Shown here: piece by piece, positions 1-64,000 of the stretch
Layout of the letters: every line of letters starts with the position of its first letter
How positions within the stretch are numbered: the first letter of the stretch is position 1
From: Chryseobacterium sp. MYb7
GTDB taxonomy: Bacteria > Bacteroidota > Bacteroidia > Flavobacteriales > Weeksellaceae
Direction of reading: 5' to 3'
Length of the DNA: 64,000 nt
Assembly (NCBI RefSeq): GCF_002979455.1
Contig: NZ_PCOU01000016.1
Location: 1-64,000 of the forward strand
Program-made: the position numbers and the translations under genes
The notes under the pieces: model-generated
The model's input: only the letters and a program-made list of their open reading frames with translations
What the model was told of the DNA's origin: nothing
Databases searched by the model: none

Positions 1-100
1 TTAGCGACTCTAATTTCCTAATCCCTTTTTTTATTTCAAATAAAAAATATAATTTTTGAAAAAGTCAAGATGACTTCATTAATATAATTTACTCAATTGG

Positions 101-138
101 AAAAAATAGGCTTCTGTTTAATATCTCAAACAGGAGCC
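101..138 (-). terminator. Rho-independent terminator after the 174-500 gene
   Basis: An 11-bp inverted repeat (109-119 with 128-138, one G-T pair) is followed on the minus strand by a T-rich run. It lies 36 bp downstream of the stop codon at 174. Positions 1-100 hold no gene that I can see. Confidence 0.7.
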
Positions 139-173
139 ATTTAATTATTTAAGTGAATTCCAAATTTTAATAT

Positions 174-500
174 TTATGCATCATTAATTGCATAGTCATA
201 AAGAAACTTTGTTAAGTTCTCATTACTTACGGAACTATTTTCTGCATTATTTGACTTATCAATAGCATCCAGAAAGTAATAGAAATCAAATAAATTAGAA
301 TATTCTACACCATCACTTGAATATTCATAATTACCTTCTGTTTTCTCAATTTCAAAGAAAGCCAGATCATTATAAATTTTCAATGGCTGTTCCATGTAAA
401 TTTCAATAGCTTCAGATTCAAAATCCAAAGATTGCTTGTGACAAAACTCGTCAAAAGAGCCTCCATCTCTAAAATATTTTACTAAATCTAGTAGTTTCAT
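174..500 (-). CDS. Small acidic protein, possible orphan immunity protein
   Basis: This 108-residue acidic cytosolic-type protein has no signal peptide or membrane segment and matches no family I recognise. It starts at the ATG at 498-500, 5 bp after the stop of a decayed open frame (506-652), and ends before a good terminator. Its position at the far downstream end of an RHS toxin locus, together with its size and acidity, is typical of immunity proteins kept after their toxin tip was replaced. That role is inferred from context only. It could equally be an unrelated small cargo protein. The RHS toxin upstream has a closer immunity candidate (764-1393), from which this gene is separated by a terminator. 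Confidence 0.6.
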   Translation of the reverse strand: MKLLDLVKYFRDGGSFDEFCHKQSLDFESEAIEIYMEQPLKIYNDLAFFEIEKTEGNYEYSSDGVEYSNLFDFYYFLDAIDKSNNAENSSVSNENLTKFLYDYAINDA

Positions 501-505
501 TTTTT

Positions 506-652
506 TTAATTATTCAAATAATTTTCCAATAGATTCATAATATTCTCTTGTTCCAATTCATAATATTTATCATCCAATTCGTTTAGCTGATTGAATAATA
601 AGTCGTCAAAATCTACAATTTTTTTTGAGAATTCTCTATTAAGGATTACATA
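506..652 (-). pseudogene. Remnant of a gene 3' end, no start codon
   Basis: An open frame of 48 codons runs from an in-frame stop at 653-655 to the stop at 506-508. There is no ATG near its 5' end; the only internal Met is about 12 codons from the C-terminus. The translated residues are acidic and helical in character (for example DFDDLLFNQLNELDDKYYEL). The stop lies 5 bp from the next start, as in an operon. The simplest reading is the 3' remnant of a former cargo gene whose 5' part was lost during cassette exchange. The family is not recognisable. Confidence 0.4.
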
Positions 653-694
653 TTAAAACTTATTCTGGAATTTTCAAGTAAGTTTACTAATATT

Positions 695-730
695 TTAAAA
701 TAGAGCATTGGATTTCAATGCTCTATTTTG
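695..730 (-). terminator. Rho-independent terminator after the 764-1393 gene
   Basis: A perfect 10-bp inverted repeat (701-710 with 716-725) has a 5-nt loop, followed on the minus strand by an AT-rich tail. It separates the RHS gene and its membrane partner from the 174-652 remnant cassette. Confidence 0.75.
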
Positions 731-763
731 TTGTCAAAATTATTAATTAGTATTGCCAGTTTT

Positions 764-1393
764 CTATACTGACCTATTATTTTTAAAAATCCTCAATAAA
801 ATTGGTAAAAGACCTACTGAAACAATTAAGAACAATCCTAAATTTGATAGATTCAATTTATTAGGAAACATTACCATTAACATTAGCCATGTTAACATTA
901 TCCCAATCATTATATAACCATAAATCTTAGCTGATTTAGTATTATACCAATTGTATTCAACAATCAAATCATTACTTCTTTTTTTATTCTGTAAAGTGAT
1001 AATTTCAATTAAATCTTCTTTAAAATTTAAATAATTACCGCTGTCTTTTTTAGGAATATTTAAAAAAAATTTATAAGATTTAAAGACTAATCTACATCCA
1101 TAAAATTTTTCAGTTTCACTAAAATTATAATTACGAATATCTATTATATCAATTTTTTTATTGTTAAAAAAAATATAATCATTATCCAAAATTATATTAT
1201 ATGTAATCGTACAATTATTCTTAATTAACATAAAGCTTAAAGCTGATAATGCAAAAAGTACAATCGCAGGAAAAATTTTTGGATTATAATAAATAGAAGT
1301 TAGTATAGTTAATATTATTACTAAAATAAAAGCAAAAGACATAAACAATATTAGTCTTTTTATTGAAAAATTTTTAAATTTATATTTTTTCAT
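764..1393 (-). CDS. Four-helix membrane protein, candidate immunity protein for the RHS toxin
   Basis: This 209-residue protein has two hydrophobic segments near the N-terminus (about residues 13-35 and 38-57), a soluble middle section (about 65-150), and two more segments (about 156-175 and 185-202). The layout of helix pair, small beta-rich domain, helix pair resembles small PH-like membrane proteins, but no family is certain. It starts 11 bp after the stop of the RHS gene and ends at a terminator, so it is co-transcribed with the toxin. The RHS C-terminus is strongly hydrophobic, and immunity to membrane-active toxins is usually given by small inner-membrane proteins, so an immunity role is the best inference. 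Lys, Asn and Ile are unusually frequent and the GC content is lower than in the RHS core, as expected for exchangeable cargo. Confidence 0.6.
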   Translation of the reverse strand: MKKYKFKNFSIKRLILFMSFAFILVIILTILTSIYYNPKIFPAIVLFALSALSFMLIKNNCTITYNIILDNDYIFFNNKKIDIIDIRNYNFSETEKFYGCRLVFKSYKFFLNIPKKDSGNYLNFKEDLIEIITLQNKKRSNDLIVEYNWYNTKSAKIYGYIMIGIMLTWLMLMVMFPNKLNLSNLGLFLIVSVGLLPILLRIFKNNRSV

Positions 1394-1404
1394 TTAATAT
1401 TTTT

Positions 1405-4400
1405 TTATGGGTACCAAATTGTAGATTTTCTACCAATACTCTTATCTAACTGATCGCCTACTCCAAACATATAGTCTGCTACTCCATAAATTGCAATCCC
1501 TGCAAGAATAGCAGGAGCTGCTGCAACTATAACAGGAGCTGTGGCAAATGTAGCAATAGCTGTTGCACCTAATAGACCGAGATTTACAATTGAATGAGCA
1601 TCCCAAGTATCAGTTCCAAACTCATATAATGTTACTCCAGCAGTTAATGCTGTACCAACATAACCTAATCTTTTAGAAATTTTACCCACAGAATTCATAA
1701 ATCCTTCAGTTGATCTTAAAATCTTTCCAGCTCTAATACCACTAACTGCTGAAAGAAATGTTGAAGCGTTTATTTTGCTTACATTAGATAATTTATTATA
1801 CTCATCTATTATCATATTAGCATTTCCTAATTGTCCATTCAAATGTTTTTCAGTGTCTTTAAAAAAATCTTCTGTTTGATATTTCATTAAAGAATGACTT
1901 GCACTTTCTATATCATTCGTAAGTCCTAATAAACCATTACCTAATAATTTTAGAATATTAAACCCACCAACACCCTTCACAAAATTTCCTTCTTTATCAT
2001 AACTATCAGGTATATCAGTCCACCATTTCATAGCCCCATTGGTATTTGTCAAACCAAATGTTCCTTTATTTTGCGTAGCTAACATTAGGTCTCTATATGC
2101 CTGTGTATTTCCAAAAGTCCCCTGAGTAGAACCTCCACCATTACGACTTCCTTGTTTAAATTGAGGAGTATAAGTGAAATTCCCATTCATCCCGGCAAAC
2201 CAATATGAACCATCAGGAACATTATTGATAATCCCCCCATTATCATAAGGAACATTTCTCATCCCATCAGGATCTATAAACATAACAGGATTGTCAGCTC
2301 CATAATGGTAAGGGCTAAGTCGTCTGAAAGATTCAGCTAATGGATCTGTTACTCCCCATCTTCCCAGATCAGGCATATACATCCTCGCTCCATAGTCATA
2401 CATTCCACTTTCCTGAAGCTCTTTGCCGTTGTACTTGTATTTATACGTAGGATTTCCAGAAAAAACATTATATCCTTCATGCTTCAATCCAAACGGATAA
2501 TAATTACTTTCTTCAATGATCTCTGTTCCTGCGCCGTTCTTAGCATAGCTTAACCTGATGTTTCCTAAATGGTCAGTATAATTGTATACATACTTTCCGG
2601 TTTCAACATTAAAATATCCTTCTGTGGTTGGGAAGAATTTCAATGTAGAGTTTTCATACTGGAAGCCATCCAGATAATCTGTAGTTTTTGTGTCAAAGAC
2701 CTTTTTTACTTTTACTCCATCTGCTCTGTAAATATAATTGGTTACTTTGGAGTTTTGAGTAATTTTTCCTGGTAAATTTAGATAATTATATTGGATGGAG
2801 GAAATTCCTTTATCCATATGGCTGGTCATATTTCCATTATCATCGTAGGCAATTGTATTAGGGGTGGGTACATATGGATATCCCGATGGGTTTTGGGTGG
2901 TATCTTCAACTTTGCTTAGCCTGTTTCCGGAATAGGTGTAGTAGAGTCTGTCGATCTGTAAAGGGCCATTGCCATCAGAATCTCCATACCTGTCCAGTCG
3001 GGTGATATTTCCATTAATATCATAATCTACCCATTCATTATAGGCACTAGTTTGTACAACTGAAGCATTGGGTTTCAAATAGATGGCATGTACTAATCTG
3101 TTGAGACGGTCATATGAATAATTATATCTTCTCAGCTGGCCGTCTGTGGCGGCTTTCCAATCTACTTCAGCAATATTTCCGTTGAACCTGCCTGGATAGT
3201 TTCCTATCACAGGATCGGTATATTTTATTTTATATCCAAACAGGTCATTTCCTAAGTTGGTAGGATCATTAATCTGGGTTACCCAACCCCGGATATTATA
3301 TTTGTAATCTATAGATTGTAATGGATTGGCTGTATCAGTTCCTCCTACTTTTTTTCTTTTCAGCTGAGACTGTTCACTATATTCATTTTGTGACAAAATT
3401 TCAATAGGGTTGTTATCAACCTGATGTTTCTGTACCAAAAGCCTGTTGTGATCATCATATTCAAAAATTTGACTAATAGTTCTCTCAGGATCAGTCTGTA
3501 ATCTCTTGTGATACGCTTTACTTTGCACTGCAACACCTGCAAAATCTAGCTTTGTTTCTGTTTTGGTGTATCCTCCCAAATGATTGATAGAATGATTTCC
3601 TACAGCTCTTAATTTCGAATCATACCATATCCAGTTATATGTCCAGTAATCATCATCAATATTCTTCACATATGAAGCAGTAGGAAGAGTTTTTGTGTTT
3701 TGGAAAGCATAGGTATTATCCCATATAATATCTTGTCCAAAAATAGTTGCTGGCTTAGGAGGAGTTCCTTGTGGATATGTATCGTAATAATTAATACTTA
3801 AAATGACGGGTGTTTCACCACTGAAATAGTTTTCTGTATAATAAATATTTGTTGCACTTCTAAAAAAACCAGTTGTATCTCTTTTTTCAGTGATGATAAG
3901 GTTTTTCAAATCATTTTGTCTCGTTGCTCTATCTCCTCCTATTAAAAAGCCTGTATAAACAGGTCTTCCAAGCTCATCATATTTTGTCATCAACCATTGG
4001 TTGTTTTGCTTCATATTAGTATCACGAGAAAGAATAAGCCTGTCGGCTTTATCATACACCATATATTCCCAATCTTTGCCAGGAAGTTTCTTTTCTACCA
4101 ACCTACCCAAACTGTCATAACGATATTGATAACATAGATTATCTAAAGCATTTCCATCTACCGTAGTTGTAGCAGCCAATGGCGTAATAACGAAAACCTG
4201 CATTCCCAAATCATTATAAACGTAATAGGTGTCTACATCCTTTGTCCCGTCGTTCTTGCGTACTAAAACTGTCTGTCCAGCAGCATTTTTAAATTCAACA
4301 GAAATATTATTATCGCTGTCTGTGACAGTAGTTTTCATCAGCTGATTGGCACCGTAGGTTCCACTTTCTACCAGTTTTGAATAAGTAGCTTCATCGACCC

Positions 4401-4905
4401 AGGAGTTGATTACAGTATATTTCTTTACCTCTCCGGCAATATTTGCACTATATCCCATTTGTACAGGATGCTGTGCCCAATCATTGCCTAAAGGTGTAAT
4501 CTTGTTAATTCTGCCTAAAGGAGAGTTTTCAAACTGCTTTTCCGAATAAATTTTCTCCTGCCCAAATACTGAAGGAGCATTGGCAAGCGGAGCCGTATAA
4601 AAAGCACCATTCTGTGTTGTACTTTGTGGGATTGGAAGATACTCCTTAGCTACTCTTCCAAATGCATCATATTCTACATGATTTACGATGTCTTTGCCGG
4701 ATGGAGTGGCTTTAATTCCTATTGTCTGTTTCGTTCGTCCCAGCCCGTCAAAATACTGTATTGCTTCCGTTTTTTTGATACAGTCTGCATCCAGACAACT
4801 TTTAGTATATACGTAGTTTTCAGCAGTTGTAGCATTTAATGTTTGGGCGTAAGAATGCCCTGCTAGCCATAAAAGACTGAATATATTTAAAATTTTTTTC
4901 ATCAT
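1405..4905 (-). CDS. RHS repeat-associated core protein with variable C-terminal toxin-like tip
   Basis: This 1166-residue protein begins with a signal peptide ending near residue 20 (GHSYA). A DUF6443-type N-terminal region and multiple YD/RHS repeats follow (for example YDELGRPVY and YDRLNRLVH). The conserved RHS core ends at about residue 882 with GRWGVTDPL and FIDPDGM. The remaining 284 residues form the variable tip. It has a Gly/Asn/Thr-rich linker, then a very hydrophobic Gly/Ala-rich segment around tip residues 196-268, and a short polar tail ending in IWYP. No nuclease or deaminase motif is visible, so membrane activity is the likeliest toxin mode (inferred). The gene is third in an operon, 3 bp after the larger shell gene, with a membrane-protein gene 11 bp downstream. 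It is probably a contact-dependent effector displayed through the type IX pathway; some RHS proteins of this family have unknown roles. Confidence 0.85.
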   Translation of the reverse strand: MMKKILNIFSLLWLAGHSYAQTLNATTAENYVYTKSCLDADCIKKTEAIQYFDGLGRTKQTIGIKATPSGKDIVNHVEYDAFGRVAKEYLPIPQSTTQNGAFYTAPLANAPSVFGQEKIYSEKQFENSPLGRINKITPLGNDWAQHPVQMGYSANIAGEVKKYTVINSWVDEATYSKLVESGTYGANQLMKTTVTDSDNNISVEFKNAAGQTVLVRKNDGTKDVDTYYVYNDLGMQVFVITPLAATTTVDGNALDNLCYQYRYDSLGRLVEKKLPGKDWEYMVYDKADRLILSRDTNMKQNNQWLMTKYDELGRPVYTGFLIGGDRATRQNDLKNLIITEKRDTTGFFRSATNIYYTENYFSGETPVILSINYYDTYPQGTPPKPATIFGQDIIWDNTYAFQNTKTLPTASYVKNIDDDYWTYNWIWYDSKLRAVGNHSINHLGGYTKTETKLDFAGVAVQSKAYHKRLQTDPERTISQIFEYDDHNRLLVQKHQVDNNPIEILSQNEYSEQSQLKRKKVGGTDTANPLQSIDYKYNIRGWVTQINDPTNLGNDLFGYKIKYTDPVIGNYPGRFNGNIAEVDWKAATDGQLRRYNYSYDRLNRLVHAIYLKPNASVVQTSAYNEWVDYDINGNITRLDRYGDSDGNGPLQIDRLYYTYSGNRLSKVEDTTQNPSGYPYVPTPNTIAYDDNGNMTSHMDKGISSIQYNYLNLPGKITQNSKVTNYIYRADGVKVKKVFDTKTTDYLDGFQYENSTLKFFPTTEGYFNVETGKYVYNYTDHLGNIRLSYAKNGAGTEIIEESNYYPFGLKHEGYNVFSGNPTYKYKYNGKELQESGMYDYGARMYMPDLGRWGVTDPLAESFRRLSPYHYGADNPVMFIDPDGMRNVPYDNGGIINNVPDGSYWFAGMNGNFTYTPQFKQGSRNGGGSTQGTFGNTQAYRDLMLATQNKGTFGLTNTNGAMKWWTDIPDSYDKEGNFVKGVGGFNILKLLGNGLLGLTNDIESASHSLMKYQTEDFFKDTEKHLNGQLGNANMIIDEYNKLSNVSKINASTFLSAVSGIRAGKILRSTEGFMNSVGKISKRLGYVGTALTAGVTLYEFGTDTWDAHSIVNLGLLGATAIATFATAPVIVAAAPAILAGIAIYGVADYMFGVGDQLDKSIGRKSTIWYP

Positions 4906-4908
4906 GTA

Positions 4909-7713
4909 TTAGTGTTTATAGTTATACTGGTATTCCTGTAGTGTTTTCCCATCAGAATCCATTGTTTTTACTAATCTGTTGGCAGAATCATATACATAGG
5001 ATACTTTTGCTCCATTAGAAGAAACGGCATTAGTAATCCCAATTAAAGGATCATAGGTATAAATTGTTACAGGATTAGATTGTAATGCAGGGTCTCTACG
5101 TAGATTTTCCAAAGCTTGTAATAGAGATGCCTCATTAGCAGGATTATCAGCATCAGCATTGGAGGCATTTATAGCAGCAAGGACTGATGGTAAACTAGAG
5201 ATTTGGCTATAAGTAACTCCAGCAATCTCAGCAATAGGTAATGTTTGATAATATCCCCAGATTGTTACTGTAGGAATACCATTTTTACCCTTAATCTGTA
5301 CAGGGTTTCCTTTAGTGTCATACACATCATAGGTCATTGTGGTTATAGGTGTTAAATCTTTCATCTCAAAAGTAACTACAGAAGAAGGATACAAATTATC
5401 TACAAATTCATATTTTGCCCCACCTTTGCTGACAACACTTCCATTTACCTTTGTTTCCGTTTGAACAGGAACTGAAAGCATATTGGCATTGATCAAACGG
5501 GTATTCGAAAGATCTAAAGGGTATTTTATAGTGGTTTCAGTAATTTTTCCATCCGGAGAAGTATTCTTTGTATAAGCAGGTTGAAAATTAGTAGTATTAA
5601 AAGTTGTTTCTGTAGTACCTTGTAAACTACTTCCATTAGCATAAAATGTTTTAGACGTTGTTGTAGTTGATTTTAACCAGGCACTTTTAGACTTGTAACC
5701 TCCACAAATAATATATTCCTGTACTCCTCCAATTTCATCAAGCACATAATCTGTATTTTCACTGGAAATTAGTTGATTCTGTTGATTATACATTTCTTTT
5801 TTTGTCAAAAGACCTGTAGAGGTAACATTATAATAAGGTTTATAGAAATTGATAGTGCTTGTATAATCATCAGGAGTTTTGAAATAATATTGGGAATAAC
5901 CCTGACTCTCTGGGCTTCCCCCATATATCTCCTTTACATTACTATACAATACAGATTGATTTAGATTTCCTAACTCTTCATTGCAGACTTCTCCGGAAAA
6001 TACTTTACCACTTGTCCCGCTATTATCAAACAAATCATACTTATAAGACATGGCTTTTTTTACTGTATTATCTGTATCGTAATATTTTATATTGGCAATT
6101 CGGGCTCCTATTTTCAATTGAGTTGTATTTTTATAAGGAGCAGATAAATTAACTATCCCATAATTTTGAATGCGTCCATTTCCATTTCCACTGATTTTGA
6201 ATGTATAAGTCCCTGGCGCTAAATTATAATATTTAACATTTTCTGAGCAGCCATTAGCTGTTCCTGTAACTTCATTTCCTATTGAGTTTAATAACTTATA
6301 GGTTGGTGGGAGAATAATATTTCCGTGAATGTTTACGATTTCGTAAACTTCATCAATTAAAAGTTTAATAAAAAACTTTTGCGATGTTGATACCTGAAAT
6401 GTATAGCTCCTACTGCTATTTGTATTATAATTAACTGTATTAGCAATATTTAAATATTGTAATGCAGGATCTTTGAGCTGATTAGTATCTAATTGTAGGT
6501 TACTTTTATTTTCATAAACTTCATTAGCCTCAAAATTATATACGACATATCCACCTTCAGGTAAAGTCATTTTTTTGAGGAGCCCTAAGGTATATGTTTT
6601 AGGATCGGCTTTTGTATTATCAGGGCACAAAAAGTTTCCATATTCATTAGGATTTGGAGAAGCTCCATAGTTGGTTTCTGAACCCGTTCCATCATATGTA
6701 AATTGTCTTCCTTCAATAAGGTTTTGATTTCTGTCTAGTTTTTGAATTGATAACAGAGTCCTTTTTCCTTGATTGACATTATTTGGATAAGTAGAACTGT
6801 AAAAACTCCCATAATCAAGTCTGTATTTAGCAATAAGATGAGAGGACATATCCAATAAACTAAGACTTTTTATAATATAAGGGTCATCATCACTAATTCC
6901 AGTATATAGATTTTCAAAAGTGATTCTTCCATAGGAAGTATTAATACTTTCCATCTTACAGTTCTGATATAATAAAATACTACTATTATCTACATTTTTA
7001 CTATTTTTCTGGTAATTGAAAGTAGCTATGGTAATATTATTTTCATCAATAACCTTTGTTAAATAGAAGGCCGATTTATAATTAAAACCTTTAGAACTTG
7101 TATCATATCTTGCAATACTATAATCCTCAAAAACATATTTAAATCCTTTGCTGTCAGTTATTTTAAAAGAGTTAAGGACAAGTGTCGCTGTATTAGAATC
7201 TCTTGTGTATTCTATTTTAACGTTACTTCCTGAAATATTATTCAGCGTAAAAGTATTGTTAATAGTATCTCTGACAAATTTGAACTTTCCTGAATTACCT
7301 GGTAAATCATAGTAATAGATGTCATCAAATAAATTCTTTTTATAACTTGATTTCGTTGCATCATAATTGAACTCATCAACAGCACCATTAATTACTCTTG
7401 AAATAACAGCGCCACCTTTAAATAAAGACCATCCAAGACCAACTTCACTTGCTGGTTTGTCTTGTCCTGTATTGTAAGGATGGTAACTCAATGATGTCAT
7501 AATCTCAAAGTCCTTATTTCCTGTTGGTAATGATAATAAAGGAATTCCAATACTTGGTATCCCAGTAGATAAAGAGACAGGGGTATTTACATAAGAAGAA
7601 AAGGAAGAGGCTGATGGTACAGGCTGAGCTGTATCCCCATAATTCCTTTCAATCTGTGATTTTCCTAAGTTAAAAATCAGGAAAATCAGTGCAAAAATAA
7701 TTTTCTTAAACAT
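4909..7713 (-). CDS. Large secreted YD/RHS-type shell protein partner
   Basis: This 934-residue protein has an N-terminal signal peptide (about 1-19, ending GKSQ). It is followed by the segment PVSLSTGIPSIGIPL and then GLGWSLFKGGAVISR, both typical of large flavobacterial proteins encoded beside DUF6443 RHS genes. The C-terminal 60 residues hold clear YD repeats (YTYDPLIGI, YVYDSANRLV). There is no hypervariable tip and no sorting domain at the C-terminus. It lies 5 bp after the T9SS-sorted protein gene and 3 bp before the RHS gene, so the three form one operon. It probably supplies part of the beta-barrel shell or carrier for the RHS toxin (inferred from its gene neighbour and repeat content). 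Confidence 0.75.
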   Translation of the reverse strand: MFKKIIFALIFLIFNLGKSQIERNYGDTAQPVPSASSFSSYVNTPVSLSTGIPSIGIPLLSLPTGNKDFEIMTSLSYHPYNTGQDKPASEVGLGWSLFKGGAVISRVINGAVDEFNYDATKSSYKKNLFDDIYYYDLPGNSGKFKFVRDTINNTFTLNNISGSNVKIEYTRDSNTATLVLNSFKITDSKGFKYVFEDYSIARYDTSSKGFNYKSAFYLTKVIDENNITIATFNYQKNSKNVDNSSILLYQNCKMESINTSYGRITFENLYTGISDDDPYIIKSLSLLDMSSHLIAKYRLDYGSFYSSTYPNNVNQGKRTLLSIQKLDRNQNLIEGRQFTYDGTGSETNYGASPNPNEYGNFLCPDNTKADPKTYTLGLLKKMTLPEGGYVVYNFEANEVYENKSNLQLDTNQLKDPALQYLNIANTVNYNTNSSRSYTFQVSTSQKFFIKLLIDEVYEIVNIHGNIILPPTYKLLNSIGNEVTGTANGCSENVKYYNLAPGTYTFKISGNGNGRIQNYGIVNLSAPYKNTTQLKIGARIANIKYYDTDNTVKKAMSYKYDLFDNSGTSGKVFSGEVCNEELGNLNQSVLYSNVKEIYGGSPESQGYSQYYFKTPDDYTSTINFYKPYYNVTSTGLLTKKEMYNQQNQLISSENTDYVLDEIGGVQEYIICGGYKSKSAWLKSTTTTSKTFYANGSSLQGTTETTFNTTNFQPAYTKNTSPDGKITETTIKYPLDLSNTRLINANMLSVPVQTETKVNGSVVSKGGAKYEFVDNLYPSSVVTFEMKDLTPITTMTYDVYDTKGNPVQIKGKNGIPTVTIWGYYQTLPIAEIAGVTYSQISSLPSVLAAINASNADADNPANEASLLQALENLRRDPALQSNPVTIYTYDPLIGITNAVSSNGAKVSYVYDSANRLVKTMDSDGKTLQEYQYNYKH

Positions 7714-7718
7714 TGTTT

Positions 7719-9266
7719 TTATTTCTTGATTAATTTGGCATTCGCCGTTTTATTAGTATCAGTTTTTATAGTCACTACATAAGCCCCCTGAATGAGTGCC
7801 TGAGTATTAATTTTAGTGACTTTGTTCTTTGTTGAAAGGCTTTGAATCTGTCTTCCGCTCATATCATATAATAGAATTTCAGCATCTTTGAATTGGCTTC
7901 CAATTTCTACATAAGTATAATCTGAGACAGGGTTCGGATAGATTTTTATGTCATATTTTTCAATCAGCTGATCAACTTGTCTGTCTCCCAGCTTTACAAT
8001 CTTCCAGTTTTCTTTACCTAATTCTTCTGCGCTGGTTCCGGCCAGAATAATAGAACCATCTCTGCCCATTGCCACGGATGCCAGCCGTTCTTCTTTTTGT
8101 CGGGATTCTCCGGGTATATATTTTCTCCATACCTCGTTCCCTAACTGATCGGTATAAAGCAGCCAAAAAGTATTATCATCTTTTTCCGTTCTTATCTCTG
8201 AAGGTGTATAACCACCGAGTAGAATTCCTTTGATAGACTTATCATCCGCTGAATGAAGAACATTCATACTCATTAGAACATCCCGATTCCCAAAACTGTA
8301 GGATTTCTGCCATATTTCATCACCTTTTTCGTTTAAAGATATGACCCATAGATCTGTCCCTTCAGTAGTTCCCACTGTTTTATTTCCTGAACGCTCAGAA
8401 CGGGATTCCCCACCGATTAAATATCCGGATGAGGTTACAGCCAGCGTTCTTACATGATCATCTGCTTTACCTCCAAGGTTTTTTTCCCATTCTACTTTAT
8501 TATCTTTAGAGAGTTTTATAACCCAAAAGTCTCCTTCTCCATAGTTTTCCGTTTTCTTTGTTCCACTGGCATTACTACGGGAATATACTCCCAGTAATGC
8601 GCCCCCGTCAAGGGTGGGAATCATCTTCTCAACCTCATCTAAACTTTTTCCGCCTACAATAAGCTGGGATAATTCTTTTCCGTCTTTGTCTAATTTTGTG
8701 ATCAAAAGATCTTTTGAACCATAACCTTTTGAAGAATTCTGTACATTTCCGGCAACAAAAAATCCTGAATCTGTAGTTTGAATGACAGCTCTTGCTTCTT
8801 CATCAGATGAACTCCCTAATGTTTTCTGCCATAGTTCATCTCCAAACTCATTGATACGGATGAGCCAGATGTCTGAGCCTCCTTTAGAATCATCCTTCTT
8901 GTCCAGACCTTTTCCTGAATAAGATGTCCCAGCTAACAAAAAACCACCATCTTGTGTAGTAACTGTGGCGGACAGATAGTCGTGATTTTTTCCTGAGAAG
9001 TATTTTTCCCAGACTTCATTCCCTTGTTGGTCAAGTTTGATCAAATGAAAATCATAACCGTTGTTTTGTTTGCTGGCTTGTTGTAATTTTTCGCTCTGAA
9101 TTGAGCTGCCCGTGATCAGATACTGCTGATCTATTGTAGTAGTGATTTGACTTAAAAAATCCTGCGTGCTGGAATTTATATCACGTTGCCAAACTACTCC
9201 TGTTTCCTGAGCAGACATATTCAGAAATGCGCACAGGAAAAGTGCGAGGGTATAATTTTTTTTCAT
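7719..9266 (-). CDS. T9SS type A sorting-domain protein with propeller-like repeats
   Basis: This 515-residue protein has a signal peptide (1-19, ending MSAQ) and roughly seven repeats of about 50-60 residues built around GGxxLxGxSxS and DIWLIRINExGDELWQK. This pattern is usual in secreted beta-propeller-like proteins. The last 80 residues (IYPNPVSDYTYVEI to the Lys-Lys end) form a Por secretion (type A) C-terminal sorting domain, so the protein should cross the outer membrane through T9SS and be anchored or released at the surface. It is the first gene of the RHS operon and may link the shell proteins to the cell surface (inferred). Confidence 0.85.
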   Translation of the reverse strand: MKKNYTLALFLCAFLNMSAQETGVVWQRDINSSTQDFLSQITTTIDQQYLITGSSIQSEKLQQASKQNNGYDFHLIKLDQQGNEVWEKYFSGKNHDYLSATVTTQDGGFLLAGTSYSGKGLDKKDDSKGGSDIWLIRINEFGDELWQKTLGSSSDEEARAVIQTTDSGFFVAGNVQNSSKGYGSKDLLITKLDKDGKELSQLIVGGKSLDEVEKMIPTLDGGALLGVYSRSNASGTKKTENYGEGDFWVIKLSKDNKVEWEKNLGGKADDHVRTLAVTSSGYLIGGESRSERSGNKTVGTTEGTDLWVISLNEKGDEIWQKSYSFGNRDVLMSMNVLHSADDKSIKGILLGGYTPSEIRTEKDDNTFWLLYTDQLGNEVWRKYIPGESRQKEERLASVAMGRDGSIILAGTSAEELGKENWKIVKLGDRQVDQLIEKYDIKIYPNPVSDYTYVEIGSQFKDAEILLYDMSGRQIQSLSTKNKVTKINTQALIQGAYVVTIKTDTNKTANAKLIKK

Positions 9267-9458
9267 ATTCTGTTTTTTTTAAAGTCGCTAATTTATTGTA
9301 TATGTTCATTTCTGACAATCCGTAAAAAACACATATTTTGATTGTGATTTTACTAGGTATTTTTTATCCTGAATCAAGCCTTGTTTTCATATTATTTTTT
9401 TGGTTAAATTGAATTTATTCTTAACAATTAATTACTCTTAGTATCTGAAGCAAAGCTA

Positions 9459-9466
9459 CAAACATA
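9459..9466 (-). promoter_or_regulatory. -7 box of the RHS operon promoter
   Basis: On the minus strand this reads TATGTTTG, matching the Bacteroidota -7 consensus TAnnTTTG. It lies about 190 bp upstream of the first operon gene and faces away from the XRE gene. No clear -33 element was found at the usual spacing. The rest of 9267-9628 holds only the divergent XRE promoter. Confidence 0.4.
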
Positions 9467-9603
9467 AGGCGACAAACCATGTCGTATTAAATTTTATTTA
9501 AACTATTTCCAAAGTTTCCTAAAAATCACACTTCTCTATAGTCAGTGAAATATACCTTTACAAACATAAAAGAAATTTTCTTTCAATATCATCGGTATTT
9601 TGT

Positions 9604-9611
9604 TATTTTTG
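9604..9611 (+). promoter_or_regulatory. -7 box of the XRE regulator promoter
   Basis: TATTTTTG matches TAnnTTTG and lies 17 bp before the ATG at 9629. It would place the transcript start close to that ATG. It therefore argues against the longer in-frame start at 9545, which would lie upstream of the promoter. Confidence 0.55.
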
Positions 9612-9628
9612 AACAAAATATTGATATT

Positions 9629-10009
9629 ATGAGTATAGGCACGAAAGTAAAAAGATTTAGAGAAACAAGAGGTCTTTCTCAGGATGAATTAGCATTACGT
9701 CTGGATGTGGCGCAGAGTACCATTTCGAGTATAGAATCTGATAAAAATATACCCAACTCATTACTACTGAATAAAATTGCCAAAGAATTGGATGTAGACA
9801 TTAACGAGCTGTTAAATGAGGGTATTCAGGTTAATATTTCAAATAACAAGTTCAGTGATTTATCTAGCGCAGGTACAATCAATCAATATAATCCAGTATT
9901 TAATATGCAGTCACCCGAAATTGCTGAAAGCATATTAAAAAATCAGGAACAGCTCACAAAGCTTATAGAATCTCAAAATAAACTGATAGAGATTCTGTTT
10001 AAAAAATAG
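9629..10009 (+). CDS. XRE-family helix-turn-helix regulator
   Basis: This 126-residue DNA-binding protein has an N-terminal HTH_3 domain (about residues 5-58) with a typical helix-turn-helix (LSQDELALRLDVAQSTISSI). A longer C-terminal part ends in a Gln/Lys-rich helical segment likely to mediate dimerisation. The ATG at 9629 was chosen over the open-frame start at 9545 because a TAnnTTTG -7 box lies between them. The gene diverges from the RHS operon 362 bp away and may regulate it or the island; this is inferred from position. Nothing further is visible in the 284 bp to the next gene at 10294. Confidence 0.8.
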   Translation: MSIGTKVKRFRETRGLSQDELALRLDVAQSTISSIESDKNIPNSLLLNKIAKELDVDINELLNEGIQVNISNNKFSDLSSAGTINQYNPVFNMQSPEIAESILKNQEQLTKLIESQNKLIEILFKK

Positions 10010-10293
10010 TATAATTAAAAGTAAGAGCCTTTCTAATATGTTTTCACATACGTGGAATAGATAGTGGAATATTTAAAAAAAAACATTTTCATACACAAAT
10101 TTTGTACATACATGAAGCGATGTAGAGAAAATCAGTTAAAGTCTTTAATTTAATTTTTGATAACTTAAGAATAGAGAATTTTGGAGTGAAAAATTAACGA
10201 AGGCTATTAAATCTTCAGCAACAGTGAAATATTTAAATTAGTTAGAGACAAGTCTTCTTTAAAAAAGGCAGATCTTTGAATTATTAAGCCCAA

Positions 10294-11472
10294 CTATCTG
10301 TTACCACGGTTCTTTTGCTTAAGTAAAGAATAAACAGGTTGTAACGATAGTTTTGATAAGTCTATATCCCATAATGGATTGTTTTTATTTACAACAACAA
10401 GTCTTCTGTCATGTATATCAAATTCCTTTACAAAAAGATGATAAAGTAATCGGGTAATAATTATATGAGTTTTATTCCCGTTGTATCGTAGTACACAAAA
10501 AAGATGATAAGCCATATTGATGTTACCATCCAACATAATAGATAGAATCTGTTCCTTAAAAAAAAGTTTCCTGCCGATGGTAGTCCAGCCAGCCAATCGT
10601 TTTATTCTTCCCATACTTGAAATAATATAGCAATCTTCAAAACCGGGTATGGGTTTCCATCTTTCTCCGGGAAGATCTTTAAGGGATAAATTCATACAAG
10701 CTGGTGGATTAGTTTCATCAATAGAAGGGCTACCCAATTTTTCCCATAGAGACCTGTTGAGTAATCGGGTTGAATTTTCTATTTGAGGACTAAAGATAAA
10801 ATCTTCTTTTTTGGGAATATAATTCTTGAGAAACCATCTGAATCCACCTGCTGTTAAACGTTCTTTCTTTATGACAGCCAGAATATGCCTGTTTACAATT
10901 CCAAGGCTGTCTGAAGCAGAGTCAATACTATCAAAAGTTGATAAAAGATTACCTTCAGTAGTATATTGGTTTACGGACTGATTATAGTCACTTCTACTAT
11001 TTTTAACCCTGTTGGTTCGGACTCTTTTAAAAAGTTCCTCACTTACAGAAAGCCTTTCTAAGTTTTCTGCATGTAAATGAAATCTATTGTTATCTTTAAA
11101 TGAAATAAGTGTTTTGCGGTCGTTTAATTCAAATTTTTCAACAAAATGGTAATACACCAATCGAGGTACAGATTTTCGAAACCTTTTTCCTTCAGATGAT
11201 AATAAACAGGTGATATTATAAAAGTTACCTTCAAGGTGTTTATTATAAAACTGCATAAATTGCAGCTTCATAATCCTCTCCGGCAGCTTAAACTTTCTTC
11301 CATTTAAAGGATTAGCCCAACGTTCTACACTTTTTATCCTCCCATAATTGGAAATCATATAGTTCTCAAATTCTTTAATCTCCTTCCACTCTTCATTAGG
11401 AAGGTTTTTTAAAGAGGTATTACAAAGGACATTTTTTGCGTATTTGTCTTGCATTTCGGAAGGTATACTCAT
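10294..11472 (-). CDS. Tandem NUMOD4/NUMOD1 protein with degenerate HNH regions
   Basis: This 392-residue protein contains two NUMOD4 motifs (EEWKEIKEFENYMISNYGRI near residue 27 and GERWKPIPGFEDCYIISSMG near 270), each followed by an HNH-like region. A NUMOD1-type helix-turn-helix (about 163-212, ending GGFRWF) lies between them. NUMOD modules are DNA-recognition parts of HNH homing endonucleases. In both HNH-like regions (KTLISFKDNNRFHLHAENLE and RRLVVVNKNNPLWDIDLSKL) the usual NHxDGN catalytic pattern is missing, so nuclease activity is doubtful. It lies between the XRE regulator and the integrase. It may be a decayed homing endonuclease or a DNA-binding accessory protein of the island. 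Confidence 0.75.
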   Translation of the reverse strand: MSIPSEMQDKYAKNVLCNTSLKNLPNEEWKEIKEFENYMISNYGRIKSVERWANPLNGRKFKLPERIMKLQFMQFYNKHLEGNFYNITCLLSSEGKRFRKSVPRLVYYHFVEKFELNDRKTLISFKDNNRFHLHAENLERLSVSEELFKRVRTNRVKNSRSDYNQSVNQYTTEGNLLSTFDSIDSASDSLGIVNRHILAVIKKERLTAGGFRWFLKNYIPKKEDFIFSPQIENSTRLLNRSLWEKLGSPSIDETNPPACMNLSLKDLPGERWKPIPGFEDCYIISSMGRIKRLAGWTTIGRKLFFKEQILSIMLDGNINMAYHLFCVLRYNGNKTHIIITRLLYHLFVKEFDIHDRRLVVVNKNNPLWDIDLSKLSLQPVYSLLKQKNRGNR

Positions 11473-11811
11473 AAAGGGAAATTAAATAAATACTGATTGC
11501 CTGAAATAAAAATAAAAAAAGAAAATGAAACTTATTTTATGGGTAAGAAAAACAGGTGTTTTTATAGTTTACTATGATTCATCAAATATTATCAGACTCT
11601 TGCCAAAAATTTAATTTTGTGGCTCGTTTTGCGGTTCAGTTTGTGGTTCACAGTGAGCCACACTTTGTTATTTCTTGTATATATACGGACTCTAAGAACA
11701 CGGTTTACTTTTTGAAAAAATGCTCTATAGTATATTTCATTATTTACTTGTCAAAAGTAGTGTATAATATTTTTGAATTTTGTTCTTGAAAATATTTGTT
11801 ATTAAAAACCC

Positions 11812-11852
11812 AGAAAACCCAATGGGTTATTTTGGGTTTCACTGGGTTTTCT
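11812..11852. repeat. Inverted repeat next to the integrase 3' end
   Basis: AGAAAACCCA (11812-11821) is repeated inverted as TGGGTTTTCT (11843-11852), and the 21-bp middle holds further GGGTT copies. It lies 22 bp beyond the integrase stop codon. It could be the integrase transcription terminator or a recombinase-related site. In the remainder of 11473-11874 I see no convincing gene. Confidence 0.5.
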
Positions 11853-11874
11853 AGTCGTTGATATATTTTAAAAA

Positions 11875-13200
11875 TCAATTTACATTTTTAGTCTGCAACT
11901 CTGTATTATTTTCTTTACTCTCTAACTTTTCCCAATAAGAATACATTTGCTCAGAAAGTGTATTATTATCAATTCCAATATATCCTAAAAATTCTGTTTC
12001 CGTTTTATGTCCTGTTACACTCATAATGATAGCTGTGGGAATTTTAGAATAATACATGGTGGCAAAGGTTCTTCGACATATATGTGATGAGGCTAAATCA
12101 TACATTGGGTAATTTCCAAAGACATAATGCTTTTTAACCTCATCAAATACTCTTCCATATTCCTGACGGTCAATGTCTGCCATCTTACAGATTTTTTTTA
12201 AATTATCATTAAATATAGTCTTTGAACTTTCTAAGTTAGTTGAATATTGTGCAGGAAAATTACCATTTCTTTTATTCAAGATTTTCTTTACCTCTGTATG
12301 AATTGGAACCAAAACCGGAGTTTTCGTTTTCTTCTGGCTTAGATTAATAAATTCCTTTCCATTAATATTAACAATTTTATCGGGAGTCATTCTAAAAAGA
12401 TCGGAAGCCCTTTGTCCAGTATAACAGCCAATAATTAGCCAGTCTCGAGTTTGTTCAAGTCTTTCATTAATAATTAATAAATCCTGTATTTTTTCCAACT
12501 CTTCTACTTTGAGATATGGAGTTGGAGTTTCCATAGTAAATCCTTTGATTTCACTCAACTGTTCATTGACTTGAATATTTTCAATCTTTGCATCTTTAAA
12601 AATCGTTTTGGTATATTTTAGATATTTCCCTACGGTATTATCACTTAAATGCTGCCTTCTTAGAAAGGTAACAAATCTGTTTCCTACAGTTATATTATAA
12701 TCCGAAACCTTCAGCCTCTTCTTCTCTGATTTCAAAAAATCCTGAAACTTTTCTATGATCGTCAGATGCTTCTGCTTAGTTCTTAGGGTAATCGGCTTCC
12801 CTTTGTATTTTCTAAAAGGTAAAATATCCGTTTTATAATGTTCTAAATAATTTTCTATAAAGTCCAATTGCTCAAATTTCCGACCACCGGAATAGTAAGA
12901 GGCAATAATTTCTTCTAACCAATCTCCATTTATAATTTCAGTTTCGGTTCTTTTTCTATACTGATCTAATATGAATGTTTCAAGTTTATTTAAAGTACTG
13001 ATAAGTTCGTTTTGTTTTTGTAAGTCGTCTTTGGTAAGTGCAGACCTTTGAATAATAGAACCTTTTTTGGTATTCCAGTTTTCAGGATTGACCATTTCAC
13101 GGGTTTTACGTTTATACACCTGATTAGCTCCGATAGAAAATCTCGCATAAATAGTTGAATTGGATTTCTTTGACTGAAGAATAAATTTTATCGTAGCCAT
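11875..13200 (-). CDS. Tyrosine recombinase / site-specific integrase
   Basis: This 441-residue phage-integrase-family protein has an N-terminal Arm/DUF-type domain (about 1-85), a SAM-like core-binding domain (about 110-210) and a C-terminal catalytic domain. Catalytic residues are visible: Arg in CYTGQRASDL (264), His and Arg in SSHICRRTF (373, 376), His in TGHKT (398) and the nucleophile Tyr in EFLGYIG (407). The ATG at 13200 is preferred over the start at 13248 because a TAnnTTTG box sits at 13228-13235, so the longer form would begin upstream of its own promoter. It is probably responsible for integration of the island to its left. A tRNA-like 3' end lies about 210 bp upstream of the gene. 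Confidence 0.92.
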   Translation of the reverse strand: MATIKFILQSKKSNSTIYARFSIGANQVYKRKTREMVNPENWNTKKGSIIQRSALTKDDLQKQNELISTLNKLETFILDQYRKRTETEIINGDWLEEIIASYYSGGRKFEQLDFIENYLEHYKTDILPFRKYKGKPITLRTKQKHLTIIEKFQDFLKSEKKRLKVSDYNITVGNRFVTFLRRQHLSDNTVGKYLKYTKTIFKDAKIENIQVNEQLSEIKGFTMETPTPYLKVEELEKIQDLLIINERLEQTRDWLIIGCYTGQRASDLFRMTPDKIVNINGKEFINLSQKKTKTPVLVPIHTEVKKILNKRNGNFPAQYSTNLESSKTIFNDNLKKICKMADIDRQEYGRVFDEVKKHYVFGNYPMYDLASSHICRRTFATMYYSKIPTAIIMSVTGHKTETEFLGYIGIDNNTLSEQMYSYWEKLESKENNTELQTKNVN

Positions 13201-13227
13201 TTTTGTACTGTTAAAGTTTGAACAATA

Positions 13228-13260
13228 CAAATATAAGCATTTAGTCAATTTTTAGTCAAT
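13228..13260 (-). promoter_or_regulatory. Integrase promoter with overlapping direct repeats
   Basis: On the minus strand, TATATTTG (13228-13235) matches the -7 consensus and a TTG (13257-13259) lies 21 bp upstream as the -33 element. Two direct copies of TTAGTCAAT (13241-13249 and 13252-13260) with an 11-bp period cover the -33 region and spacer. They are therefore candidates for an operator or a recombinase arm site. Confidence 0.6.
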
Positions 13261-13405
13261 AACAAATCGTTTTATTTTAAATTTATTTTAATTTATTTAA
13301 CTACAATACAATTCATAAAACAAATAAAATAATGATTATTAAAACATTATATAAGATACAATATTAAACAAGAATAAAATATATTTTAGGCGATTAAACA
13401 TTTAC

Positions 13406-13422
13406 AGTCCCTGTGGGTCTAC
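13406..13422 (+). other. Possible attachment site: tRNA 3'-end-like fragment
   Basis: AGTCCCTGTGGGTCTAC looks like the 3' strand of a T-stem followed by an acceptor 3' strand, but the 5' three quarters of a tRNA is absent. A terminator follows at once, and the integrase gene is 205 bp away. This suggests a duplicated tRNA 3' end left by integration. It rests on shape only. Confidence 0.35.
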
Positions 13423-13455
13423 AAACCATCCTTTTTTAAGGATGGTTTTTGTTTA
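13423..13455 (+). terminator. Strong hairpin terminator
   Basis: A 9-bp inverted repeat (13423-13431 with 13440-13448) is followed by a T-rich tail on the plus strand. No intact gene ends here on that strand, which fits a terminator left behind from a disrupted tRNA gene. Positions 13456-13858 are AT-rich and I see nothing else in them. Confidence 0.65.
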
Positions 13456-13858
13456 TCTTAAAGAACAAAGCTCACTATTCATCAAAAGTCTTTATTGATT
13501 TAATATCTAAACTTAGACTATGTAAAAGTCTAGTCAATGTAAATAGAAAAGCCTTCTTTCTTTTCTATAATAGTAGGTTAAAATTTTTCTTAAAGTGAAA
13601 AACCTGATTTTTCATTTTTTTGAATTTACTTACCAGATACAAAACAGTATTTCATATCAATCATAAGCTATATTTAATTTACGCCCGTATTTTTAAATTA
13701 ATATTTTTCAATATTTAATCCACACCATGAATTATTTTTAACAAAACACATCTATTTTAAAACTAATATCAACCTAATGTTATTATTATAAAAAAAATAC
13801 GATTAAAACAAGGATATATATTAAAAAAAAAGTAATTTTAATACATAAAAAATAAAGA

Positions 13859-14035
13859 ATGCTTTTCAATATGAATTTTGGTTTTATCAGTGAGGAATTC
13901 TTAAATGTTCCGGAAGATACTAAACATAGATATTTAGATCCGAGACTTTATAAGGAAAGTTTTAAAATAGAAGTCCAGCCTATTAACCTGATAGTTTCAA
14001 AGCTTAAAAAAAACGAAACATCGAATATCAATTAG
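13859..14035 (+). CDS. Small hypothetical protein (58 residues), doubtful
   Basis: An ATG at 13859 opens 58 codons ending at TAG 14033-14035 (start MLFNMNFGFISEEFLN). The composition looks protein-like (acidic, with an EEFLNVPEDTKHRYLDPRLY segment), but no family is recognised. It lies 100 bp upstream of the FISUMP gene on the same strand. It could be a truncated gene fragment near the island boundary or a chance frame. Confidence 0.3.
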   Translation: MLFNMNFGFISEEFLNVPEDTKHRYLDPRLYKESFKIEVQPINLIVSKLKKNETSNIN

Positions 14036-14135
14036 ATCAATCAAAATTATCTAATATTTCTAATCTAATAAAAGCTTAAACAGTTTAAATAATAGTATAT
14101 CATCTGAAATTAGATTAATAATAAATATTTAAAAC

Positions 14136-15728
14136 ATGAAAAAAAAATTTCTATTACTTTTTTCCACAATACCTTTAATTGCTACATGCCAAGTTGGTAT
14201 TGGGACGACAACGCCTAGGGGTGCATTGGACATTAACAAGACAACAAGCTATAATCTTGGACTTGTCTTACCCGCAAATACATCTCCAACTAATATGATC
14301 AATCCTCAGGGAGGAAATGTTGTTCCTGGAACAATCATGTATGATAGTACTGCAGACTGCGTTAAAGTATACAGCCAGCACGCAACAGGAGGAACATCAC
14401 CAGAAGGCTGGGGGCCATGTCTAAATACACCTGCAACCCCTTCAGTTGAAGCCAATTGTGCACAAAATGGTTTTGAAGGTACTTACTTAAATGGAGCTGC
14501 CTTAAGTGGCGCAAAATTTACAGTGACTCTTACAAACAACTCTTTTAGTAATGTAACGATAGCCTCTCAAGCTAGTGATTTGACATTAAGTGGAGTGAGT
14601 GGTATTTCTGTATCAACAGTAACTCCTGCTTCCAGCACTTTAATACCTGGGCAGTCAGTTCTCATTACCTATAATCTTACAGGAACACCTACAAGTACAG
14701 GTACCCTTACTGGTGCCTGGAAGAAACTCTCATTAACTTGTACAAATTCCGTAACGGTGCAATCAGGAACAATCAATTCATTGAATTGTACCACAGGAGC
14801 ACTTACAGGAACAGTTGAAGACAAAGTAGCTGCTTCTGGTGTTACTAAAGTAATTAATTATACAGCTACAGGAACCTTCCAATATCCTGCATTAAGTATT
14901 CCTTCCACAGGAGCTACGGGGCTTACTATGAATATCCCTGCGGGCACTATAACCAATGGAAGCGGAGGTTTAACATTTACAATTACGGGGCAAACAGATG
15001 TTATAGCCAACAACGAAACAGCCAACGCAACCTTTACTGTAAATCTTGGTGGACAGACTTGTAATTTCACCATTCCTATCACTATTTTAGCTAAGTGCGG
15101 TTCTGCAGATGTTACTCAACTTGTAGAGATAACTTCACCACTTACAGGGAAAGTATGGATGGATAGAAACTTAGGTGCAAACCGTCCTGCTTTATCTAGT
15201 ACAGACCATGCTGCTTACGGCTGTTTAATTCAATGGGGAAGACTTTCTGACGGACATGGAAATGTCACTTGGAGAAGCAGCACATCAGCAGATAATAAAC
15301 CATCAACAACTACTTTATCTTCTACAGATACGCCAAATAATGGTGGCTTATTTATTTCCACTACAACCTCTAATGGTGATTGGCGTTCTCCTCAGAACAA
15401 TAATCTTTGGCAGGGAGTTGCCGGAATCAACAATCCGTGTCCTTCAGGATTTAGGGTTCCGACACAAGCTGAAATTAATGCTGAAATCGGTAGTATAAAT
15501 AATACAGCTGATGCATTTGGTTCAGTATTCAAATTTCCAGCATCAGGTATAGTGGGTTATAATGTGAATAATATTACAAGTGCTGGAGTAGGACTTAACT
15601 TAACATCAAGCGATGTATCTACGACAGGTGCAGGTAGACAATACACAAATTTTACAGCAACTACTAAAACATTTGTTGGAAATGGTGGTAGAGGATCAGG
15701 AACTCCGGTTCGTTGTATTAAAAATTAG
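14136..15728 (+). CDS. Secreted FISUMP-domain protein
   Basis: This 530-residue protein has an N-terminal signal peptide (about 1-18, ending ATCQ) followed by VGIGTTTPRGALDIN, a start common to surface proteins of Chryseobacterium. The middle (about 105-315) has repeated beta-rich Thr/Ser/Gly segments with paired cysteines. The C-terminal 200 residues form a FISUMP (Fibrobacter succinogenes major paralogous) domain: KVWMDRNLGANRPA, WGRLSDGHG, NPCPSGFRVPTQAEI and the closing GTPVRCIKN. No T9SS sorting domain is present. The function of FISUMP proteins is not established; surface attachment or adhesion is the usual suggestion. It is a single-gene unit ending in a strong terminator. Confidence 0.85.
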   Translation: MKKKFLLLFSTIPLIATCQVGIGTTTPRGALDINKTTSYNLGLVLPANTSPTNMINPQGGNVVPGTIMYDSTADCVKVYSQHATGGTSPEGWGPCLNTPATPSVEANCAQNGFEGTYLNGAALSGAKFTVTLTNNSFSNVTIASQASDLTLSGVSGISVSTVTPASSTLIPGQSVLITYNLTGTPTSTGTLTGAWKKLSLTCTNSVTVQSGTINSLNCTTGALTGTVEDKVAASGVTKVINYTATGTFQYPALSIPSTGATGLTMNIPAGTITNGSGGLTFTITGQTDVIANNETANATFTVNLGGQTCNFTIPITILAKCGSADVTQLVEITSPLTGKVWMDRNLGANRPALSSTDHAAYGCLIQWGRLSDGHGNVTWRSSTSADNKPSTTTLSSTDTPNNGGLFISTTTSNGDWRSPQNNNLWQGVAGINNPCPSGFRVPTQAEINAEIGSINNTADAFGSVFKFPASGIVGYNVNNITSAGVGLNLTSSDVSTTGAGRQYTNFTATTKTFVGNGGRGSGTPVRCIKN

Positions 15729-15796
15729 AAACAATAAACATTGAGCTTGTATTTTTAAGCTTTAATTGTTACTGATTTTTCTTATAAACTAAGATA

Positions 15797-15830
15797 AGAT
15801 GGCTACTTTGCAGTAGCCATCTTTTTTTAA
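15797..15830 (+). terminator. Rho-independent terminator of the FISUMP gene
   Basis: A perfect 11-bp stem (15797-15807 with 15812-15822), a 4-nt loop and a run of seven T residues lie 70 bp after the FISUMP stop codon. Confidence 0.85.
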
Positions 15831-15999
15831 AACTTTGATAAAGATACTGAGCATACTTTTATAACTTATAACAAATAAAAAATCGCATTTTTGATTTAAA
15901 AAACTCATTAGTTTCTATAAGAAACTCATAAAATATCTATACTTTAATTCACCTTCATTTTATATTGGTATATTTTTAGCTGGTGTAAAGATTAAAAAA

Positions 16000-16272
16000 A
16001 TGAAAAAAATCATTATTCCAATCTTTATTGGATTTGTAGTTAGTAGTTGTACAGCAAATGTTTCTGAACAAAAAAATGACATAAGCAAAAATGTTGATGA
16101 TGTAAAAACAAAGCAGCATGAATTCTTAAATACCCCTAGAAAGCAAGACTTCATTATCAATAATTATTCTGATTACTTAAGATATGATCCTAATAACAAG
16201 ACTCCACAATCAGAGAGAATAAATACTCGGGATTTTGAAAAAGATGACATTAGCAGATTTATGCCTCATTAA
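16000..16272 (+). CDS. Small hypothetical lipoprotein
   Basis: This 90-residue precursor has a lipobox (FVVSSC, Cys at residue 17) and should be a lipid-anchored envelope protein of about 74 residues after cleavage. The mature part is polar, rich in Asp, Lys and Asn, with a predicted helical stretch at about 25-45 and no family I recognise. It has its own terminator. The upstream sequence contains TATATTTTT at about the right place for a -7 box, one base from the consensus. It is a single-gene unit between the FISUMP gene and the convergent HdeD-like gene. Confidence 0.75.
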   Translation: MKKIIIPIFIGFVVSSCTANVSEQKNDISKNVDDVKTKQHEFLNTPRKQDFIINNYSDYLRYDPNNKTPQSERINTRDFEKDDISRFMPH

Positions 16273-16277
16273 AATAT

Positions 16278-16306
16278 AAGCCATCCTTTTAAAAGATGGC
16301 TTTGTT
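16278..16306 (+). terminator. Terminator between the lipoprotein gene and the hdeD-like gene
   Basis: An 8-bp stem (16278-16285 with 16295-16302) is followed by TTTG. It lies between two convergent genes and may act for the plus-strand lipoprotein. Confidence 0.65.
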
Positions 16307-16328
16307 TATTTAGAAATAATATAACTCT

Positions 16329-16961
16329 TTATTTTTTAAGATCATCAATTTCTTCCTGTATAGATTTAATTCTGTCTCTTAATTCCTGGCTTACTTTTCC
16401 TGGAATTTTTTTTATTTTTCTTAAATCCAGGGCGAGCATAATGGAAGCTATTCCCATAAAAATAAAAGAAACTCCGGTAAGGGTTACTAATGAAATTCCT
16501 GTAAACACCGGATTAAATATCAGCAACAGAGAAAAGATAATTCCTCCAACACTGGCAAGGGCAACATTTCCCCAGCTCATTATTCTCATACTTTTCAAGT
16601 CAAATGCAAAGCCTAATAATTGAAAAGAGCGGAACAGTAAAGTAAATCCAATCACAAACGGAAGTACTGTCATTGAAATCTGAGGATTTGCAATAAGATA
16701 TACCCCTATTGCGGTTGTTAATAATCCGCTTACCAAAAACCAGCCCCATCCCTGTAAGGACTTACTGTTTTGTAAGGAAAAGAATATTTCGGTAATTCCT
16801 GAAAATAAAAAGGAAACACTGAAAAAAATAGAAAGAGTAACATACGTTGCAAGAGGCACGCTGAATACATAGAAACCACAGATAAGGAAAATAATTCCGA
16901 AGATTAATGGAATGTACCAGTGTTTTACAGTGTTGGTAAGTGTTTGAAATAAATTGGCCAT
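16329..16961 (-). CDS. HdeD-family (DUF308) membrane protein
   Basis: This 210-residue integral membrane protein has about six hydrophobic helices arranged as repeated pairs, with the family features YIPLIFGIIFLICGFYVF near the N-terminus and an internal repeat (LVSGLLTTAIGVYLIANP). The last 25 residues form a charged, likely coiled-coil tail (RDRIKSIQEEIDDLKK). HdeD is linked to acid resistance in enterobacteria, but in Bacteroidota the role of DUF308 proteins is unproven. It is monocistronic with a convergent neighbour downstream and the agmatine deiminase relic upstream. Confidence 0.85.
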   Translation of the reverse strand: MANLFQTLTNTVKHWYIPLIFGIIFLICGFYVFSVPLATYVTLSIFFSVSFLFSGITEIFFSLQNSKSLQGWGWFLVSGLLTTAIGVYLIANPQISMTVLPFVIGFTLLFRSFQLLGFAFDLKSMRIMSWGNVALASVGGIIFSLLLIFNPVFTGISLVTLTGVSFIFMGIASIMLALDLRKIKKIPGKVSQELRDRIKSIQEEIDDLKK

Positions 16962-17197
16962 AGGTGTCTTTTTTAATTCTGCCTACTTTTTGAAACGGTT
17001 TCGGCTTATCCGCAGGCATTCAAACAGATTATAATTTTTCACCTGAATTTGAAATATAACCTCTTACTAATGTACGAAAAATAACCAAGGAAAGCACTGT
17101 ATTCTGTGAATTGTTTTCACAAAAAGACATCAGATGAAACCAGTTTATTCAATTGATTCCACCTGATGCACAATAATTATCATTTAATTCCTTCAAT

Positions 17198-17679
17198 TTA
17201 TCTTGCAGGATTTCCGGCGGGTTGCTGCTGGGTTACACAATGCACCATTCCTCCATTTTCATATAGATTTCTTACGTCTATTCCTATCACTTTTCTATCT
17301 GGATACTGATCCTGAATAATCTTATTGGCAATTGCATCATTGGGATCTCCATAGTTTGGAACCAATACAACATAATTAGCTACATAATAATTGACATAAG
17401 AGCCTTTTTTTCATCCAGTTGCTTTCCATAGGCTGTTATCACTTTGTTTTTAGTACCCGGAACATATACTTTTTTGTATTCTTTTCCATCTACATTGGTA
17501 GCGATGTAAAGTGTATTGACATCTTTTTCGGAAAGCCCAAGATCAAGAAGATCATCTTCTTTCATGGTAATCATGGTATTAGGATTACTAAATTTCATAA
17601 AACCGTCAATATGCATATCGGTAACGTCCAATCCTGTTACTCCGTCCAGCCAGATTACTTTAGAAACTCCGTCATAGGT
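17198..17679 (-). pseudogene. Agmatine deiminase pseudogene (N-terminus missing, frameshift)
   Basis: The minus strand encodes the C-terminal part of an agmatine deiminase (porphyromonas-type peptidylarginine deiminase family). It begins YDGVSKVIWLDGVTGL, continues DVTDMHIDGFMKF, and ends after the catalytic-Cys motif NGGMVHCVTQQQPAGNPAR. Two lesions are visible. The frame is closed by a stop at 17680-17682 with roughly the N-terminal half of the enzyme absent. A run of seven A residues (T at 17405-17411 on the plus strand) is one base short, so the frame shifts after QLDEKK and ends at 17380 instead of 17198. The gene is therefore a dead remnant of a putrescine-pathway enzyme, unless the one-base gap is a sequencing error; the N-terminal loss would remain even then. 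Confidence 0.85.
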
Positions 17680-17770
17680 TTAAAACCCTAGATTGACATT
17701 CTATTCATACAGGGAAAATAAATACAATGATTTTATTTTCTATCCTAAATTTGCTGAAAATAAAAACAAA

Positions 17771-17798
17771 AAGGTGAAAGTCAATTGATTTTCACCTT
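17771..17798 (-). terminator. Terminator of the amino-acid permease gene
   Basis: A perfect 9-bp inverted repeat (17771-17779 with 17790-17798) is followed on the minus strand by TTTTTGTTTTTA. It lies 32 bp after the permease stop codon. Confidence 0.75.
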
Positions 17799-17829
17799 TC
17801 CAAAACATGTTTAGATCTGTTTTATATTT

Positions 17830-19248
17830 TTATTTCGGTTTGTATAATTTGTACATCACGAACAGGAAGCCAATCCATATCGGAATCAGAATCACCTGAA
17901 TTTCCATCCCTGTGATACTCATCAGTCCTAAAATCAGAACCAAAAATGCTATGCAGATATAGTTGGAGATCGGGTAAAATATAGAAGGGAATTTGGATTG
18001 AATACCTTCTGCATTGATTGATTTTTTAAACTTTAAATGCGTGTAGCATATCATCAGCCAGTTGATAATCAGCGTAGATACTACCAAAGCCATTAGGTAT
18101 TCAAAAGCTTTTTCCGGCACTAATTTATTAATGATAATACAAATCCCAGCAAAGCACGAAGAAATAATGATTGCGTTGGTAGGAACAGCGTTTTTGTTTA
18201 GTTTTTTCAGAAATTTAGGAGCATTACCCTGTTGAGCCAATCCGAAAAGCATTCTGCTGTTACTGTAAACACTACTGTTGTATACTGACAAAGCTGCTGT
18301 TAAAACAATCAGGTTCAAAACATTCGCAATTAATGTATTGAACTGAATCACTTTACCAAAAAGGCTGAATTCAAGGCCATTCAGATTTTGAAATACCATT
18401 ACAAACGGGCTGGAACCTTCTGTAATATCTCTCCAAGGACTTAATGAGAATAAAATCACCAACGCTCCTACGTAGAAAATAAGAATTCTATAGATCACCT
18501 GATTGGTAGCCTGTGGAATTGTTTTTTCAGGATTCTTCGCTTCTGCAGCTGTAATTCCGATAAGTTCAAGCCCACCAAAGGAGAACATGATCATCGCCAT
18601 GGCTGCAAATAGCCCCGAATATCCGTTTTCTGTTTTATTGAATAATCCTTTCGGGAAAAATCCTCCATCATTCCAAAGATTGGTAATGGTTGCTTTTTCT
18701 CCTCCTGTACCACTTATTAAAAGATAAATTCCGAAAATAATCATTGCAATAATAGCCACTACTTTGATGATGGAAAACCAGAATTCTGTTTCTCCATACA
18801 CCTTTACAGAAGCAAGGTTAAGTGCGTTGATGACTATAAAAAAGAACAAACTGGAAACCCAGAGTGGTATTTCCGGCCACCAGAAGTGAATATAATGGCC
18901 AATTGCTGTAAGCTCCGCCATACTTACCAAAATATAGAGAATCCAGTAGTTCCATCCGGAAGCAAAACCTGGGAAATTTCCCCAATATTTGTAGGCAAAG
19001 TAGCTAAAACTTCCCGAAACAGGTTCCTGAACTACCATTTCACCCAGCTGACGCATAATAAAAAAGGCGATAATTCCTGCCAGAGCATAACCTAAGATTA
19101 CGGATGGTCCTGCCAGTACTGCTGCGGGCCCAATTCCCAGAAATAACCCTGTTCCTATGGCACCTCCAAGGGCAATTAATTGTATATGTCGGTTTGTTAA
19201 TCCTCTAACTAAAGTCTCGTTTTGTCCTGTTTTATTTTCGTTGCTCAT
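17830..19248 (-). CDS. Amino-acid permease (APC superfamily, AroP/PheP-like)
   Basis: This 472-residue inner-membrane transporter has about 12 transmembrane helices. The first carries the family signature (RGLTNRHIQLIALGGAIGTG), and later segments include GWNYWILYILVSMAELTAIG and VKVYGETEFWFSIIKV. These match the proton-coupled aromatic amino-acid permeases AroP/PheP more closely than other branches. Substrate specificity cannot be read from sequence alone, and related CycA or AnsP permeases share the same core. It is a single-gene unit with its own terminator. A TATATTTA sequence about 35 bp before the start, one base from the -7 consensus, is a possible promoter. Confidence 0.88.
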   Translation of the reverse strand: MSNENKTGQNETLVRGLTNRHIQLIALGGAIGTGLFLGIGPAAVLAGPSVILGYALAGIIAFFIMRQLGEMVVQEPVSGSFSYFAYKYWGNFPGFASGWNYWILYILVSMAELTAIGHYIHFWWPEIPLWVSSLFFFIVINALNLASVKVYGETEFWFSIIKVVAIIAMIIFGIYLLISGTGGEKATITNLWNDGGFFPKGLFNKTENGYSGLFAAMAMIMFSFGGLELIGITAAEAKNPEKTIPQATNQVIYRILIFYVGALVILFSLSPWRDITEGSSPFVMVFQNLNGLEFSLFGKVIQFNTLIANVLNLIVLTAALSVYNSSVYSNSRMLFGLAQQGNAPKFLKKLNKNAVPTNAIIISSCFAGICIIINKLVPEKAFEYLMALVVSTLIINWLMICYTHLKFKKSINAEGIQSKFPSIFYPISNYICIAFLVLILGLMSITGMEIQVILIPIWIGFLFVMYKLYKPK

Positions 19249-19485
19249 TGAATGAATTATTCGGTCGCTAAATATATAAAAACTTTTCAGAGAAATTCAC
19301 ATTCCATGGGGTAAATTGAGAATTCCACCTCATCCCGGAGCGCACACCCCTTTTATTTTTACTCTATTTCTGATAAAGTTCAAAATACATTTACCAAAAC
19401 AACCTTGACAAGTGAAATAAAGATTGAATTTTAAAGTTTTGATATGAAATTATTTGCTATTCATCACAAACGTATTTCAAAAAAA

Positions 19486-19522
19486 TGATCTCCTTCCGCT
19501 ATGGAAAGAGATCACTTTTTTA
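19486..19522 (-). terminator. Terminator of the small XRE regulator
   Basis: A 7-bp outer stem (19486-19492 with 19508-19514) with partial pairing inside is followed by T runs on both strands. It lies 39 bp after the stop of the 19561 gene. The rest of 19249-19485 has no gene that I can see. Confidence 0.7.
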
Positions 19523-19560
19523 TCATGATTTACATTGAATATAAAACGGAAAGCAAAAAT

Positions 19561-19854
19561 TTATAAAAACTCTTTAGGAACTGAAATATTATTTTTTTTC
19601 ATGTATTCCAAAAGGTTTTGATATCTATCTTCATATCCATCTGTTCCACATTTATGCGAAATACTACAGATATCAGATGGTTTGATGTCTAAAATATCTG
19701 ATATTTTAGTCAGTATTTCCAGGTTGATCTTCACCTTGGAGTTCTCAATATCGGAATAAGCTTTTTGGGAAATCCCCATTTCAAAAGCCATGTACTCCTG
19801 CGTAAGGTCTCTGCTCCTACGTATTTTCCTGATATTTTGTCCACATACTTTCAT
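19561..19854 (-). CDS. Small XRE-family regulator
   Basis: This 97-residue protein is a single helix-turn-helix domain (about residues 6-62: IRKIRRSRDLTQEYMAFEMG, QKAYSDIENSKVKI) followed by a short C-terminal tail. The type is common in Bacteroidota and often autoregulatory. It is divergent from the cbb3 oxidase operon, with 184 bp between the two start codons, so control of that operon is possible but not shown. Confidence 0.85.
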   Translation of the reverse strand: MKVCGQNIRKIRRSRDLTQEYMAFEMGISQKAYSDIENSKVKINLEILTKISDILDIKPSDICSISHKCGTDGYEDRYQNLLEYMKKNNISVPKEFL

Positions 19855-20038
19855 CGTTTTTGTTTTAGTAGTTTTCGGTATATTTTAGAAGATTAGCTAT
19901 TAGCCTTCAACAAAGTTAATAAATACCTTTGGCAAAACATTACACACGTTACATGATATTTATTTTCAACATAGAAAAGGACTAAAAATACACCTTTTTT
20001 CAGAGAAAATATCACTTCGGTAAACACTATTGGAATTT

Positions 20039-22318
20039 ATGGAGACGCAAAAATTTAATTATGACAATAATATTGTCAGAGCATTCCTTTATGCGACTAT
20101 CGCATTCGGACTTGTAGGATTTCTGCTTGGGCTTACAGCTGCATTGATGCTTTTTTATCCTGAACTGCCTGAATTTTTATTCGGTACGGACGATACAACT
20201 ATTAAAAGCTTGGCTTCGGGCAATATTCAGGGGCTTATCAATACCCAGGGAGCTATGGGCTTTGGAAGAATCAGAATGCTTCATACAAGTGCTGTTATTT
20301 TTGCTTTCGTATGTAATTCCTTTTTCTGTGGTGCTTACTACAGCATGCAGAGACTTCTTAAAACCAGATTGTACAGTGACACCCTTTCATGGATTCACTT
20401 CTGGTCATGGCAGATTATGATTATCAGTGTAGTGATCACATTCCTTATGGGAATCAATACTTCTAAAGAATATGCCGAACATGAATGGCCTATTGATATC
20501 TTAATTGCATTTTCATGGATCATTTTCGGAATCAATATGTTCGGAACGATTGCCAAAAGAAGAGTGAGACATTTATATGTAGCCATCTGGTTCTATATAG
20601 CCACTTGGATTGCTGTTGCGATGCTTCACATCTTCAATAATCTGGAAGTCCCGTTATCTTTCACAAGCTGGAAATCCTATTCTGTATATGCAGGTGTAAA
20701 AGATGCATTAGTACAATGGTGGTATGGGCACAATGCAGTAGCATTCGTATTAACCACCCCTGTATTAGGTCTGATGTATTATTTTATGCCAAAAGCAGCT
20801 CAGCGACCGGTATTCTCATACAAACTATCCATTATTCACTTCTGGTCGCTGATCTTTGTATACCTTTGGGCCGGGCCTCACCACCTGCAATATACAGCTT
20901 TACCGGCATGGGCTCAGGCAGTGGGAACAGGATTCTCTATCATGCTGATTGCACCGTCATGGGGAGGAATGCTGAACGGTCTTCTTACACTAAGAGGAGC
21001 CTGGGATAAAGTAAGAGAAAATCCGATTCTAAAATTCTTTGTAGTAGCAGTTACATGCTATGGTATGGCTACTTTCGAAGGACCTTTATTAGCAACAAAA
21101 TCATTAAATAAAATTGGTCACTATACCGACTGGGTGATTGGCCACGTACACTTAGGAGCTCTTGGATGGAATGGTTTCATGGCATTCGGGGTGGTATATT
21201 ACCTGGTTCCGATCATGTGGAGAACATCCCTTTGGTCTAAAAAGCTGGCCAACTGGCATTTCTGGTTAGGTACTTTAGGAATCATTTTCTATGCAGTTCC
21301 AATGTATATTTCAGGATTCACACAGGGATTAATGTGGAAACAATTCAATCCGGACGGAACCTTATTGTGGAAAAACTGGCTGGATACGGTAACGGCAATT
21401 ATTCCTTACTTTAAAATGAGATTTTTAGGTGGACTACTTTATTTATCAGGATCTATTTTAATGGTGATCAATGTTATCAAAACGATCAAGGCTGGTTCAT
21501 TCCAGAAAGAAGTTCCTGCTGAAGCTCCAGCGTTGGCAAACATCAGTAAAAACAGAAAAGAAGGCGAAGGTGTACACCTTTGGTTGGAAAGAACACCTAC
21601 TCTCCTTTCTGTATTAGCTTTCATTACCATAGCAATCGGTGGACTGGTGGAAATTGTTCCGACACTATCACTGAAGCAGAGTGTTCCGACAATTTCAGCG
21701 GTAAAACCGTACACTCCACTGGAGCTGGAAGGTAGAGATTTGTATATCCGTGAAGGCTGTAACTCCTGCCACTCTCAGATGATCAGACCTTTCCGTGATG
21801 AGGTGGTAAGATTTGAAGGGAAAAACGGACAGTATTCCAAAGCGGGAGAATTTGTCTACGACAGACCATTCTTATGGGGATCCAAAAGAACAGGACCTGA
21901 TTTACATAGAGAAGGAGGAAGAAACCCGGATTCATGGCACTTCAAACATATGTATAACCCAAGAATTACTTCTGCCGGTTCTATCATGCCTCGTTTCCCA
22001 TGGTTAATCACCAATAAACTGGACAAAACACAAATGGTGGATAAAATGAAACTGATGAAAAATGCCTTCAATGTTCCTTATACAAAAGCGCAGATAGATT
22101 CTGCCAACCAATGGGCGGATAACCAGTCAAAAGCCATTGTACAGAGAATATATTCTGAAGCAACAGATGTAAAAGATCAGATGGTAAAAGAAAAAACAGC
22201 CAAAGGATCGGCTTATGTACCGCTTGAGCAAAGAGAAATTGTAGCAATGATCGCTTATCTGCAGAGATTAGGTACGGATATCAAAACAACACAGGTACAA
22301 ACCGCAAGTGTAGAGTAA
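20039..22318 (+). CDS. ccoN: cbb3-type cytochrome c oxidase, fused CcoN-CcoO subunits
   Basis: This 759-residue inner-membrane protein combines the catalytic subunit CcoN (about residues 1-480, roughly 13 helices) with the monohaem cytochrome CcoO. CcoN carries His ligands for the low-spin haem and the haem-copper centre, for example in RMLHTSAVIFAF, WWYGHNAVAF and IGHVHLGALGWNG. In CcoO the haem motif CNSCH is at 574-578 and the axial Met is probably in IMPRFPWL. The complex reduces oxygen to water with high affinity and pumps protons. ATG 20039 is preferred to the TTG at 20030. A TAnnTTTG box at 19924-19931 may be its promoter. CcoP follows 19 bp later. Fusion of CcoN and CcoO is usual in Bacteroidota. 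Confidence 0.95.
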   Translation: METQKFNYDNNIVRAFLYATIAFGLVGFLLGLTAALMLFYPELPEFLFGTDDTTIKSLASGNIQGLINTQGAMGFGRIRMLHTSAVIFAFVCNSFFCGAYYSMQRLLKTRLYSDTLSWIHFWSWQIMIISVVITFLMGINTSKEYAEHEWPIDILIAFSWIIFGINMFGTIAKRRVRHLYVAIWFYIATWIAVAMLHIFNNLEVPLSFTSWKSYSVYAGVKDALVQWWYGHNAVAFVLTTPVLGLMYYFMPKAAQRPVFSYKLSIIHFWSLIFVYLWAGPHHLQYTALPAWAQAVGTGFSIMLIAPSWGGMLNGLLTLRGAWDKVRENPILKFFVVAVTCYGMATFEGPLLATKSLNKIGHYTDWVIGHVHLGALGWNGFMAFGVVYYLVPIMWRTSLWSKKLANWHFWLGTLGIIFYAVPMYISGFTQGLMWKQFNPDGTLLWKNWLDTVTAIIPYFKMRFLGGLLYLSGSILMVINVIKTIKAGSFQKEVPAEAPALANISKNRKEGEGVHLWLERTPTLLSVLAFITIAIGGLVEIVPTLSLKQSVPTISAVKPYTPLELEGRDLYIREGCNSCHSQMIRPFRDEVVRFEGKNGQYSKAGEFVYDRPFLWGSKRTGPDLHREGGRNPDSWHFKHMYNPRITSAGSIMPRFPWLITNKLDKTQMVDKMKLMKNAFNVPYTKAQIDSANQWADNQSKAIVQRIYSEATDVKDQMVKEKTAKGSAYVPLEQREIVAMIAYLQRLGTDIKTTQVQTASVE

Positions 22319-22337
22319 CATTTAAAATTAAACTGCA

Positions 22338-23225
22338 ATGAAAACGAGAACCCCCATTTCAATATATATCGCAGCAACGATAGGTTTAACGATCATGGCC
22401 TTTGAAATGTTTGCCAGTGATTCAGGATATTTTTCTTCTCCTTTTTTCTGGGCACTGATCTTAATCGCTACGATCCTGCTGCTGATCATGAACTCTATCG
22501 GAGATTTGGTAGAAAATCAAAGCTTCAGCAAATTATCTGAGGAAGAGAAAAAACAATATCTGGAAGAGAAAAAAGTTCCGTATTACCAAAAATTATGGAA
22601 TTCGGCCTTCAAAAAACAAACCGCTACGGAAGAAAAAGATATTCTTATCGACCATGGTTTTGACGGAATTACGGAGCTGGACAACTCGCTTCCGAAATGG
22701 TGGATTGGCCTGTTCTGGTTCGGATGTATCTTCTGTGCTGTCTATCTGTTTGCCTTTTCTTTCACAGACTATGCTCATCCGGAAGCAGAATACACCAAAG
22801 AAACAAAAACCATGTTAGCATCTATCGCGGAGTATGAGAAAACAGCACCTCAGATCAATCTGGAATCTGCAAAATACAGTGCTGATAATATCGCCGAAGG
22901 ACAGGAACTATTTAAAACAAACTGTGTTACCTGCCATGGTGATGCCGGAAAAGGAGGCATAGGCCCCAACCTTACCGATACCCACTGGATCAATATAAAA
23001 GAAAAAAGCTTATTTAAAAATGTATTCTGGATGCTTGAAAACGGCTCTCCAAACAATCCAACCATGAGACCTTTCATCAAGGAAGGAACCATTACCGGAA
23101 GAGATGCTGAAAAAATTGCCGCTTATATTTATCACATCAACCAGGAAACCGCCCCTATCACTACGGCACAAGGCGGTGCCGCTCCTCAGGGAGAAGAAGT
23201 AAAATGGGAAAACGGAAACAATTAA
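22338..23225 (+). CDS. ccoP: cbb3 oxidase subunit CcoP with a single haem c
   Basis: This 295-residue membrane-anchored cytochrome c has two hydrophobic segments at the N-terminus (about 8-28 and 36-54), then a FixP_N segment with a further helix (LPKWWIGLFWFGCIFCAVYL, 118-137). A periplasmic cytochrome domain with one haem motif, CVTCH (196-200), and a possible axial Met in NPTMRPF completes it. CcoP of Proteobacteria has two haem motifs; only one is visible here. It delivers electrons to the CcoN/CcoO core. No ccoQ lies between ccoNO and ccoP, and ccoG, ccoH and ccoS are absent from this locus. Confidence 0.93.
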   Translation: MKTRTPISIYIAATIGLTIMAFEMFASDSGYFSSPFFWALILIATILLLIMNSIGDLVENQSFSKLSEEEKKQYLEEKKVPYYQKLWNSAFKKQTATEEKDILIDHGFDGITELDNSLPKWWIGLFWFGCIFCAVYLFAFSFTDYAHPEAEYTKETKTMLASIAEYEKTAPQINLESAKYSADNIAEGQELFKTNCVTCHGDAGKGGIGPNLTDTHWINIKEKSLFKNVFWMLENGSPNNPTMRPFIKEGTITGRDAEKIAAYIYHINQETAPITTAQGGAAPQGEEVKWENGNN

Positions 23226-23253
23226 AATTATTATCTATCATATAAACCATGCC

Positions 23254-23343
23254 ACGCCCCCTTCACAACTACTAACATTTGAATTTCATTTTTGCTAACT
23301 ACCTTTTCAACATTAAAAAATGATAACATGGGGGCGTTTTTTA
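23254..23343 (+). terminator. Possible terminator of the cbb3 operon
   Basis: ACGCCCCC (23254-23261) pairs with GGGGGCGT (23330-23337), followed by six T residues. The GC-rich stem stands out in AT-rich surroundings, but the loop is about 68 nt, so termination is less certain than at the other sites. Confidence 0.45.
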
Positions 23344-23487
23344 AAAATAACAATCCTTACTTTGGCTGTCTTACTCAACTATTCACTTGACAACTACAAA
23401 CTAGAAATTCCATAAAAAGACAGCCAAGGCAGGATTTTTGCATTCGCAAAAGGGTACCACAACAAAGACCAAGTAAAATAGTATTAT

Positions 23488-23495
23488 TATCTTTG
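23488..23495 (+). promoter_or_regulatory. -7 box of the TamB-TamL operon promoter
   Basis: TATCTTTG matches TAnnTTTG. It overlaps a possible TTG start at 23493, so the real start of tamB is more likely the next in-frame TTG at 23514. Confidence 0.45.
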
Positions 23496-23513
23496 TTAGA
23501 AACCTCATCGCAT

Positions 23514-26500
23514 TTGAAACTGAAAATCAACACCACAAAACTTTTAAGGCGTATTGCAATAACCTTTATTTCAATATTGGTTCTTCTTACCCTGTTGATC
23601 CTAAGCTTAAGGCTTCCTGCCGTTCAAAACTTTATCAAAGACAAGCTTATTGTTTATCTGGAAAAGAAAATTAAAACTCCTGTAAGCCTTGAAAGGGTTT
23701 ATATAGGTTTTCCCAACAGCCTTGTTATGGAAAATCTCTATCTTAAAGGACAGGATGTAGACACCCTCTTGGCCGTTAAAAAGCTGGATGTAGGACTGCA
23801 TATGCTGAAGCTTCTTAATTCTACGGCAGATATTACATCAGTCAATATGGAAGGTGCCCGTGCTAATGTAGTACGAAAACCAGACGGCAAATTCAATTTT
23901 GATTATATTCTTGATGCTTTTGCTTCCACAGATAAGGAAGAAAGTCCTTCCAAGCCATTTATCATTTCTCTTGATAAAATCAATTTAAAAGATGTTGGGG
24001 TAACCTTCAATGACCAGCAGTCGAAAAATGATATTCAACTCTACTTTAAGTCTTTTGATACCAGAGTTAAGACTTTTGATCTCAGCAAAAATAATTATGC
24101 AGTCAATGATATCAACCTTGACGGATTAAAATTAAAGTTAAAGCAGGGACTTGTAGAAGAAGTTGCTAAAAAGGTTGAGAAAAAAGTAGATTCTCTCAAT
24201 GAAAAGAAGCCGATGAATATTGGACTGAGAGGAATCAAGCTTACTCATTTCGATATTGATTACGGTGATGAAAACACCAAAACATTTGCAAAAGTTATCT
24301 TCAAAGAACTGAGCACAAAGGTTAATAAACTTGATCTGGAAAATAATGCATTCAACGTAGCAAATGTATTTCTTTCCGGAGCAGATATTAATGCCAATCT
24401 TTATCTTCCGGCTCAGAATGCCAATCCGAAAGCAACAAAAGAACCTGAGGTTTCCAAAGCTTCCGATCAGGATAAGGCTATGAAACTTCTCTTAGGAAAA
24501 TTAGTTTTAAATGATGTAAAAGTTAATTACAACAATACAGCTATTGCTCCGACTAAACAGGGAATGGATTTCAACCACCTTCAATTTTCAAAAATGAATG
24601 TGGAGGTAAGAAGTTTCAAAATGGAGAATAACACTTTTGCCGGCACAGTGAATACGGCAGAAATCAAAGAAGGAAGAGGCCTGGATATCCAAAAATTCAA
24701 TACTGATTTTGTATACGCAGAAAAAGAAGCCTACCTAAAGGATCTTTATCTTCAAACCCCGAAAACGATATTGCGTGATGAGGTTATTTTAAATTATAAC
24801 TCCATTGATCAGCTCACTTCAAACCTTGGTGCCGTAAAGATTTCAGCCAATATTAAAGATTCAAAAATAGGATTCTCCGATATTCTGAATCTGGTTCCGA
24901 CTTTAAAAAATACGGTTCCATTCAACAAATATCCGAACGCTATTCTTAATGTCAATGCGAATGTAAAAGGAAGCGTCAATGATCTGTTAATTCAGGATCT
25001 TAAAGTTTCTGGCCTGGATCAATTGAGAGTAATGGCATCCGGAAAGATCAAAAATGCCATGAATCCGGATCAGTTGTATTATGATCTGAGAATCGGGGAA
25101 TTTTCTTCCAGTGCTAAAACGATATTCAATCTTGTTCCTAAAAATACGATTCCTTCCAATATTTCTCTTCCTTCCCATTTCAGCATCAAAGGAAATGCAA
25201 AAGGAACAACCAAAGTGGTGAATACAGATCTTAACCTCTACTCTACTTTGGGGAACGCAGCGGTGATCGCACAGGTAGACATGCGCAAAAAAAATCATGA
25301 ATTATATGATGTAAAGGCCAATCTTCAGGGAATACAGGTAGGAAAAATTATTCAGAATAAAGATATTGGTCCCATCACCGCACAAATTGCTGCGAAAGGA
25401 GAAAGCTTTGATTTTAAAAATGCTAATGCCGACTTAAAAGGACATGTTGCATCCGCATTCTACAAAGGGTACCGTTATCAAAATATGAACCTTACCGGAA
25501 AGATCAATAAAGGAGCTTATCATGTAATTTTAGATTCCAAAGACCCGAATGCCAGTTTACAGCTGACCGCTTCCGGAGTGTACGATGAAAAAAATCCTAC
25601 CGTAAAAGTGAACGGAGAAGTCATCAAACTGGACGTCAATAAACTTGGTTTCTATGAAAAACCAATGATTATTGCCGGAAAAATTGATGGAGATTTCACC
25701 AGCTTAGACCCGAATAATCTAAATGGATATTTAAACCTTAAAGATTTCGCATTCTCAGATACGAAAGAGGTTTATCCCGTACAGGAAGTGAATCTGAAAG
25801 CTTCATCCACAACAGATTCAACGCAGATTATTTTCAATTCTCAGATCGCAGATGTAGAACTGAAAGGTAAATATAAACTGACTCAGATTTTTGGTGCTTT
25901 AACGAAAACCTTGAATCAGTATTATCAGTTCCAGAAACCGGATAACAAACAGAAAATTGATCCGGGGCAACATTTTACCTTTACAGCAAAAATTAAAAAT
26001 GATGATCTGATCAGAAAATTTGTTCCGGATCTGAAAGATTTTGAAACCATCAATCTTGTCGGAAATTATGATGCAGATTCTCAGAAAATTGAAATTGACG
26101 GGCAGATTCCAAGATTATTATATGGTGAAAATACCATTGAAAAAGGAGCTTTAAAAGTCACGAATGAAAATCAGGCATTGCAGTACAGCCTGAATGTTGC
26201 CGCTTTGAAAAGTTCAAGCTTTTCTTTAAATAAAATCAATATTGACGGAGATGTAGCAGACAATACGATCCGATACAATGTCACTACAAAAGACGAGAAA
26301 GATGCTACCCAGTTCCTGATTGCAGGAAATGCAAAATCACTGAATGATATTACAGAAATATCTTTAAATCCGAACGGATTAAAACTCAATTACACAGATT
26401 GGAATGTTGCAGAAAACAACAAAATCCAGATCAGTAATAAAGGAATTCTGGCGGATAATTTCATTCTATCCAATGGAAACAGCCAAATTGCGGTGCAGTC

Positions 26501-28541
26501 TGAAAGCAACAGCCCAAGCAGTCCTTTAAATATTTCGTTGAAAGATTTTAAAATCGAAACCATTACAGAATTGATTAAAAAAGATACTGTTTTGGCAAGA
26601 GGAACTATCAACGGGACAGCACAGCTTCGGGATGTAACGAAAAAAATGACTTTCAATTCTGATCTGAATATTTCAGATTTAATTGTGTATGGAAGTCCTG
26701 TCGGAAATCTTGCGGTAAAAGTAAATAATGCTTCACCGAATGTTTTAAATGCATATATTGCGCTTTCCGGAAATAACAATGACGTAAAAATCCTTGGTGA
26801 TTATAATACTTCTTCAAGTACTTTTGATCTGAATATGGCCATCAACCAGCTTCAGATGAAGAGTATTCAAGGGTTCTCCATGAATGCCATTACCAATACG
26901 GAAGGCTATCTTTCAGGAAATTTAAAAATCACAGGAACTGCTGACAAACCCAATATTTTAGGAAAAGTAAAATTCAATGATGCAGGCTTAGAAATAGCAA
27001 AAACAGGAAGTGACTTCAGACACCTGAGTGATGAAATAGATTTTACCAGCCGTGGAATTGAGTTTGATAAATTCAAGATCAAAGACAAAGACGGAAATGC
27101 TTTGGTTGTAAACGGACAGGTTCTTACTCAAACTTACAGAGATTTTGCCTTTAATCTGAATGTAAATGCTAAAGATTTTAAAGTTGTCAATTCAGAAAAA
27201 TCAAACGATGCGATGATGTATGGTGTTTTGGCCATTGATGCCGGACTTCATATCCGAGGAAACCTTGATCTTCCTAAAGTAGACGGAAAACTCAATGTGG
27301 CAGACAACACGGACTTTACCTTTGTTCTTCCTCAATCTTCTCCATCTTTACAGGAAAGAGACGGTATTGTAGAGTTTATAGATCAGGATCAGGTAGTTTT
27401 AAATAAAACGATCAAAACAGATTCTCTCGACTCCAAAAGCCGTATCAAAGGAATGGATGTAAGTGTGAATATTGAAGTCAGCAAAGAAGCCAAACTCTCT
27501 ATTATTATTGATAAAGTAAATGGTGATTTTGTAAAACTTCAGGGAGAAGCTGAGCTGACAGGTGGAATTGACCCTTCCGGAAAAATGACACTAGTAGGAG
27601 TTTATGAAGTGGAAAAAGGAAGCTATGACCTTTCTGTGAGCTTGCTTAAACGTAAATTTGATATTCAGAAAGGCAGCACGATTACATGGACAGGTGAGCC
27701 TACTATAGCTCAAATGAATATTACGGCTGTATATAAAACAGAAGCTCCGCCTATTGATCTTTTAGAGCAGCAACTCAGCGGAAAAGCAGCTTCACTGATG
27801 AATCAGTATAAACAAAAAATTCCTTTTAATACTTTATTAAAAATGAAAGGAGAACTGTTGAAACCTCAGCTCTCTTTTGACATTACGACTGATGAAAAGA
27901 ATAATTCCGTTGCTTCAACAGTAACTGAGGATGTGAATGCGAAACTCGCCCAGCTCAGAACTCAGGAATCAGAAATGAACAAACAGGTATTTGCTTTACT
28001 TCTTCTGAACCGTTTCATCGGAGAAAATCCATTTGAAAGCGGTGCAGGAATGTCTGCAGAAACCATGGCAAGACAGAGTGTGAGTAAAATTCTTTCCCAA
28101 CAGTTAAATAATCTTGCCTCCGGACTGATTAAAGGAGTAGATCTTAATTTTGGTCTGGATTCTACGGAAGATTATTCCAGCGGAGAGAAAAATACAAGAA
28201 CCGACCTGAATGTAGACATCAGTAAAAAATTACTGAATGACCGTCTGAAAGTAACGGTAGGAAGTAACTTCGGATTGGAAGGTCAGGCACGTCAGAACGA
28301 AAATATGACCAATATTGCAGGGAATGTTTCTGTGGATTACAGCCTTTCCAAAGACGGAAGATACATGCTGCGTGCTTATCGTAAGGATGAATATCAGGTG
28401 GCTCTTCAGGGGCAGATTATAGAGACCGGAGTCGGGTTCATTATTACATTGGATTATGACAAATTCCGTGAGATCTTCCAGAAATCTAAGGAGAAAAAGC
28501 AAAAAAAGAATCAAAATAACCAAGTGGTAGAATTTAAATAA
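23514..28541 (+). CDS. tamB: TamB-like translocation and assembly module protein
   Basis: This protein of about 1675 residues has one N-terminal membrane helix (about 12-36) and a very long periplasmic region of beta-rich repeats, with an early AsmA-like segment. It ends in a TamB C-terminal (DUF490) domain from about residue 1280, including KLSIIIDKVNGDFVKLQGEA and VGVYEVEKGSYDLSVSLLKR. TamB-type proteins span the periplasm and are thought to move phospholipids or help outer-membrane protein assembly with a TamA/TamL partner. That partner is encoded by the next gene, whose start overlaps the tamB stop by one base. There is no ATG near the 5' end. TTG 23514 is preferred over TTG 23493, which overlaps the -7 box. 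Confidence 0.9.
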   Translation: MKLKINTTKLLRRIAITFISILVLLTLLILSLRLPAVQNFIKDKLIVYLEKKIKTPVSLERVYIGFPNSLVMENLYLKGQDVDTLLAVKKLDVGLHMLKLLNSTADITSVNMEGARANVVRKPDGKFNFDYILDAFASTDKEESPSKPFIISLDKINLKDVGVTFNDQQSKNDIQLYFKSFDTRVKTFDLSKNNYAVNDINLDGLKLKLKQGLVEEVAKKVEKKVDSLNEKKPMNIGLRGIKLTHFDIDYGDENTKTFAKVIFKELSTKVNKLDLENNAFNVANVFLSGADINANLYLPAQNANPKATKEPEVSKASDQDKAMKLLLGKLVLNDVKVNYNNTAIAPTKQGMDFNHLQFSKMNVEVRSFKMENNTFAGTVNTAEIKEGRGLDIQKFNTDFVYAEKEAYLKDLYLQTPKTILRDEVILNYNSIDQLTSNLGAVKISANIKDSKIGFSDILNLVPTLKNTVPFNKYPNAILNVNANVKGSVNDLLIQDLKVSGLDQLRVMASGKIKNAMNPDQLYYDLRIGEFSSSAKTIFNLVPKNTIPSNISLPSHFSIKGNAKGTTKVVNTDLNLYSTLGNAAVIAQVDMRKKNHELYDVKANLQGIQVGKIIQNKDIGPITAQIAAKGESFDFKNANADLKGHVASAFYKGYRYQNMNLTGKINKGAYHVILDSKDPNASLQLTASGVYDEKNPTVKVNGEVIKLDVNKLGFYEKPMIIAGKIDGDFTSLDPNNLNGYLNLKDFAFSDTKEVYPVQEVNLKASSTTDSTQIIFNSQIADVELKGKYKLTQIFGALTKTLNQYYQFQKPDNKQKIDPGQHFTFTAKIKNDDLIRKFVPDLKDFETINLVGNYDADSQKIEIDGQIPRLLYGENTIEKGALKVTNENQALQYSLNVAALKSSSFSLNKINIDGDVADNTIRYNVTTKDEKDATQFLIAGNAKSLNDITEISLNPNGLKLNYTDWNVAENNKIQISNKGILADNFILSNGNSQIAVQSESNSPSSPLNISLKDFKIETITELIKKDTVLARGTINGTAQLRDVTKKMTFNSDLNISDLIVYGSPVGNLAVKVNNASPNVLNAYIALSGNNNDVKILGDYNTSSSTFDLNMAINQLQMKSIQGFSMNAITNTEGYLSGNLKITGTADKPNILGKVKFNDAGLEIAKTGSDFRHLSDEIDFTSRGIEFDKFKIKDKDGNALVVNGQVLTQTYRDFAFNLNVNAKDFKVVNSEKSNDAMMYGVLAIDAGLHIRGNLDLPKVDGKLNVADNTDFTFVLPQSSPSLQERDGIVEFIDQDQVVLNKTIKTDSLDSKSRIKGMDVSVNIEVSKEAKLSIIIDKVNGDFVKLQGEAELTGGIDPSGKMTLVGVYEVEKGSYDLSVSLLKRKFDIQKGSTITWTGEPTIAQMNITAVYKTEAPPIDLLEQQLSGKAASLMNQYKQKIPFNTLLKMKGELLKPQLSFDITTDEKNNSVASTVTEDVNAKLAQLRTQESEMNKQVFALLLLNRFIGENPFESGAGMSAETMARQSVSKILSQQLNNLASGLIKGVDLNFGLDSTEDYSSGEKNTRTDLNVDISKKLLNDRLKVTVGSNFGLEGQARQNENMTNIAGNVSVDYSLSKDGRYMLRAYRKDEYQVALQGQIIETGVGFIITLDYDKFREIFQKSKEKKQKKNQNNQVVEFK

Positions 28542-30868
28542 TGAGTAATAAGTTCCATATATATTGTAAGTATCTGTTGGTTTCCGGGATGGCATCCACA
28601 GTAGTCTCGTGCAGCAACACAAGGTTTTTGAAAGAAGGGCAAATGCTGTATACAGGAGCCAAAGTAAAGATTGAAAACGATACGATTTCCAAAAAAGAAA
28701 AAAAAGATCTTCAGGCCGCACTGGAAGCTAATCTCACCCCAAAACCCAATTCTACATTTTTGGGAATGCGTCCCAAGCTGTATTTTTATAATATTGCCAA
28801 GGAACCGAAAAAGGATAAAGGTTTTAATTATTGGCTTAAATATAAAATAGGTGAAAAGCCTGTACTGTTGGGAGATGTAGACCGTGAATTCAATAAAGAC
28901 ATCATTGTTAATTACTCTGAAAACAAAGGCTATTTCAATGCAAAAGCTTCTTATGATACAGTTTCCAAGAACAAAAAGGCTCAGGTTATTTATACGGTAA
29001 GACCGGGTTCCAGATATCTGATTGACGGGGTAAAATTTCAGAAGGATTCTACATTGGTAAACCAGGAAATCCAGGGTTTAACAAAAAGAACGTTTCTTAA
29101 AAACGGTAAACCATTTGATCTGGATGTCATCAAAGCAGAAAGAGAAAGAATTGATAATGGTTTAAAAGAAAGAGGTTTTTATTATTTCCATCCTGATAAT
29201 ATCATCGTACAGGCAGACAGTACTGTAAGCAAAAATCATAAGGTTGAACTTAACGTAAAACTGAAAGACAATACGCCTGATTTAGCAACCCAACAATTCA
29301 GTATTAATAATGTTATTGTATTTCCCAATTACAACATTCAGGATGTAAAAGAGGGGAAATACAGCATTCCGATGAATAAAGATTCTCTTTCCAAATATGC
29401 TTTTGATGATATTTACGTCATTGATCCTCAACATAAATTCAAACCGAAAATTTTTGACAGGGCGCTGTATTTCAAAAAAGGAGATCTTTATAACCGCTCC
29501 AATCATAATCTTACGCTAAACCGTTTGATCAGTCTCGGTGTCTTTAAATTTGTGAAAAATGAGTTCGTGGTTTCAGATTCATTAAGTCATAAATTTGATG
29601 CCTATTATTTATTAACAACAAGACAAATCCAGTCACTTCGTCTGGAAGCTTTAGGAAGAACAAACTCTGCGAATTATGCAGGTAGTGAACTCAACCTGAA
29701 CTGGACCCACCGAAATTTCTTCAGAGGGGCAGAGCAATTCAAGGCAGCCATCTTCGGAGCTTTTGATTTCCAGATGGGAGGTGCTCAGGATGCCAATAAT
29801 ATTTTCCGTGCAGGAGCGAATGCACAGCTTTCAATCCCAAGAATTGTAGCTCCATTCCGTTTTCATTCTTCCAGTGAATTTGTTCCGAGAACGAATATTA
29901 CATTAGGCTATGAATTCCAAAACAGGACGAAATACTATACTCTAAATAATTTTACCGGTTCATTCGGATATCTGTGGAAAGAAAATGCAAGAAAAGAACA
30001 TGAGCTAAAGGTAATTGATATTACATTGGTCTCTCCTGCAAATGTTACTGATGAATACAGAAAAATATCTGCTGACAATCCTGCAATGCAGAGAATTGTA
30101 GATAAACAATTAATTTTTGGACCAACCTATTCTTACACCTACACCAACACAATGCTTCCAAAGACCAATACCGTTTATTATAAAGGTACGCTTGATCTGG
30201 CAGGAAATATTACAGGGCTGGCTACAGGAGCTGATGTAAAGAAGGATAAGGAAAAGAAAATATTTGGAATTCCTTTCAGCCAGTATGTAAAGATTGAAAA
30301 CGATTTCAGATTCTATCATAAGTTCACTGAAAAATCTTCACTGGCTACGAGATTTATTGGAGGAATTGCTTATCCATACGGAAACTCAGAATTTATTCCT
30401 TTCTCCAAGCAGTTTTTCTCAGGAGGTAGCAACAGTATCAGAGCATTCCGTGCAAGAACATTAGGCCCCGGAAGTTTTGACCCGAGAACTATTAAACAGG
30501 GAGCCTATTTTGATCAGTCCGGAGATATTAAACTTGAATTAAATGCGGAATACCGCGCCAATCTTTATAAATTTTTAAATGCTGCCGTTTTTGTAGATGC
30601 CGGAAATATCTGGCTGCTTCACGATGATGATAAAAGACCAGGCGCTAAGTTTTCGAAAGACTTTCTAAATGAAATTGCGGTGGGAGCCGGAGTAGGTCTG
30701 AGACTGGATTTTTCTATCCTGATTCTAAGACTGGATCTTGCGATGCCACTGAGAGTTCCTTACTATCAGAAAGGAGACAGATGGGCTTTCGATAAAATCA
30801 ATTTCGGAGACTCAAGCTGGAGAAAAGATAATCTTGTTTTAAATATTGCCATCGGATATCCATTTTAA
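28541..30868 (+). CDS. tamL: TamL: lipoprotein BamA/TamA-family outer-membrane protein
   Basis: This 775-residue outer-membrane protein has a lipobox (STVVSC, Cys 24). Lipidation is a feature of the Bacteroidota TamL variant and is not found in proteobacterial TamA. POTRA-like repeats cover roughly residues 30-350 (for example GSRYLIDGVKF, IDNGLKERGFYYFHPDN). An Omp85 16-strand barrel follows to the C-terminal Phe, with the family features GGSNSIRAFRARTLGPGSF and VGAGVGLRLDFSILI. It should act with the TamB protein encoded immediately upstream in surface or outer-membrane assembly. Confidence 0.92.
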   Translation: MSNKFHIYCKYLLVSGMASTVVSCSNTRFLKEGQMLYTGAKVKIENDTISKKEKKDLQAALEANLTPKPNSTFLGMRPKLYFYNIAKEPKKDKGFNYWLKYKIGEKPVLLGDVDREFNKDIIVNYSENKGYFNAKASYDTVSKNKKAQVIYTVRPGSRYLIDGVKFQKDSTLVNQEIQGLTKRTFLKNGKPFDLDVIKAERERIDNGLKERGFYYFHPDNIIVQADSTVSKNHKVELNVKLKDNTPDLATQQFSINNVIVFPNYNIQDVKEGKYSIPMNKDSLSKYAFDDIYVIDPQHKFKPKIFDRALYFKKGDLYNRSNHNLTLNRLISLGVFKFVKNEFVVSDSLSHKFDAYYLLTTRQIQSLRLEALGRTNSANYAGSELNLNWTHRNFFRGAEQFKAAIFGAFDFQMGGAQDANNIFRAGANAQLSIPRIVAPFRFHSSSEFVPRTNITLGYEFQNRTKYYTLNNFTGSFGYLWKENARKEHELKVIDITLVSPANVTDEYRKISADNPAMQRIVDKQLIFGPTYSYTYTNTMLPKTNTVYYKGTLDLAGNITGLATGADVKKDKEKKIFGIPFSQYVKIENDFRFYHKFTEKSSLATRFIGGIAYPYGNSEFIPFSKQFFSGGSNSIRAFRARTLGPGSFDPRTIKQGAYFDQSGDIKLELNAEYRANLYKFLNAAVFVDAGNIWLLHDDDKRPGAKFSKDFLNEIAVGAGVGLRLDFSILILRLDLAMPLRVPYYQKGDRWAFDKINFGDSSWRKDNLVLNIAIGYPF

Positions 30869-30869
30869 T

Positions 30870-31817
30870 ATGATCAATACTGTTAAATTTTTCTGGGAAG
30901 TTCTGAAAGACACGTTTACGGAATGGAACAATTCTTCTGCATCAAAAGATTCAGCAAGTCTTGCATATTATGCCATCTTTTCTATCCCGGGATTATTGAT
31001 CATTATTATCTGGGTACTTGGAAATTTCTTTGGTGAAGAAGCTATCCGTGGTCAGATCAGCACACAAATCAGCGGTATTATGGGACCGGATGTGGCTAAA
31101 AGTATCGAAGGGATGCTCGCCGGTGCCTTGATTGACAAAAAGAATATTTTTATGAAAGCTGTAGGAGTCGGATCATTGGTTTTTGGTTCTACTACTCTTT
31201 TCTTTCAACTACAGCATACATTAAATACACTTTGGGAAGTAGAAGCTGCTCCCAAAAAGGCACTGGTCAAGTTCTTATTAGACAGAGCCAATTCTTTGGG
31301 AATGATTCTTATCCTGGGATTTCTTCTGATGATCACCATGGTTTTATCTTCCTTAATCAGCCTTTTTAATACTATTATCACTCAATATTTTGGTTTTGAA
31401 ACCTATATGCTGGTAGAAACGGTAAATTTTGCTGTTGGTTTTGGTCTTGTGATACTTTTATTTGCTTTAATGTTTAAAGTTCTCCCTGATGTTTTGGTCA
31501 GCTGGAAACCGGTATGGAAAGGAGCATTTCTGACTACTGTTTTATTCACCCTTGGAAAGTTTTTATTAAGTCTTTATTTTAACCAGATAAAACCTACTTC
31601 AGCCTTTGGTGCTGCCGGAACAGTTATTCTGATTATGATGTGGATTAATTATTCCTGCATGCTGATATTCTTCGGTGCGGAATTTACCAAGGTTTACACT
31701 TACAAAAAAGGATATAAAGTAGTTCTTTCCAAACATGCACGATGGACTCCTGCGAAGTTGTATGCGGATAGTTTGAAGCAGATGAATGGTGAAAGTAATA
31801 CTAATGATAAAACGTAG
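30870..31817 (+). CDS. YihY/BrkB-family membrane protein
   Basis: This 315-residue inner-membrane protein has about six helices and the YihY/virulence-factor BrkB pattern (SLAYYAIFSIPGLLIII near the start, then TSAFGAAGTVILIMMWINYS and the polar FFGAEFTKVY). The ATG at 30870 starts 1 bp after the tamL stop; a longer in-frame start at 30846 would overlap tamL and is less likely. Despite old RNase BN and serum-resistance claims, the family has no settled function. Close linkage with tamB-tamL suggests an envelope or lipid-transport role (inferred). Confidence 0.88.
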   Translation: MINTVKFFWEVLKDTFTEWNNSSASKDSASLAYYAIFSIPGLLIIIIWVLGNFFGEEAIRGQISTQISGIMGPDVAKSIEGMLAGALIDKKNIFMKAVGVGSLVFGSTTLFFQLQHTLNTLWEVEAAPKKALVKFLLDRANSLGMILILGFLLMITMVLSSLISLFNTIITQYFGFETYMLVETVNFAVGFGLVILLFALMFKVLPDVLVSWKPVWKGAFLTTVLFTLGKFLLSLYFNQIKPTSAFGAAGTVILIMMWINYSCMLIFFGAEFTKVYTYKKGYKVVLSKHARWTPAKLYADSLKQMNGESNTNDKT

Positions 31818-32038
31818 ATTCGGGTTGCGAGTTGCAAGATTATTTTACGAACCTGTTTAATCTTTTATTTTTAAAACATTAAGATTGTATTAAGGCGTTA
31901 AGAGTATTAAGATAAGCTTCGCTTTAAGCTTAAAAATCAGAATGATTCATCTTAACTATACTTTATTTCTTAACTCATTCTTAATGGGTTCAATATATTC
32001 AACATTTTTTAAGTCTAAACAACTCCTATATACAAAAA

Positions 32039-32071
32039 AGCCTCCTGAATTTTTCAGGAGGCCTTTTATTT
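32039..32071. terminator. Bidirectional terminator between the BrkB-family gene and argS
   Basis: A stem of about nine base pairs (32040-32048 with 32054-32062) has T-rich tails on both strands. It lies between convergent genes. The stretch 31818-32038 is AT-rich with several TTAAG repeats and no gene. Confidence 0.85.
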
Positions 32072-33829
32072 TTACATTCTGTTTACCGTTCCGATTCCCA
32101 GCAATTCTAACGATTTTTTGATCGTCTTTGCTGTGATATCTGAAATATTCAAACGGAATTGTTTTACGTTTTCATCTTCCTGATTCAGAATTGGGTTATT
32201 CTGATAGAAAGAGTTGTAAGCCTTCACAAGATCATACACATAGTTGGCTACTAAAGCCGGACTTAAGCTTTCAGCTGATTTCGCTACTGTAGTTTTGAAG
32301 TTGGTCAACTGCATAATCAATTCTTTTTCAGATTGATTTAATTCAATATCAGCAGTTTCCGTCTGCAAACTACCTGCTTTAGACAATAATGATTGAATAC
32401 GTGCATAAGTATATTGAATGAATGGACCTGTATTTCCGTTGAAATCAATACTTTCTGCAGGATTGAAAAGCATTTTTTTCTTAGGATCTACTTTCAGCAT
32501 GAAATATTTCAATGCTCCCAGTCCTACCGTTTCATAAGATGCTTCTTTATCTTCTTCTGAAAGGCTTTCTAATTTTCCTAATTCCTGAGCTTTAGATTTT
32601 GCCGTTTCATACATTTCCTGCATCAGGTCATCTGCATCTACCACAGTTCCTTCGCGGGATTTCATTTTACCTTCAGGAAGCTCTACCATTCCGTAAGAAA
32701 GGTGGAACAACTGATCCGCCCATTCATATCCTAATTTTTTCAGGATTTTAAACAAAACCTGGAAGTGATAATCCTGTTCGTTTCCTACTGTATAGATCAG
32801 TTTTTGGATATTATTTTGTTTAAAACGTTCAACTGCTGTCCCAAGATCCTGTGTCATATAAACAGATGTACCGTCTGAACGTAGTAAAAGCTTCTGATCT
32901 AGCCCTTCATCTGTAAGATCACACCAAACAGAACCGTCTTCTTTTTGATACAATACACCTTTGTCTAATCCAGCCTGAATAAGATCTTTTCCTAAAATAT
33001 AAGTATTGCTTTCATATTGAACCTGGTCAAAATCAACACCTAATCTTTTATAGGTTTCATTGAATCCTTTGTAAACCCATGAGTTCATTTCTGCCCAAAG
33101 CGCTCTTACTGCCTCATCTCCATTTTCCCAATCTAAAAGCATTTTCTGAGCTTCTTTCATTACAGAAGCCTCTTTTTTAGCCTGCTCTTCTCCTACACCT
33201 TGCTCTACAAGTTCTGAAATTTCTTTTTTATAATTTTTGTCAAATTCTACATAATAGTTTCCAACAAATTTATCTCCTTTCGTATTCGTAGTTTCAGGAG
33301 TTTCTCCGTTCCCGAATTTCTCCCAAGCCAGCATAGATTTACATATATGAATACCTCTGTCATTGATGATCTGAGTTTTGATCACGTCATATCCGGCTTC
33401 TTTTAAAATCTGAGCTACCGAAAATCCTAATAAATTATTTCTGATGTGCCCTAAGTGTAAAGGTTTATTCGTATTAGGTGAAGAATATTCTACCATTACT
33501 GTAGCATTTTTCTTTTCTATAGTAGAGAAATTCTTAGTGACTGATCTGAAGTTGTCTACAAACAGTTGGTTTTTCACCTTAACATTAAGAAAACCTTTAA
33601 CTACGTTAAAGCTTTCGAAAAGATCTGTTTCTGTCAAAGCTTCACCTAATTCAACCCCGATGCTCTCAGGATTTTTTTTCAGTTGTTTTACCAACGGAAA
33701 AGTGACAATGGTAAAATCACCCTCAAATTCCGTTTTATTTTCCTGAACTTCCAGCTTGATGTCTTTTAACTGATATACATTTAAAATGACTTCCGAAAGC
33801 TTTTGTTCTATAATATCTTTAATATTCAT
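32072..33829 (-). CDS. argS: Arginyl-tRNA synthetase
   Basis: This 585-residue class I synthetase charges tRNA-Arg with arginine. It shows an N-terminal additional domain (about 1-110), the HIGH motif as HLGH (125-128) within SSPNTNKPLHLGHIRNNLLG, and a KMSK-type loop as GKMKSREGT (387-395). A DALR anticodon-binding domain covers about 460-585 and ends in the typical GIGTVNRM. The length is normal for the family. A TAnnTTTG promoter lies 74 bp upstream, directly after the terminator of the neighbouring susD. Confidence 0.97.
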   Translation of the reverse strand: MNIKDIIEQKLSEVILNVYQLKDIKLEVQENKTEFEGDFTIVTFPLVKQLKKNPESIGVELGEALTETDLFESFNVVKGFLNVKVKNQLFVDNFRSVTKNFSTIEKKNATVMVEYSSPNTNKPLHLGHIRNNLLGFSVAQILKEAGYDVIKTQIINDRGIHICKSMLAWEKFGNGETPETTNTKGDKFVGNYYVEFDKNYKKEISELVEQGVGEEQAKKEASVMKEAQKMLLDWENGDEAVRALWAEMNSWVYKGFNETYKRLGVDFDQVQYESNTYILGKDLIQAGLDKGVLYQKEDGSVWCDLTDEGLDQKLLLRSDGTSVYMTQDLGTAVERFKQNNIQKLIYTVGNEQDYHFQVLFKILKKLGYEWADQLFHLSYGMVELPEGKMKSREGTVVDADDLMQEMYETAKSKAQELGKLESLSEEDKEASYETVGLGALKYFMLKVDPKKKMLFNPAESIDFNGNTGPFIQYTYARIQSLLSKAGSLQTETADIELNQSEKELIMQLTNFKTTVAKSAESLSPALVANYVYDLVKAYNSFYQNNPILNQEDENVKQFRLNISDITAKTIKKSLELLGIGTVNRM

Positions 33830-33902
33830 TTTTCTAAATTCTCTTTTTAATGCTTACAGCTGAAACATTTTCACAGTATGTTTCCGCCTACAATCTGAGC
33901 TA

Positions 33903-33910
33903 CAAATATA
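33903..33910 (-). promoter_or_regulatory. -7 box of the argS promoter
   Basis: On the minus strand this reads TATATTTG, a full match to TAnnTTTG, about 74 bp before the argS start. Confidence 0.55.
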
Positions 33911-33920
33911 CGGAAATAAA

Positions 33921-33942
33921 AAAACCGCCCGAAGGCGGTTTA
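33921..33942 (-). terminator. Terminator of the first SusC-SusD operon
   Basis: AACCGCC and GGCGGTT pair around a TTCG tetraloop on the minus strand, followed by seven T residues. A near-identical hairpin follows two of the other three Sus operons. Confidence 0.9.
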
Positions 33943-33965
33943 TATATAGTATAAAAACTTTTTTG

Positions 33966-35387
33966 TTAGTTTTTATCCCAGAAAAGTTTGGTTGTTGCTT
34001 TATCTCCGCCAATTTTATCACCAGCTGCTTTAACATTAGCTCCATTTAGCACATATTCCTGATCCGAATACGGCATTCTGTAAGGTACAGAAGATAAATT
34101 CGACTTGGGAGGATTCACTAAGATTGGATAATCTAGGCGTCTGGTAAAATTCCAACTGGCAAATCCTTTATTGAACATTGCAATCCATGCCTGTACGCCG
34201 ATAGATTGTTTCCAGTTTGCAGCATTATAAGGATTTAAAGATAAGTAAGTTGTAGTATTTGCTGTGCTTACTCCATTTTCCCTCATAGATTCTGTTACAG
34301 CCATTATATAAAGAGTTGCTGCTGTTCCACCTGCAACATATCCTCTTGCAGCAGCCTCGGCTTTTAAAAATGCAACTTCGGCATAACTTAATAAATTTGA
34401 TGCTTTAGTAGCACTTCTAAAGTAAGAACTCAATTGTGAATAATTGGTATAAGGATCGTTGATCTCTCCAAAAACACCTCCTTTATAAACACCTCCAACT
34501 TTTGTAAACCACACATCCATTCTTGGATCTGAAAGAGTGCTCATTGTTGTAACAGTAAGTTCACTAGGTAAAAAATCATTCCTACCAGAAGCTACCAGAT
34601 TATCGAAAACAGGGCTGGAAAAAGTATTCCCGTCATAATTAAATTTATAAGCTTCATCATCAGACGAAATAACACCATCAGCTATTGCTGACTCAACAGT
34701 AGTTTTTGACAATGCCGGATCAGTATCTGCTAAATTCATTCCTAATCTTAGTTTAATAGAATTAGCAAATTTTTTCCATTTTGTCATATTACCTGCATAT
34801 ACCAAGTCATTATATCCGCTAGCAGAAGGCTTTATAGTAGCAGTAACTGCATCAATTCTCTTAATTAAATCAAGATAAATTACTTTAGCATCATCATATT
34901 TAGGTGTTAAGGCCTCATCAGATTTAAAACTTTCAGAATAAGGAATATCACCAAAAGTATCTACTAAGTTTTCCCAAATAAAAATTTCTTCAATCTCTAA
35001 AGTTGCCAGTTTATTTGTACGAACATCATCAGTCTCTACCTCATGTTTTAGATTGTCTTTTGCTTGCTTAATGTTATTTAAACTATAAACATACATTCTA
35101 TTGAAATGATTACGAGGCTGAGTACGTGTAACCAAATTATATTGAGTCTCATCAGGATATTGAGTCTCTGACATTTGCTGTGTGAAAAATCTGTAATTGT
35201 TAAAATTCACACTGGGATTATCTATATAATAAGACGACTGATATAAAGCTGTAGCTAATAAATTTTCAGATGGAAGGATTGCCGGATGTTTAGGATCATC
35301 ATTAAGAGATGTTAAATCACTTTGGCATGAGCTTACCCCCAATCCAATACATACAGACATCAAACTAATTTTTATAATATTTTTCAT
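33966..35387 (-). CDS. SusD/RagB-family outer-membrane lipoprotein (pair 1)
   Basis: This 473-residue surface lipoprotein has lipobox GVSSC (Cys about 21), followed by SLNDDPKHPAILPSENLL, a start typical of the SusD-like_2 group. It is a substrate-binding lid for the TonB-dependent transporter encoded just upstream (10 bp between the genes). Helical TPR-like segments make up the body (for example LATLEIEEIFIWENLVDTFG), and NAANWKQSIGVQAWIAMFNK near the C-terminus is shared with the third SusD of this block. The ligand is unknown, as no glycan- or peptide-degrading enzyme is encoded nearby. Confidence 0.92.
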   Translation of the reverse strand: MKNIIKISLMSVCIGLGVSSCQSDLTSLNDDPKHPAILPSENLLATALYQSSYYIDNPSVNFNNYRFFTQQMSETQYPDETQYNLVTRTQPRNHFNRMYVYSLNNIKQAKDNLKHEVETDDVRTNKLATLEIEEIFIWENLVDTFGDIPYSESFKSDEALTPKYDDAKVIYLDLIKRIDAVTATIKPSASGYNDLVYAGNMTKWKKFANSIKLRLGMNLADTDPALSKTTVESAIADGVISSDDEAYKFNYDGNTFSSPVFDNLVASGRNDFLPSELTVTTMSTLSDPRMDVWFTKVGGVYKGGVFGEINDPYTNYSQLSSYFRSATKASNLLSYAEVAFLKAEAAARGYVAGGTAATLYIMAVTESMRENGVSTANTTTYLSLNPYNAANWKQSIGVQAWIAMFNKGFASWNFTRRLDYPILVNPPKSNLSSVPYRMPYSDQEYVLNGANVKAAGDKIGGDKATTKLFWDKN

Positions 35388-35397
35388 TTTTAATAAT

Positions 35398-38300
35398 TTA
35401 GAATTTAAATGTTACATTAACTCCAATATCTCTTGTTGTTGGCATTGAACCAATAGACCATCCATAAGAGTTAAGTCCTCCACCTACCATTGCTTCAGGA
35501 TCTGCATATGGTAAGTTTTTATGAATAATCCATAAATTTCTTCCTACAATCGAAATTTTAGCATCATAGATTTTGGTTCCGGCTAATAAAGACTTAGGAA
35601 GCGTATATCCTATACTTGCTTCTCTTAGCTTAATAAAAGAGCCATCATAAACAAACTCACTGGCAGGTTGTGTTTTATATCCCACAGCACTTCCATTATC
35701 AAATTGAGACAAAGCAATATTATTAGGGGTTCCATCTGGAAGAACACCGGATAATACAACATTTTTATCTCTATAATCCCCTATGGCAGTTTCTTTATAT
35801 AGACCTGAAGATAAGCCATAATACATATCAGTTGAGAATACACTTCCTCCTTTACGCATGTCAATTAAGAAACTTAAAGAGAAGCCTTTATAACTGATAC
35901 TATTTCTGATACCTCCAATCCAATCTGGAGTTGTATTGCCAATGACTTGATTATTATTTGGTAGATATTTTCCGGTTTTCGGATCAATAACTTTTTCTCC
36001 ATTTAAATAAGTATAATCAGCACCAACTAGTGTTCCCCAAGCTTCTCCTACTCTCGCATTCAAAGAAACACCTCCCTGAAAACTGTTCAATAAAAGGTTG
36101 GTAATTCCCGGATAAAGGCTGACTACTTCATTTTTGTTTTTAGACCAGTTTACATCGATATTCCATGAGAAATCTTTTAGTTTTATAGGTACTAAACCTA
36201 GCTGTACTTCATAACCAGTATTATCAATTCTACCCGCATTGATTATTTTAGCTGTGAATCCAGTTCCTGAAGACACTGGAAGAGGTATAATTTGATCTAT
36301 TGTTTTAGTTTTATAATAAGCAAAATCAATTGTTATTCTGTCTTTTAAGAAATGAGCTTCAGTACCTATTTCAAATTCCTTAGATCGTTGCGGTTTCAAA
36401 TTAGGGTTAGGCTGATTTAAAATTGAATTATATATTCCTACACCTGATAAGATTCCGGCAGATTTGTAATTATTTTCAAGTTGGTAAGGATCTGCAGTTC
36501 CACCAACCTCAGCATAATTTGCTCTTAATTTCCAGAAATTCATCCAATTCTTAGTATTTAGAATTTCGGACATAATAACTGATCCTGTTACAGAAGGATA
36601 ATTATACACATTATTTCCAGCTGGTAATGTGGAACTTTGATCTACTCGCCATGTTCCATCTATATAGAATTTTTTAAAGAAATCAAATGAAGCGGTAGCG
36701 TAACCTGAGTTTGTCTGGGTAATGAACTGATTTTCATCAGATGCTAAAGGAGCTTTTTTACTATTTGACAACGCATAAATTCCGGCAATTACCAAACCTC
36801 CTTCTGTAGAAGCATATACAGAATTAAAATAGTTTCTGCGGATGTTTCCACCAAGCACACCAGAAACATTAATATTATCCGTAATATTAAACTTATAATT
36901 CACCATTAAGTCGTAATTGGTTTCGGTCCTCAATACATCACGTCTGGCATAGCCGGAAGTAACTGAATTATTTGACTGTCCAAAAGCTTGTGGTAAAGAC
37001 CCCACTGCTAATCTATTTTCTGCCAAAAGATTAGATCTATCATAAGAAACTTTTCCGGTTACAGAAATATTATCTATTATATCATAAGTTGCCAATGCAT
37101 AAGTAAAACTTCTAAACCTGTTATCTGAGGTATAGTTTTGATATGCTTGAAAATAGGGATTATTCCAGTATGCTGGTGCGCCATTAGCAGCAGATTTTCT
37201 ATTCCATACAACATTACCATAGTTATTAGCAGCACTTGCAACATCAGGATCTACATTAGCCAGATATGCTCTTTCCAAATCTTTTAAGTCCACATTGGTT
37301 TGCCACCATTGTCTAAAACCTGTCACTGTATTATTTGAATATCCCGTAATACTACGTCCTTTTGTATCCTGTAAAGTCATTGTAGAATAAAAAGAAGTAT
37401 GAAGTTTGGGAGTTAAATCATAATTAATTTTTAAAGAGAAGTTATTTTTATTAAGATGCGAATTAGGCATCAAACCATCGGACATCATATTTTCATAGGT
37501 AAAACTAATATTTTTTCCTTTTTGTCCTTTTTCCAGGGTTACACTATTACTAAATGTAGTCGGATTATCAAAAAATTTAATCGGTCCGTTTTTAGCAGCT
37601 ACCCATGGTGTTGCCTTTCCATAATTTGGAGATGTAGGATCATAAGAATCCCATTGATACACCATTAGGTTAGGGTCAAATTTTGGACCCCACGAAGCGT
37701 CTGCTCCAAAGTTGACATTATTCAAGCCATTACTAGCTTGTGTACCGAATTTTTGAGAATAACCAGCTCCATATCTTGTTTGATATTCCGGAAATGTAGA
37801 TTTATCAATAAATCCAATCTGCATGGAAGATGAAAATGTAACTCCCCATGATCCATCATCCTTTCCTTTCCCATTTTTAGTGGTAATAACAATCACTCCA
37901 TTTAGCCCTCTTTCTCCATAAAGAGCTGATGCTGCAGCTCCTTTTAAAACGTTTATAGATTCTATATCTTCCTGGTTTATATCAGATAAAGCATTTCCAT
38001 AATCTACATTTTTTTCTTGAGTATAATTATTATTAACAGGTGAGCCATCAATAACAATTAAAGGATTTCCTCCCCCCAATGTCTTTATTCCTCTAATTAA
38101 TAAGTTAGAAGATCCTCCAAAGTTATTGTTGGTCGTAACATTCAAACCCGCTACTTTACCCGATAATTGAGATGCAATATTTCCTGTGTTCGTTGTCCCA
38201 TCTGAAAGTGCACTTCCTTTAATTTCCTGTGAGGCATACCCCAGAGACTTTTTCTCCCTCTTAATACCTAGTGCTGTTACTACTACACCTTCAATTTCTT

Positions 38301-38400
38301 TTGTATGTGTAGTACTATCATTTTTCTTCTGCTGGGCATTTGCAACGGCAACAGACGAAGACAATACCAAAACAAGCAGACTCGTTGTCAGTTTCTTCAT
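35398..38400 (-). CDS. SusC/RagA TonB-dependent outer-membrane transporter (pair 1)
   Basis: This 1000-residue transporter has a signal peptide (1-22, ending ANAQ), a TonB-box-like EGVVVTALG soon after it, and a plug domain with GGNPLIVIDGSPVNN and DIESINVLKGAAASALYGER. A 22-strand-type barrel ends in the outer-membrane signature NVTFKF. The carboxypeptidase-regulatory-like domain found in many SusC proteins is absent. The body is most like the third SusC here (pair 3), while the promoter and signal-peptide DNA is almost the same as in pair 2. It forms an operon with the following SusD and imports an unknown nutrient with energy from TonB. Confidence 0.94.
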   Translation of the reverse strand: MKKLTTSLLVLVLSSSVAVANAQQKKNDSTTHTKEIEGVVVTALGIKREKKSLGYASQEIKGSALSDGTTNTGNIASQLSGKVAGLNVTTNNNFGGSSNLLIRGIKTLGGGNPLIVIDGSPVNNNYTQEKNVDYGNALSDINQEDIESINVLKGAAASALYGERGLNGVIVITTKNGKGKDDGSWGVTFSSSMQIGFIDKSTFPEYQTRYGAGYSQKFGTQASNGLNNVNFGADASWGPKFDPNLMVYQWDSYDPTSPNYGKATPWVAAKNGPIKFFDNPTTFSNSVTLEKGQKGKNISFTYENMMSDGLMPNSHLNKNNFSLKINYDLTPKLHTSFYSTMTLQDTKGRSITGYSNNTVTGFRQWWQTNVDLKDLERAYLANVDPDVASAANNYGNVVWNRKSAANGAPAYWNNPYFQAYQNYTSDNRFRSFTYALATYDIIDNISVTGKVSYDRSNLLAENRLAVGSLPQAFGQSNNSVTSGYARRDVLRTETNYDLMVNYKFNITDNINVSGVLGGNIRRNYFNSVYASTEGGLVIAGIYALSNSKKAPLASDENQFITQTNSGYATASFDFFKKFYIDGTWRVDQSSTLPAGNNVYNYPSVTGSVIMSEILNTKNWMNFWKLRANYAEVGGTADPYQLENNYKSAGILSGVGIYNSILNQPNPNLKPQRSKEFEIGTEAHFLKDRITIDFAYYKTKTIDQIIPLPVSSGTGFTAKIINAGRIDNTGYEVQLGLVPIKLKDFSWNIDVNWSKNKNEVVSLYPGITNLLLNSFQGGVSLNARVGEAWGTLVGADYTYLNGEKVIDPKTGKYLPNNNQVIGNTTPDWIGGIRNSISYKGFSLSFLIDMRKGGSVFSTDMYYGLSSGLYKETAIGDYRDKNVVLSGVLPDGTPNNIALSQFDNGSAVGYKTQPASEFVYDGSFIKLREASIGYTLPKSLLAGTKIYDAKISIVGRNLWIIHKNLPYADPEAMVGGGLNSYGWSIGSMPTTRDIGVNVTFKF

Positions 38401-38615
38401 ATCAAATTAATTTTTAGGAAGCAAATTTGTATTTTTATTAACAACTTAACAACTAAAGCTGAATAAAATAACAAACAACCCATTAATTGATATGAAAAAT
38501 AATTAAATTAATTAATAAAATACGTTAAAAGCAAACGATTTGATAAAAAAAAACAACCCCAACACTTTAATCGGAGTAATGAAAGTTCATCATCAAAAAC
38601 AACACACAAAGCACT
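38401..38615. repeat. Intergenic copy A of a duplicated susC leader
   Basis: This segment upstream of susC pair 1 aligns closely with 43010-43220 upstream of susC pair 2. The first 100 bp are about 90 percent identical by eye, with weaker similarity beyond. The similarity continues into the first 80 bp of both coding regions. Confidence 0.75.
38422..38452 (-). promoter_or_regulatory. susC promoter, pair 1
   Basis: CAAATTTG (38422-38429) is preceded on the minus strand by TTG (38450-38452) at 20 bp spacing, close to the TTG/TAnnTTTG arrangement of Bacteroidota (one base off in the -7 box). It lies about 22 bp before the start codon. Confidence 0.5.
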
Positions 38616-38687
38616 GAATTACTGAAATTTATAAATTAAAAAAAATAATTTAATTCATAAAATCCTATAAAAAACACTCACAAATAA

Positions 38688-38709
38688 AAAACCGCCCGAA
38701 GGCGGTTTA
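38688..38709 (-). terminator. Terminator of the second SusC-SusD operon
   Basis: AACCGCC-TTCG-GGCGGTT on the minus strand is followed by T residues, matching the terminator at 33921-33942. Confidence 0.9.
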
Positions 38710-38723
38710 AAAATTTAATAGTC

Positions 38724-40088
38724 TTAGTTATCCCACCAAACAGGTATATTTACATCACTCACAACTGTTGCATTGTTATTTAATGTTCTTTCAGCTTTAG
38801 GAGTTATTAATCTCAAAGGTATTTTTTTAGATTGACTATTCTGGTTAGGTGTTAATATAGGGAAACCTGTACGTCTCCAATCATTATAAGGCTCCATTGT
38901 AGTAAACAAGGCAGAATATTTTTGAGTGATTATATTCTGTAATGTTACTGAAGCTGAAGCTGTAGTAGCAAAAGTAGGGTTATCAGCACCTGTAACATCT
39001 ATCAAAGACACACTTACAGCATTTTTCAGAGCCATTTGAGCAGTTGTAGTGTTTCCTAATCTGAATTGTGCTTCAGCTTCTATGAATTTTATTTCACTAT
39101 AACTAAATATTATATTCGATGTACTTGCATTTCCTGCAAAATAACTTCCAAATGGTGAAGCATTTATATCACTATCTTCTGGAGCTGACCCAGAATAACC
39201 ACCAGATGTATTTAATTCAGCATAATAAGGTAGTCTTGGATCATTACTATTCTGTAAAAGATCTATAAAATATTTTCCCATAGACATATAACCTGATCTT
39301 TGGTTGTTAAACCCAAACCAAAGATTTTGATTATTTCCCCCATCAAACTTAGCTATTAAGTTATCATCTTTAGAACTAAAAGAATTTGCTAAATAATTTA
39401 AAGCTTTTTCTGCTGCAACAGTACTACCTTCTCTTTGAGTAAGTCTTAGGGCATATCTTGCTTTAATTGCATAGGCTAATTTTTTCCATTTACCTATATT
39501 TCCTGCATAAAAAATATCATCACCTGCTGGTAATTCTAAGTTAGCATTTCCAGGTTTTGATAAATCTACTATTGCACTATCAAGATAACTTTGAATTTGA
39601 GCAATAACATTTTGCTGGGTATCAAACTTTGGAGAAAAATTATCCACTCCTTGAAACGCCTCTGAAAAAGGTACATCACCCCATGTATCAGTGGCATAAC
39701 CTATATTTAAGGCTAGCAAAATCTTAGCTATACCTGAATAGTAAGGATATTTATCCCCAAACTGAGTGATAATCTGATGAAGGTTTACTCCAGTCTTATA
39801 GATATTAGACCAATCTGTTTCGTTATCTAATTCCGTTAAAAAATAATTGGTATAATCCAGTGATTGAAACTGATTTCCATTGGTATGCTGGGTAAGTAAA
39901 CTTATTTCTCTTGTAAGATTACCTGTTCCATTATTAATAGTTCCAATTTCCCCTCCTGTGAGTAATGTTTTAGGAGAAGTAATTTCTGTCGGGCTATTGG
40001 GGTTATCATTAAACGTATCTAGTTCATGCTGGCAAGAATTTAGAAATAATCCAGCTATAATTATAGGTATGTAAATTATTTTTTTCAT
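38724..40088 (-). CDS. SusD/RagB-family outer-membrane lipoprotein (pair 2)
   Basis: This 454-residue lipoprotein has lipobox LFLNSC (Cys about 19) followed by TFNDNPNSPTEI. It has the SusD-like_2 architecture of helical repeats and a C-terminal PYNDWRRTGFPILTPN segment, a common feature of the family. It starts 2 bp after the pair 2 SusC gene. Its sequence is only distantly similar to the pair 1 and pair 3 SusD proteins, suggesting a different ligand. Confidence 0.92.
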   Translation of the reverse strand: MKKIIYIPIIIAGLFLNSCQHELDTFNDNPNSPTEITSPKTLLTGGEIGTINNGTGNLTREISLLTQHTNGNQFQSLDYTNYFLTELDNETDWSNIYKTGVNLHQIITQFGDKYPYYSGIAKILLALNIGYATDTWGDVPFSEAFQGVDNFSPKFDTQQNVIAQIQSYLDSAIVDLSKPGNANLELPAGDDIFYAGNIGKWKKLAYAIKARYALRLTQREGSTVAAEKALNYLANSFSSKDDNLIAKFDGGNNQNLWFGFNNQRSGYMSMGKYFIDLLQNSNDPRLPYYAELNTSGGYSGSAPEDSDINASPFGSYFAGNASTSNIIFSYSEIKFIEAEAQFRLGNTTTAQMALKNAVSVSLIDVTGADNPTFATTASASVTLQNIITQKYSALFTTMEPYNDWRRTGFPILTPNQNSQSKKIPLRLITPKAERTLNNNATVVSDVNIPVWWDN

Positions 40089-40090
40089 AA

Positions 40091-43009
40091 TTAGAAAGTG
40101 AATTTAAATGATAGTGTATAACTTCTGGTCCCTGGATTATTGAAATAATCAAATCCATTAGTATTTGAACTAGCACCAGCAATAGATGTTTCCGGATCTA
40201 CACCTTTATAGTTAGTAATTAAAAATAAGTTTCTAGCGGAAAAAGTAACCTGAGCATCTCTTATAAAAGATAGAGTTTGAGTATTAGACAAAATTTTACC
40301 AAAATTATATGATAGACTCACATCTCTTAATCTAAGCCAGTTTATATCCTTTTCCATCTGTTGTTCGTTTGCACTACCTGATCCATCTCCTAAAAAGCTT
40401 GAATAATAAGTTTTGTTATTAATTGCTACTGTATTAGGAGCTCCTGTTTCAGTAACACCAGGTATTACATACATAGCAGATCTGTCTTCAGCAGAAGCCT
40501 GGGTCATTCCTAATCTATGCAATCTCGCTAATGTTCCATTCCAAATATCTCCACCTTTACGAATATCTATTAAAAAGCTTAAAGACAAGTTCTTATAACT
40601 GAAATTATTTCTGATTCCTCCTAACCAGTCTGGATTAGGATTTCCTATAATTTGAGATTGTGCAGAAACCAGCGGCAAGCCATCAGATCCTATAATTACA
40701 TTTCCTGCTGAATCTCTTTCCCAAGCTGTTCCATAAAAAACACCAAGTGGTTGCCCTTTAATAATTGCGGGAACAACATTTCCCGAAAAAAAATCACCAC
40801 CTTCACTGGAGAAATTTAAATTGTCTTGTATTTCAACTACTTTATTTACGTTTTTAGCCCAGTTAAAGTTTACACTCCAGTTAAAATTTTGATTTTTAAG
40901 AATATCATATCCTAATTCTATTTCTAAACCTTTGTTTTCAACTGTAGGACCGTTGGTAAAATAATTCTGAAATCCAGAAGATGGTGCAACAGGAGCTTGG
41001 ATAAGCAGATCATAATTAGTTGATTTATAAGCACTCGCGTTTAAATGTAATCTCTTAAATAATTCTAATTCTAAACCCACTTCAAATTCGTCATTGCGTT
41101 CAGGCTTTAAATTTGGATTTTTCGCAATGGTTGTTAGTCCATAGGCTCCAACCCCCAGATATGGAGAAGTTAATTGTGGACCAAATGTATCAAAATAGGT
41201 TGGAGTTACATAAGTGCTAACAATATTATATGGATTAGCAGATGCAAAAGTTTTTGCATAAGCGACTCTTACTTTTCCTAAATTAACCCAATTTGGTAAA
41301 TTTAATGTCTTATTAAACAACCACGATCCTGAAACAGAAGGATAAAAATAGGAACTATTTTGTTTAGGCAATGTGCTGCTCCAATCATTTCTACCTGTAA
41401 ATGTTAAATAAAACTGATCATAAAATCCTAATTCTGCGGAAGCCAATATCCCTCTTTTAATTTGTTTGAAATCTGTATTATTGGCGACAAAAGTGGTGAA
41501 GTTAGAAAGGTTGAATTGATTAGGCTCCAACATTGTAGACCCTTGAGTATATTGATCATTTCCAAATTTAGAAATAATCTGCCCACCAAAACTATAATTC
41601 AAATTAATATTATCAGTAAAGTTGACTAATCCGCTAAAAATTAAATCTAAATTGTACTGACTTTGTGTGTAACTATCTACAACTACCTGCCCCGTACCGT
41701 CTGCTGTTGAATTACCATTACTTGAATATGAATAATTCTGCTGAGCATGAGTTGTATAGGTATCAACTCCTGCTCTTAACAATATATTAAAAGCCTTATT
41801 ATAACTGTAGGTTAAATAACCACTAATGATAGATCTATTTGTCTCATCCTTATAGGGATTATTATATACAGTATAATATGGATTATCATATGCTGCAAAA
41901 TAATTTTTATTATATCCTTGCACAGTTTGATAATCCCTAAGATCGTATGTTGTAGGTGTTCTAAGCAAAGATAACATTACTCCAGCAGTATTGCTTCCTT
42001 TCTGAGCTCTTAAACCATTTGTATTTGAATATTTTACATCAGCACCAGCTTTTAGTTTATCGGTTAACTTAAATTCAGAATTTACACCAAAACTTGTCTT
42101 TTTAAGTGATGTATTTGGAATAATCCCCGTTTGATCAATATGTCCAAATGATGCTCTGAAATTCCCATAATCACCTCCGCCTGAAAATGCCAGGTTATAA
42201 TTTTGTGTAGCTCCTGTTTCAAAGAAATTTTTTGCATTATCATAAGCTTTCAAACCAACTACACTTGAAATTAATGGTCCCCAACTTTGATTAGTTCCAC
42301 CTGTGATAGCATGGCCATCAGAGCTATATTGAGCTGGTTCAATATAGGTGGCTCCATTAGTTCCTGCAGCATAGGTTTTTTGAAGTTTTGGCAAACGAGT
42401 AATCATATCAAAAGATACAGCTGTGGAGAAATCAATTCCAATTCCTTTCTTTTTTCTACCTTTCTTACTTGTATAAATAATTACACCATTCCTTGCATTT
42501 TCTCCATATAACGCAGCTGCTGCTCCTCCTTTCAAAATGGATACACTTTCAATATCATCAGGGTTTATATCAATAGCTCTGTTTGAGTCATCTACTCCAG
42601 CCAAATTACTGCCCTGCCCTGCATTATTATTAACAGAATTATCAATAATCTGGCCATCTAAAACGATAATAGGTTGGCTTGACAGATTGATTGACTTTTG
42701 ACCTCTAATCAGAATTTTGCTTGACGCTCCTGGAGTACCAGAAGAACCTGTAACTTGAATTCCCGCAGCTTTTCCTGCTAAACCTTGAATAATATTTGCC
42801 TCCCCTGATTTTTTTAAATCATCTCCATTGACTTGTGAAGTAGCATATCCTATTGTCCTCTTCTCTTTTTTAATCCCAAGTGCAGTTACCACTACACCTT
42901 CAATTTCCTTTGTCTGTGTTGCGGAATCACTTTTCTTCTGCTGGGCATTTGCAACAGCAACAGACGAAGACAATACCAAAACAAGCAGACTCGCTGTTAG
43001 TTTCTTCAT
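40091..43009 (-). CDS. SusC/RagA TonB-dependent outer-membrane transporter (pair 2)
   Basis: This 972-residue transporter has the same signal peptide as pair 1 (to ANAQ) and a TonB-box-like EGVVVTALG. The plug contains RGQKSINLSSQPIIVLDGQI and DIESVSILKGGAAAALYGEN, and the barrel ends in LSFKFTF. No carboxypeptidase-like domain is present. The barrel sequence differs clearly from pairs 1 and 3. Apart from the shared N-terminal 40 residues it is an independent branch, so it probably imports another substrate together with its SusD. Confidence 0.94.
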   Translation of the reverse strand: MKKLTASLLVLVLSSSVAVANAQQKKSDSATQTKEIEGVVVTALGIKKEKRTIGYATSQVNGDDLKKSGEANIIQGLAGKAAGIQVTGSSGTPGASSKILIRGQKSINLSSQPIIVLDGQIIDNSVNNNAGQGSNLAGVDDSNRAIDINPDDIESVSILKGGAAAALYGENARNGVIIYTSKKGRKKKGIGIDFSTAVSFDMITRLPKLQKTYAAGTNGATYIEPAQYSSDGHAITGGTNQSWGPLISSVVGLKAYDNAKNFFETGATQNYNLAFSGGGDYGNFRASFGHIDQTGIIPNTSLKKTSFGVNSEFKLTDKLKAGADVKYSNTNGLRAQKGSNTAGVMLSLLRTPTTYDLRDYQTVQGYNKNYFAAYDNPYYTVYNNPYKDETNRSIISGYLTYSYNKAFNILLRAGVDTYTTHAQQNYSYSSNGNSTADGTGQVVVDSYTQSQYNLDLIFSGLVNFTDNINLNYSFGGQIISKFGNDQYTQGSTMLEPNQFNLSNFTTFVANNTDFKQIKRGILASAELGFYDQFYLTFTGRNDWSSTLPKQNSSYFYPSVSGSWLFNKTLNLPNWVNLGKVRVAYAKTFASANPYNIVSTYVTPTYFDTFGPQLTSPYLGVGAYGLTTIAKNPNLKPERNDEFEVGLELELFKRLHLNASAYKSTNYDLLIQAPVAPSSGFQNYFTNGPTVENKGLEIELGYDILKNQNFNWSVNFNWAKNVNKVVEIQDNLNFSSEGGDFFSGNVVPAIIKGQPLGVFYGTAWERDSAGNVIIGSDGLPLVSAQSQIIGNPNPDWLGGIRNNFSYKNLSLSFLIDIRKGGDIWNGTLARLHRLGMTQASAEDRSAMYVIPGVTETGAPNTVAINNKTYYSSFLGDGSGSANEQQMEKDINWLRLRDVSLSYNFGKILSNTQTLSFIRDAQVTFSARNLFLITNYKGVDPETSIAGASSNTNGFDYFNNPGTRSYTLSFKFTF

Positions 43010-43220
43010 ATCAAATTAATTTTTAGGGAGTAAATTTGTATTTTTATTAATAACTTAACAACTAAAGCTGAATAAAATAACAAATAATCCATTAATTGAT
43101 ATAAAAACAATTAAATTAATTAATAAAATATGTTAAAAACAAATGATTTAATAAAAAAAAAATAACCTCAATATCTTAATTGAAGTGATCAAAATTCACC
43201 ACAACAAAACAACCACAACT
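43010..43220. repeat. Intergenic copy B of a duplicated susC leader
   Basis: This is the partner of 38401-38615. Differences are scattered single bases, including a G to A change that turns the -7 box into CAAATTTA on the minus strand. Confidence 0.75.
43031..43062 (-). promoter_or_regulatory. susC promoter, pair 2 (altered -7 box)
   Basis: This corresponds to the pair 1 promoter, but the last base of the -7 box is A (CAAATTTA), while the TTG and spacer are kept. The change could weaken the promoter. Confidence 0.4.
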
Positions 43221-43297
43221 AACTGATTTTATGTAATATATGAATTAAAAAACCAAATATAATTCACTATTTACTATAAAAAAAACGATTACAAATA

Positions 43298-43322
43298 AAA
43301 AAAACCGCCAAATAGCGGTTTT
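43298..43322 (-). terminator. Terminator of the third SusC-SusD-lipoprotein operon
   Basis: AACCGC and GCGGTT pair (43303-43308 with 43315-43320) around a 6-nt loop, followed by T residues on the minus strand. It differs from the other Sus terminators in the loop. Confidence 0.85.
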
Positions 43323-43341
43323 TATAGGTAAATGAGAAAAT

Positions 43342-43788
43342 TTATTCTTTTCTGAAAACGAGGACTGCCTCATCATTTCCAGGGGTAGTATCCAGATTTT
43401 TACTGCTATCATTAATTCGGAGTTCGGTACTGGAATAGGAATCAATTTCTTTTTTCAATGTTTTTGAAACTCCTGATTCCGTATAAGTAAGAGTTAATGT
43501 CTGATACATTTTATCAAAAGTCCATTTTCCTCCAAAAGAATCAAACAGATTGCAATTTCCTGAAGAAGAAGCATCATATCTTTCATAAGATCCTGAGAAA
43601 TCCGGATTAATAAATATTATTCCTTTCTTTTCACAATCACTCAGCATGATTTCTTTACCCTTAAATTCGTACTTATACGGTTTCCATGTACCATTAATAC
43701 TTACATTTTCATTTACAACTGTACGGTCATCATCACTAGAACATGATGCAATACTCATTAAAAGAAGAATTCCTATAAAAAGTCTCAT
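43342..43788 (-). CDS. Lipocalin-like small lipoprotein
   Basis: This 148-residue precursor has lipobox MSIASC (Cys 16), then a Ser/Asp-rich linker (SSDDDR) and a beta-rich domain starting INGTWKPYKYEFKGKE. That start is the pattern of lipocalin-like lipoproteins of Bacteroidota (GTW near the start, internal Cys pair, and a WTFDKMYQTLTLTY strand). It lies 57 bp after the pair 3 SusD gene and before a terminator, so it is probably the third gene of that operon. It may be a surface binding protein or assist SusD; neither is shown. Confidence 0.75.
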   Translation of the reverse strand: MRLFIGILLLMSIASCSSDDDRTVVNENVSINGTWKPYKYEFKGKEIMLSDCEKKGIIFINPDFSGSYERYDASSSGNCNLFDSFGGKWTFDKMYQTLTLTYTESGVSKTLKKEIDSYSSTELRINDSSKNLDTTPGNDEAVLVFRKE

Positions 43789-43845
43789 ATAAAAGTTTTT
43801 ATATTCTTCAAGCCTGCAAATAGACTTGAAGAATTATTATTTAAT

Positions 43846-45306
43846 TTAAAATTTATCCCAAAATATTTTTGTAGATACTTTATCACCTCCAATTTTTGAA
43901 GCTGCTGCGTTCACATTTTTAGCATTAAGAAGATACTCCTGATCAGAATAACGCATTCTTACTGGTACTGATTCTACTACAGAACCTCCAGGATTTTGGA
44001 AAACAGGGAAATCCAGTCTTCTTGCAAAGTTCCATGCCTGGAATCCTTTGTTGAACATCGCGATCCAAGCCTGCTCTCCTACAGATTTTTTCCAATTGGC
44101 TGCATTATATGGATTAGCAGCAATAAATGCATTTGCAGTAGCATCATTGATATTATATTCAGTCATTGAAGCTTTAATTGCAGCAGAATATAAGTTAGCA
44201 GCAGTATCTCCAACACTAAAACCTCTTGCAGCGGCTTCAGTTCTCAAGAACTGAATTTCAGAAAAATCTAATAAAAAGCCCTGTGCATTTTCACCTGAAA
44301 TAACATTTGTAAAGTGAGAATAGCTGCTGAAAACATTCTGATCACCATACACACCTCCAACATAAGCACCAGCAACCGTTGTAAACCATGTTGCTCTTCT
44401 TGGGTCAGATGTAGTATTCATGAAATCAACAAGAATATCAGAAGGAACAAAGTCATTTCTACCAGATTGAATTACATCCTGATAAACTGGGTTTGACAAT
44501 AATCCTGATGGGAAAGTCTGCAGTCCGAAATTATCCATTTTGTCTGTAAATAATCCCGCAGTGTAAGCAGCCTCAGCATAACTTTTAGCTAAAGCAGGGT
44601 CAGAATCTGCTAAAGTAACAGCCATTCTGAATTTCAAGGAATTACCCATTTTCTTCCACTTAGTCATATCTCCTTTGTAGATCAAATCTTTGTCATATCC
44701 ACTACCAGAAGTATTAATCATAGCAACGGCTGCATCAATTCTTTTGATAAGATCCAGATACACTGTTTTTGCATCATCATAAGGAATTTCTGCACTTCCA
44801 GGATTTTCAGCAGTAGCTTTCAATGCTCCGAAATAAGGAATATCACCATAGGTGTCAACTAAATTAGCCCATGCATAGACATTTACTAATTCAATCATTG
44901 CAATATTATTGTTTTTAGTAACAGGATCCAGTCCTTCGCTTTCAAGGAATCTTCTTGCATCTCTTAATGCAGATAATACTCCCGGAGAGTTAATTGTTGC
45001 TGATGCTGATGCCATCATACGGTTATAGTGGTTTCTTGGGATTGGCCTTGTCACCATATCATAATTGGTCTCATCAGTATAGGTAGTTTCTGACCACTGC
45101 TGTGTAAAAAACCTTGTAATATTACGGTTTACATTGGCAGACAATACCTGATCAAGAAGGGCATGCTCAGCGCTGGCAAAAAGGACTCCTGAAGGAACTT
45201 CTGTTGGGTGTTTAGGATCTTCATTGAGTGAAGTGACATCTCTTTCACATGATGTAAACGTCAATGCTAATGAAGCTAAACCTATAATTAAAAATAATTT
45301 TTTCAT
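43846..45306 (-). CDS. SusD/RagB-family outer-membrane lipoprotein (pair 3)
   Basis: This 486-residue lipoprotein has lipobox LTFTSC (Cys about 20) and SLNEDPKHPTEVPSGVLF. Shared segments with pair 1 SusD (RFFTQQWSETTYTDETNYDM, YNAANWKKSVGEQAWIAMFN, VRMRYSDQEYLLN) show that the two are recent paralogues. It starts 3 bp after its SusC. Glycan or other ligand specificity cannot be inferred from sequence. Confidence 0.93.
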   Translation of the reverse strand: MKKLFLIIGLASLALTFTSCERDVTSLNEDPKHPTEVPSGVLFASAEHALLDQVLSANVNRNITRFFTQQWSETTYTDETNYDMVTRPIPRNHYNRMMASASATINSPGVLSALRDARRFLESEGLDPVTKNNNIAMIELVNVYAWANLVDTYGDIPYFGALKATAENPGSAEIPYDDAKTVYLDLIKRIDAAVAMINTSGSGYDKDLIYKGDMTKWKKMGNSLKFRMAVTLADSDPALAKSYAEAAYTAGLFTDKMDNFGLQTFPSGLLSNPVYQDVIQSGRNDFVPSDILVDFMNTTSDPRRATWFTTVAGAYVGGVYGDQNVFSSYSHFTNVISGENAQGFLLDFSEIQFLRTEAAARGFSVGDTAANLYSAAIKASMTEYNINDATANAFIAANPYNAANWKKSVGEQAWIAMFNKGFQAWNFARRLDFPVFQNPGGSVVESVPVRMRYSDQEYLLNAKNVNAAASKIGGDKVSTKIFWDKF

Positions 45307-45309
45307 TTT

Positions 45310-48267
45310 CTAGAATTTTAAAGTTAAATCTATTCCAATATCACGGGTAGTAGGTAATACTCCAATAGAATTACCTTTAGATGCTAAACCATTCCCTGTA
45401 CCCGCTTCCGGATCTGCATAAGGTAAGTTTTTGTGGATAATCCAAAGGTTTCTCCCTACAATTGAAATTTTTGCCTCACGAATAGATGTATTGGCAAGGA
45501 TTGATTTAGGAAGGCTGTATCCTATACTTGCTTCTCTCAGTTTTACGTAAGATGCATCATAAATAAATCTTTTATTCGGCATTCTTCTATATCCGTCAAC
45601 GTTACCAAAAGATCCTGGATTGATTGTAGGGGTAGTATTTACGTTTCCATTTGGATTAACTCCCGGATGTACAAGACCACTTTCTCTGTAATCAGCCGTT
45701 TCTGCATAAAGACCAGTAGCCAATCCGTAATACATATCCGTAGAGAATACATCTCCACCTTTTTTCACATCAATAAGGAAACTTACTGTAAAGTTTTTAT
45801 AACGGAAGCTGTTTCTAATACCTCCTACCCAGTCTGGCGTAATATTTCCGATAACCTGATTATTATTTCTCAGATAACGACCTGTTGCCGGATCAATTAC
45901 TTTATCTCCGTTAGCATTGTATACATAATCTGATCCTACCAAAGCTCCAAAAGCTTCTCCTACACGTGCATTAAGAGATACTCCTCCCTGGTAACTTGCC
46001 ATAAGGTAATTCTGAGAATCACCATTCAATGCAATAACTTTATTTTCATTTTTAGACCAGTTCACATTAACATCCCATGTAAAATTATCTGATTTAAATG
46101 GTGTACCGTTTAACTGTACTTCTATACCTTTATTATCAATCTGCCCTGCGTTTACAAGGAATGTTCTATATCCTGTTGCAGAAGAAACTGGTAAGTTGAT
46201 AATCTGGTCAATTGTTCTGGTTTTATAGATGGCGATATCAAAACCTAACCTGTTTTTGAAAAACTGAGCTTCCATACCGAATTCAGTTTCTTTAGATCTC
46301 TGAGGTTTTAAATTCGGGTTTGCAAGGAAATAAGGCTGATCAAACAATCCTTCACCTCTTGCTTTAAAGGTATTTACCAATCTGTAATTATCTGTTGAAG
46401 AACCTACTTCTGCATAGTTACCTCTTACTTTCCAGAAGCTTAACCATGGCTGCTTAACAAATTCAGATAAAATAATGGCTCCTGTTACAGAATAATAATC
46501 ATAATTATTGTTCGCTTTTGGTAAGTTAGAAGACTGATCAATTCTATAAGTACCATCAACAAATAAGAAATTTTTATACGCAAAAGAAGCTGTAGCATAT
46601 AAACTGGAAGTAAGCTTTTTTGCATAATTTTCATCAGGCGGAAGTATTGTTCTTACCGAGTTGGAAATGGCAAAGAGCCCAGGCTTGGATAAGCCTCCTT
46701 CTGTGCTCATGAAAATATTGTCAATAAGATTTCTTCTAACATTCCCCCCTACAATACCACTTACATTCAAATCAGGAGTAATGTCGAATTTATAGTTAGC
46801 AAATACATCAAAGTTAAGCTCCGAATTTTTCACATTGGTTCTTGAATATCCTGAACTTACATTAAGCTGTGAAGCACCAAATGCCTGAGGAAGAGATCCA
46901 TTCATCAATCTTTCTTCTACAACCATTTGTAAATCATCATAAGATAATTTCCCTGTGATTCCGAAGTTCTTGGAAATATCATATTTCAACTGAGCATAAC
47001 TGAATATTCTCGTTCTATTATCAGACTGATAATTCTGATATCTCTGGAAATAGGGATTATTCCAATATTGAGGAGTCCCGTCAGCCGCAGTAGATCTGTT
47101 CCATGAAAAATTACTGTTTCCATTGTTAGCATAAGCATCTCTTAATGCTAATACATCTACGTTGGTCTGCCACCACTGTCTGAAACCGGTAACAACATTG
47201 TCGGAATATCCAGTTTCGTTACGACCTTTTGTGTCTTGTAAAGTTAAAGTTGTGAAAACAGAGGCATGTAGTTTATCTGTAAAATCATGATTAAACTTTG
47301 CTGAAATTGTATTTTTTCTAAGCTCTGAATTAGGCAGCAAACCATTGGATAACATATTAGAATATGACAAGGAAAGATTGGATGTTTTATTTCCTTTTTC
47401 AATGGTTATTGTATTAATATAAGTGACTGGTGTTTCAAAGAATTTAATAGGTCCGTTTTTCGCAGCAACCCAAGGTGTAGCTTTTCCATAGTTTGGAGAA
47501 GAGGGATCAAATGAATCCCATTGGTAGACCAATTGATTAGGATTAAATGCCGGCCCGTAAGATGCATCATCTACAAAGTTAGCATAGTTGTAGCCTCCAG
47601 GACCAGGAGCCTCATTCCAGGCTTGCCCACCATATCCTGCTCCATATTTTTTCTGATAAGTAGGGAAAGTAGATTTATCAATAAATCCGGCTGTAATTCC
47701 TGAGTTTAGAGTAACCCCCCAGCTTCCGTCGTTATTTCCTCTTCCGCTTTTCGTTACAATCAAGATTACCCCGTCACTACCTCTTTCACCGTACAAAGCA
47801 GATGCAGCAGCACCTTTCAGTACGTTTACAGATTCAATATCTTCCTGATTGATATCTGAAAGGAAGTTACCATAATCAAATGTAGACCCTGATACAGTAC
47901 TATTATTAACTGGTGAGCCGTCGATTACAATAAGAGGTCCGCCACCACCTAAAGATTTATATCCTCTGATCAAAAGATTTGCAGATCCGCCAAAGTTGTT
48001 GTTAGTATTTACCTGTAGTCCGGCCACCTTACCTGAAAGAAGAGATGCTACGTTACCGGTATTGGTAGTTCCACCGGTTAATTCTGCAGCCTTAACTTCT
48101 TCAGAAGCATAACCAAGAGATTTTTTCTCTCTTTTAATCCCGAGTGCGGTTACAACCACCCCCTCAATTTCTTTTGTTTTAATAGTATCATTCTTTTGCT
48201 GAGCATTTGCAACAGCAATTGAGGAAGACATTACTAAAACAAGAAGACTTGCTGTTAGTTTCTTCAT
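45310..48267 (-). CDS. SusC/RagA TonB-dependent outer-membrane transporter (pair 3)
   Basis: This 985-residue transporter has a signal peptide to ANAQ and a TonB-box-like EGVVVTALG. The plug has GGGGPLIVIDGSPVNN and DIESVNVLKGAAASALYGER, and the barrel ends in LTLKF. It is a close paralogue of pair 1, sharing for example SIVGRNLWIIHKNLPYADPE near the C-terminus. The promoter, however, belongs to the type seen before pair 4. It forms an operon with the following SusD and lipoprotein. Confidence 0.94.
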   Translation of the reverse strand: MKKLTASLLVLVMSSSIAVANAQQKNDTIKTKEIEGVVVTALGIKREKKSLGYASEEVKAAELTGGTTNTGNVASLLSGKVAGLQVNTNNNFGGSANLLIRGYKSLGGGGPLIVIDGSPVNNSTVSGSTFDYGNFLSDINQEDIESVNVLKGAAASALYGERGSDGVILIVTKSGRGNNDGSWGVTLNSGITAGFIDKSTFPTYQKKYGAGYGGQAWNEAPGPGGYNYANFVDDASYGPAFNPNQLVYQWDSFDPSSPNYGKATPWVAAKNGPIKFFETPVTYINTITIEKGNKTSNLSLSYSNMLSNGLLPNSELRKNTISAKFNHDFTDKLHASVFTTLTLQDTKGRNETGYSDNVVTGFRQWWQTNVDVLALRDAYANNGNSNFSWNRSTAADGTPQYWNNPYFQRYQNYQSDNRTRIFSYAQLKYDISKNFGITGKLSYDDLQMVVEERLMNGSLPQAFGASQLNVSSGYSRTNVKNSELNFDVFANYKFDITPDLNVSGIVGGNVRRNLIDNIFMSTEGGLSKPGLFAISNSVRTILPPDENYAKKLTSSLYATASFAYKNFLFVDGTYRIDQSSNLPKANNNYDYYSVTGAIILSEFVKQPWLSFWKVRGNYAEVGSSTDNYRLVNTFKARGEGLFDQPYFLANPNLKPQRSKETEFGMEAQFFKNRLGFDIAIYKTRTIDQIINLPVSSATGYRTFLVNAGQIDNKGIEVQLNGTPFKSDNFTWDVNVNWSKNENKVIALNGDSQNYLMASYQGGVSLNARVGEAFGALVGSDYVYNANGDKVIDPATGRYLRNNNQVIGNITPDWVGGIRNSFRYKNFTVSFLIDVKKGGDVFSTDMYYGLATGLYAETADYRESGLVHPGVNPNGNVNTTPTINPGSFGNVDGYRRMPNKRFIYDASYVKLREASIGYSLPKSILANTSIREAKISIVGRNLWIIHKNLPYADPEAGTGNGLASKGNSIGVLPTTRDIGIDLTLKF

Positions 48268-48291
48268 ATCAAATTAATTTTTGTGACTTTA

Positions 48292-48322
48292 CAAATTTGT
48301 AAAACTTTCTTAATACCACAAA
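48292..48322 (-). promoter_or_regulatory. susC promoter, pair 3
   Basis: On the minus strand, TTTGTG (-33 region, 48317-48322) and CAAATTTG (48292-48299) are separated by 19 bp. A 22-bp core of the spacer and -7 box is identical to the pair 4 promoter. The rest of 48268-48620 is AT-rich and empty. Confidence 0.55.
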
Positions 48323-48626
48323 GAAAAATGTAGAAAAATTGCAACCTATTCAACATTTTAGAATAAAAACAATCAATAAATTATTAAAATAAGTTAAAAA
48401 CAAAACATTTAACAAAAACGCCTCATTTAAAACTTAATTTTTTTTAAGAAATAATAACAATCAATTAAATTGATATAATCTATATTTCAAATTCAATTAT
48501 TATTATAAACAAATTGAATATCAATAAATTAAAAAAATAAAAAAGACAAAACCCATAAATATTCACAACCGGTACTATGCTAGGCATATTTTTGAATTTG
48601 AAAATTTTTCTGATTTTAAAACAAAA

Positions 48627-48648
48627 AAAACCGCCCGAAGGCGGTAAA
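48627..48648 (-). terminator. Terminator of the fourth SusC-SusD operon
   Basis: ACCGCC-TTCG-GGCGGT on the minus strand is followed by eight T residues, the same hairpin core as after pairs 1 and 2. Confidence 0.9.
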
Positions 48649-48673
48649 ATATATTGAAATTGTATTATAAGAA

Positions 48674-50287
48674 TTAGTTCTGATTCCAGAATGGAGTCGT
48701 CTGGTTCTTAGTAAAACATTGAGCATTTGAAATCTGAGGAACGTTCGCTGAGTTAGCTACATATTCAGAAGACGGATACATTAATCTGTATGGTTTGTTA
48801 GGCTTCGCAGAAGTAGTCGCCATAGGCGTAATAGGGAAACCAGTTCTGTTATAATCAATGAAAGATTCCGTAGGGTTAATTCCTGCAGTAGCTAACCATT
48901 TTTGAGTCATGATCGCTTCAATCTTATTATCGTTAGTTCCAGTCCATCCTAAACCTACTTTAGTCTGTATCGCATTTTTGTATGCAGTATAGTCAGCAGT
49001 AGCAGCATATAGATAATCAAAAGATGCTTTGATTCCTTCTTCAAATACGCCTTGTCCATTGGAGAAGATACTAGGGTATCTAACTGCAGCCTCTGCCAAT
49101 AAGAATTTAGCTTCTGCTAAGCTCATTATAACTCCTGATTTAGCAGAACCAACAGATGTTAATTGAGCAGTAGTACTAGGGCTACCACTACCAAATATCC
49201 AACCATTTCCAAATCTTGAAACCGTTGTTAGGTCCGTTGGAGCTCCTGGCTGACCAGGCGTAGCACCTTGTCTAACTCCTTTAACAACTGAAAGTCCGTT
49301 ATAAGTAATTAATGAGAACATTCTTCCTCTTCTTCCATCTATGATACCATTAAATTTCTGATAAACATTATCAGTCATATTATAAGGGTTACCATTAAGA
49401 CAAGTTGCAACATGTTCAGATGCTGTGAATAATGTATTGTTCTGCAACTGAGAATTAGAACTATTTCTTACATAATATCCATAAAACGGATTCTGCTGAT
49501 CATCATTAGCAGCACTGTATCCAGGATTTACTAAAACATCACTGCTTACAAAATCCTCTCCTGATAAAGTCTGTAATTGCTGATCTCTAAAAGTAGCCAT
49601 AGAACCTGTTACTTTAGACATTCTCACCAACATTCTTAATTTTACAGTATTAGCAAGACGTCTCCAGTTATCCATATTCCCCTGGAAAACTATATCAGTA
49701 GCACCTAATTCAAGCGCTGCAGCATTTGCATTATCAATAATAGTAATTGCATCATTGATACCAAGGATTAATGATCTGTAGATTTCCTCATCATTGTCAT
49801 ATTTTGGAGTAGCATTTGCCTGTCCCATAAATGCTTCACTATAAGGAGCATCACCATATAAATCTACAATAGTCTGCATATAGAATGCCTTCATTACTTT
49901 TGCAGCCGCTAAGTAATTGTCATACTTATGCGTTGAATTGTCAAATTTTTCAATTGCCACAAAGTTACTTACGTTTCTGTATAAACCATCCCAGATCTGT
50001 GGATAAAAAGAACTATCTACATTCAGAGTATACTCATTTCCAAACGGAGATCCAAAAGAATAAGAGTTACCAGCATAAGAGTTCATCATAAGCCCACCAA
50101 ATCTATTCATCCATGTAGCTTGAGTTCTATAAGTCTGAGCAACAGCACCAGGAAATAATAAAGTTGGAGTAATAGCTTCTGCATGGATGTTATTTGGGTT
50201 TTCATTAATATCCAAATAATGATCACATGAAGTCAACGTCATAGAGGCAACGATTAAACCTAGTATTGTATATTTAAATTTTTTCAT
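48674..50287 (-). CDS. SusD/RagB-family outer-membrane lipoprotein (pair 4)
   Basis: This 537-residue lipoprotein has lipobox MTLTSC followed by DHYLDINENPNNIHAEAITP, a start very typical of the SusD-like_2 group. It has a central NNTLFTASEHVATCLNGNPY region and the C-terminal FIDYNRTGFPITP. ATG 50287 is preferred over an in-frame TTG at 50293. It forms a pair with the SusC encoded 24 bp upstream. It is the longest and most divergent SusD of the block. Confidence 0.93.
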   Translation of the reverse strand: MKKFKYTILGLIVASMTLTSCDHYLDINENPNNIHAEAITPTLLFPGAVAQTYRTQATWMNRFGGLMMNSYAGNSYSFGSPFGNEYTLNVDSSFYPQIWDGLYRNVSNFVAIEKFDNSTHKYDNYLAAAKVMKAFYMQTIVDLYGDAPYSEAFMGQANATPKYDNDEEIYRSLILGINDAITIIDNANAAALELGATDIVFQGNMDNWRRLANTVKLRMLVRMSKVTGSMATFRDQQLQTLSGEDFVSSDVLVNPGYSAANDDQQNPFYGYYVRNSSNSQLQNNTLFTASEHVATCLNGNPYNMTDNVYQKFNGIIDGRRGRMFSLITYNGLSVVKGVRQGATPGQPGAPTDLTTVSRFGNGWIFGSGSPSTTAQLTSVGSAKSGVIMSLAEAKFLLAEAAVRYPSIFSNGQGVFEEGIKASFDYLYAATADYTAYKNAIQTKVGLGWTGTNDNKIEAIMTQKWLATAGINPTESFIDYNRTGFPITPMATTSAKPNKPYRLMYPSSEYVANSANVPQISNAQCFTKNQTTPFWNQN

Positions 50288-50311
50288 TTTCAAGTAATAA
50301 TTAATTAAAGT

Positions 50312-53300
50312 TTAGAAAGATGCTTTAAGATTCACCCCAAAGCTTCTAGTTGACGGGTACTGCGTTGTATAAGCAAAACCAGCAGCATTCCCTGTTGTAC
50401 TTGCAGTTTCCGGATCCGCATAGTTTCTATTGTTATCCGCATACTTAAAGAATGGGTTTCTTGAGTAAACACCAACTGTCAATGAATTCAAGAAAGTAGA
50501 ACTTAATACTGATTTTGGTATGTCATAACTCAATGCAATTTCTCTGATCTTTAATGCAGTTGCATCAACTACTAAGTTTTCTCCAACAGCTCTATATGCA
50601 CTACTTGAGAAGTAGTTAGTAACGTTAGTATAAGTTCCTGCACCTCCAACTGGAGTACTGTTAGGAGTATATATCGGATTCGCAGCCGTACCTGTATTCT
50701 GTACTGAGTTAGGAACAATATATCCTTGTGTTCTGTCAAACTCAGCCGACTCTTCTAAACCTCCTGTAAAGGCAAGTAAGTTTTTCGTAAATGATACAAA
50801 TTGACCTCCTTTTCTAAAGTCTCCCATCGCAGATAAGGTGAATCCCTTATATTTAATATTAGTTGAGAATCCAAGAATGTAATCAGGGGTAGCTCTACCT
50901 AAAACCTGAAGATTACTTGTTGTTAAAGGATTTCCTTTAGAATCAACAATAATTCTTCCTTGATCATCTCTTTGGAATGCACTTCCTTTAATTACCGGGA
51001 AGTCTGATCCTTTTACAGCAAAAATACCTACCGCAGCAGCAGTACTGCTCAATAGAGATACTTCATCAGCTCCATCAGCCAATTCCAATACTTTAGATCT
51101 GTAAGTAGAATATGATACTTTCATATCCCAAGTAAAGTCTTTTGTTTTAATAGGTGTTAATCCTAAATCAAGTTCAAGACCTCTTAGTCTCATTTTACCT
51201 ACATTATCAAGAACGCTGGTTAAACCAGATGCACTAGAAGTTGTTTTAGCTGTAATCAAATCATCAGTAGTAGACTGGTAAACTGAAGCATCTAATCTCA
51301 CTCTGTCTTTAAGGAATCCTAAAGAAACTCCGAAATCTAAAGTATTAACAAATTCTGGCTTAATATCTACTGCTGTAGGAGTCTGGTTATTGATATATGA
51401 ACTTAATCCATTGAAAGGGAACCCTGTTGGGAATACTCCAATTTCGTCAGTTGCATATGGAGGAATCGCAGAAGTGTTACCGACTCTTGTATATGAACCT
51501 GTAATTTTTGCGTAGTTAAGGATATCGCCTTTTAAGTTAGCAAATGCTTTTGTAGGAACAAAAGACAAACCTACAGAGTAATATGGATAAACTGGGTTTG
51601 TTCTCTTACCTGTATTGTAAGGAATAGTAGACATTACTGAAGACTGCTCAATTCTGAAAGTAGAGTTTAAGAATAAATAATCATTATAGCTTAAATCTAA
51701 ATTAGCAAATCCTGCAATAATTCTGTTATTCGTTTGATAGTTATCTAAATTAGCACTTGAGAAAGGATCCGGATTAAGAACGTTCTTAATATTGTACCAC
51801 CCTGGGATATCAAGGTTATTACCACCTACAGATGTTACGTTGTAAGTTCTATCCTGGATGTTATTACCAATGTTTAGCTTTAAGTTGATTTTATCAGATA
51901 AATCATAGTTAAAGTTAATCATTAAGTCACCATAATAATTTCTTTCTTTTGATGTACTTTCATAGTACCAAGAAGTAATATCTCCTTGTCCTAAATCTCC
52001 AAAAGTAGCTCCATCAATAGACGCTCCAGGAAGATTATATGTTTTAGTGAAAATAGCTCCATCATTATGTCTTGTATAAGTCATTCCTCTTGAAGTAAGG
52101 TTACCTGTATACGTAATGTTGATGTTCTTATTCAGTTCATAATCTAAACCAAGAATTGCACTGAAGTAATCACTACGTCTGTCATATCTTTCGTGATCGA
52201 TAGTCCAGTACGGGTTTACAGCATAACCTGTATAATATCCTTCAATTCCACTGTTTCTATAAAGTTTAATGTTATTGTTAGTAGGTGTCTGAAGAATATC
52301 ATCATATAGAGATGAATTCGTGTTAGATACTATTCTGTTAATGTAGTTGATGTTACCATCAATTTTTAATTTTCCAATTTTCTTACCAGCTTTGAAGATA
52401 AAACTGTTTTGTCTTAATTTATCACCTTCAACTACGAAGTTATTTTCTGTTCTGTTAGCAGAGAAAGAAACATAAGCATCAGATCCGCCTGCAGTAGCAG
52501 TAATTCCGTTTTGAGTTAATACTCCCGTAGAGAAGAATTTGTTCATGAAATTTTTTACAGGAGCATATTTTTCATAAATAAATGATCCGTCAGCCTGTGG
52601 AAGACCTGAAGGCATCATAGTTCCTCCGATTGCCGGGTTGTCATAAGCAGCACCCCAGGACATGTTTTCCCATGGCACATAGTTTGTACCACCGTAGCTT
52701 ACATCACTCCATCCTTCATCCTGAACTCCTTTTCCGTATTTCTGCTGAACTTTCGGCATCATGAAAACGTTAGAAATATCAATAGAAGAATTGAAGGTCA
52801 TCTGAAGTTTCTCAGATTTTGTACCTCTTTTTGTAGTTACGATAATTACACCGTTTACCCCTTGCTGACCATAAAGAGCTGCTCCCTGTAAACCTTTAAT
52901 TACGTTAATGTTTTCGATTGCTTCTGGTGGTATCTGCTGTAAGATATCAGCAGATGAAATAACGTTATCAATTACAATTAATGCCTGGTTATTACCCGTA
53001 ATAGATTTAGCTCCTCTTAAGACAACTCTATAACTAGGATCAACCCCATTATTTGTCAAATTGATTTGTAAACCTGAAACCTTACCCGTCAATGCCTGTA
53101 CAGCGGTTGGTGCAGACGCCTGATTTAATTCTTTTGTCGTTACAACTTGCTGTGTATTTGTTACCGCGTCAGCTTTTCTTTTGATACCTAAGGCTCCGGT
53201 AACAACTATCTCCTCTATATTTTTGGTTTTTAGAGTATCCTTCGTGTTTTGAGCTGATACCATCATAAATGATGACGATAGTACCACCGCAAATACACTC

Positions 53301-53317
53301 GCAGTTAATTTCTTCAT
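50312..53317 (-). CDS. SusC/RagA TonB-dependent outer-membrane transporter (pair 4)
   Basis: This 1001-residue transporter has a signal peptide to VSAQ, TonB-box-like EEIVVTGALGIKRKADAVT, and a plug with GNNQALIVIDNVI and AIENINVIKGLQGAALYGQQ. The barrel ends in GVNLKASF. Both the signal peptide and the plug differ from pairs 1-3, so this is an older branch, although its promoter is almost the same as that of pair 3. No carboxypeptidase-like domain is present. The imported substrate is unknown. Confidence 0.94.
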   Translation of the reverse strand: MKKLTASVFAVVLSSSFMMVSAQNTKDTLKTKNIEEIVVTGALGIKRKADAVTNTQQVVTTKELNQASAPTAVQALTGKVSGLQINLTNNGVDPSYRVVLRGAKSITGNNQALIVIDNVISSADILQQIPPEAIENINVIKGLQGAALYGQQGVNGVIIVTTKRGTKSEKLQMTFNSSIDISNVFMMPKVQQKYGKGVQDEGWSDVSYGGTNYVPWENMSWGAAYDNPAIGGTMMPSGLPQADGSFIYEKYAPVKNFMNKFFSTGVLTQNGITATAGGSDAYVSFSANRTENNFVVEGDKLRQNSFIFKAGKKIGKLKIDGNINYINRIVSNTNSSLYDDILQTPTNNNIKLYRNSGIEGYYTGYAVNPYWTIDHERYDRRSDYFSAILGLDYELNKNINITYTGNLTSRGMTYTRHNDGAIFTKTYNLPGASIDGATFGDLGQGDITSWYYESTSKERNYYGDLMINFNYDLSDKINLKLNIGNNIQDRTYNVTSVGGNNLDIPGWYNIKNVLNPDPFSSANLDNYQTNNRIIAGFANLDLSYNDYLFLNSTFRIEQSSVMSTIPYNTGKRTNPVYPYYSVGLSFVPTKAFANLKGDILNYAKITGSYTRVGNTSAIPPYATDEIGVFPTGFPFNGLSSYINNQTPTAVDIKPEFVNTLDFGVSLGFLKDRVRLDASVYQSTTDDLITAKTTSSASGLTSVLDNVGKMRLRGLELDLGLTPIKTKDFTWDMKVSYSTYRSKVLELADGADEVSLLSSTAAAVGIFAVKGSDFPVIKGSAFQRDDQGRIIVDSKGNPLTTSNLQVLGRATPDYILGFSTNIKYKGFTLSAMGDFRKGGQFVSFTKNLLAFTGGLEESAEFDRTQGYIVPNSVQNTGTAANPIYTPNSTPVGGAGTYTNVTNYFSSSAYRAVGENLVVDATALKIREIALSYDIPKSVLSSTFLNSLTVGVYSRNPFFKYADNNRNYADPETASTTGNAAGFAYTTQYPSTRSFGVNLKASF

Positions 53318-53345
53318 ATCAAATTCAATTATTTTTTACAGGCTA

Positions 53346-53376
53346 CAAATTTGTAAAACTTTCTTAAAAACACAAA
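53346..53376 (-). promoter_or_regulatory. susC promoter, pair 4
   Basis: TTTGTG and CAAATTTG are spaced by 19 bp on the minus strand, matching the pair 3 promoter base for base over most of the spacer. The remaining part of 53318-53872 is extremely AT-rich with no gene visible other than the rnhB promoter. Confidence 0.55.
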
Positions 53377-53843
53377 GCATTTTCTTAAAAAAATATAAAA
53401 ATTTAAATTATTATCAAAAAATACAACAAATAAGATATTAATATTTGTTAAAATATTAAGTTTTAACAAATATCACAACATTATTAGACTACATTATTCA
53501 AAAAATTACAATACAAATTACAATTGATAATTTTTACATAAAACTCACAAAACAACTGTAAAAAAAACAAAAAAACAAAGATAGCACCTGTGAAATAAAT
53601 TAAAAAAAACAATATAATACTATAATATTTTCAATTCGCACAAATTATCTTTCTATCAAAAAAAACAACATAAAACAGCAACGATCAAAAATAATAGTAT
53701 AATCATCAAAAAAATAACCTTTTTTAACAAAAAACATCAATATCAGATATTTAAAAATCATCCACAAAAAAATGCCTTAATCATATCACTTTACATTAGC
53801 AAAATCATCCAGTCAAATAATAGATTAATTATATTTGTTTTTT

Positions 53844-53851
53844 TAATTTTG
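53844..53851 (+). promoter_or_regulatory. -7 box of the rnhB promoter
   Basis: TAATTTTG matches TAnnTTTG and lies 21 bp before the rnhB ATG. No good -33 element was seen. Confidence 0.45.
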
Positions 53852-53872
53852 CATCTGTCATTTTAGATAAAT

Positions 53873-54457
53873 ATGGAGCTAATAAAAAACTGGTCAAACC
53901 TTTACATCGAAGCAGGATGTGATGAAGTAGGAAGAGGATGTTTAAGCGGGCCGGTAGTGGCTGCTGCAGTAATTCTGGATGATGATTTCAATCAAAACCT
54001 TGTTAATGATTCCAAAAAATTAACATTCAAAACAAGGATGGACCTGGATGGCTACATCAAAGATAACGTGAAAAGCTACGCCATAGCAGAACTTCCTCCT
54101 TCTTTTATTGATGAGCATAATATTCTCAATGCAAGCATTCATGCAATGCATCGCGCTCTGGATAAACTTACCATAACACCAGAACTTATTTTGGTGGATG
54201 GTAATAAATTTCATCCTTACAATTACATTCCACATCAATGTATTATCAAAGGAGATTCTAAGGTTTTATCTATTGCAGCGGCATCAATTCTTGCTAAAAA
54301 CTATAGGGATACACTAATGATCCAGCTCCATGAAGAACATCCTCAATATGGTTGGGACACTAATTTTGGCTATGCTACAAAAAAGCATCAGGAAGCTCTT
54401 ATAAAGTATGGCCCGACATCTCATCACAGACAATCTTTCAGACTAAAATATGATTGA
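53873..54457 (+). CDS. rnhB: Ribonuclease HII
   Basis: This 194-residue endonuclease cleaves the RNA strand of RNA-DNA hybrids and removes single ribonucleotides from DNA. The family signature CDEVGRGCLSGPVVAAAVIL begins at residue 16, with catalytic Asp17 and Glu18. Further acidic residues are in LILVDGNKF and the C-terminal HHRQSFR is conserved. The length is normal. It is a single-gene unit with its own -7 box and a terminator shared with yidC. Confidence 0.96.
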   Translation: MELIKNWSNLYIEAGCDEVGRGCLSGPVVAAAVILDDDFNQNLVNDSKKLTFKTRMDLDGYIKDNVKSYAIAELPPSFIDEHNILNASIHAMHRALDKLTITPELILVDGNKFHPYNYIPHQCIIKGDSKVLSIAAASILAKNYRDTLMIQLHEEHPQYGWDTNFGYATKKHQEALIKYGPTSHHRQSFRLKYD

Positions 54458-54536
54458 AAACCCTTGATTTTCAATTATTAAATCATCATCCATTGATAGG
54501 AAATTTAAAACCATTCTAAATAAAAGGCCAGATAAA

Positions 54537-54572
54537 AAAAGAGAAGCAATTTAAAAACTGCTTCTCTTTTTA
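54537..54572. terminator. Bidirectional terminator between rnhB and yidC
   Basis: A perfect 9-bp stem (54540-54548 with 54559-54567) has A-rich and T-rich flanks on both sides and lies between convergent genes. Confidence 0.88.
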
Positions 54573-54588
54573 TGTTATAATTTAAGAA

Positions 54589-56388
54589 TTATTTCTTTTT
54601 ATTCCTTTGCTGCTCCTGAGTTTTTTGCTGCTCCTGAGCCTTCTCCATCATTTCTCTCATTCTCTTTTGGAACTTACCTTCTGCTTTTGGCTTTTCCTTA
54701 TTAGACTGAATCTGAGCATGGATTTTCTTCTCATCCAGAATCACATACTTAATAACAAGGATGATTAAAATGTTAATCGCATTTGATACAAAATAATACC
54801 ATGAAAGCCCTGAAGCTGAAGTGTTAAGGAAAAATAGGAATGTAATCGGGAAGATGTACATTAATACTTTCATATTTGGCATTCCTTCCTGCTGAGGCTG
54901 CTGCATGTTTCCTGAAGTCATTACTGTATAAATTAAAATAACAACTGTACAAGCTAATGCAAAAATACTTAAGTGATCTCCTAAGAAAGGAACTTTAAAC
55001 GGAAGCTTGATCAAATCATCATAAGCTGTCAAATCCTTTGCAAACCAAAACCCTTGTCCTCTAAGGTCAATAAAGTTCGGGAAGAAACGGAATAAAGCAT
55101 AGAAGATAGGAATCTGAACCAATGCAGGTAAACATCCCGCCATCTGATTCACTCCGGCTTTTCTATAGATCTCCATTGTAGCCTGCTGCTTCTTCATTGG
55201 ATCTGCATCTTTGAACTTCGCATTTGCTTCATCAATTTCCGGACGAATTACTTTCATCATCGCACTCAATTTATGCTGCTTATACATAATTGGTGAAAGA
55301 ATCAGCTTTACAATGATCGTCATTACAAAAATTACCCAACCCGCTGATAATCCCCACGCAGCAATAATACTGTATAACCACATGAAGAAATAACGGTTCA
55401 TTGCTCCGATGAATGACCAGCCTAATGGAAGAATCTCATCAAAGTTCTTATCATAAGATTTAAGCAATGGTAAGTCCAATGGCATAAAATACCATGTGAA
55501 ATCCTGGTTCAGCTCACTTCCTGTCATCTGAACAAAACCTTCATAGTTGAATTTCTTTAAATATTCTCCTTCTTCAACAGTTTCCTGGTTTCCTTTACTT
55601 TGGGTAAATCCGTTTTTAGCTTCAATTACTGAAGAGAAAAACTGCTGCTTCACCCCAATCCAGTTAAGGGTTTCCTTTTCTTCATCCATTGTGGTTCTTC
55701 CATCATAATCATAGTCTTTATAATTATTGAAAGCATAAGAAAATTCTGAGTGAGACTGCTCCTGAGCTCTACCCTTTTCTAAGTTTCTCACATTATAATC
55801 CCAAATAAAATCAGCTTTGTTGTCTGAAGTAATTTTAGAAAGCCCCTGAGTTCTTACTTTAAAATCAAGAGTATATTTAGGAAGCAATGTATAAATAAAC
55901 TGAATGACAGCACCGTTGTAATCTGCAGTTAAGGTTACTGCATTACCGTTAACAGTAGGCGAGAAAACTAAATCTTTAGTATTAATAACCTTTCCTGTTT
56001 TGTCTTTAAACTGAAAACCGTAGTTTGAATTATTTTTATTGATCAGATAAAGTGGCTGATCAGCATTGTCTGTTTTGTGGTTGTATGCTTTATATTTTAA
56101 AAGCTCTACTTTAGAAACCTGCCCTCCTAAGCTTGAAAATTCAAGTTTCAATTCATTATTTCCAAGACTTGCTGTCTGGATTGCATTAGGAGTTACATTT
56201 GGATTGATATTGTTTGCCTGAGTTTGCTTTACGGCATTTTTTACCTGTTCCGTTTTCTGCTCCTGAGCTTTCAACTCCGCTTCTTTCGTTTGTTTGTTCT
56301 GGAAGTAGAACATAAAACCGAAGAGAACAAGGCATAAAACCGCGAAGCTAATCATTTGCTTCTTATCGATTCCGTTGTTTTGTTGCAT
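54589..56388 (-). CDS. yidC: Membrane protein insertase YidC
   Basis: This 599-residue insertase has an N-terminal helix (about 12-28), a large periplasmic beta-domain (about 60-345), and a conserved five-helix core (about 350-560). The core includes YSIIAAWGLSAGWVIFVMTI, YRKAGVNQMAGCLPALVQIP and SGLSWYYFVSNAINI. A long Lys/Gln-rich cytoplasmic tail ends in KKK and may contact ribosomes. It inserts inner-membrane proteins with or without SecYEG. It lies beside pyrG, a neighbourhood often seen in Bacteroidota. Confidence 0.97.
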   Translation of the reverse strand: MQQNNGIDKKQMISFAVLCLVLFGFMFYFQNKQTKEAELKAQEQKTEQVKNAVKQTQANNINPNVTPNAIQTASLGNNELKLEFSSLGGQVSKVELLKYKAYNHKTDNADQPLYLINKNNSNYGFQFKDKTGKVINTKDLVFSPTVNGNAVTLTADYNGAVIQFIYTLLPKYTLDFKVRTQGLSKITSDNKADFIWDYNVRNLEKGRAQEQSHSEFSYAFNNYKDYDYDGRTTMDEEKETLNWIGVKQQFFSSVIEAKNGFTQSKGNQETVEEGEYLKKFNYEGFVQMTGSELNQDFTWYFMPLDLPLLKSYDKNFDEILPLGWSFIGAMNRYFFMWLYSIIAAWGLSAGWVIFVMTIIVKLILSPIMYKQHKLSAMMKVIRPEIDEANAKFKDADPMKKQQATMEIYRKAGVNQMAGCLPALVQIPIFYALFRFFPNFIDLRGQGFWFAKDLTAYDDLIKLPFKVPFLGDHLSIFALACTVVILIYTVMTSGNMQQPQQEGMPNMKVLMYIFPITFLFFLNTSASGLSWYYFVSNAINILIILVIKYVILDEKKIHAQIQSNKEKPKAEGKFQKRMREMMEKAQEQQKTQEQQRNKKK

Positions 56389-56450
56389 TTTATTTTATAT
56401 TAAAATTTTAAACTTAAAATATACGTATCAGCGTACATAATTTGAGCTGA

Positions 56451-56458
56451 CAAAAATA
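56451..56458 (-). promoter_or_regulatory. -7 box of the yidC promoter
   Basis: On the minus strand this reads TATTTTTG, a full match to TAnnTTTG, 63 bp upstream of the yidC start. Confidence 0.5.
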
Positions 56459-56502
56459 CTGTTTTTTTATCAAAACTCTATGCTTTACGTTGTTACTATA
56501 TA

Positions 56503-56538
56503 ATAAACTCAAGCTGATTATTCTCAGCTTGAGTTTAT
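56503..56538 (-). terminator. Terminator after pyrG
   Basis: A perfect 15-bp inverted repeat (56503-56517 with 56524-56538) has a 6-nt loop and lies 29 bp after the pyrG stop. The T-tract is weak, but the stem is the longest in the window. Confidence 0.7.
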
Positions 56539-56566
56539 GTGTAGACGTTTATGATAAAGTTTTACC

Positions 56567-58174
56567 TTATTTCTTTTCGCAAGCCTTAATGAAAGCTCTG
56601 AACAAAGGATGCGGTGTAGCTACCGTACTCTTATATTCCGGGTGATACTGAACTCCTACATAGAATGGGTGATCCGGAAGTTCAAGTGCTTCTACCAAAC
56701 CTGTTTCAGGGTTAGTACCTGTAGCAAGGAAACCATTTTTCTCAAACTCCTGAAGATATTCACTGTTGAATTCATAACGGTGACGGTGTCTTTCAGAGAT
56801 ATTTTTGGTTCCGTAGATATCATTTAATTTAGATCCGTTCTTCAAAGAACATTTCCATGCTCCAAGACGCATTGTACCTCCTTTATCTACTATATTTTTC
56901 TGTTCTTCCATTAAAGAGATTACAGGATCCGGAGTAGCGGTATCAAATTCCATAGAGTTTGCTTTGGTATGTCCTAAAACATTTCTTGCAAATTCAATCG
57001 TCATAATCTGCATTCCTAAACAGATTCCCAACATTGGAATTTTATTTTCTCTTGCATATTTTGCAGTAAGAACTTTTCCTTCAATCCCTCTGTCTCCGAA
57101 ACCAGGAGCTACAAGGATACCATTCACTCCTTTCAGAGTATCTTTGATATTTTCCTCCGTAATATCTCCACTGTATACCCATCTTACTTTTACCTCAGTT
57201 TCAAGGTCAGCTCCTGCATGTTTGAAAGCTTCAGCAATAGAAATATAAGAATCCTGAAGTGAAATATATTTCCCTACCAATGCAATTTCAACAGTTTTCT
57301 TAGGGTTCTGGAATTTCTTAAGGAAATTCTTCCAGTCTTTAAGATCTGCATCTTTATCACTTTTCAGATCCAGTTCTTTCAATACTACATCATCAAAATT
57401 TTGTTTCTGAAGATACATTGGAACTTCATAGATCGTTTCAAGATCTTTACATTCGATAACATTATCTAAAGGAACGTTACAGAACTGAGCCAATTTTGCT
57501 CTCTGATCTTTAGGAATTTTATGTTCTGTTCTGCACACTAAAACATCTGCCATAATTCCGCTTTCCATCAACTGACGAACGGAATGCTGAGATGGTTTTG
57601 TTTTTAATTCTCCACTTGAAGCCAGATATGGCAATAAAGTAAGGTGAATCACCATAGAATTTTTCTCTCCTAACTCCCATTTTAACTGACGAACAGTTTC
57701 AATATAAGGTAAAGATTCAATATCCCCTACAGTTCCTCCGATCTCAGTAATAATGATATCGTAGTTCTGCTTGGAAAGCATTTTAATTCTACGTTTAATT
57801 TCGTTAGTAATATGAGGAATTACCTGAACTGTTTTTCCAAGGAAATCTCCTTTTCTTTCTTTTTCAATTACAGTCTGGTAGATTTTTCCTGTAGTAACGT
57901 TGTTGTTTTGGGATGTAGGAGCATCAAGATAACGCTCATAGTGGCCTAAATCCAGATCCGTCTCTGCACCATCTTCAGTCACATAACACTCTCCGTGCTC
58001 ATAAGGATTCAAAGTTCCCGGGTCGATATTGATATAAGGATCTAGTTTTTGGATCGTTACGTTAAAACCGCGTGATTTTAGCAATAGTCCCAGAGAAGCA
58101 GACACGATTCCTTTTCCCAAAGATGAAGTTACACCTCCTGTCACAAAGATGTACTTTGTATTCTTTTTACTCAT
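56567..58174 (-). CDS. pyrG: CTP synthase
   Basis: This 535-residue enzyme makes CTP from UTP, ATP and glutamine. The N-terminal amidoligase domain begins KYIFVTGGVTSSLGKGIVSA, with the ATP site at 13-21. The class I glutamine amidotransferase domain has its nucleophile Cys385 in MLGICLGMQ and the His/Glu of YHPEYKS near the C-terminus. ATG 58174 is preferred over an in-frame start at 58249 because a TAnnTTTG box sits at 58190-58197 and the family begins at MSKK. It supplies CTP also for the CDP-lipid genes divergently transcribed next door. Confidence 0.97.
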   Translation of the reverse strand: MSKKNTKYIFVTGGVTSSLGKGIVSASLGLLLKSRGFNVTIQKLDPYINIDPGTLNPYEHGECYVTEDGAETDLDLGHYERYLDAPTSQNNNVTTGKIYQTVIEKERKGDFLGKTVQVIPHITNEIKRRIKMLSKQNYDIIITEIGGTVGDIESLPYIETVRQLKWELGEKNSMVIHLTLLPYLASSGELKTKPSQHSVRQLMESGIMADVLVCRTEHKIPKDQRAKLAQFCNVPLDNVIECKDLETIYEVPMYLQKQNFDDVVLKELDLKSDKDADLKDWKNFLKKFQNPKKTVEIALVGKYISLQDSYISIAEAFKHAGADLETEVKVRWVYSGDITEENIKDTLKGVNGILVAPGFGDRGIEGKVLTAKYARENKIPMLGICLGMQIMTIEFARNVLGHTKANSMEFDTATPDPVISLMEEQKNIVDKGGTMRLGAWKCSLKNGSKLNDIYGTKNISERHRHRYEFNSEYLQEFEKNGFLATGTNPETGLVEALELPDHPFYVGVQYHPEYKSTVATPHPLFRAFIKACEKK

Positions 58175-58189
58175 TAGATTAGGTTTGTG

Positions 58190-58197
58190 CAAAGTTA
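58190..58197 (-). promoter_or_regulatory. -7 box of the pyrG promoter
   Basis: On the minus strand this reads TAACTTTG, with TTG 20 bp further upstream. It lies 15 bp before the chosen start codon and excludes the longer start. Confidence 0.6.
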
Positions 58198-58287
58198 TGG
58201 GAAAAAGAGATACAAAGCAATCTTTTGCATTTTGAAAATGATAAAACATCCTTCAAACAATCATAAAACCTGATAAAAATTTTTATC

Positions 58288-58295
58288 TATATTTG
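58288..58295 (+). promoter_or_regulatory. -7 box of the ynb-like lipid operon promoter
   Basis: TATATTTG is a full match to TAnnTTTG, 32 bp before the first gene and divergent from pyrG. Confidence 0.55.
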
Positions 58296-58327
58296 ATATA
58301 AGCAAATGAAACAAAGCTATAACCATC

Positions 58328-58930
58328 ATGATTTCCGTATATAAATTAAAACCAAAATTCCAACAGCTTCTCACGCCTGTTTTATTATTTTTTCACAGAA
58401 ATAAAATCACAGCCAATCAGATTACTATCAGCTCTATTCTTTTATCCATAGTTATTGGAATCTTTTTCTGGAATGCAGATATATCGAAATGGTTCTTTCT
58501 GAGCCTGCCTACCGGATTACTTCTGAGGATGGCTTTAAATGCTTTGGACGGAATGATGGCCAGAAAATTCAATCAGACCAGTAAACTCGGAGAAGTTTTG
58601 AATGAAGTGGGTGATATTGTTTCCGATGTGATTATATTTTTCCCTCTCCTTAAATTTCAACCAGAGAGTTTATATCTTATCGTTGTGTTTATCGTTCTTG
58701 GAATTATTAATGAATTTGCTGGATTAATGGGAAAAATCGTAGGAAAAGAACGCCGTTATGATGGTCCAATGGGGAAAAGTGACCGTGCACTTGTTCTAGG
58801 AGTCTATGGATTGTTAATGCTTTTCGAAGTAAACATTTCCGGTGTTTCCCAATATATTTTTGGAATTATCATTACTTTACTTCTGATCAGCACTTATATC
58901 CGACTTAAGAAATCTCTGAATGAAGCCTGA
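58328..58930 (+). CDS. ynbA: YnbA-like CDP-alcohol phosphatidyltransferase
   Basis: This 200-residue inner-membrane enzyme of the CDP-alcohol phosphotransferase family has about six helices. Such enzymes join an alcohol to a CDP-activated lipid or group. The motif region reads NALDGMMARKF, then KLGEVLNEVGD. The usual first and third Asp of the DxxDGxxARx8GxxxDxxxD signature are Asn here (Asn71, Asn92), while Asp74, Asp96 and Asp100 are present. From memory, E. coli YnbA has the same NALDGMLAR and LNE pattern, so this is a subfamily trait and probably not decay. The end overlaps the next gene by 11 bp. The product is unknown. Confidence 0.88.
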   Translation: MISVYKLKPKFQQLLTPVLLFFHRNKITANQITISSILLSIVIGIFFWNADISKWFFLSLPTGLLLRMALNALDGMMARKFNQTSKLGEVLNEVGDIVSDVIIFFPLLKFQPESLYLIVVFIVLGIINEFAGLMGKIVGKERRYDGPMGKSDRALVLGVYGLLMLFEVNISGVSQYIFGIIITLLLISTYIRLKKSLNEA

Positions 58931-59723
58931 AGAAAATAAATTTGCAGATGTTCCTTTAAGGGTAAAAACATGGATTTACATCATTATTGTTTTTGCGCTG
59001 GGGATCTCACATCCTATTGCCATGACTGTTTTTGTTTCGTGGATAAGTTATCAGTGCTTTTTTGAATTTTCAAGGATGTTTAAAATTTATGAATCTCCTG
59101 TTGCTCCTTCGATCTTTATAGGAGTTTTACAGTTTTTTCTGCTTTATTTCTTGAATATTGAAACCTACTTTTTGTACAGCTTTCTTATATCAACACTTAT
59201 TTCATCTCGCTTTATATTGTGGGGAACTTCTAAAAAACATCTATATGGAATTTCTGTTGCTTTATTAATTTGTCTTTTTTCCTTTCCTCATTTGTTATGG
59301 ATAAGAGACAGCGTTGATGGATTGAGTGCCATTATTTTCATTGTTGTTGTGACAGAGCTCAATGATGTATTTCAGTATCTGATGGGGAAATTTTTCGGAA
59401 AACATAAAATAACTCCTCAAATAAGTCCTAACAAAACACTGGAAGGTCTTATTGGTGGTGTTTTTCTTACCCTTATTTTAAGTAATATTCTAGGTTATTT
59501 TCTACTTAAAACTGATATTTTAACCAACAGTATTTTAGGACTTGTTCTGGGAATTTCAGGTTTTTTTGGAGATATTTTTATGTCTTATTTAAAAAGAACA
59601 ACAGGAGTAAAAGATACCGGAACTCTTCTTCCGGGACATGGTGGTCTTCTCGACAGAGTAGACAGTTTAGTATTTAACGCTCCTCTATTCTTCTGGTTAT
59701 TTCCTCTTTTGATCAAAAATTAA
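58920..59723 (+). CDS. ynbB: YnbB-like phosphatidate cytidylyltransferase (CdsA family)
   Basis: This 267-residue integral membrane enzyme has about eight helices and a complete CdsA signature at 222-248 (SYLKRTTGVKDTGTLLPGHG followed by GLLDRVD). ISPNKTLEG is at 168-176. CdsA enzymes make CDP-diacylglycerol from phosphatidic acid and CTP. In the ynb operon the equivalent protein lies right after ynbA, as here, and probably supplies the CDP-lipid for YnbA. Whether this is the housekeeping CdsA or a dedicated one depends on the rest of the genome. Confidence 0.9.
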   Translation: MKPEENKFADVPLRVKTWIYIIIVFALGISHPIAMTVFVSWISYQCFFEFSRMFKIYESPVAPSIFIGVLQFFLLYFLNIETYFLYSFLISTLISSRFILWGTSKKHLYGISVALLICLFSFPHLLWIRDSVDGLSAIIFIVVVTELNDVFQYLMGKFFGKHKITPQISPNKTLEGLIGGVFLTLILSNILGYFLLKTDILTNSILGLVLGISGFFGDIFMSYLKRTTGVKDTGTLLPGHGGLLDRVDSLVFNAPLFFWLFPLLIKN

Positions 59724-59727
59724 GGCA

Positions 59728-60768
59728 ATGAGTGAAAAATTTAAAAGAGCAGTTATCTTTTCAGGAGGCGGAACAAGACTGATGATTTATCTAGGGATGT
59801 TTGCAGCGCTGGAAAAACTCGATCTCAAACCGGACATCCTGATTGCTTCCTGTGGCGGATCATTTGCAGCCACAATCATCAATGCTTTTCCTGATCATCT
59901 TTCCAGAAAAGAATATCTGCAGTCTGAAGAATACTTTCAGTTTGTTTCAGGTACAATCGTAACAGAGCAAAAAAAGTTATCAAAAATGGGACTTTTTTCA
60001 TTAAAAAAAATGCTGGATAAAAGAAAAGCTCCCTTTATTGAAGATGTTTTCAACCGATACCTTGTGGAAATGCCTCAAGATCTATCTGAATACTTTCCAT
60101 CTATCAAAAATGTTCAGTTTTCAAAAGAAATACCGACTGTAATTATTGGTTCCGAAGTTCTTTTTACCCCAAAAGATTGTGGACAGAAAAGAAATGGAAG
60201 AAAACTATATCAAAAAGCAATTTTTACAGATCCTGAAACAACAAAGAAAATCAATCCTGAAAAAATCATTGCTGATTCTGAGAGCTTTAAAAACAGTGCC
60301 GTTAAAGAATCTCCCAAAATTTTCACAAATTTTTCTCTACTTGAAAGCACCCGCGCTTCCATTTCCGATATGTTTTATGTAGAACCTGCATTTCTTCAGG
60401 GAAAATATTTTGCCGGCGGAGCTATAGATCTCGTTCCGGCTGAAATAAGCCAACATCTGGCACAGGAAATCATTACCGAAAAAAAACAGTCTTACAATCC
60501 AATAGAAGAAGCACTTGTACGTTCTGTCCTTGGATTTAGCGGCAATGAAAGACTTGCAGAAACCAACCTGCTTTTATCCGGTCTTCAGATTGACACTATC
60601 AATATAAAACAAGAACTGGAAGGGCATTATCTAAAAAAAGGAATTGACTGGAAAAAATTTGAAGTCAGTTTTTCATTCCCGAAAAACTATCAGCAATTTG
60701 TAAAAGATATGGAAATACAATGGCAGTATGGGTTTGATCAAACAATGAAAAGTATAAAAAAGGGATAA
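59728..60768 (+). CDS. Patatin-like phospholipase-family protein
   Basis: This 346-residue protein has a patatin domain beginning RAVIFSGGGTRLMIYLGMFA. The GGG oxyanion loop (13-15) and nucleophile elbow GGSFA (Ser45) are intact. The DG[GA] motif that supplies the catalytic Asp elsewhere appears as YFAGGAIDL, so the Asp is replaced by Ala229; Asp234 might serve instead. Patatins are acyl hydrolases acting on lipids. It lies 4 bp after the ynbB-like gene, so it belongs to the operon, and is not part of the E. coli ynbABCD set. No signal peptide is seen, suggesting a cytoplasmic membrane-face location. Confidence 0.8.
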   Translation: MSEKFKRAVIFSGGGTRLMIYLGMFAALEKLDLKPDILIASCGGSFAATIINAFPDHLSRKEYLQSEEYFQFVSGTIVTEQKKLSKMGLFSLKKMLDKRKAPFIEDVFNRYLVEMPQDLSEYFPSIKNVQFSKEIPTVIIGSEVLFTPKDCGQKRNGRKLYQKAIFTDPETTKKINPEKIIADSESFKNSAVKESPKIFTNFSLLESTRASISDMFYVEPAFLQGKYFAGGAIDLVPAEISQHLAQEIITEKKQSYNPIEEALVRSVLGFSGNERLAETNLLLSGLQIDTINIKQELEGHYLKKGIDWKKFEVSFSFPKNYQQFVKDMEIQWQYGFDQTMKSIKKG

Positions 60769-60790
60769 CAATATTTTAACTGAAAACATG

Positions 60791-60852
60791 AAAATTCCCC
60801 TCCTCCGGTGGGGTGGCGAAAATTCAAAGAATTTTTGACGGGGTGGTTTTTA
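60791..60852. repeat. Intergenic repeat-like element 1
   Basis: A C-rich/G-rich pair (CCCCTCC and GGGGTGG) is followed by AAAATTC-AAA-GAATTTT, a small hairpin, and GACGGGGTGG. From memory, sequences of this type recur between genes in Chryseobacterium. The multi-copy status cannot be shown from one window. Confidence 0.5.
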
Positions 60853-60867
60853 ACACATAGTTTTAAG

Positions 60868-60930
60868 TTTCGGCTAAAGCCAATGGCATGGTAATCTATT
60901 GTGATCACGGGCTAAAGCCCGTGCCTATTG
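60868..60930. repeat. Intergenic repeat-like element 2 with palindromic hairpin
   Basis: GGCTAAAGCC occurs twice (60872-60881 and 60910-60919). The second copy lies in a perfect hairpin (CACGGGC, TAAA loop, GCCCGTG, 60906-60923). Such GGCTAAAGCC elements are familiar from Chryseobacterium intergenic DNA. The pair of elements occupies the 269-bp gap that splits the lipid cluster. Confidence 0.55.
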
Positions 60931-61037
60931 AATTAATATTTCAGAAAATAAAACTTTAGACAGCTTCATCAAAAAACATTCACCCAATTTTCACTTTTAA
61001 AATCTATTTTTACAAAAATGAAAACTACCAAACACTT

Positions 61038-61793
61038 ATGAACGTTTTTATCGCAGGCGGAACTTCGGGTATTGGCTATACATTGGCCAAACATTATCTT
61101 TCTAAAGGATGTAGTGTAGGAATCTGCGGAAGAGATCTTACCAAAATCACTGAAAATAATTCTAAGGATTTAAAAGCATTTCAGACAGATGTTTGTGATA
61201 TAAACGCCATGTTATCCACATTGCAATCTTTTCTTGTGGATAAAAATGGTCTTGACATTTTTATCAACTGTGCCGGAAGCTATGCTGAAGATGTAGCAGG
61301 AAGAATTTCCTATGAAGAGGCTGAAGAAATGCTTCAAACTAATATTCTGGGTACCGTAAACTGCTTCGAGGCAACGAGAAAAGTAATGAAAAACCAGCAA
61401 AAAGGAAGCATTGCTGTGATTGCTTCTGTTTCCGGGATGCTTGAATATGAAAACTCTAGTCTTTATACGAAGACCAAACGTTCTGTCATTCAGATTGCAG
61501 ATGCGTATCGACGAGCGTTAAAACCTTTTGGAATCTCCGTCACTACAATTGCACCAGGATATATTGACACTGAGAAATTAAGACAGCTCAACCAAAATGA
61601 TTTAAGCAAAAAACCATTTCTTACGGATGTACAAACTGCAGTCCTAATTATTACTGAAGCTATTGAAAATCAGAAAAAACTCATTATTTTTCCTTCAAAA
61701 ATGAAGTGGATGATGCGGTCATTATCCCTGCTTCCTTCTTCACTATTAAATATCATCATGTTTAGAAAGGCCAAATGGATGAAAAACGACTAG
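61038..61793 (+). CDS. Short-chain dehydrogenase/reductase (SDR)
   Basis: This 251-residue oxidoreductase has the NAD(P)-binding motif GGTSGIG (7-13), NCAG (77-80), a catalytic Ser in ASVSG (130-132), Tyr143 and Lys147 (YTKTK). The substrate is unknown; SDRs often reduce keto groups in lipid pathways. Two hydrophobic stretches near the C-terminus could associate with the membrane. It is preceded by 269 bp of repeat DNA and its last 19 bp overlap the next gene. An extra gene compared with ynbABCD. Confidence 0.88.
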   Translation: MNVFIAGGTSGIGYTLAKHYLSKGCSVGICGRDLTKITENNSKDLKAFQTDVCDINAMLSTLQSFLVDKNGLDIFINCAGSYAEDVAGRISYEEAEEMLQTNILGTVNCFEATRKVMKNQQKGSIAVIASVSGMLEYENSSLYTKTKRSVIQIADAYRRALKPFGISVTTIAPGYIDTEKLRQLNQNDLSKKPFLTDVQTAVLIITEAIENQKKLIIFPSKMKWMMRSLSLLPSSLLNIIMFRKAKWMKND

Positions 61794-63076
61794 CAATACA
61801 ACAGAAACTTTACGCTCTCACTCTTTGTGCCATTGTATTTATGATGGTTTACAATTTCGCGGCATGGTATGTTTCGAGACTGGCAAATGTTCCGTCTTTT
61901 GTTTTTGATTTTGAAAAATACATTCCATTTATTTCGTGGAGCATCATTCCTTATATGACGAGCGGAATCTTTTTCTGTCTGGTGTTTTTTTTCTGTCAGA
62001 ATAAAGAACAGCTGAAAGTTTTGACCCAAAGAATACTTTTTGTAACTGTTGTTGCAGGGATTTGTTTCTTATTATTTCCCTTAAAATTTTCTCTGCCAAA
62101 ACCTGAGGTCGACAGTTCTATTTTGGGATATTCTTTTCAGTTTTTAAAAGTATTTGATGCTCCGTTCAATCAGGCTCCTTCGCTTCATATTGCCTATGCT
62201 TTTATTTTTTGGTCTGTTTTCAGGAATTTAAAAAGAGGAAGAACTTTGGTAATGTTTTGGCTTATTCTGCTGGGAATTTCTACTTTGACAACCTATCAGC
62301 ATCATTTCATTGATGTCATCACTGGAAGTATTCTCGCTCATCTAAGTTTTATCATCTTTCCTTATAGAAAAACCGATTTTCAGTACCGAAATTTTCAAGT
62401 TGCTAACCTCTATTTTTTATCAGGATGGATTCTCATTTTAGCAGCAATTCTTGCTGGTCAATTCTTTGGAAAAGCAGGATTAGTTTTACTTTGGCCAAGT
62501 TTTATGATTCTTCTCATCGGATATCATTATCAGAAAAATAATATCTTCGTTTTAAAAAATAAAAAAGGAAATATTCCATGGTTTAAAAAGATTTTTTATT
62601 TCCCATACCTGATCCTGTATCAGATATTTTGGACGTTTCTCCGAAAAAACAGAACGCCTGTGGAAATTATTCCCGGTTTATATATTTCATCAAGACCTGA
62701 TCATGAAAGTCTGAAAGATTTCCAGATTGACAAAACAACCATTGTTTATGACCTATCAGCCGAAATGGAAGAGCTTACCATTATAAAGGATAAAGCAAAT
62801 TATCATGCCGCTCCTTTTCTGGATATTGGAATGCTCGATATTAAGGAAACTCAAAAATTGGTTTCGGAAATCACAGAACATTATCAACAGCTTCCACCAG
62901 ATGGAAAGATTCTGATCCACTGTACTATGGGATTCACCAGAAGTTCAGTAATCGGGATTTTAGTAATCAAAAATATTTTATCTTTACCTCTTACAGAAGC
63001 AATAACCATGATGAAAATCCACAATAAGCATGCTGTGATTCATACCTATCTGGAGGATTTTCTGAAAAAATTTTAA
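61775..63076 (+). CDS. ynbD: YnbD-like protein: PAP2 phosphatase fused to dual-specificity phosphatase
   Basis: This 433-residue protein has an N-terminal membrane part with about six to eight helices and PAP2-type residues (NQAPSLHIAYAF, 133-144, and HHFIDVITG, 176-184). This is the acid phosphatase superfamily that removes phosphate from lipid phosphates such as phosphatidate or phosphatidylglycerol phosphate. The C-terminal 150 residues (about 290-433) form a dual-specificity/tyrosine phosphatase domain with the CX5R loop HCTMGFTRSS (382-391). The same fusion is found in E. coli YnbD, from memory. It could dephosphorylate the product of the YnbA step. The start overlaps the SDR gene. Confidence 0.88.
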   Translation: MDEKRLAIQQKLYALTLCAIVFMMVYNFAAWYVSRLANVPSFVFDFEKYIPFISWSIIPYMTSGIFFCLVFFFCQNKEQLKVLTQRILFVTVVAGICFLLFPLKFSLPKPEVDSSILGYSFQFLKVFDAPFNQAPSLHIAYAFIFWSVFRNLKRGRTLVMFWLILLGISTLTTYQHHFIDVITGSILAHLSFIIFPYRKTDFQYRNFQVANLYFLSGWILILAAILAGQFFGKAGLVLLWPSFMILLIGYHYQKNNIFVLKNKKGNIPWFKKIFYFPYLILYQIFWTFLRKNRTPVEIIPGLYISSRPDHESLKDFQIDKTTIVYDLSAEMEELTIIKDKANYHAAPFLDIGMLDIKETQKLVSEITEHYQQLPPDGKILIHCTMGFTRSSVIGILVIKNILSLPLTEAITMMKIHNKHAVIHTYLEDFLKKF

Positions 63077-63079
63077 ACT

Positions 63080-64000
63080 ATGAACAGCGGACATTTTAAA
63101 AGTTTTGACAACAGCGAAATTTTTTATCGTGAGTGGAATTATAAGCCCCACCAGAAAAGTATCATCATGATCCATCGCGGACACGAGCATTCTGAAAGAC
63201 TGAATGATATTGCTCAATCTCCTCAGTTTTCAAAATATAATATCTTCGCATTCGACCTTCGGGGACATGGCCATACAAAAACCCAAACCTCATCTGTATT
63301 TATGGATTACGTGAGAGATCTTGATGCATTTTCAAAATTTATCTGTTCTCATTACCATGTAAAAACTTCAGATATTTTCGTTCTGGCCAATAGTATAGGC
63401 GGAGTTGTGGCTTCTGCCTGGGCGCATGATTTCGCCCCTTCTATCGCTGGAATGGCTCTTCTGGCACCAGCATTTAAAATCAATCTCATTGTTCCTCTTG
63501 CTAATGAAATGATTACGTTGGGAACAAAGCTTAAGAAAGGGCTGATCATTAAAAGTTATGTAAAATCCAAAATGCTTACTCATGATCCTGAACAACAAAA
63601 GGCCTATGACACAGATCCGCTGATCTCAAGATCTATTGATGCAGAACTTCTTATTGATCTGGCAAAAGCCGGAAAACGGCTGATAGAAGATGCTGAAGCT
63701 ATAGATACCCCGACTTTGATTCTGGCTGCAGAAAAAGATCATGTGGTTTTTAATAAAGAACAGAAAATATTCCATGAAAAACTGGATACCGATTTGAAAC
63801 ACTATGAAGTTCTTCCTGATTTTTTCCATGGTATTCTATTCGATACCGGAAAGGAAAAAGTCTATGATAAAGTTGTAGATTTTGTTGAAAAATGCTTCAA
63901 CAGACCTATAAAGCAAGCTTCTCTTTCCCCTGATCAATTTTCCGTAAAAGAATATAAAGATCTGCAAAACAATATCGGGAATAACCTGAATTTTAAAATG
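63080..64000 (+). CDS. ynbC: YnbC-like alpha/beta hydrolase, cut by the window end
   Basis: From the ATG at 63080, 3 bp after the ynbD-like stop, an open frame runs to the window end (307 codons, no stop). It encodes an alpha/beta hydrolase with MIHRGHEHSERL, FAFDLRGHGHT, a nucleophile elbow ANSIGG (Asn replaces the first Gly of GxSxG), and acid/His candidates in LAAEKDHVVF and DFFHGILF. E. coli YnbC, from memory, is about 585 residues and continues into a methyltransferase domain. After residue 290 (SVKEYKDLQNN) the sequence leaves the hydrolase fold and would lead into such a domain. The 3' half is outside this window. Confidence 0.85.
   Translation, partial: MNSGHFKSFDNSEIFYREWNYKPHQKSIIMIHRGHEHSERLNDIAQSPQFSKYNIFAFDLRGHGHTKTQTSSVFMDYVRDLDAFSKFICSHYHVKTSDIFVLANSIGGVVASAWAHDFAPSIAGMALLAPAFKINLIVPLANEMITLGTKLKKGLIIKSYVKSKMLTHDPEQQKAYDTDPLISRSIDAELLIDLAKAGKRLIEDAEAIDTPTLILAAEKDHVVFNKEQKIFHEKLDTDLKHYEVLPDFFHGILFDTGKEKVYDKVVDFVEKCFNRPIKQASLSPDQFSVKEYKDLQNNIGNNLNFKM

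Follow-up and report, generated by a model that had tools for sequence, protein, structure and literature searches.

Gene content of the locus

The window, meaning the entire stretch of 64,000 nucleotides analysed here (positions 1 to 64,000 of contig NZ_PCOU01000016.1 of Chryseobacterium sp. MYb7), closes with a collinear set of six genes at 58328-64780, the sixth of which extends beyond it. The six open reading frames of this ynb-like cluster lie where a previous, sequence-only reading had placed them, and the features are as follows.

58288..58295, + strand: candidate operon promoter, TATATTTG, fitting by pattern the -7 element TAnnTTTG, the Bacteroidota consensus; a clear -33 element was not found
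58328..58930, + strand: YnbA homologue, variant CDP-alcohol phosphotransferase with the signature NxxDGxxARx8GxxxNExxD (homology, Pfam)
58920..59723, + strand: YnbB homologue, CdsA-type phosphatidate cytidylyltransferase (homology, Pfam)
59728..60768, + strand: patatin-fold protein (Pat) with a cysteine, C42, at the nucleophile elbow and without the DGG-motif Asp (Pfam, fold comparison)
60769..61037, no strand: Pat-SDR intergenic gap, including the palindromic element GGGCTAAAGCCC at 60909-60920
61038..61793, + strand: classical SDR whose nearest relatives of solved structure are FabG-type 3-oxoacyl reductases (Pfam, structure comparison)
61775..63076, + strand: YnbD homologue, fusion of a PAP2_3 domain (PSLH, HHxxD) with a phosphatase domain of the DSP type (HCx5R)
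63080..64000, continuing to 64780 of the contig, + strand: YnbC homologue, fusion of a monoacylglycerol-lipase-like hydrolase with a PF12147 methyltransferase

Comparison by BLASTP with the E. coli K-12 MG1655 proteins, translated from NC_000913.3, bears out the four proposed Ynb types, with identities of 39% over 197 columns for YnbA, 39% over 266 for YnbB, 31% over 366 for YnbD and 37% over 567, the full length, for YnbC. Homologues of all four types adjoin each other in Chryseobacterium, and the gene order A-B-C-D was not found. The Pfam matches of the six products are PF01066 (43.4 bits, cut-off 22), PF01148 (190.3 bits), PF01734 (37.1 bits, cut-off 27.7), PF00106, PAP2_3 (39.2 bits, cut-off 27) and Hydrolase_4. 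The unusual PAP2-DSP fusion suggested for YnbD is confirmed by the PAP2_3 match and the presence of HCx5R, the DSPc match of 25.2 bits staying below its cut-off of 33.5. PAP2-only relatives of YnbD may be remnants of a lost cassette, although of the three examined only one lies at the same site.

YnbC is cut by the end of the window; read on in the contig (63080-64780), it is a protein of 566 amino acids whose C-terminal domain is a methyltransferase (PF12147) in one chain with the hydrolase, as in E. coli YnbC. The full-length gene thus encodes a lipase-methyltransferase, and the earlier label of a YnbC-like hydrolase holds for one part of the protein. The hydrolase domain matches monoacylglycerol lipases in the PDB. 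The best match of the methyltransferase fold is 3ocj (Z 22.2, 'possible exported protein'), followed by methyltransferases of many substrates, so that no specific substrate follows and the fold was rejected as a guide to it; no paper on PF12147 (Methyltransf_20) was found in the open-licence PMC literature.

The signature of CdsA-type cytidylyltransferases is KRxxxxKD...PGHGGxxDRxD. At this position YnbB of the window reads KRTTGVKDTGTLLPGHGGLLDRVD, in agreement with the signature, and all three CdsA signature patterns tried are matched by 42 of 50 YnbB homologues. The Chryseobacterium sp. MYb7 genome has another CdsA-type gene outside the cluster. The sequence-only reading had called the E. 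coli operon one without an established product, which seems true of the operon as a whole, but its YnbB has been studied: two reports describe the production of CDP-DAG in vitro, and a role in supporting the synthesis of MPIase (GlcNAc-PP-DAG) without substituting for CdsA in bulk phospholipid (PMC6362211, PMC7018664). An increase of YnbB at low temperature has also been reported (PMC10881803).

Conservation and distribution

Within the genus, YnbC and Pat are carried by an identical set of 45 of 173 genomes, and all 40 neighbourhoods fetched from other Chryseobacterium species (of the 44 further YnbC-positive ones, all but G397, G497, G510 and G516) show the same six-gene order, which upholds the expected co-occurrence of the ynb types; in one locus (L075) YnbA is present as two overlapping pieces and the order is otherwise kept. 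Among the best 80 of 573 confirmed loci, chosen for YnbC, the fetched stretch contains YnbA in 74, YnbB in 71 and YnbD in 67; being the best of the 573, these loci are biased toward the window's relatives, and contig ends truncate some of them. YnbB is absent from the stretch in three Bacteroidota loci with Pat (L122, L131, L132).

Relatives of the cassette occur in at least nine phyla (Bacteroidota, Fusobacteriota, Campylobacterota, Pseudomonadota, Bdellovibrionota, Verrucomicrobiota, Thermodesulfobacteriota, Planctomycetota and Acidobacteriota) and on a cyanobacterial plasmid; several of these relatives are represented by metagenome-assembled genomes only. The sequence-only reading had added that a complete pathway of this type seems to be undescribed in Bacteroidota; the cluster is not specific to the phylum, and in a sample of 395 Bacteroidota genomes YnbC was found in one, that of the window itself. 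When the surroundings of the cassette were searched up to a distance of 4 kb, no additional gene family turned up in more than 9 of 81 loci (L101-L110 left out). The largest flanking-gene groups are restricted to Pseudomonas or Sphingobacterium, and flanking families common to several phyla, which reach at most six loci, are by eye large general ones (receiver-domain regulators, AMP-binding ligases, FabI-type reductases).

Altered active sites in YnbA and Pat

The four metal-binding aspartates of the signature D1xxD2G1xxAR...G2xxxD3xxxD4 are called absolutely conserved in CDP-alcohol phosphotransferases in one study, where a D4-to-N change nearly abolishes the activity of a PIP synthase (PMC4634129). 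YnbA reads N/D/N/D in all 84 loci where it was found, with Asn at Asp 1 and Asp 3, an acidic residue (Glu/Asp) directly after signature position 3, and D2, G, A, G and D4 kept throughout. All 31 control CDP-alcohol phosphotransferases, best-scoring rather than random sequences from 29 other loci plus L001 and L002, read D/D/D/D (30 by pattern, L001 by reading). In a second set of 50 YnbA sequences, which shares 10 with the 84 and of which 45 served to build the profile, GPxGKSDRA is present in 49 and a nucleotide-site motif like P(D/N)xx(T/S) in 44. YnbA is a homologue of the PF01066 family, as had been supposed, but because two aspartates of the family signature are absent it is unsafe to regard it as an ordinary member, and the N/N site could reflect a loss of transferase activity. 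Among NCBIfam models the closest is that of archaetidylinositol phosphate synthase, with a score of 68.5 bits where the cut-off is 180. In phosphatidylinositol-phosphate synthases D4 is followed immediately by Arg or Lys, which is R94 in PgsA1 of M. tuberculosis (PMC6506517); this position is I/V/L/M in 50/50 YnbA sequences, and an inositol-phosphate enzyme was rejected because the Arg is missing.

The patatin fold of Pat is evident from a match to PlpD (Z 20.1, rmsd 3.3, 230 aligned residues) of a model with a pLDDT of 92.9, calculated with AlphaFold from an alignment of the window's protein and 26 of 36 full-length sequences, in which strand 37-41 and helix 43-53 flank C42. Cysteine replaces the GxSxG serine in 79 of 79 sequences with the residue present, across phyla, and the Asp position of DG[GA] is occupied by A/M/T/L/F/I in 80 of 80, never by Asp, some Chryseobacterium genomes being counted twice among the 80. 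The genome of the window encodes six other patatins, the motifs of which were read in four. Trimming of the lipid by the patatin, as previously suggested, is doubtful given that neither catalytic residue, Ser or Asp, is retained; the protein could also be a non-catalytic lipid binder. No paper on a Cys-patatin was found in the open-licence PMC literature, judged by titles. The nearest solved structures of the adjacent SDR, mostly FabG types, are not decisive for its substrate, and homology leaves its role unfixed.

Alternation of two probable acyl-transfer modules

Patatin and SDR had been described as two extra enzymes added to the ynb set; they are not casual extras but make up a single module, found in alternation with a PlsC-type lysophospholipid acyltransferase (LPLAT). 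Among 91 loci, Pat with SDR (type P) is present in 40 and LPLAT (type L) in 39; none has both, and the remaining 12, E. coli among them, have neither, so the cassette does not in every case encode the proposed acyl-transfer step. PF01553 was found in both type-L acyltransferases tested, and 29 of the 39 match both acyltransferase motif patterns tried, the other 10 matching one. In L141, an LPLAT locus, there is a strong SDR match some 3.9 kb past YnbA. Mapped on a quick tree of YnbC from 87 of the 91 loci (L086, L091, L092 and L127, too short or split, left out), built without a mixture model and with long branches at L139, L151 and L164, the P/L label changes at least three times, or twice without the long-branched L151, and a grouping of all Pat loci in a single clade is rejected (p-AU 0.0004). 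Two or three switches thus underlie the alternation, and the sample favours the window's relatives.

Proposed pathway and alternative readings

From the homology, conserved order, residue changes and module alternation described above, we infer the following reactions and their order. Cys-patatin and SDR would build or re-acylate a phosphatidate-type precursor via a thioester acyl-enzyme, standing in for the PlsC-type acyltransferase of other cassettes. YnbB would convert this precursor to CDP-diacylglycerol, a reaction reported for its E. coli counterpart, and YnbA, with its altered metal site and the extra acidic residue beside position 3, would move the phosphatidyl group to an acceptor. 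YnbD would strip phosphate from a lipid intermediate, its PAP2 part being constant and its DSP part optional; YnbC would methylate either an intermediate or the product, and removal or turnover of an acyl chain would fall to its lipase domain. The general sense of the cluster as a lipid pathway is supported. We favour, with a probability of about 0.5 for the explanation as a whole, a self-contained operon pathway for a minor, modified glycerophospholipid, with acyl transfer by either module, the Chryseobacterium operon being the Bacteroidota version of a cassette to which E. coli ynbABCD also belongs. Because two enzymes carry swapped residues that are normally essential in their families, the lipid product is probably one nobody has identified. 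More tentatively, the cassette may make an undescribed phospholipid with two new enzyme subclasses, namely a CDP-alcohol phosphotransferase lacking two of the four metal-site carboxylates, and a thiol acyltransferase of patatin fold that takes the place of the PlsC-type acyltransferase together with its partner reductase; a ketonic three-carbon phosphate, for example, would be acylated and then reduced by the SDR.

It is improbable that the genes remodel or turn over phospholipids instead of making them, with lipase, patatin and PAP2 degrading lipids and SDR and methyltransferase processing lysolipids or free fatty acids: the lipase matches of YnbC and the phosphatase families of PAP2 and DSP would suit such a role, but YnbA and YnbB come from synthetic families and accompany most of the best 80 of 573 loci, the alternative module is an acyltransferase, and Pat has no hydrolytic dyad. 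Equally hard to favour is the proposal that altered YnbA and Pat are pseudoenzymes binding CDP-diacylglycerol or acyl-lipid and regulating YnbB, YnbC or YnbD. Asparagine at two of the four metal-binding positions and the replacement of both dyad residues agree with it; against it, the rest of the YnbA signature and GPxGKSDRA are retained almost without exception, and the Pat cysteine is invariant across phyla, with no drift. Least credible is an MPIase-like glycolipid or pyrophosphate-diacylglycerol anchor, with YnbB making GlcNAc-PP-DAG and the other genes modifying it: the E. coli reports state that YnbB overproduction raises MPIase and that under CdsA depletion YnbB restores MPIase, not phospholipid (PMC6362211, PMC7018664), but a ynbB knockout in E. 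coli did not change MPIase significantly, no glycosyltransferase is among the profiled cassette families or named in annotated cassettes, and the MPIase pathway has no known role for YnbA, YnbC or YnbD.

If the glycerophospholipid pathway is true, a new bacterial lipid is to be expected, and the absolute conservation ascribed to residues of CDP-alcohol phosphotransferases would not hold. The residue changes in YnbA and Pat offer sharp mutants for testing, and the interchangeable modules point to a step worth assaying.

Comparison with known systems

No paper on the combination of cassette genes or families was found in the open-licence PMC literature, nor a product of E. coli ynbABCD, nor, judged by titles, a paper on the function of ynbA, ynbC or ynbD. 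Patatin-domain acyl transfer has a precedent in the animal acyltransferases PNPLA3 and ATGL, which, unlike Pat, reportedly keep Ser-Asp. Pat has the fold and GGGxR motif of patatin-like phospholipases (PlpD, CapV, patatin), but differs by the elbow Cys for Ser and by the missing DGG Asp. YnbA likewise has PF01066, the nucleotide-site motif and D2/G/A/G/D4 in common with CDP-alcohol phosphotransferases (AF2299, PIP synthase, CPT1), and differs from them by Asn at Asp 1 and Asp 3 and by Glu/Asp after position 3. Type-L cassettes (Pseudomonas, Stenotrophomonas, Shinella, Campylobacterota, a Citrobacter plasmid and a Pseudanabaena plasmid) contain YnbA, YnbB, YnbC and often YnbD, as here, with the PlsC-type enzyme replacing Pat and SDR and, in some, a hypothetical protein of about 140 amino acids. 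All four protein types are common to Chryseobacterium and E. coli K-12 ynbABCD (b1408-b1411), at 31-39% identity, including the lipase-methyltransferase YnbC, the PAP2-DSP YnbD and the N/N signature of YnbA; the E. coli operon, ordered A-B-C-D without Pat, SDR or acyltransferase, whereas the Chryseobacterium order is A-B-Pat-SDR-D-C, appears to be a reduced form of the lipid cassette.

Organization of the cassette

The window covers bases 1-64000 of a contig (C8) of 115878 bases in a 5.15 Mb genome, and across the window and the contig beyond it pyrG is followed by six plus-strand genes that constitute the cassette:

58328-58930, + strand, YnbA-like gene
58920-59723, + strand, YnbB-like gene
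59728-60768, + strand, patatin-like gene (Pat)
61038-61793, + strand, SDR gene
61775-63076, + strand, YnbD-like gene
63080-64780, + strand, YnbC-like gene, running past the window end

Two gene pairs overlap (YnbA/YnbB and SDR/YnbD), a TAnnTTTG-like element ends 32 bases 5' of the first cassette ATG, and a terminator-like hairpin lies at 64820-64843 (8820-8843 of the fetched stretch L005). The six-gene ynb-like cluster proposed by the sequence-only reading is borne out, with all four Ynb types matching E. coli K-12 (YnbA 39%, YnbB 39%, YnbD 31% and YnbC 37% identity), and the interpretation offered with it was right in part. Its YnbC "hydrolase" holds for the lipase half and misses a methyltransferase half lying mostly outside the window. 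The gap between Pat and SDR (60769-61037) contains a palindromic element and differs in length among Chryseobacterium; in one locus (L054, 2746-4437) it holds an opposite-strand frame of 564 aa with repeats that look beta-helix-like by eye.

Distribution within and beyond Chryseobacterium

YnbC was found in 45 of 173 genomes of the genus, and Pat in the same 45. A single six-gene order was seen in all 40 neighbourhoods fetched from the 44 other YnbC-positive genomes; pyrG, YceI and radA all adjoin the cassette in 33 of these, and one or more of them in the remaining 7. A further 24 Chryseobacterium genomes, without YnbC or Pat in the genus search, encode a PAP2-only protein that shares 54-65% identity with YnbD over the PAP2 half and is devoid of the DSP half; among three examined (L012 7404-8309, L013 and L014), one occupies the same pyrG-YceI-radA site. 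In a few Chryseobacterium genomes, individual cassette genes appear to be broken (loci L075, L059, L074 and L083; genomes G497, G510 and G516): YnbA is split in two pieces in L075, YnbC, Pat or YnbD is fragmented in the three genomes, and YnbC matches with stops occur in G538, G535 and G532.

Conserved co-occurrence of the ynb types is supported. YnbC and the Pat profile were each found in 1 of 395 genomes of the Bacteroidota sample, both being the own genome, yet the cassette also occurs in many other groups. YnbD matched 4/395, one in the own genome and the other three being Chryseobacterium proteins with the PAP2 part only. Among the matches listed in the named-genome scan, where many YnbC-bearing genomes are metagenome-assembled, YnbC occurs in Cellulophaga, Aquimarina, Sphingobacterium, Capnocytophaga, Dysgonomonas, Flavobacterium, Myroides and Hoylesella, and outside the phylum in Fusobacterium, Campylobacterota, Pseudomonadota, Bdellovibrionota, Verrucomicrobiota, Planctomycetota, Acidobacteriota and Desulfobacterales. 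Plasmid records of Moraxella, Shinella, Rhizobium, Burkholderia, Citrobacter and the cyanobacterium Pseudanabaena also carry relatives. The best 80 of 573 YnbC loci include YnbA in 74, YnbB in 71 and YnbD in 67; YnbB was not found in the fetched stretches of the Dysgonomonas/Hoylesella cassettes L122, L131 and L132, and any additional family within 4 kb of the cassette is limited to at most 9 of 81 loci. The cassette thus looks like a patchy, horizontally moving unit and not a Bacteroidota invention.

Some plasmid copies deserve separate mention. Moraxella osloensis pNP7-2 has a stop inside its YnbC frame (L086 8001-9749) and IS3 transposases near the cassette. On a Kosakonia cowanii plasmid (L092), a YnbC-like lipase-methyltransferase stands beside ACP-like, ketosynthase, MaoC and FabG genes, the other Ynb genes being absent from the 13 kb fetched. 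The Pseudanabaena plasmid cassette (L091), of the acyltransferase type, adjoins nitrogen fixation genes, its YnbC match being limited to the methyltransferase half.

Alternation of Pat+SDR with an acyltransferase

Of 91 loci (the best 80 of 573 from the named-genome scan, the window, E. coli and nine plasmid records), 40 have Pat, with SDR present every time, and 39 have a PlsC-type acyltransferase; no locus has both modules, and 12 have neither. At the Pat-less locus L107 the contig is cut adjoining SDR, and L141, one of the acyltransferase loci, shows a strong SDR match lying ~3.9 kb past YnbA. In a tree of 87 YnbC built by a quick method, the module label switches at least three times, or two times or more when the long-branched L151 is left out, and a single clade of all Pat loci is rejected (p-AU 0.0004); for count and tree alike the sample is biased towards window relatives, and the switches are few. 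Pat+SDR is borne on this tree by Bacteroidota, Fusobacterium, Burkholderiales and one Desulfobacterales genome, the Burkholderiales falling on a side otherwise of acyltransferase types, and also by the Moraxella plasmid, which is off the tree. This alternation suggests that Pat+SDR and the PlsC-type acyltransferase perform the same job.

A cysteine elbow in a patatin fold

Pat passes PF01734, and its predicted model (pLDDT 92.9) is patatin-like (PlpD Z 20.1, rmsd 3.3, 230 aligned; Z 6 to 8 against FabD-type transacylases), with CapV as the top Foldseek match. The elbow reads ASCGG or similar in place of GTSxG, its Cys being present in 79/79 sequences holding the position, and the DGG Asp is replaced by A, M, T, L, F or I in 80/80; S211, D214, E251 and K253 are invariant in these 80. 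Six other patatins are encoded in the own genome, and all four whose motifs were read are canonical. Lipase-fold acyltransferases that use Cys are known, PHA synthase for example, and acyl transfer by patatin domains has animal precedents; the former make it natural to suppose, by analogy, that Pat is a thiol acyltransferase.

An altered YnbA signature

Eight residues of the CDP-alcohol phosphotransferase signature are reported to be absolutely conserved (PMC4634129). In M. tuberculosis PgsA1, the signature aspartates D1, D2 and D3 are reported to bind Mg-1, with D3 also a Mg-2 ligand and D4 presumed to act as the base (PMC6506517). In YnbA both D1 and D3 are replaced by Asn, in 50/50 sequences of a first set and 84/84 of a wide set (10 in common), and D2, G, A, G and D4 are retained; in the wide set the signature Arg is variable (Arg in 62/84) and the residue after signature position 3 is Glu in 83 and Asp in 1. 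Solved relatives align Asp to these Asn positions, and all four Asp are present in 31 control enzymes drawn from the order and from the own genome; a pattern identified 30 of these, and L001, which it missed, was read by eye. Asn at D1 and D3, against four Asp in the controls, marks YnbA, judged by sequence, as a distinct subclass, which may or may not keep transferase chemistry.

Proposed pathway and comparison with E. coli

From the families, the module alternation and the residue changes, we infer that the cassette would direct dedicated phospholipid synthesis, comprising acyl-transfer, CDP-activation, headgroup-transfer, dephosphorylation and methylation/deacylation steps. Among the remaining proteins, YnbD keeps its PAP2 motifs in 66/67 loci and the HCx5R motif of its DSP part in 43/67, the SDR is FabG-like, and fold comparison of the YnbC methyltransferase indicated no specific substrate. 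The CdsA signature is kept in the window YnbB (all three patterns tried match 42/50 homologues) and the own genome has a second CdsA-type gene, so YnbB is probably dedicated, not housekeeping. E. coli YnbB is reported to have CDP-DAG and MPIase-related activity but not to supply bulk phospholipid (PMC6362211, PMC7018664).
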